Shown here: positions 1 through 15,230 of the stretch, piece after piece
Numbering within the stretch: the stretch's first letter is position 1
How the letters are laid out: each line of letters opens with the position of its first letter
Assembly (NCBI GenBank): GCA_009936885.1
Contig: JAACDT010000162.1
Span: 1 to 15,230 of the forward strand
Direction: 5' to 3'
DNA from: Alphaproteobacteria bacterium
GTDB taxonomy: Bacteria; Pseudomonadota; Alphaproteobacteria; Puniceispirillales; Puniceispirillaceae
DNA length: 15,230 nt
Position numbers and translations under genes: made by a program
Notes under the pieces: model-generated
Seen by the model: only the letters and a program-made list of their open reading frames with translations
Databases searched by the model: none
What the model was told of the DNA's origin: nothing

Positions 1-1
1 A

Positions 2-397
2 GCATCTGGTCATTCAGCTCTTGGGGGATGGGCTGTGCTCGCGCTTCTGGGGGTCACGCTCTATTTGCCATTAACAGGGATGTTCTCTTCTGACGATGTT
101 CTTTATGAGGGGCCGTTGGCTTTTTTGCTGCCAGACCAAATGAGGACACTGACTGATTTTCATAATTATGGTGAAAAAGTGCTATTTATCCTTATAGTCC
201 TTCATCTTGCAGCAATGGCTATTTATTATCTACGCCTGAAAAAAAATCTGATACCAGCAATGGTAACAGGCAGGCGGCGTGGGGCAACCGGCATGTCAGC
301 AACAGTTTCGCAGGCCCATAGCTATGCCGGACTTCTCCTTTTGGCCCTCTGTATTGGCGGCGCGCATTTGCTTGCCCACCTTTCGCTTTACGTATAA
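2..397 (+). CDS. Cytochrome b561 family protein, C-terminal part (5' end outside window)
   Basis: An open frame enters the window at base 2 and stops at 395-397, giving 131 residues of a longer protein. It begins with ASGHSALGGW, followed by TGMFSSDD and EGPLA, then a histidine-containing segment (FHNYG) and the helix LIVLHLAAMAIYY, ending in NLIPAMVTGRRR. This order of motifs is typical of the membrane-bound di-haem cytochrome b561 family (PF01292). His4, His54 or His68 of the visible part are the likely haem ligands. The family moves electrons across or within the inner membrane, often from a quinol to a c-type cytochrome or other partner. After the usual family end there is an extra hydrophobic segment of about 20 residues (AGLLLLALCIGGAHLLAHL). 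The partner and start cannot be seen. An internal GTG is probably not a true start because the family homology continues upstream of it. Confidence 0.86.
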   Translation, partial: ASGHSALGGWAVLALLGVTLYLPLTGMFSSDDVLYEGPLAFLLPDQMRTLTDFHNYGEKVLFILIVLHLAAMAIYYLRLKKNLIPAMVTGRRRGATGMSATVSQAHSYAGLLLLALCIGGAHLLAHLSLYV

Positions 398-418
398 CAA
401 AAGAGCGATGTTGTTATA
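393..418. repeat. AT-rich inverted repeat at the end of the cytochrome b561 gene
   Basis: TATAACAA (393-400) and TTGTTATA (411-418) are perfect 8-base inverted arms around a 10-base loop, and the left arm includes the stop codon of the cytochrome gene. There is no T-run after the stem on the plus strand, and the stem has only two G-C pairs, so it is a poor intrinsic terminator. It could be a weak operator or mRNA end structure, or simply chance in AT-rich DNA. Confidence 0.3.
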
Positions 419-466
419 AAAGTTCGTTTCTGTGCACAGGCGTGCCGGATTATGCGCTCTTTGTTT

Positions 467-471
467 AGGAG
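467..471 (+). promoter_or_regulatory. Ribosome binding site that selects a GTG start
   Basis: AGGAG lies five T residues ahead of GTG at 477-479. The in-frame ATG at 432 has no comparable purine-rich sequence before it, so this site argues for the GTG as the start of the permease gene. Confidence 0.7.
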
Positions 472-476
472 TTTTT

Positions 477-1382
477 GTGCCCTTTCCCCCGCAAGTTCTT
501 GGTATTTTGTTAACGCTCATTGCTGTTGCCGCTGCCTTTGTAACAGGCTTATTAGTCAAAGCGATATCGGGTGAGTTACCTGTTTTAACCATGCTTATGT
601 TTAGGTTTGTTTTTTCACTGCCAATCCTCTTTACTGTCGCTATCGTGATGCGCGGGCGAAGCTGGTTTCATCTTACCGAAAAAAAACCGATGCTTATCCG
701 AATATGTTTTGGGCTAACAGGTATTAGCCTGTGGTTTTTATCGGTTAAAAACATTCCCCTTGGACAGGCAACAGCCTTATTTCAGTCATCTGTATTGTTT
801 GTCACACTTCTCTCGCCCTTTTTGCTAGGCGAGAAAATTGGTCCTTATCGTGGTTCTGCTGTTATTATTGGATTATTTGGCATTGTTGTGATCACAGACC
901 CGTTTTCGGGGCCTCTCTCGCTTGGCGTGATGTTTGGCCTTGGTTCTGCTCTGGCTGGCGCTGGCTTGTCTATTATTTTGCGCAAGCTTGGCAAGAAAGA
1001 GCATCCAGCTACCGTTGCAAGTCTCTATAATGCTGCAGCATTTCTCATTGTCTCGTCTCTGTTGTTTGTTTTTCCAGCGCAGTTTGAGATGCCATCACAT
1101 CGACAAATGATGTTTTTGCTTACACTTGGCATTGTCAGCTCATTACTGCAGATTTGTATGACATTTTCTTATCGCTATTGTGATGCTGTTATTATTTCGA
1201 CATTACGGTATTTGCAGGTGCCATTGGCTGGTATCGGCGGATATCTTATTTTTGCAGAATGGCTGAGTACGGCCCAAATAACCGGTGCAGCAATTGTCGT
1301 ATCATCTTGTCTCTTTATTGTCTGGCGTGAATTTGCTATTGCTCGCCAGACACAAAAAATCGAGCCGGAGACTAGTTTATGA
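477..1382 (+). CDS. EamA/DMT-superfamily permease
   Basis: The protein has 301 residues from the preferred GTG start, or 316 from the ATG at 432. It is almost wholly hydrophobic, with about ten membrane segments and two tandem halves, as in the EamA (PF00892) drug/metabolite transporter superfamily. Recognisable landmarks are LMFRFVFSLPIL near the end of the first segment, LGQATALFQSSVLFVTLLSPFLLGEKIG closing the first repeat, and FAEWLSTAQITGAAIVVSSC closing the second. The pair of repeat-ending motifs 'P.LA/LGE' is a family hallmark. It sits in the inner membrane and probably exports or imports a small metabolite; the substrate is not predictable. I prefer GTG at 477 because AGGAG precedes it by five bases and because the extra N-terminal residues from the ATG (cysteine-rich, containing no motif) look untranslated. 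The stop overlaps the next gene by ATGA. Confidence 0.86.
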   Translation: MPFPPQVLGILLTLIAVAAAFVTGLLVKAISGELPVLTMLMFRFVFSLPILFTVAIVMRGRSWFHLTEKKPMLIRICFGLTGISLWFLSVKNIPLGQATALFQSSVLFVTLLSPFLLGEKIGPYRGSAVIIGLFGIVVITDPFSGPLSLGVMFGLGSALAGAGLSIILRKLGKKEHPATVASLYNAAAFLIVSSLLFVFPAQFEMPSHRQMMFLLTLGIVSSLLQICMTFSYRYCDAVIISTLRYLQVPLAGIGGYLIFAEWLSTAQITGAAIVVSSCLFIVWREFAIARQTQKIEPETSL

Positions 1383-1933
1383 CCGTTCCTGTAACTTTGC
1401 GCATAATGGGCGAAATTGATATCCATACTGTTCCCGGCTTGATCCCGTCTGAGCAGACACCATTCAGCCTATCAGCAGCTATCGCCCCGCTTTCTGGGTT
1501 GGATGACGCGAATACTCATGATGTAAAAAACTGGCTTGGTGACCAACTTGATAAGGCCGATGCAGATGAGAGTGGGCCGTCAGATGCTGAGATGAAGCTG
1601 ATCGAAGATGCGGCAGCCTTACTGCTTTATCAGCAGGCAGAAGAAAATGATATTACCTATGAGGCAGATAGCTTTGTGTTGATGCTTGTGCTGCGTGAGC
1701 GCTGGCCAGTCGGCTCCAAAGCTAAATTAAGAGATATTGCTGCGCGGGCGGGGGCTGTTTTTAGCTATAAACTTGTTGTCTGCCCCCCTCAGCCCTTTAC
1801 TGAGGGGTCTGACGATGAGGCAGTCGCAAAAGCAGAAGCGGCATCACTTGCCGAAATGCTGCCGACGTTGAAACGGGCGCGTAAACAATTCGCAAGCTCA
1901 AGTGGCCTGCAACAATTTTTGAACAATGCTTAA
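1379..1933 (+). CDS. Uncharacterised acidic protein, 184 aa
   Basis: I do not recognise this family. The gene starts inside the stop of the permease gene (ATGA overlap), so the two are probably translationally coupled. There is no signal peptide or membrane segment, so the protein should be cytoplasmic. Residues about 40-90 are strongly acidic and helical in character (LDKADADESG, EMKLIEDAAALLLYQQAEEND). A middle part carries VLRERWPVGSKAKLRDIAARAG, and the C-terminus is a basic helix (TLKRARKQFASSS). A later in-frame ATG (residue 10, MGEIDIH) is an alternative start. Base composition is higher in G+C than in the right part of the window and the frame is long and clean, which supports a real gene. 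Its role may be linked to the permease, but this is only from position. Confidence 0.7.
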   Translation: MTVPVTLRIMGEIDIHTVPGLIPSEQTPFSLSAAIAPLSGLDDANTHDVKNWLGDQLDKADADESGPSDAEMKLIEDAAALLLYQQAEENDITYEADSFVLMLVLRERWPVGSKAKLRDIAARAGAVFSYKLVVCPPQPFTEGSDDEAVAKAEAASLAEMLPTLKRARKQFASSSGLQQFLNNA

Positions 1934-1938
1934 ACAAG

Positions 1939-3897
1939 CTAGGTTGCGAGTTCTGGACGATCTTTGAATTGCTCGAGTGCTTCGGGGTTTGATAATGCTT
2001 CAGTGTTTTTAACTGCTCGCCCATGAACAATATCGCGCACAGCAAGTTCTGTAATTTTGCCAGACCGTGTGCGCGGAATATCTGTAACTGCGCAAATAAC
2101 AGCCGGAACATGGCGCGGGCTTGCATCCTTGCGAATGGCCGTTCGTAAACGCTGTTGTAGATCATCGGACAGAACGCTTCCTTGTTTGAGCCGGACAAAT
2201 AAAACGATGCGAACGTCATTATCAGCGCTCTGACCAATAACAAGTGCTTCTATAATTTCATCAAAGGCTTCAACAATCCGGTAAATTTCAGCTGTCCCGA
2301 TACGGACGCCGCCCGGATTCAAGGTGGCATCCGACCGTCCATGGATAATAATCCCGCCGCGTTGGGTAAGTGTGCCCCAGTCACCATGCCGCCAGATATT
2401 TTCATACATATCGAAGTAAGCTGCATGATAGCGACTACCATCATCATCTTTCCAGAACCCAACAGGCATTGACGGGAACGGTGTTAGACAACACAACTCG
2501 CCTTGCTCTCCTGCAACCACTTTGCCGTCATCATCAAGGATGGCAACATCCATTCCAAGTCCACGCACCTGAATTTCGCCAGCGTAGACAGGCAAAACAG
2601 GGCAGCCCAAAACAAAACAGGCCATTAGGTCAGTACCGCCTGAAATAGAGGAAAGATGGATATCTGATTTGATGCACTCATAAACAAAATCAAAGCCTTC
2701 TTCTGAAAGCGGCGAGCCTGTTGAACATAATGTCCGTAATGCGGATAAGTCGGCAATGTTAGCAGGAATGACGCCTTCTTTGCGAACGGCATCCAGATAT
2801 TTAGCTGATGTGCCGAACAGAGACAGTTTTTCTGTCTCCGCCATTTCCCAGAGCCGTTCCGGGCCGGGATAAAATGGGCTGCCTTCATACACAATAGCTG
2901 TTGCCCCTGCCATCAGGCAGGAAACAAGCCAATTCCACATCATCCAGCCACAGGTTGAAAAATAAAAGACTCTATCACCCTGCCTGATATCAGCATGCAG
3001 TCGGTGTTCTTTAACATGTTGGCTGATTGTTCCGCCAACCGAATGCACAATGCATTTTGGCGCACCTGTCGTGCCGGATGAATATAGAATAAAGAGCGGA
3101 TCATTGAATCCGACCCGCACAAAGCTCTCAAGCGGCGCATGGTTCAAGGCCTCTGAGAAGATAGAGGCCGCAGTAATCATCGATATATCTTGATAATCAT
3201 CAAGGTATAAATCAATCAACACAGCTTCAACAGTGGGCAAGGCTTCTACAAGTTGGGCGACAACCTCGCGCTTATCGATTGTTTTACCATTATAATTATA
3301 CCCATTTATCGAGATAAGAATTTTAGGCTCGATTTGGCCAAACCGGTCTGTAACACCGGTAATACCAAAATCAGGAGAACAACTGGAAAAAATAGCTCCA
3401 AGACTAGCGGTTGCTAGCATCGCAATAAGCGCGACTTCACTATTGGGCACATAGCCTGCGACCCTGTCACCTTTAACGACGCCACGCGCCTGCATCCATC
3501 CAGCAAGGCGTAGCACCTTATCACGCAAATCTGGCCGTGACAGCTCAGTGCGGCGACCATCTTCACCATGAGCAATAAGACCTGGAATATCGCGCAGCGT
3601 ATCATCAAAGCTTAGCATATTTTCAGCATAGTTTAGGGTCGCATCAGGGAAAAATTTAGTGCCAGGCATCTTACCTGGATTTTCTATTATTCTTGTGCCT
3701 TTATCCCCAATGATGCCATGCCAGTCCCATAATGCTGACCAGAAATCCTCTGGCTTGATTACAGACCATTCCCAGAGCTTGTGATAATCATCTTCCCAGT
3801 TAAAACCAGATTCTGATGCAACGGTTCGCGCAAATTGTGACAGTTGCGTATCCACAGTTCCAGTTGGCGACCATAGCAATCGTGCTGAGCTAGACAT
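1939..3897 (-). CDS. aacS: Acetoacetyl-CoA synthetase (acetoacetate--CoA ligase)
   Basis: The 652-residue protein has full family length. It activates acetoacetate with ATP and CoA through an acyl-adenylate, in the cytoplasm, linking ketone-body or polyhydroxybutyrate-derived acetoacetate to acetoacetyl-CoA. The N-terminal ACS-type region shows LWEWSVIKPEDFW and MPGTKFFPDATLNYAENML (residues about 41-95). The adenylate-forming P-loop is YSSGTTGAPK (272-281), followed by YFSTCGWMMWNW (312-323). The hinge region is GRSDATLNPGG (520-530), and the catalytic lysine is in RSGK (Lys614). The conserved N-terminal LLWSP and total length separate it from acetyl-CoA synthetase. The start has GAGG at a proper distance (ACGAGGTTCGATATG). 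It lies in the same direction as the catabolic cluster but 278 bases away, and its base composition matches the left part. It converges on the 184-aa gene with 5 bases between stops. Confidence 0.94.
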   Translation of the reverse strand: MSSSARLLWSPTGTVDTQLSQFARTVASESGFNWEDDYHKLWEWSVIKPEDFWSALWDWHGIIGDKGTRIIENPGKMPGTKFFPDATLNYAENMLSFDDTLRDIPGLIAHGEDGRRTELSRPDLRDKVLRLAGWMQARGVVKGDRVAGYVPNSEVALIAMLATASLGAIFSSCSPDFGITGVTDRFGQIEPKILISINGYNYNGKTIDKREVVAQLVEALPTVEAVLIDLYLDDYQDISMITAASIFSEALNHAPLESFVRVGFNDPLFILYSSGTTGAPKCIVHSVGGTISQHVKEHRLHADIRQGDRVFYFSTCGWMMWNWLVSCLMAGATAIVYEGSPFYPGPERLWEMAETEKLSLFGTSAKYLDAVRKEGVIPANIADLSALRTLCSTGSPLSEEGFDFVYECIKSDIHLSSISGGTDLMACFVLGCPVLPVYAGEIQVRGLGMDVAILDDDGKVVAGEQGELCCLTPFPSMPVGFWKDDDGSRYHAAYFDMYENIWRHGDWGTLTQRGGIIIHGRSDATLNPGGVRIGTAEIYRIVEAFDEIIEALVIGQSADNDVRIVLFVRLKQGSVLSDDLQQRLRTAIRKDASPRHVPAVICAVTDIPRTRSGKITELAVRDIVHGRAVKNTEALSNPEALEQFKDRPELAT

Positions 3898-4175
3898 ATC
3901 GAACCTCGTAAATATGAAATGTCGTTACTACTTCAGAGGGCAAATAGCGTCATCATTTTGCCCAGAGTTGTGGTTCAAAGCAAGGGATGCAGTCTATTCC
4001 CAATAACAAAAAGGGGTGATAGTTCCCTATAAAATTTTTCCAAAAGCGAACCCAAGAAGTTAATAAAATTTTCAAATTTGGGTATCAAAGACGACGACTA
4101 TTATAATGGAAGATTCCATATTACTCATTCTCATTAAAGCTTAATTGAGTTTTAGTACAAATGACGTAGCGGTAA
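3898..4175. other. AT-rich spacer between the catabolic cluster and the synthetase gene
   Basis: No convincing gene or RNA is visible in this 278-base stretch. It should hold the 3' end of the cluster transcript and the promoter of the acetoacetyl-CoA synthetase gene. It contains two near-identical AT tracts (ATAAAATTTTTC at 4029-4040 and ATAAAATTTTC at 4063-4073), a short palindrome CAAATTTG (4073-4080), and the palindrome near a TATAAT listed separately. No GC-rich hairpin with a T-run follows the aldolase gene. It also marks the place where G+C drops toward the right. Confidence 0.6.
4100..4119 (-). promoter_or_regulatory. Candidate -10 box with adjoining palindromic operator
   Basis: On the minus strand TATAAT (4105-4100) matches the sigma-70 -10 consensus. 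Immediately upstream of it lies a palindrome, ATGGAA / TTCCAT with a 2-base centre (4106-4119), which would sit in the -10/-35 spacer as an operator often does. I see no good -35 box at 16-18 bases, and the implied leader to the synthetase start at 3897 would be almost 200 bases. Chance in an AT-rich spacer is a real alternative. Confidence 0.25.
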
Positions 4176-5201
4176 CTACATTGCATCATAGCATTGTCTA
4201 AAGGTGGCATCATTAGGGCTTAAAACAGCACCGTTTCTACCGTAGCAATGATGCGCCATCCAAGGAAAAGCGGTTTCATCAGCTATTTTTGAGATTTCTT
4301 TAAGATAGGGTAGTCCATCAGAAGCAAGACCATCAATGATTTGTTGCCAATTTGGATATGCCAAAAAAGCATCTTGCCAAATTGCCCGACCCGCTAAGAA
4401 ACCTGACGCTCCTGCTTTAAATGCGTGCAAAAGGATATCACGGAAGGAGTTTTTTTCAGCGCCAGCTGACAACATCACCCAAGGTCTTCCTGCGAGTCTA
4501 CCCATCTCGTCAAAGAGTTGCTGAACCTTATCTGAGCCATCAACCATGTTGGCATTTACGGGACTTTCTAATTTAAATAAGTCAACGCCATACTCAGGCT
4601 TTGCAAATTCTTCAACAGAAGCCAATACAAGGTCGCTGTCCTTCTCTTTCATTTCAATGTAGCCGTGTGATCCAGATAACTCACTGCGCAAAGGATATAA
4701 AAGTAATTCAAGCAGGAACGGGATATCAAAACGGGCACATTCTGCACCAACTCTTCTCACATAATCTTTTTGAAAAGCGATGTTTTCGGGTGAGGCATCT
4801 GGTCTATACCAAGCAAGTACTTTAACTGCATCTCCACCAAGCCGTTTAATTTTACTGACTGTCCAGTGATCAATGTTGTTTGAAAAGCGGCCTGCATTGC
4901 TTTCCCTGAATATTGAATCTTCAAGCGTCACTACCAAACCTTTATCTCTGGCCAACTCGTCGAACGCTGCAGGTATACCAAAATGTGGATCTAATAAAAT
5001 AGCTGAGCTTGGTCCCTGCAATTGCCTCACAATTTGTAATTTAAACTTAGCAACTTCATCCCATGGAGCCTCCGGCAGGCCAAAATGTTTAGCAATCGGT
5101 TCTTTGATAGGTGGGCGCTGGTCAGCTGCCACCATTTTGAAAAGGCCTTTTTTGTCTGCTAGACGGCGCATGCCGAGCAGCTTTCCAGGTGATAAATGCA
5201 T
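4176..5201 (-). CDS. LacD/YihT-type class I aldolase
   Basis: The 341-residue cytoplasmic enzyme is counted from ATG at 5201. A longer frame to 5264 would run through the kinase stop region, while GGAGG at 5211-5215 sits 9 bases before this ATG. The landmarks follow the Schiff-base aldolases LacD (tagatose-1,6-bisphosphate) and YihT (6-deoxy-6-sulfofructose-1-phosphate): AADQRPP (25-31), ILLDPHFG (68-75), VKVLAWYRPD (126-135), DLFKLESPV (207-215) with Lys210 as the expected Schiff-base lysine, PWVMLSAG (240-247) and GASGFLAGRAIW (264-275). The same fold occurs as the DUF2090 domain fused to some IolC kinases. It should split a phosphorylated keto-sugar into a triose phosphate plus a second C3 or other fragment. 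About 30 C-terminal residues extend beyond the short family members. It is the last gene of the cluster, one base from the kinase stop. The substrate is unknown. Confidence 0.87.
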   Translation of the reverse strand: MHLSPGKLLGMRRLADKKGLFKMVAADQRPPIKEPIAKHFGLPEAPWDEVAKFKLQIVRQLQGPSSAILLDPHFGIPAAFDELARDKGLVVTLEDSIFRESNAGRFSNNIDHWTVSKIKRLGGDAVKVLAWYRPDASPENIAFQKDYVRRVGAECARFDIPFLLELLLYPLRSELSGSHGYIEMKEKDSDLVLASVEEFAKPEYGVDLFKLESPVNANMVDGSDKVQQLFDEMGRLAGRPWVMLSAGAEKNSFRDILLHAFKAGASGFLAGRAIWQDAFLAYPNWQQIIDGLASDGLPYLKEISKIADETAFPWMAHHCYGRNGAVLSPNDATFRQCYDAM

Positions 5202-5202
5202 A

Positions 5203-6093
5203 TCAATGTTCCTCCATAAAAGTATAACAACTCTGGCGATCAGGAGAAGCTGATATTCCTCCAAATTTTCTGCACTTCATCGCGGCAGCAGCATTAGCAA
5301 CCTTGATAGCAGAACCTTCGCTCATCTCCTCACCTAAACAAAGAGAAAAAATACCGTGCCAGACGTCACCAGCGCCAACAGAATCGACAGTTCTAACAAT
5401 AAATGCTGGGATATTAGTTATCACGTTGTTCTGAAGATACCATACTCCATTTTCCCCGTCGGTCACACAGACCCAACAGCCGGTAACATCTTCTGCCCTT
5501 CGCAAACCTGTCTCGATATCGCAACTTGGAGCAAATGAATCCAATCCTTGTCTTGAAAAAGCTAAGTGAGTTGCTCCATTAGCATGGTTTTCTGTAAATG
5601 GTGCTTCTGCATCAATTATTATTGGTACGTTTCGTTTTTTACCAAACGCTATGGCCCAGTTAGTCAATTCTGGGTGTCGATTATCGGCTAGCACAGCACA
5701 TGGTCTATAGTCAGATTTTAATGTTTCTGACAACTCAGTGAATCCTTTGCCTGGAAAATTGAATGTCTGCCGTTCACCTCCACTATCTACGAATGCTGCA
5801 GACACTGAGGACTGGGTACCTGCTGATAGTAAACTCATTGACATATCTACAGATTCATCAATCAGGCTCTGACGAATAAAATTTCCTATCATATCATCAC
5901 CTAAATAGGTGATGAGTAGAGGCTGTGCCCCAAATCTAGCCATCGCGATGCTCGCATTGGCTCCTGGGCCCCCAACAACAAAGCGGCAATCATTTGCTCT
6001 AAATTTTTCACCACGATCGGAAAAATGGTCAATTTCCATAATTAGATCAACTGTCGCCCGCCCCGCTACTAATATTGATGCCGGCTTATTCAT
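5203..6093 (-). CDS. PfkB-family sugar kinase, YihV-like
   Basis: The 296-residue cytoplasmic kinase has both PfkB signatures: GGPGANASIAMARFGA (41-56), and VDSVGAGDVWHG (236-247) with Asp243 as catalytic base and the GAGD anion hole. From memory, several other stretches resemble 6-deoxy-6-sulfofructose kinase YihV more than fructokinase or KDG kinase: VLADNRHPEL (134-143), THLAFSRQGL (175-184), PAFIVRTVDSVGAGDVWHG, and AAMKCRKFGGISASPD (270-285). This hints at a fructose-1-phosphate-like product from a modified ketose. It overlaps the preceding ThDP gene by 8 bases, and its stop is one base from the aldolase start, so kinase and aldolase are probably made in step and act in sequence. Related PfkB kinases in many alphaproteobacteria are unassigned, so the exact substrate is open. 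Confidence 0.9.
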   Translation of the reverse strand: MNKPASILVAGRATVDLIMEIDHFSDRGEKFRANDCRFVVGGPGANASIAMARFGAQPLLITYLGDDMIGNFIRQSLIDESVDMSMSLLSAGTQSSVSAAFVDSGGERQTFNFPGKGFTELSETLKSDYRPCAVLADNRHPELTNWAIAFGKKRNVPIIIDAEAPFTENHANGATHLAFSRQGLDSFAPSCDIETGLRRAEDVTGCWVCVTDGENGVWYLQNNVITNIPAFIVRTVDSVGAGDVWHGIFSLCLGEEMSEGSAIKVANAAAAMKCRKFGGISASPDRQSCYTFMEEH

Positions 6094-7696
6094 TTGGAAA
6101 ACTTGGCGCGTTCAAGCCATTTATTCGAACATTTATACAGGCTGGCTTTTTACATAAAAAAGCTCGCTGAAAAGCAGCAGAGAGTTCATCAAGATTAGTA
6201 ACATATTCACCATGGCCACCAAGTGCAACGGCTACCTCGTCGTATCGGGCATCAGTTAGCCCACACGCAAACACCCTGTCTGGCCCAAACTGCTGCTCCT
6301 GTATTCTAACTTCAGCATTCCATTTGAGGTCATTGCCTATTACGACTATCACCGGAAGATTTTCACGCACTGCGGTTTCAAACTCAGCGAGATGAAAACC
6401 AATAGTACCATCTCCCATAAAAGCTAAGATATGCTTTTCGGGGTATGCAAGTTTAATAGCCATGGCATAGCTCAAGCTGCCACCAATAGCCCCCGACGTC
6501 CCGTTAATCATAATTAGATAACGGGTTAGAAGAGACTGTACCCATTGACCAATTTCACCACCATCCGAAACAGCAATGACGTCATCGCGAGAAGACAAAA
6601 TTGTATTTACCGTAGAGGCGAAAGTTAAAGAGTTTAGTTCGGCATGGTTTGTCTGGTTTTCTAAAATAGAAAAATCACGGTGGTCAATGGCTCTGCGCAG
6701 CGCGGCAACCCATTTACGGCCACCGGTTCTTTCAGAAGCCAGTTTTTGAAGCATATCAATCGCAGTTAATGGCCCAATATCTTCAGCTTCCTTCAACCTA
6801 TCACCAAGGTTGTTACGCGCTTTCGTCACAAGCTCATGGCTGCCAATGTAAGCAAACCATTCAGCATTTGCATTAAAGGCTTCAACTGACCCATATGAAA
6901 GTGTGAAATCTATCGGTTTTCCAACCACAATTACTAAATCAACAAGGTTAATCATTGATTTAATATTGCCAAGCCTTGGGTCATTAAAGCCCCGGGGGCT
7001 CTCCATCATAACCACAGGCGCATTAAGCTGCGTCTCTAGTTCTTTTAGTTTTTCTGCAAAATGGGTCATCCCAAAGAAGGGACCGACGATAATTAATGGC
7101 TGTTCAGCCGACGCAAATGCCTTAATAAGTCTTGCCGAGGGTTCCTCTACATCTCGAGCACTTTTATAGTTTTGCTTTAAATCAGTAAATGGTTCAGCTA
7201 GTTCAGTGTTTAAGATATCTGCTGCGAGTGCCAGGTGTGTAGGGCCTGGAACACCGTCTTTTGCAAATTTGATAGCTTTTAAAACATTCGGAATGAGATT
7301 TTTTGTCTCGTTAATTCTCTCAGAGTATTTAGTCAGAGCACAGGTTATTTTTACCTGGTCCATTTCCTGAAAACTTCCCTTTCCATCTAATTCTACCTCG
7401 GAATCACCACTAAGCAACAGAACAGGTGTTTGTGATTGAGTTGCTGTAAATAAAGGAGCTATTGCATTACAAAGGCCCGCTCCTGCTGTGACCATCGCAA
7501 CACCAATTCTGCCTGTCATTCTTGCATATGCTTCTGCCATATAAACTGCAGCAGCCTCGTGCCTCACATGTATTATCCTGATATCCTCATCAAGGCAGGC
7601 GTCAAATAGAACCATTATTTGATTTCCTGAGAGGGCAAAAATAGTATCTACCCCCTCAGACTTTAGAATTTTAATTAAAGCGATAGATGCTTTCAT
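6086..7696 (-). CDS. Thiamine-diphosphate-dependent enzyme, acetolactate synthase-like
   Basis: The protein has 536 residues with the three-part layout of the ALS/POX/benzoylformate decarboxylase group. The N-terminal pyrimidine domain has the catalytic Glu47 in VRHEAAAVYMAEAYARMTG. The middle domain runs from about 185 to 320. The C-terminal pyrophosphate domain has the GDG...N motif (GDG at 428-430, Asn454). TAGAGLCNA (70-78) and GSFQEMDQ (107-114) are further family sequences. Such enzymes join, cleave or decarboxylate 2-keto compounds. It is shorter than IolD (a ring-opening hydrolase) and does not look like sulfoacetaldehyde acetyltransferase. No small regulatory ALS subunit gene lies nearby, which argues against branched-chain amino-acid synthesis. 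A 61-base gap separates it from SDR-C upstream, and its stop overlaps the kinase start. A decarboxylase, carboligase or C-C hydrolase role in the pathway is inference. Confidence 0.87.
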   Translation of the reverse strand: MKASIALIKILKSEGVDTIFALSGNQIMVLFDACLDEDIRIIHVRHEAAAVYMAEAYARMTGRIGVAMVTAGAGLCNAIAPLFTATQSQTPVLLLSGDSEVELDGKGSFQEMDQVKITCALTKYSERINETKNLIPNVLKAIKFAKDGVPGPTHLALAADILNTELAEPFTDLKQNYKSARDVEEPSARLIKAFASAEQPLIIVGPFFGMTHFAEKLKELETQLNAPVVMMESPRGFNDPRLGNIKSMINLVDLVIVVGKPIDFTLSYGSVEAFNANAEWFAYIGSHELVTKARNNLGDRLKEAEDIGPLTAIDMLQKLASERTGGRKWVAALRRAIDHRDFSILENQTNHAELNSLTFASTVNTILSSRDDVIAVSDGGEIGQWVQSLLTRYLIMINGTSGAIGGSLSYAMAIKLAYPEKHILAFMGDGTIGFHLAEFETAVRENLPVIVVIGNDLKWNAEVRIQEQQFGPDRVFACGLTDARYDEVAVALGGHGEYVTNLDELSAAFQRAFLCKKPACINVRINGLNAPSFPNE

Positions 7697-7757
7697 AACT
7701 CAAACCCCAAATTTTTATTTAGCCGTTCTGAAAAGGAGAACATAGAGTGCCTCATTG

Positions 7758-8474
7758 TCAGCCAATCGAATATCCTCCATCAACAATAATCGTTTGCCCC
7801 GTTATAAATGCTGCTTGGTCACTAGCTAGAAACATTGCTGGTCCAGCAATATCATCAGGATTCCCCCATCGGGAAAAGGGTGTCCGATCAATGACTGCTT
7901 TATAATGTTCTTGGTCATCACGTCCCTTTTGAGTTTGTTCGGTGACAACAAAGCCTGGTGCAATTGCATTTACCCTTACACCCTTTGGCGCGTATTTTAA
8001 TGCCATTGATTTTGTAAGCTGGTGGATTCCAGCTTTGCTTGCTCCATAGGCAGGTACCTTTGGGCTACCGAAAAAACTATACATAGAAGCAATATTGATT
8101 ACTGTACCCTTCGCACCAATGATTGCTGGCTCAAAAGTCTTTATGACATCAAAATTGCCAATCAGATTGATATCGATAACATGACGGAAAATATCGATGT
8201 CATCTTCATTATCGCGGCGTGAAATCGCGGCACAATTAACCAAAACATCTATTTTGGAAAACTGTTTTGCTAAAGCAGATATTTCAACGGTATTACATAC
8301 ATCAAGCTGGTGATATGTCTCCACTCCATCTGGCATAGATAACGGGGAAGTTTCTGCCCCGGTGATAATTACACGGTCGCCCTGTTTTACTGCTGCTTTT
8401 GCAATCGCAGCACCAATTCCATCTCGGCTTGCTCCAATCACCAGCCATATACGCTTTCTCGTTTTATTTATCAT
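7758..8474 (-). CDS. Short-chain dehydrogenase/reductase (SDR-C)
   Basis: This 238-residue classical SDR has a nucleotide loop GASRDGIG (14-21), where the usual leading Thr is Ile. It also has NCAA (80-83), catalytic Ser130 in INIASMYS, YGASK (143-147), and IAPGFVVTEQ after it. The end, ITGQTIIVDGGYS, is the normal family C-terminus. It resembles the KduD / gluconate 5-dehydrogenase / 3-oxoacyl reductase-like group that oxidises or reduces a secondary hydroxyl in sugar acids and polyols with NAD(P). It lacks the usual acidic residue right after the second strand (IITGAET), so cofactor choice is unclear. Its ATG follows the SDR-B stop codon without a single base between, a sign of tight coupling. 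The substrate is not assigned. Confidence 0.92.
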   Translation of the reverse strand: MINKTRKRIWLVIGASRDGIGAAIAKAAVKQGDRVIITGAETSPLSMPDGVETYHQLDVCNTVEISALAKQFSKIDVLVNCAAISRRDNEDDIDIFRHVIDINLIGNFDVIKTFEPAIIGAKGTVINIASMYSFFGSPKVPAYGASKAGIHQLTKSMALKYAPKGVRVNAIAPGFVVTEQTQKGRDDQEHYKAVIDRTPFSRWGNPDDIAGPAMFLASDQAAFITGQTIIVDGGYSIG

Positions 8475-9224
8475 TTATATCACAAATCCTCCCCCTCCCA
8501 GATTAAGCATGGAGCCACTGGCGTAGTTAAAATTTCCTGAAATTAAATTTATTACTGGAGTTGCGATATCAGAGGTTTCGGCTACTGAACCACAAGCGAT
8601 TGATGCCTCAATTTCTAATCTAGTTTTTGTATCTGTAAGTGCATTTTCAGTCATATCAGTTCTTGTAACGCCCGGACGAACAGAAAATAAAGAAATACCG
8701 TGTGGAGCAAGCTCCTTTGCAGCGCCTATTGTAAAAACGTCCACGGCACCTTTGCTCGCAGCATAAACAGTTTTATGCATTCTGCCGCCAATGGTTGCGG
8801 CCATAGATGACAAATTAACAATGATGCCCGGTCTGCCAATATCCATCGCTTGCTTTGCAAATTCCTGACAACACAGGATGAGGCCTACTACATTGACTTT
8901 CATTGTGGACATAACAAACTCATAGTCGACTTCTGTTACAGGCCTTTCTCCGTTATCGATCCCTGCAGCTGTGACAAGAGCATCTGCTGGCCCCATTTCT
9001 TGGACAATCTTTTTGAAGAAATCCGAAATACTTTTGGAGTCGGTAACATCCAAAGGAAAGGCTTTTATTCGACCATTAGAAGCTTTTTCCATGTCAGAAG
9101 CTAATTTCTGGTTTAGACTATAACTTATAGCTACTTTCCAACCATCATCCAACGCCGATAGTGCAATTTGTCTCCCGATTCCTCGGTTTCCTCCAGTAAC
9201 GATTAACAGACGTTCCTTTTTCAT
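8475..9224 (-). CDS. Short-chain dehydrogenase/reductase (SDR-B)
   Basis: This 249-residue classical SDR has TGGNRGIG (10-17), LDVTD (58-62), TAAG (85-88), the catalytic Ser139/140 in VNLSSMAA, Tyr154 and Lys158 in YAASK, and SVRPGVTRTDM. The C-terminus ends in GGGGFVI and lacks the usual 'VDGG' by one residue change (NLGGGG). It is close in style to YgfF- and FabG-like oxidoreductases. The Arg in the glycine-rich loop and Ser residues after the second strand (ISYSLNQ) favour NADPH, so it may work in the reducing direction. It starts in the stop of the large lyase subunit (ATGA overlap, with AAGGA ahead) and its stop touches SDR-C. It is clearly different in sequence from SDR-A and SDR-C, so it is not a recent duplication. 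Confidence 0.92.
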   Translation of the reverse strand: MKKERLLIVTGGNRGIGRQIALSALDDGWKVAISYSLNQKLASDMEKASNGRIKAFPLDVTDSKSISDFFKKIVQEMGPADALVTAAGIDNGERPVTEVDYEFVMSTMKVNVVGLILCCQEFAKQAMDIGRPGIIVNLSSMAATIGGRMHKTVYAASKGAVDVFTIGAAKELAPHGISLFSVRPGVTRTDMTENALTDTKTRLEIEASIACGSVAETSDIATPVINLISGNFNYASGSMLNLGGGGFVI

Positions 9225-10432
9225 AATGCATCCTTTAGCCTAGGTAGAATAAACTGTCCCTCACGAAGTGCTTCTGATGCTGTCTGATGTCCATTAAAAA
9301 CCTTATTGATTATCGAGAGTGTAGCTATTTGAGCAGCACAACGGTCAAGTTTTCCAGTGAAATAATCTTCTAGCTCAACATCTATTTCATCACGCCAAAA
9401 GCGCAAGGTTTCCGGGTTTCCGCAGATTTTTATTATTGGGCAAAGGAGATTGCTTGTTGGGTTAAATACACCCATAGCAAATAAACCAAGATTACAGCCT
9501 GCCATCATCATGCCAGTCAGTGATGTAGGGCTAAAGAAGGGCGTATCCATAAAGTGTAACCCTTGTCCAGAAGGGGACTTCCCAAAACTAAGTGCGGAAG
9601 AAAAATCCGCAGTTCCTGTCTTGCTAACAGCGCCCATAGATTTTTCAATCAAGGTAGTCAGACCACCATCGATGTTCTCCTTAGTAGGGTTTGTACCACG
9701 GTAATCTTTCCCACTATCTTTCATGATAAGCCCAGAACGATAATCAATGAAGTTTAGGATAGCTTGTCTTGTCTCGTGAGATGGGCCCCTGTCGCTAAAA
9801 ATTGTTTCTGCACCAATGAATTCTGATGTCTCAGAAACAATAGCTGATCCGCCACTTTTCACAGTAAGATCCGTAATATCGCCAATAATAGGGTTTGCAC
9901 AAATGCTGCTCGAAACATCGCTACCACCACATTCGAGTGCTAGCGATAGGCCACTTAGATTTACTTCTGAACGGCTCTGTTGTAATTTTTGCTGCTGGTC
10001 GGCTAAAAATTGCATTTTCTCAATTCCATCAGTCACAGCCTGCTTTCGCCCATTGCTGTTCATGAAAGCTAAATATTCTATTGGAATTGTTGCTTGCACC
10101 TCTTTTTTTATCAGCTCTAAGGAAGATGCATCATGCGTAATTACGAGTGCTGCGCCAACATGCGGATGAGCCAGTATACTTGTAATGAAGTCAAAAAGAA
10201 CATCCTCATCAGTTTTTTGTAATCCACGAGAAAAGCCTCCAGAGACACAAATTATGTGTTGGTCACTTGCAGCAATGGTAGATGCAAGCCAGTCAGTTAA
10301 TGCAACTGTAGACAGAACAATAAGATGATTGCGGACACCTATTCTGCCATCAGAACGTTGAAAGCCATACCACCTTAGGCTCTGGGAATAATCAAAAAGC
10401 TCACTATTATTCACAGTTGTGGACATGAACAT
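9221..10432 (-). CDS. UxaA/GarD/SuyB-family (sulfo)lyase, large subunit
   Basis: The protein has 403 residues from ATG at 10432; a start at 10468 would lie deeper inside the small-subunit gene, and AAGGG precedes 10432. It corresponds to the C-terminal catalytic part of altronate/galactarate dehydratases and to SuyB of (2R)-sulfolactate sulfo-lyase. Landmarks are YGFQRSDGRIGVRNHL (22-37), ALECGGSD (165-172), SETSEFIGAE (200-209), NPTKENIDGGLTTLIEKS (248-265), GLHFMDTP (291-298), TGMMMAGC (306-313) and CPIIKICGNP (331-340). Dehydratases of this family use iron and remove water (or sulfite in SuyAB) from a 2-hydroxy acid. The segment that usually reads TGRGTPxGN in altronate/galactarate enzymes, as I recall it, is MGVFNPTSN here (320-328), which suggests an altered substrate. 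It overlaps the small-subunit gene by 26 bases and SDR-B by 4. Confidence 0.9.
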   Translation of the reverse strand: MFMSTTVNNSELFDYSQSLRWYGFQRSDGRIGVRNHLIVLSTVALTDWLASTIAASDQHIICVSGGFSRGLQKTDEDVLFDFITSILAHPHVGAALVITHDASSLELIKKEVQATIPIEYLAFMNSNGRKQAVTDGIEKMQFLADQQQKLQQSRSEVNLSGLSLALECGGSDVSSSICANPIIGDITDLTVKSGGSAIVSETSEFIGAETIFSDRGPSHETRQAILNFIDYRSGLIMKDSGKDYRGTNPTKENIDGGLTTLIEKSMGAVSKTGTADFSSALSFGKSPSGQGLHFMDTPFFSPTSLTGMMMAGCNLGLFAMGVFNPTSNLLCPIIKICGNPETLRFWRDEIDVELEDYFTGKLDRCAAQIATLSIINKVFNGHQTASEALREGQFILPRLKDAL

Positions 10433-10667
10433 GCTCGCCCTTTTCAATGAAACTTGTCGCAACGCCAATTCTCACACCATATTTGATGATAGCGTCCCCC
10501 CTAGCTATAGGAAGCAGACTAATCTTATGACCAAATGGTATGTTACCGTTAATGACCATTCCGTTATCTAAGCACTGGATTTCTGATTTTTCGTCTAATA
10601 GGGTGACTACGTTGTCAGCTGCATCCAACATTAAGAACCGTCGACCTTTTGGACACTCTAGTTGCAT
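10407..10667 (-). CDS. SAF-domain small subunit of the UxaA/GarD/SuyA-type lyase
   Basis: This 86-residue protein is the stand-alone version of the N-terminal domain of UxaA. IPFGHKISLLPIARGD (43-58), IIKYGVRIG (60-68) and the histidine-rich end GEHVHVHN (77-84) are the family marks; His47, His79, His81 and His83 are candidates for metal or substrate contact. It should pair with the large subunit encoded directly downstream to form the active dehydratase or sulfo-lyase. A strong GGAGG (10674-10678) sits 6 bases ahead of the ATG, inside the end of SDR-A, and the two genes overlap by 10 bases. Separate small and large genes are found in SuyAB and in several uncharacterised altronate-dehydratase relatives, whereas E. 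coli UxaA and GarD are single chains. Confidence 0.92.
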   Translation of the reverse strand: MQLECPKGRRFLMLDAADNVVTLLDEKSEIQCLDNGMVINGNIPFGHKISLLPIARGDAIIKYGVRIGVATSFIEKGEHVHVHNCE

Positions 10668-11386
10668 ACAATTCCTCCATCCACATTTATTACCTGACCT
10701 GTGACATATGCTGAGTCGGGGCTAAGTAAAAATTGAATAACGCTTGCAACTTCATCAGGGGTGCCAAGGCGTTTCATAGGAATTTCACCGAGCACGGTTT
10801 CGATCCCGCGTTTAGCAATTATCTTTTGAGGCATTGATGTATCAATGAACCCTGGCGCTACAGCATTTACGAGGATGTTCGGCGCCTCTTTTCTCGATAG
10901 CGAGCGTACCATACCAACCAATGCTCCTTTTGCTGCGCTGTAAGCAGTATGATGTGGAGCTCCCCTGCGAAAGGCTAATGAGCTCACTAGAATTAAACGC
11001 GAAGAAGGTTCCTTTAACATCGCTTTACGCGCTTCTGCATAAAGCATGTAGATGTTACGGATGTTGGCATCCATCACAGGGTCGAAGATATTTTTAACAT
11101 CACCAGGCACCATATTGTCAGGTATAAATATGCCTGCCAAATGAACCAATCCATAAATTCTTGTCTCTTTTTTAAGGAGGGTGGTACAGGTATTCTCGTC
11201 GTCCATGCCAGAGCAATAATAAATAAGTCGACTGGTATCAGTACATGCAGATTTCAAAATATTGGCGCCCTGTGGGTTAATATCTATAGCTATGACACGA
11301 GCACCGAGAGAGAGCAGGCGTTTAACTAATGGAACGCCTATTCCGCCAGAAGCGCCTGTAACAATAATTGTTTTTCCTTCAAACAT
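10658..11386 (-). CDS. Short-chain dehydrogenase/reductase (SDR-A)
   Basis: This 242-residue classical SDR has TGASGGIG (10-17), an acidic Asp35 after the second strand (VIAIDIN) that favours NAD, LAG (83-85), Ser135/136 in LVSSLA, YSAAK (149-153), and VAPGFIDTSM. The end, VTGQVINVDGG, is typical. It is the first enzyme after the terminator-like hairpin and overlaps the SAF subunit gene by 10 bases. NAD preference and the first position would suit an initial oxidation of a hydroxyl on the imported compound, but this is inference. The ribosome site is weak (AGGT about 10 bases ahead), which contrasts with the strong sites of its neighbours. Confidence 0.92.
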   Translation of the reverse strand: MFEGKTIIVTGASGGIGVPLVKRLLSLGARVIAIDINPQGANILKSACTDTSRLIYYCSGMDDENTCTTLLKKETRIYGLVHLAGIFIPDNMVPGDVKNIFDPVMDANIRNIYMLYAEARKAMLKEPSSRLILVSSLAFRRGAPHHTAYSAAKGALVGMVRSLSRKEAPNILVNAVAPGFIDTSMPQKIIAKRGIETVLGEIPMKRLGTPDEVASVIQFLLSPDSAYVTGQVINVDGGIVCN

Positions 11387-11425
11387 TTCACATTACCTGT
11401 AAAAATATGATTTATGACAGTCTGT

Positions 11426-11455
11426 AAAAAAGGGCCTGTGAATTCACAGGCCCTT
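11426..11455 (-). terminator. Rho-independent terminator-like hairpin after the TRAP binding-protein gene
   Basis: Arms AAGGGCCTGTG and CACAGGCCCTT enclose AATT, making a perfect 26-base palindrome at 11430-11455. Read on the minus strand it gives an 11-bp GC-rich stem followed by a run of six T (complement of 11431-11426), the form of an intrinsic terminator. It lies 33 bases after the dctP stop and 43 bases before SDR-A. It should end or reduce transcription after the transporter genes, or protect the 3' end of a shorter, more abundant transporter mRNA. Confidence 0.85.
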
Positions 11456-11488
11456 CAAAAATCAATGATAATGATCATCGGTTAAGAT

Positions 11489-12535
11489 TTAGCGGCCTAT
11501 GACACGATTGTTTCTGTCAGCGAGGTCAGCTTCAGCCTCGGCAACGGCTTTTTCAAATTTCTTAAGCCATTTATCGCCATATTTGTCTGCAAACCAAACT
11601 TTCATTTTATCGCGAGCTGCGACAAAAGTTGCCTTTTCTTCTGGAGATGGAACATATATTTCACCACCAAAGCCAACGAACTCTGCGAGAGCACGGGAAT
11701 CATACTCCTTGTTCCAATCAGACTGAATCATCGAGGCTTGCTGAACACCATCAATAACCAAGTCTTGCAAGTCAGCAGGAAGGCTCTGCAACCATGAGTC
11801 AGACATCCACCAAAAACCAAACAAATAAGCGTGTTCGTCAAGTGTTACATACTTCACAGCTTCATACATTTTTGTTGGAATGATATCTGTAGCTGCATTT
11901 TTTGTGCCCTCTACTACTCCTGTTTGTAGTGAAGTGTAAAGTTCTCCCCAGGCAACCGGTGTGGGATTTCCGCCGAGTGCTTTAATAAACTCAATCTGCA
12001 ATGGTGAGTTGATGGTTCTCATCTTCACACCTTTCATATCCGCAGCTGATTTTATAAGTTTTTTCGTGGTAAAGAAATTACGCCAACGGCCTGTGTTACC
12101 AACAGCTACAAGACGTACATTACCTGTCGCCTTTAGAATTTCATCACGCACTTCATCAAAGAAAGAGCTTTGCGCGATGTGCTCCGCAATTGAGTCGCCA
12201 TTCATCATATAGGGAATGTCCGTAACCTGTAATTCAGGCCAGAAATTGGCTATTCCACCAACCGTAGTATGAGTTAACTCGAGTGTATTAAGTTGCACCT
12301 GCTCAATCATATCGCGGAAGTTACCAAGTTGGGCTCCAGGATAAATTTCGACAGTTATGCGGCCATTAGACCTAGCTTCTAAAAAGGACTTTAAAAACTC
12401 TCCAGGAACTTGGTCGTCAGATGTTACTGGACCCACATGGCCATACTTTATTGTATATTCAGCAGCAAAAGAAGCCGCTGGTAAGCATATAGCCAAAAGG
12501 GACGCTATTATTGTCTTGCGAAATAATACTTTCAT
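11489..12535 (-). CDS. dctP: TRAP transporter solute-binding protein, DctP family
   Basis: The protein has 348 residues from ATG at 12535, where AGGAGGA (12547-12541) is 5 bases away; a longer frame from 12583 has no such site and would bury the signal peptide. Residues 1-24 form a Sec signal (FRKTIIASLLAICLPAASFA, cut before AEYTIKYG). The mature part has the DctP order: IYPGAQLG (64-71), a helix region with TDIPYM, GRWRNFF (149-155), and DMKGVKMRT (167-174) with Arg173 at the place of the conserved arginine that binds the ligand carboxylate. GELYTSLQTGVVEG (197-210) follows. It is a periplasmic protein that captures an organic acid and hands it to the membrane subunits encoded upstream. Its position before a strong hairpin fits higher expression than that of the enzymes. 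The ligand is unknown. Confidence 0.95.
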   Translation of the reverse strand: MKVLFRKTIIASLLAICLPAASFAAEYTIKYGHVGPVTSDDQVPGEFLKSFLEARSNGRITVEIYPGAQLGNFRDMIEQVQLNTLELTHTTVGGIANFWPELQVTDIPYMMNGDSIAEHIAQSSFFDEVRDEILKATGNVRLVAVGNTGRWRNFFTTKKLIKSAADMKGVKMRTINSPLQIEFIKALGGNPTPVAWGELYTSLQTGVVEGTKNAATDIIPTKMYEAVKYVTLDEHAYLFGFWWMSDSWLQSLPADLQDLVIDGVQQASMIQSDWNKEYDSRALAEFVGFGGEIYVPSPEEKATFVAARDKMKVWFADKYGDKWLKKFEKAVAEAEADLADRNNRVIGR

Positions 12536-12540
12536 AGCTT

Positions 12541-12547
12541 TCCTCCT
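12541..12547 (-). promoter_or_regulatory. Strong ribosome binding site of dctP
   Basis: AGGAGGA on the minus strand, 5 bases before ATG at 12535, is nearly the full anti-16S sequence. It settles the start, and suits a binding protein needed in large amounts. Confidence 0.8.
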
Positions 12548-12622
12548 AATTTTTACACTGTAGAAGAAAATGATTGCACTCAAATCGTGTTTTGTAAACG
12601 AGTTTGACCATAAAAGCTGTTC

Positions 12623-13909
12623 TTATCCATAACCAAGCAATCTTGGCACTGTCATTGAGACCGCTGGAAAGTAGGTCACCAAAACTATGATAGCGATATG
12701 AACGATGTAGAATGGCAACATTTCTGATACTACAGATTCGATACGTTCACGGCTTACTGCTGATGCAACAAAAAGAATTAGTCCCATTGGCGGAGTTGCA
12801 AGTCCGATTGTTAAGTTAACACACATAATAATAGCGAAATGCAACGGGTCTACACCCACAGCAAGCGCAGTTGGTGTGAGAATTGGTCCCAAAATCAGAA
12901 TTGCGGGGCCAGCGTCAAGAAACATGCCAATGACTATGAGGATCAGGTTAATCATCAGCAATACTGTGTATTTATTATCAGTATATTCAAACAGAAATGC
13001 TGTTAAAAGTTTAGGTACACCTGACAGCGTTGCAATCCAAGCAAAAACAGTTGCCATCCCAACCGCCATCAGGATTACACTTGATGATATAGCTGTCCGA
13101 AAAAGCATATTCTTGACCCTTGTAAGCGGCAGGCTTTTCATGAACAAACACAAAATAATCGCGTAAACTACCGCAGCTCCTGCAGCTTCCGTGGGAGTAA
13201 AAACCCCCGAAAGTATGCCGCCTATTATAATAAATGGAGTGAGTAATGGCCAAAATGCATTAAGCCCTGCTTTTGCAGCGACACGGATTCCCGGAAACCT
13301 ATCAGCAACCGGGTATTCGCGGCGCCGCGCAATTATGGACACCATTGTCATTAAGCCAACACCGGTAAGCAACCCTGGCACGACCCCTGCGAGAAACAAT
13401 GCGGCAACAGATATCTCCATTATGTACGCATAAACGATCATAATTATGCTTGGCGGAATGATTGGCCCAATAACCGATGAGGCCGCTGTTACTGCAGCTG
13501 AAAATTTTCTAGAATAGCCTTGTTTTTCCATTGCTGGAATCAACATCGAACCTAATGCGGAAGTGTCTGCCACAGCAGAACCACTTACACCTGCGAAGAA
13601 AATTGATGAAACGACATTAACATGAGCAAGACCACCTCTCAAATGGCCAACAAGGACTCTGGCGAAATATACTAAACGTTCTGTAATGCCTCCAACATTC
13701 ATAATTTCCCCAGCGAGGATAAACATGGGAATAGCAAGCAACGGAAATTGATTGATACCTATGTAAAGCTTTTGAGCGATGATAGCCAAGAAGAATTCTT
13801 TGTCGGCTATTATCAATCCTATCATTGGCGCGGCTCCTAGAGCGAAAACAATCGGCATGCCAACGGATATCAAGACAAGCATTATCCATATAAATGTTAC
13901 AGGTATCAT
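12623..13909 (-). CDS. dctM: TRAP transporter large permease subunit, DctM family
   Basis: The 428-residue inner-membrane protein has about twelve hydrophobic segments and matches the usual DctM length. Clear family marks are PLLAIPMFILAGEIMN (56-71), GVSGSAVADTSALGSMLIP (107-125), AASSVIGPIIPPSI (142-155), and in the second half FTPTEAAGAAVVYA and NLTIGLATPPMGLILF. The repeated 'PP' loops are the two halves of the sodium/substrate site. It carries solute across the membrane together with the small subunit, driven by a sodium gradient. GGAGGG stands 6 bases ahead of the ATG. It is 38 bases after dctQ and 87 bases before dctP. Confidence 0.95.
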   Translation of the reverse strand: MIPVTFIWIMLVLISVGMPIVFALGAAPMIGLIIADKEFFLAIIAQKLYIGINQFPLLAIPMFILAGEIMNVGGITERLVYFARVLVGHLRGGLAHVNVVSSIFFAGVSGSAVADTSALGSMLIPAMEKQGYSRKFSAAVTAASSVIGPIIPPSIIMIVYAYIMEISVAALFLAGVVPGLLTGVGLMTMVSIIARRREYPVADRFPGIRVAAKAGLNAFWPLLTPFIIIGGILSGVFTPTEAAGAAVVYAIILCLFMKSLPLTRVKNMLFRTAISSSVILMAVGMATVFAWIATLSGVPKLLTAFLFEYTDNKYTVLLMINLILIVIGMFLDAGPAILILGPILTPTALAVGVDPLHFAIIMCVNLTIGLATPPMGLILFVASAVSRERIESVVSEMLPFYIVHIAIIVLVTYFPAVSMTVPRLLGYG

Positions 13910-13947
13910 CTTAAGCCCTCCAAAATGGAACTATGATATGAACATAT

Positions 13948-14502
13948 TTAAAATTCTTCTAAAATTGGACGATGTTTAGTAACAAACTCATCCTTTTTTA
14001 TTGGGGTTGCGCTGAAAAGATCTGCTGCATCCTCCAAGAATTGCTGCAGAGACACAAGAGCCATACTGGCCATTCCCAAGGGGATGGAAACGAAAAACCA
14101 GTACCTTGATATATCCCCAACCGAGATAGCTACCTGCGTCCTTCCATTCCAAGCAAAATCGTGACTTTTTAATGCCAAGAAAGCACAAAAAATGAAGACG
14201 GATAAATGCGTGATAGTAAGAATTATTTGAGTGATTTTTTTGGGAAATTTAGAGATGATAATTTCGATATTTGGGTGCACACCCAACCGAAGTGCAATGG
14301 GAGAACCCAAAAAAACTAACCACAACATGGCGTATTTAGCTAATTCTTCTGACCAAGATAAACTATCATTCAGGACATAGCGAAAAAATACGCTGGCGGA
14401 AACAATTACAGCAATAGAAAGCACTAGGAACATTGCTCCCCAACGGAATGCACTTAACTGCACCATATTGATAACTGACAAAAATCTGATTAGTAAATTC
14501 AT
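13948..14502 (-). CDS. dctQ: TRAP transporter small permease subunit, DctQ family
   Basis: The 184-residue inner-membrane protein has four hydrophobic segments at about 21-40, 56-72, 90-111 and 133-152. The motif NDSLSWSEELAKYAMLWLVFLG after the first helix is the usual DctQ signature (SW-EE-). It pairs with DctM to form the permease. The C-terminal tail of about 25 residues is polar and a little longer than in many homologues. GAGGGAGA precedes the ATG closely. It lies 32 bases after the enolase-superfamily gene, so both are probably on one transcript. Confidence 0.94.
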   Translation of the reverse strand: MNLLIRFLSVINMVQLSAFRWGAMFLVLSIAVIVSASVFFRYVLNDSLSWSEELAKYAMLWLVFLGSPIALRLGVHPNIEIIISKFPKKITQIILTITHLSVFIFCAFLALKSHDFAWNGRTQVAISVGDISRYWFFVSIPLGMASMALVSLQQFLEDAADLFSATPIKKDEFVTKHRPILEEF

Positions 14503-14534
14503 GTCTCCCTCACTCTTGCTTTTTTACACTTAAA

Positions 14535-15230
14535 TTACTCTGAAATTATTCTCACTTCTACATTTTGTGACTTCAATGCTGACAAATCTGGCACTACACC
14601 TAGGCCGTGTCCTTCCGGTAATTTGATTTTTCCGTCGCTTGACGGACTGAAATCCCAATCCGAAAGGTTTTCTCGGATAGGGTTTTCGTTTACATCCACC
14701 TCTAATAGACCCGTATTACCCGCAATCGTCAATAAATGGGCAGAGGACGCTAGCCCAATAGCACCCCCCAACCAATGTGGACAGTAAATGCTGTTCTGCA
14801 GTGAGGTACCAAGATGAGTATCTAAAATACGAATAAGCCCAGTAAAACCGCCTATTTTCCCAATATCTGGTTGCATGCAACGAAAGACACCATTTTGCAG
14901 ATAGGCATTTACTGTTTCCAAATCACCAAGATTTTCTCCACCGGCTATTGGCACGTCAATATTTTTTTTAAGCGCGCGCCAATCCGATAATGAGGAGTTC
15001 GCACGAATTGGTTCTTCAGCCCACTTCAGATTAAATCTGCTCAATACATTTATATTTCTTGCTGCGTCAGTTGGCAAAACCCAGGCTTGATTTGCATCAA
15101 TCATTAGTTGGTGAGCGTCACCAATCAATTCACGGGCTTTACTCAATCCCATTTGGTCAACTTCTGAGCCGAAGCCAACCTTTATTTTGAAAGAGGAAAA
15201 TCCATGGTCGAGTGCACTAGAGACTACTTC
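14535..15230 (-). CDS. Enolase-superfamily enzyme, mandelate racemase subgroup (N-terminal part outside window)
   Basis: The frame is open to the window edge: 231 residues are visible, with the N-terminal capping domain missing. An internal ATG at 15152 is not the start, since the conserved KIK motif lies upstream of it. The visible barrel contains KIKVG (residues 15-19 of the visible part, catalytic Lys), IDANQAW (Asp45, metal), WAEEPI (Glu72, metal), AGGEN (Glu99, metal), MQPDIGKIGG (Asp122, His-Asp pair), and CPHWLGG (His151, general base). A Lys and His on opposite faces with three metal ligands define the mandelate racemase/acid-sugar dehydratase subgroup. The member LEVDVNENPIRE near the C-terminus also fits. 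It abstracts the alpha-proton of a carboxylate, for dehydration or epimerisation of a sugar acid. Together with the TRAP genes it points to an acidic substrate. Confidence 0.9.
   Translation of the reverse strand, partial: EVVSSALDHGFSSFKIKVGFGSEVDQMGLSKARELIGDAHQLMIDANQAWVLPTDAARNINVLSRFNLKWAEEPIRANSSLSDWRALKKNIDVPIAGGENLGDLETVNAYLQNGVFRCMQPDIGKIGGFTGLIRILDTHLGTSLQNSIYCPHWLGGAIGLASSAHLLTIAGNTGLLEVDVNENPIRENLSDWDFSPSSDGKIKLPEGHGLGVVPDLSALKSQNVEVRIISE

Follow-up and report, generated by a model that had tools for sequence, protein, structure and literature searches.

Which compound is degraded by an operon that joins a TRAP transporter to an enolase-superfamily enzyme, a split UxaA-family lyase, three short-chain dehydrogenases, a ThDP enzyme, a PfkB kinase and a class I aldolase is the question raised by a contig from a member of the Puniceispirillaceae, whose order we guess to be SAR116-like. 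The window analysed is this whole contig (15,230 nucleotides), and it carries 12 genes on the minus strand between positions 4176 and 15230, to which all following coordinates of the operon refer. At the end of the contig lies ENO, an enolase-superfamily enzyme of the mandelate racemase type whose 5' end is cut off there (14535..15230; PF13378, 145 bits), followed by the small and large TRAP permeases DctQ (13948..14502; PF04290, 107.5 bits) and DctM (12623..13909; PF06808, 386 bits), and the solute-binding protein DctP (11489..12535; 348 residues from ATG; PF03480, 213 bits). The enzyme genes that follow start with the short-chain dehydrogenase SDR1 (10658..11386; PF13561, 145 bits). A Quisquiliibacterium locus, read as far as SDR2, encodes a DctP of 76-78% identity. 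Spacing ranges from a 20-base overlap between the lyase genes UXA and UXB to 102 bases between DctP and SDR1, and this last gap contains a terminator-like hairpin with a T run (11426..11455, minus strand), a GC-rich stem-loop of 12 pairs found at the same position in all five operons folded, which separates transport genes from enzyme genes; it is absent from the list of a simple terminator scan, whose count was near chance (12 vs 9.1). An acetoacetate-CoA ligase gene (1939-3897) was set aside as a member, being separated by 278 bases and not adjoining the cluster in relatives.

Both the open frames and the family matches confirm the gene list of the initial annotation, and the same order recurs in four other genomes of the family (G088, G114, G117, and G119), so it is not due to chance. 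The operon proteins are 56-94% identical across these relatives and silent sites are near saturation, which indicates an old cluster kept under selection; the initial idea of a co-conserved catabolic cluster is supported. When 385 genomes of the class were searched with UXB at E<=1e-85, there were two matches, and each of the two has the complete cluster. The transporter proteins are 91-94% identical (DctM 91-93%) in the three relatives compared; a recent horizontal transfer of their genes was rejected, since four-fold sites agree only to 28-39%, inside the range of 22-47% for all genes.

The kinase KIN (5203..6093) had been described as YihV-like, and its best match among solved structures is indeed the sulfofructose kinase YihV (113 bits; next match, 94 bits). 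All three residues K27, N109, and R138 of YihV, which we take to be the sulfonate-binding residues, are present in the alignment with KIN. They also occur in two kinases of Nitratireductor and Pacificitalea that lack an adjoining ALD, and the anionic-group site of KIN could hold a carboxylate instead.

The second partner, ALD (4176..5201; 341 residues), is a DeoC/LacD-type aldolase of the LacD/8tnf branch, assigned to class I by its conserved lysine. Its description as YihT-like was not sustained: it scores 299 bits with 8tnf, 123-142 bits with LacD-type chains and 62-63 bits with YihT, to which it is only remotely similar. ALD belongs to the subfamily NF009498 (328 bits; cut-off, 184) and reaches 141 bits with the LacD equivalog TIGR01232, whose cut-off is 432; assignment as YihT or as LacD is ruled out by these scores. 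The positions of K193 and R253 of YihT are conserved in the alignment, and since the lysine is kept, the function may still match that of a YihT-type SFP aldolase. Literature matches to the string "8tnf" were due to chance.

The nearest relatives of ALD outside the operon type are the aldolases of G355, G157, and G251 (63-65% identity), which form one clade with it (99/100 support). Their clusters encode a TRAP transporter, a kinase, an SftI/SqvD-like isomerase, a Gfo/Idh protein, a mutarotase, an SSADH-like aldehyde dehydrogenase (a semialdehyde dehydrogenase from the superfamily that includes sulfolactaldehyde dehydrogenase), and a PGDH-like enzyme, presumably SlcC. The isomerase resembles sulfoquinovose isomerase at 258 bits, far below the family cut-off of 700, and in G157 both subunits of sulfopyruvate decarboxylase follow, each above its cut-off (160 vs 148 and 231 vs 221.5 bits). 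The NAD-dependent sulfoquinovosidase SqgA is reported to combine a Rossmann and an alpha/beta fold, similar to inositol 2-dehydrogenase (PMC10755693), and the Gfo/Idh protein of the sister clusters would fit this fold. These clusters point to a sulfosugar, which was one of the substrates suggested initially. KIN is only 38-43% similar to the kinases of the sister clusters and has a long stem in the tree, which suggests that its substrate may have changed, the KIN and ALD trees both carrying long-branch warnings. The more distant ALD loci of G380, G265, G179, G364, and Devosia contain none of the sulfonate genes compared. G251 also has a match to the ThDP enzyme TPP (46%), on a different contig from its ALD. 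In the cluster of G467, a GH31 protein was considered as sulfoquinovosidase, which is not supported (397 bits to YicI vs 143 to YihQ).

As in sulfo-EMP (YihV/YihT of Escherichia coli) and in the hybrid sulfo-EMP with SqvD, a PfkB kinase, here YihV-like, adjoins a class I aldolase, and the closest aldolases outside the operon type belong to the TRAP-fed sister clusters with their SqvD/SftI-like isomerase. Compared with sulfo-EMP, the operon lacks isomerase, glycosidase (no sulfoquinovosidase was found), mutarotase, and SLA enzyme (no aldehyde dehydrogenase was found), its aldolase is from another branch, and it adds ENO, the split UxaA pair, three short-chain dehydrogenases and the ThDP enzyme. 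The SqvD-like isomerase was found in all three sister genomes and in none of the five genomes of the window type (one of them 80% complete). Four rhizobial plasmid clusters that were read (Rhizobium, Neorhizobium, and Shinella) share KIN, ALD (45-47%), an SDR3-like and an ENO-like gene with the operon; they differ by a sugar ABC importer, an alcohol dehydrogenase, an aldehyde dehydrogenase in two of the four, and a TSUP-type exporter, and neither a UxaA pair nor a ThDP enzyme was seen in them. The ENO-like and TSUP-like genes of Neorhizobium are annotated as hypothetical, the former being assigned by alignment and the latter assumed from position. Among the matches listed from the literature on sulfoglycolysis, sulfoquinovose TRAP uptake, sulfofructose/LacD, and SAR116, with most subscription papers outside the scope, this gene set was not found described.

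The front end is made up of other enzymes. UXA (10407..10667; 86 residues), the small subunit of the split lyase, has no Pfam match, matches positions 4-75 of TIGR03248 with 41 bits and can be aligned with residues 2-80 of UxaA from E. coli, and UXB (9221..10426; 401 residues from ATG; PF20629, 204 bits; PF04295, 51 bits) is the large subunit. Like the (2R)-sulfolactate sulfo-lyase SuyAB, UXAB is a two-subunit enzyme of the UxaA family, but UXB is only 27% identical to SuyB of C. pinatubonensis, carries the signature ECGGSD of UxaA and not KCGESD of SuyB, and lies outside the SuyB clade (100/99), so that identification as SuyAB is ruled out. It forms a clade of its own apart from UxaA and GarD as well, with 25% and 23% identity, respectively, and is not their ortholog. 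ENO contains the motifs KxK, DxN, EEP, GGEN, QPD, and CPH, which we take to be the catalytic set; the full-length relative in G114 has 415 residues, with 3ddm as best solved match (292 bits). The remaining enzymes are SDR2 (8475..9224; PF00106, 153 bits), the KduD/glucose dehydrogenase-like SDR3 (7758..8474; PF13561, 184 bits), which stays below the cut-offs of the KduD and glucose dehydrogenase models (TIGR01832, 171 vs 339 bits), and TPP (6086..7696; PF02776, PF02775, and PF00205) of the acetolactate synthase/benzaldehyde lyase group, with benzaldehyde lyase as best solved match (198 bits) and PRK05858 as best NCBIfam model (283 bits; cut-off, 587). DctP is most similar to an isethionate-binding DctP among solved structures, and with 142 bits against 134 for the next match this is not diagnostic of the ligand.

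Alternatively, the substrate might be a hexuronate, an aldonate or a cyclitol acid. The ketose used by KIN would then end in a carboxylate (5-deoxyfructuronate/fructuronate type, as known from inositol catabolism), and ALD would yield DHAP and malonate or tartronate semialdehyde. The UxaA-type signature of UXB is consistent with this, as are a sub-threshold DUF2090 match in ALD and the best scores of the ENO of G119 on the talarate/galactarate dehydratase model (113 vs 500 bits) and of UXB on the galactarate dehydratase model (115 vs 731 bits), both far below cut-off. We consider a carboxylate substrate unlikely: the clusters that hold the sister aldolases indicate sulfonates, KIN reaches only 71 bits with the IolC model (cut-off, 300), and a YihU-like reductase that adjoins the operon in G114, G117, and G119, and is missing from the window, is closer to YihU (36.5% in G119) than to GarR (29%). 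The score of this reductase with the YihU model, 217 bits, is nevertheless far below the cut-off of 348, which weakens its value as a sign of sulfosugar breakdown. Inositol catabolism (IolG-E-D-C-J) proceeds by oxidation, elimination, a ThDP step, phosphorylation and aldol cleavage giving DHAP. The parallel drawn with it in the initial annotation holds as an analogy of chemistry and not as homology of the enzymes: the dehydratases of the operon are of acid-sugar families, no IolE-type protein is among its family matches, IolD is absent among the best 25 of 54 NCBIfam matches of TPP, KIN scores as given above, and no Iol model was reached among the operon matches shown.

UXB-type genes occur at 39 loci outside the cluster of the window, 22 of them annotated. 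They include clusters of Burkholderiales and Roseobacter relatives in which the same split UxaA clade and an enolase-type enzyme are combined with a GMC dehydrogenase (19 of the 22) and a Tau/Ssu-like ABC or TRAP transporter, without a kinase, aldolase or ThDP enzyme of the operon's kind; to our knowledge, no function has been assigned to them. None of the 39 loci, many on short contigs, shows KIN or ALD, ten of ten genomes of this kind, which include no positive control, gave no match to ALD or TPP at the limits applied, and UXAB is missing from the sister KIN-ALD clusters. The operon might therefore hold two pathways, the UXAB-ENO and KIN-ALD parts serving two halves of one compound or two substrates of one transporter; since five genomes keep one gene order across the two parts, with overlapping neighbours, we regard this as very improbable.

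The GMC dehydrogenase and sulfatase families are common to these clusters (sulfatase in five of the 22) and to the relatives of the window, where sulfatases adjoin the operon in G117 and G119, with a piece of one in G114. These sulfatases suggest a sulfate ester and argue against a sulfonate: a sulfated sugar or polyol would be imported intact, cytosolic sulfatases would process it together with the GMC dehydrogenase and the dehydratases, and kinase and aldolase would take a 6-sulfated ketose. The five sulfatase sequences read in G117 and G119 all contain CxPxR motifs and show no signal sequence on inspection by eye, one from G119 passes the choline-sulfatase cut-off (578 vs 433), and two of the four rhizobial loci encode a sulfatase-activating enzyme and sulfatases. 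Since the window carries no sulfatase, the only one detected in its genome has just a weak similarity to those of the relatives, and none lies in the parts of the three sister clusters that were read, we regard a sulfate ester as rather improbable.

Genes for the later fate of a C3 sulfonate lie elsewhere. On contig C303 of the same genome, HpsP-like (identified from its position in the gene order published), SuyAB, ComC-like and SuyZ-like genes stand together, separate from UXAB; this SuyB is 66% identical to that of C. pinatubonensis and belongs to the SuyB clade. The Ldh-family gene is presumably ComC, and SuyZ-type and TauE/TSUP proteins are taken to be exporters. Because SuyAB acts on free sulfolactate as well, finding it in this genome does not prove a connection with the operon. 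An SSADH-like aldehyde dehydrogenase (51-52%) is encoded away from the operon in four of the five genomes.

The resemblance of the last two enzymes to those of sulfosugar breakdown, together with the different enzymes of the first steps, leads us to conclude that the operon probably degrades an acidic, likely sulfur-containing sugar; it is best described as a catabolic operon, supplied by a TRAP transporter, for an acidic sugar or sugar acid, most likely sulfonated, other than plain sulfoquinovose. In the proposed pathway, the TRAP transporter would import the substrate, the short-chain dehydrogenases would oxidise or reduce it, and ENO and the split UxaA enzyme would act on carboxylate intermediates by dehydration or epimerisation. 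The ThDP enzyme would make or break one carbon-carbon bond, giving a sulfofructose-like ketose with a terminal anionic group, which KIN would phosphorylate at C1 and ALD would cleave via a Schiff-base lysine into DHAP and a C3 aldehyde, probably 3-sulfolactaldehyde. We give this sequence, from an acidic, probably sulfonated sugar to DHAP and sulfolactaldehyde, a probability of about 0.5. The C3 sulfonate would then be reduced or oxidised, with possible desulfonation by the SuyAB set on C303. More tentatively, the operon may represent a further sulfosugar route, in which acid dehydratases and a ThDP enzyme replace the aldose-ketose isomerase and convert a sulfonated sugar acid or cyclitol acid from the environment, not sulfoquinovose, to the sulfofructose-like ketose, which is then phosphorylated by a YihV-type kinase and cleaved by a class I aldolase.

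Sulfosugars make up a large share of the organic sulfur in biology. LacD-branch aldolases, now annotated as "tagatose 1,6-diphosphate aldolase", are candidate sulfofructose-phosphate aldolases in Proteobacteria, and DctP, KIN, and ALD are targets for individual assays. If a conserved operon joins a kinase and an aldolase of the sulfofructose type to another front end, present lists of sulfoglycolysis would lack a substrate or a route, and the further route, if true, would mean an unrecognised organosulfur compound in the habitat.

The window spans one entire contig of a draft assembly (339 contigs, 1.86 Mb in total, completeness about 80 %), and its minus strand carries in this order the genes for an enolase-superfamily enzyme (ENO, truncated by the contig end), the TRAP transporter (DctQ, DctM, DctP), a short-chain dehydrogenase (SDR1), the small and large subunits of a split UxaA-family lyase (UXA and UXB, together UXAB), two further short-chain dehydrogenases (SDR2, SDR3), a ThDP enzyme (TPP), a YihV-like PfkB kinase (KIN), and an aldolase of the LacD/8tnf branch (ALD). 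Four neighbouring gene pairs overlap, and the largest gap in the operon is 102 bases. In each of the five operons folded, a GC-rich hairpin separates DctP from SDR1, so that expression of the transporter genes may differ in level from that of the enzyme genes. An acetoacetate-CoA ligase gene (1939-3897; 911 bits, cut-off 639) follows on the same strand 278 bases after ALD; it does not adjoin the cluster in the relatives' loci.

The initial annotation had regarded these genes as one catabolic cluster and proposed a search for the same families in the same order; all 12 genes indeed occur in identical order in four other genomes of two genera (G088, G114, G117, and G119). The loci L005, L003, and L004 appear to be identical with the contigs of G088, G114, and G117, respectively, and L018 is a further fragment near-identical to L003. 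TPP was detected (E ≤ 1e-140) in five of 136 genomes of the order, including the window's own, and at this threshold in none of nine other listed genomes of its genus. Between the window and L003, L005, and L052, identity is 91-94 % for DctM and DctP and 56-79 % for the remaining proteins, despite an agreement of only 22-47 % at four-fold degenerate sites; judged from these comparisons, the cluster is old and maintained by selection. DctM (12623-13909) and DctP (11489-12535) are far better conserved than the enzymes, with silent sites near saturation, and even a Quisquiliibacterium protein encoded beside UXAB and SDR2 shares 76-78 % identity with DctP.

In the relatives, genes for a choline-dehydrogenase-like GMC enzyme, a LacI regulator, and a split transketolase are divergent from ENO, followed further out on the contigs that continue (G114, G117, G119) by a YihU-like reductase and an epimerase-like gene, in place of which G088 has an EamA gene. 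No close GMC enzyme was found in the window's own genome (best 40-42 %), perhaps owing to draft incompleteness. On the other side of the relatives' operons, past ALD, come sulfatases and, in G119, another LacI gene. In L067 (470-16999; G119:C2:375469-391998), an open frame extends over at least 5510 codons up to the end of the fetched stretch and possibly encodes a giant protein.

ALD belongs to subfamily NF009498 and fails the LacD equivalog model; among solved structures it matches 8tnf best (299 bits), with YihT, the E. coli sulfofructose-phosphate aldolase, at 62-63 bits. The positions of YihT K193 and R253 are conserved, and ALD shares R130, where LacD has aspartate. ALD occurs (E ≤ 1e-60) in 10 of 385 genomes of the class, and the nearest aldolases outside the window group (63-65 % identity) form one clade with it (support 99/100). 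Their sister clusters (G355, G157, G251) encode a TRAP transporter, a MauG-like protein, KIN, ALD, an SftI/SqvD-like isomerase, a Gfo/Idh protein, a mutarotase, an SSADH-like aldehyde dehydrogenase, and a PGDH-like protein, directly followed in G157 by both sulfopyruvate decarboxylase subunits (scores above cut-off). Reviews report hybrid sulfo-EMP clusters in Proteobacteria (PMC12890257; PMC9594981), sulfolactaldehyde dehydrogenases that belong to the aldehyde dehydrogenase superfamily (PMC10599462), and SqgA as an NAD-dependent sulfoquinovosidase (PMC10755693), all of which fits the sister-cluster gene content. The sister aldolases are therefore probable sulfofructose-1-phosphate aldolases, and ALD likely catalyzes the same chemistry. 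None of the sulfonate genes compared was found at five more distant ALD loci (G380, G265, G179, G364, Devosia). Rhizobial plasmid clusters (L056, L058, L106, L107) combine a sugar ABC importer, an alcohol dehydrogenase, KIN, ALD, an SDR, and ENO-like and TSUP-type genes, and two of the four also encode sulfatases together with a sulfatase-activating enzyme; we know of no pathway matching this set.

The best solved match of KIN is the sulfofructose kinase YihV (113 bits; runner-up 94). K27, N109, and R138 of YihV, which we take to hold the sulfonate, are present in 11 of 13 kinases aligned with the E. coli protein, including KIN; the kinase of G467 lacks N109 and that of Devosia both N109 and R138, and two kinases with all three residues do not adjoin an ALD. 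KIN is only 38-43 % identical to the sister-cluster kinases and sits on a long stem in the tree, so its ketose may differ from theirs.

The preferred interpretation, with a probability of about one half, is a sulfonated substrate, since both the kinase and the closest aldolases indicate one and the genome appears able to finish the breakdown. Against it stand the missing isomerase and glycosidase, the diverged kinase, the acid-sugar dehydratases, and the nearby sulfatases. The sister isomerase was found in none of the five window-type genomes (the window's being about 80 % complete), whereas all three sister genomes have it; its position is taken by ENO, UXAB, the three SDRs, and TPP. ENO has the set of motifs that marks the mandelate racemase group. 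UXAB forms a separate clade (UXB identity 27 % to SuyB, 25 % to UxaA, 23 % to GarD), and the UXB signature CGGSD is that of dehydratases. A carboxylate version of the substrate, with which such dehydratases would agree, is unlikely. UXAB relatives without KIN or ALD occur in Burkholderiales and Roseobacters: 22 annotated loci contain GMC (19), ENO-like (13), and choline-sulfatase-like genes (5), and none KIN or ALD. A still less probable reading, for which the nearby sulfatases speak, is a sulfate-ester version. Neither ALD (E ≤ 1e-25) nor TPP (E ≤ 1e-100) had a match in 10 genomes with UXAB relatives, a set holding no positive control; two pathways joined in one operon, set against the 12-gene order kept across genomes, are the least probable explanation.

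UXB of the Burkholderiales kind also occurs on draft contigs titled Akkermansia muciniphila (L012) and Bordetella parapertussis (L025), titles that look doubtful; of these two, L012 alone was annotated. A ComA-like gene (phosphosulfolactate synthase family, PF02679; L026 2370-3164) lies near UXB and GMC, and L027 (2856-3662) has a related gene. TPP is part of a large group without, to our knowledge, an assigned function. A TauE/SafE-type exporter lies within 10 kb in three of the four plasmid relatives inspected. Relatives with 40-44 % identity (L062, L065, L097, L099) recur with an iron-sulfur protein, a succinate-dehydrogenase-like flavoprotein, and split fumarase-like genes, a set for which we know of no function.

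For the sulfonated substrate, the last two steps (KIN, ALD) would work as in the sulfo-EMP pathway, but an SqvD-type isomerase and a YihT-type aldolase, both tested for, were not encountered, and the operon is therefore not classed as a member. Elsewhere in the window's genome (L125, G000:C303, 11879-16384), adjoining genes for an HpsP-like protein (39 %), the sulfolactate sulfo-lyase subunits SuyA and SuyB, a ComC-like dehydrogenase, and a SuyZ-like exporter form a C3-sulfonate desulfonation set. This SuyB is 66 % identical to that of C. pinatubonensis, recognised by its hpsN/hpsO neighbours and the hpsRNOUPsuyAB cluster described in PMC11382572. With this gene set, the organism could plausibly convert sulfolactate to pyruvate and sulfite.
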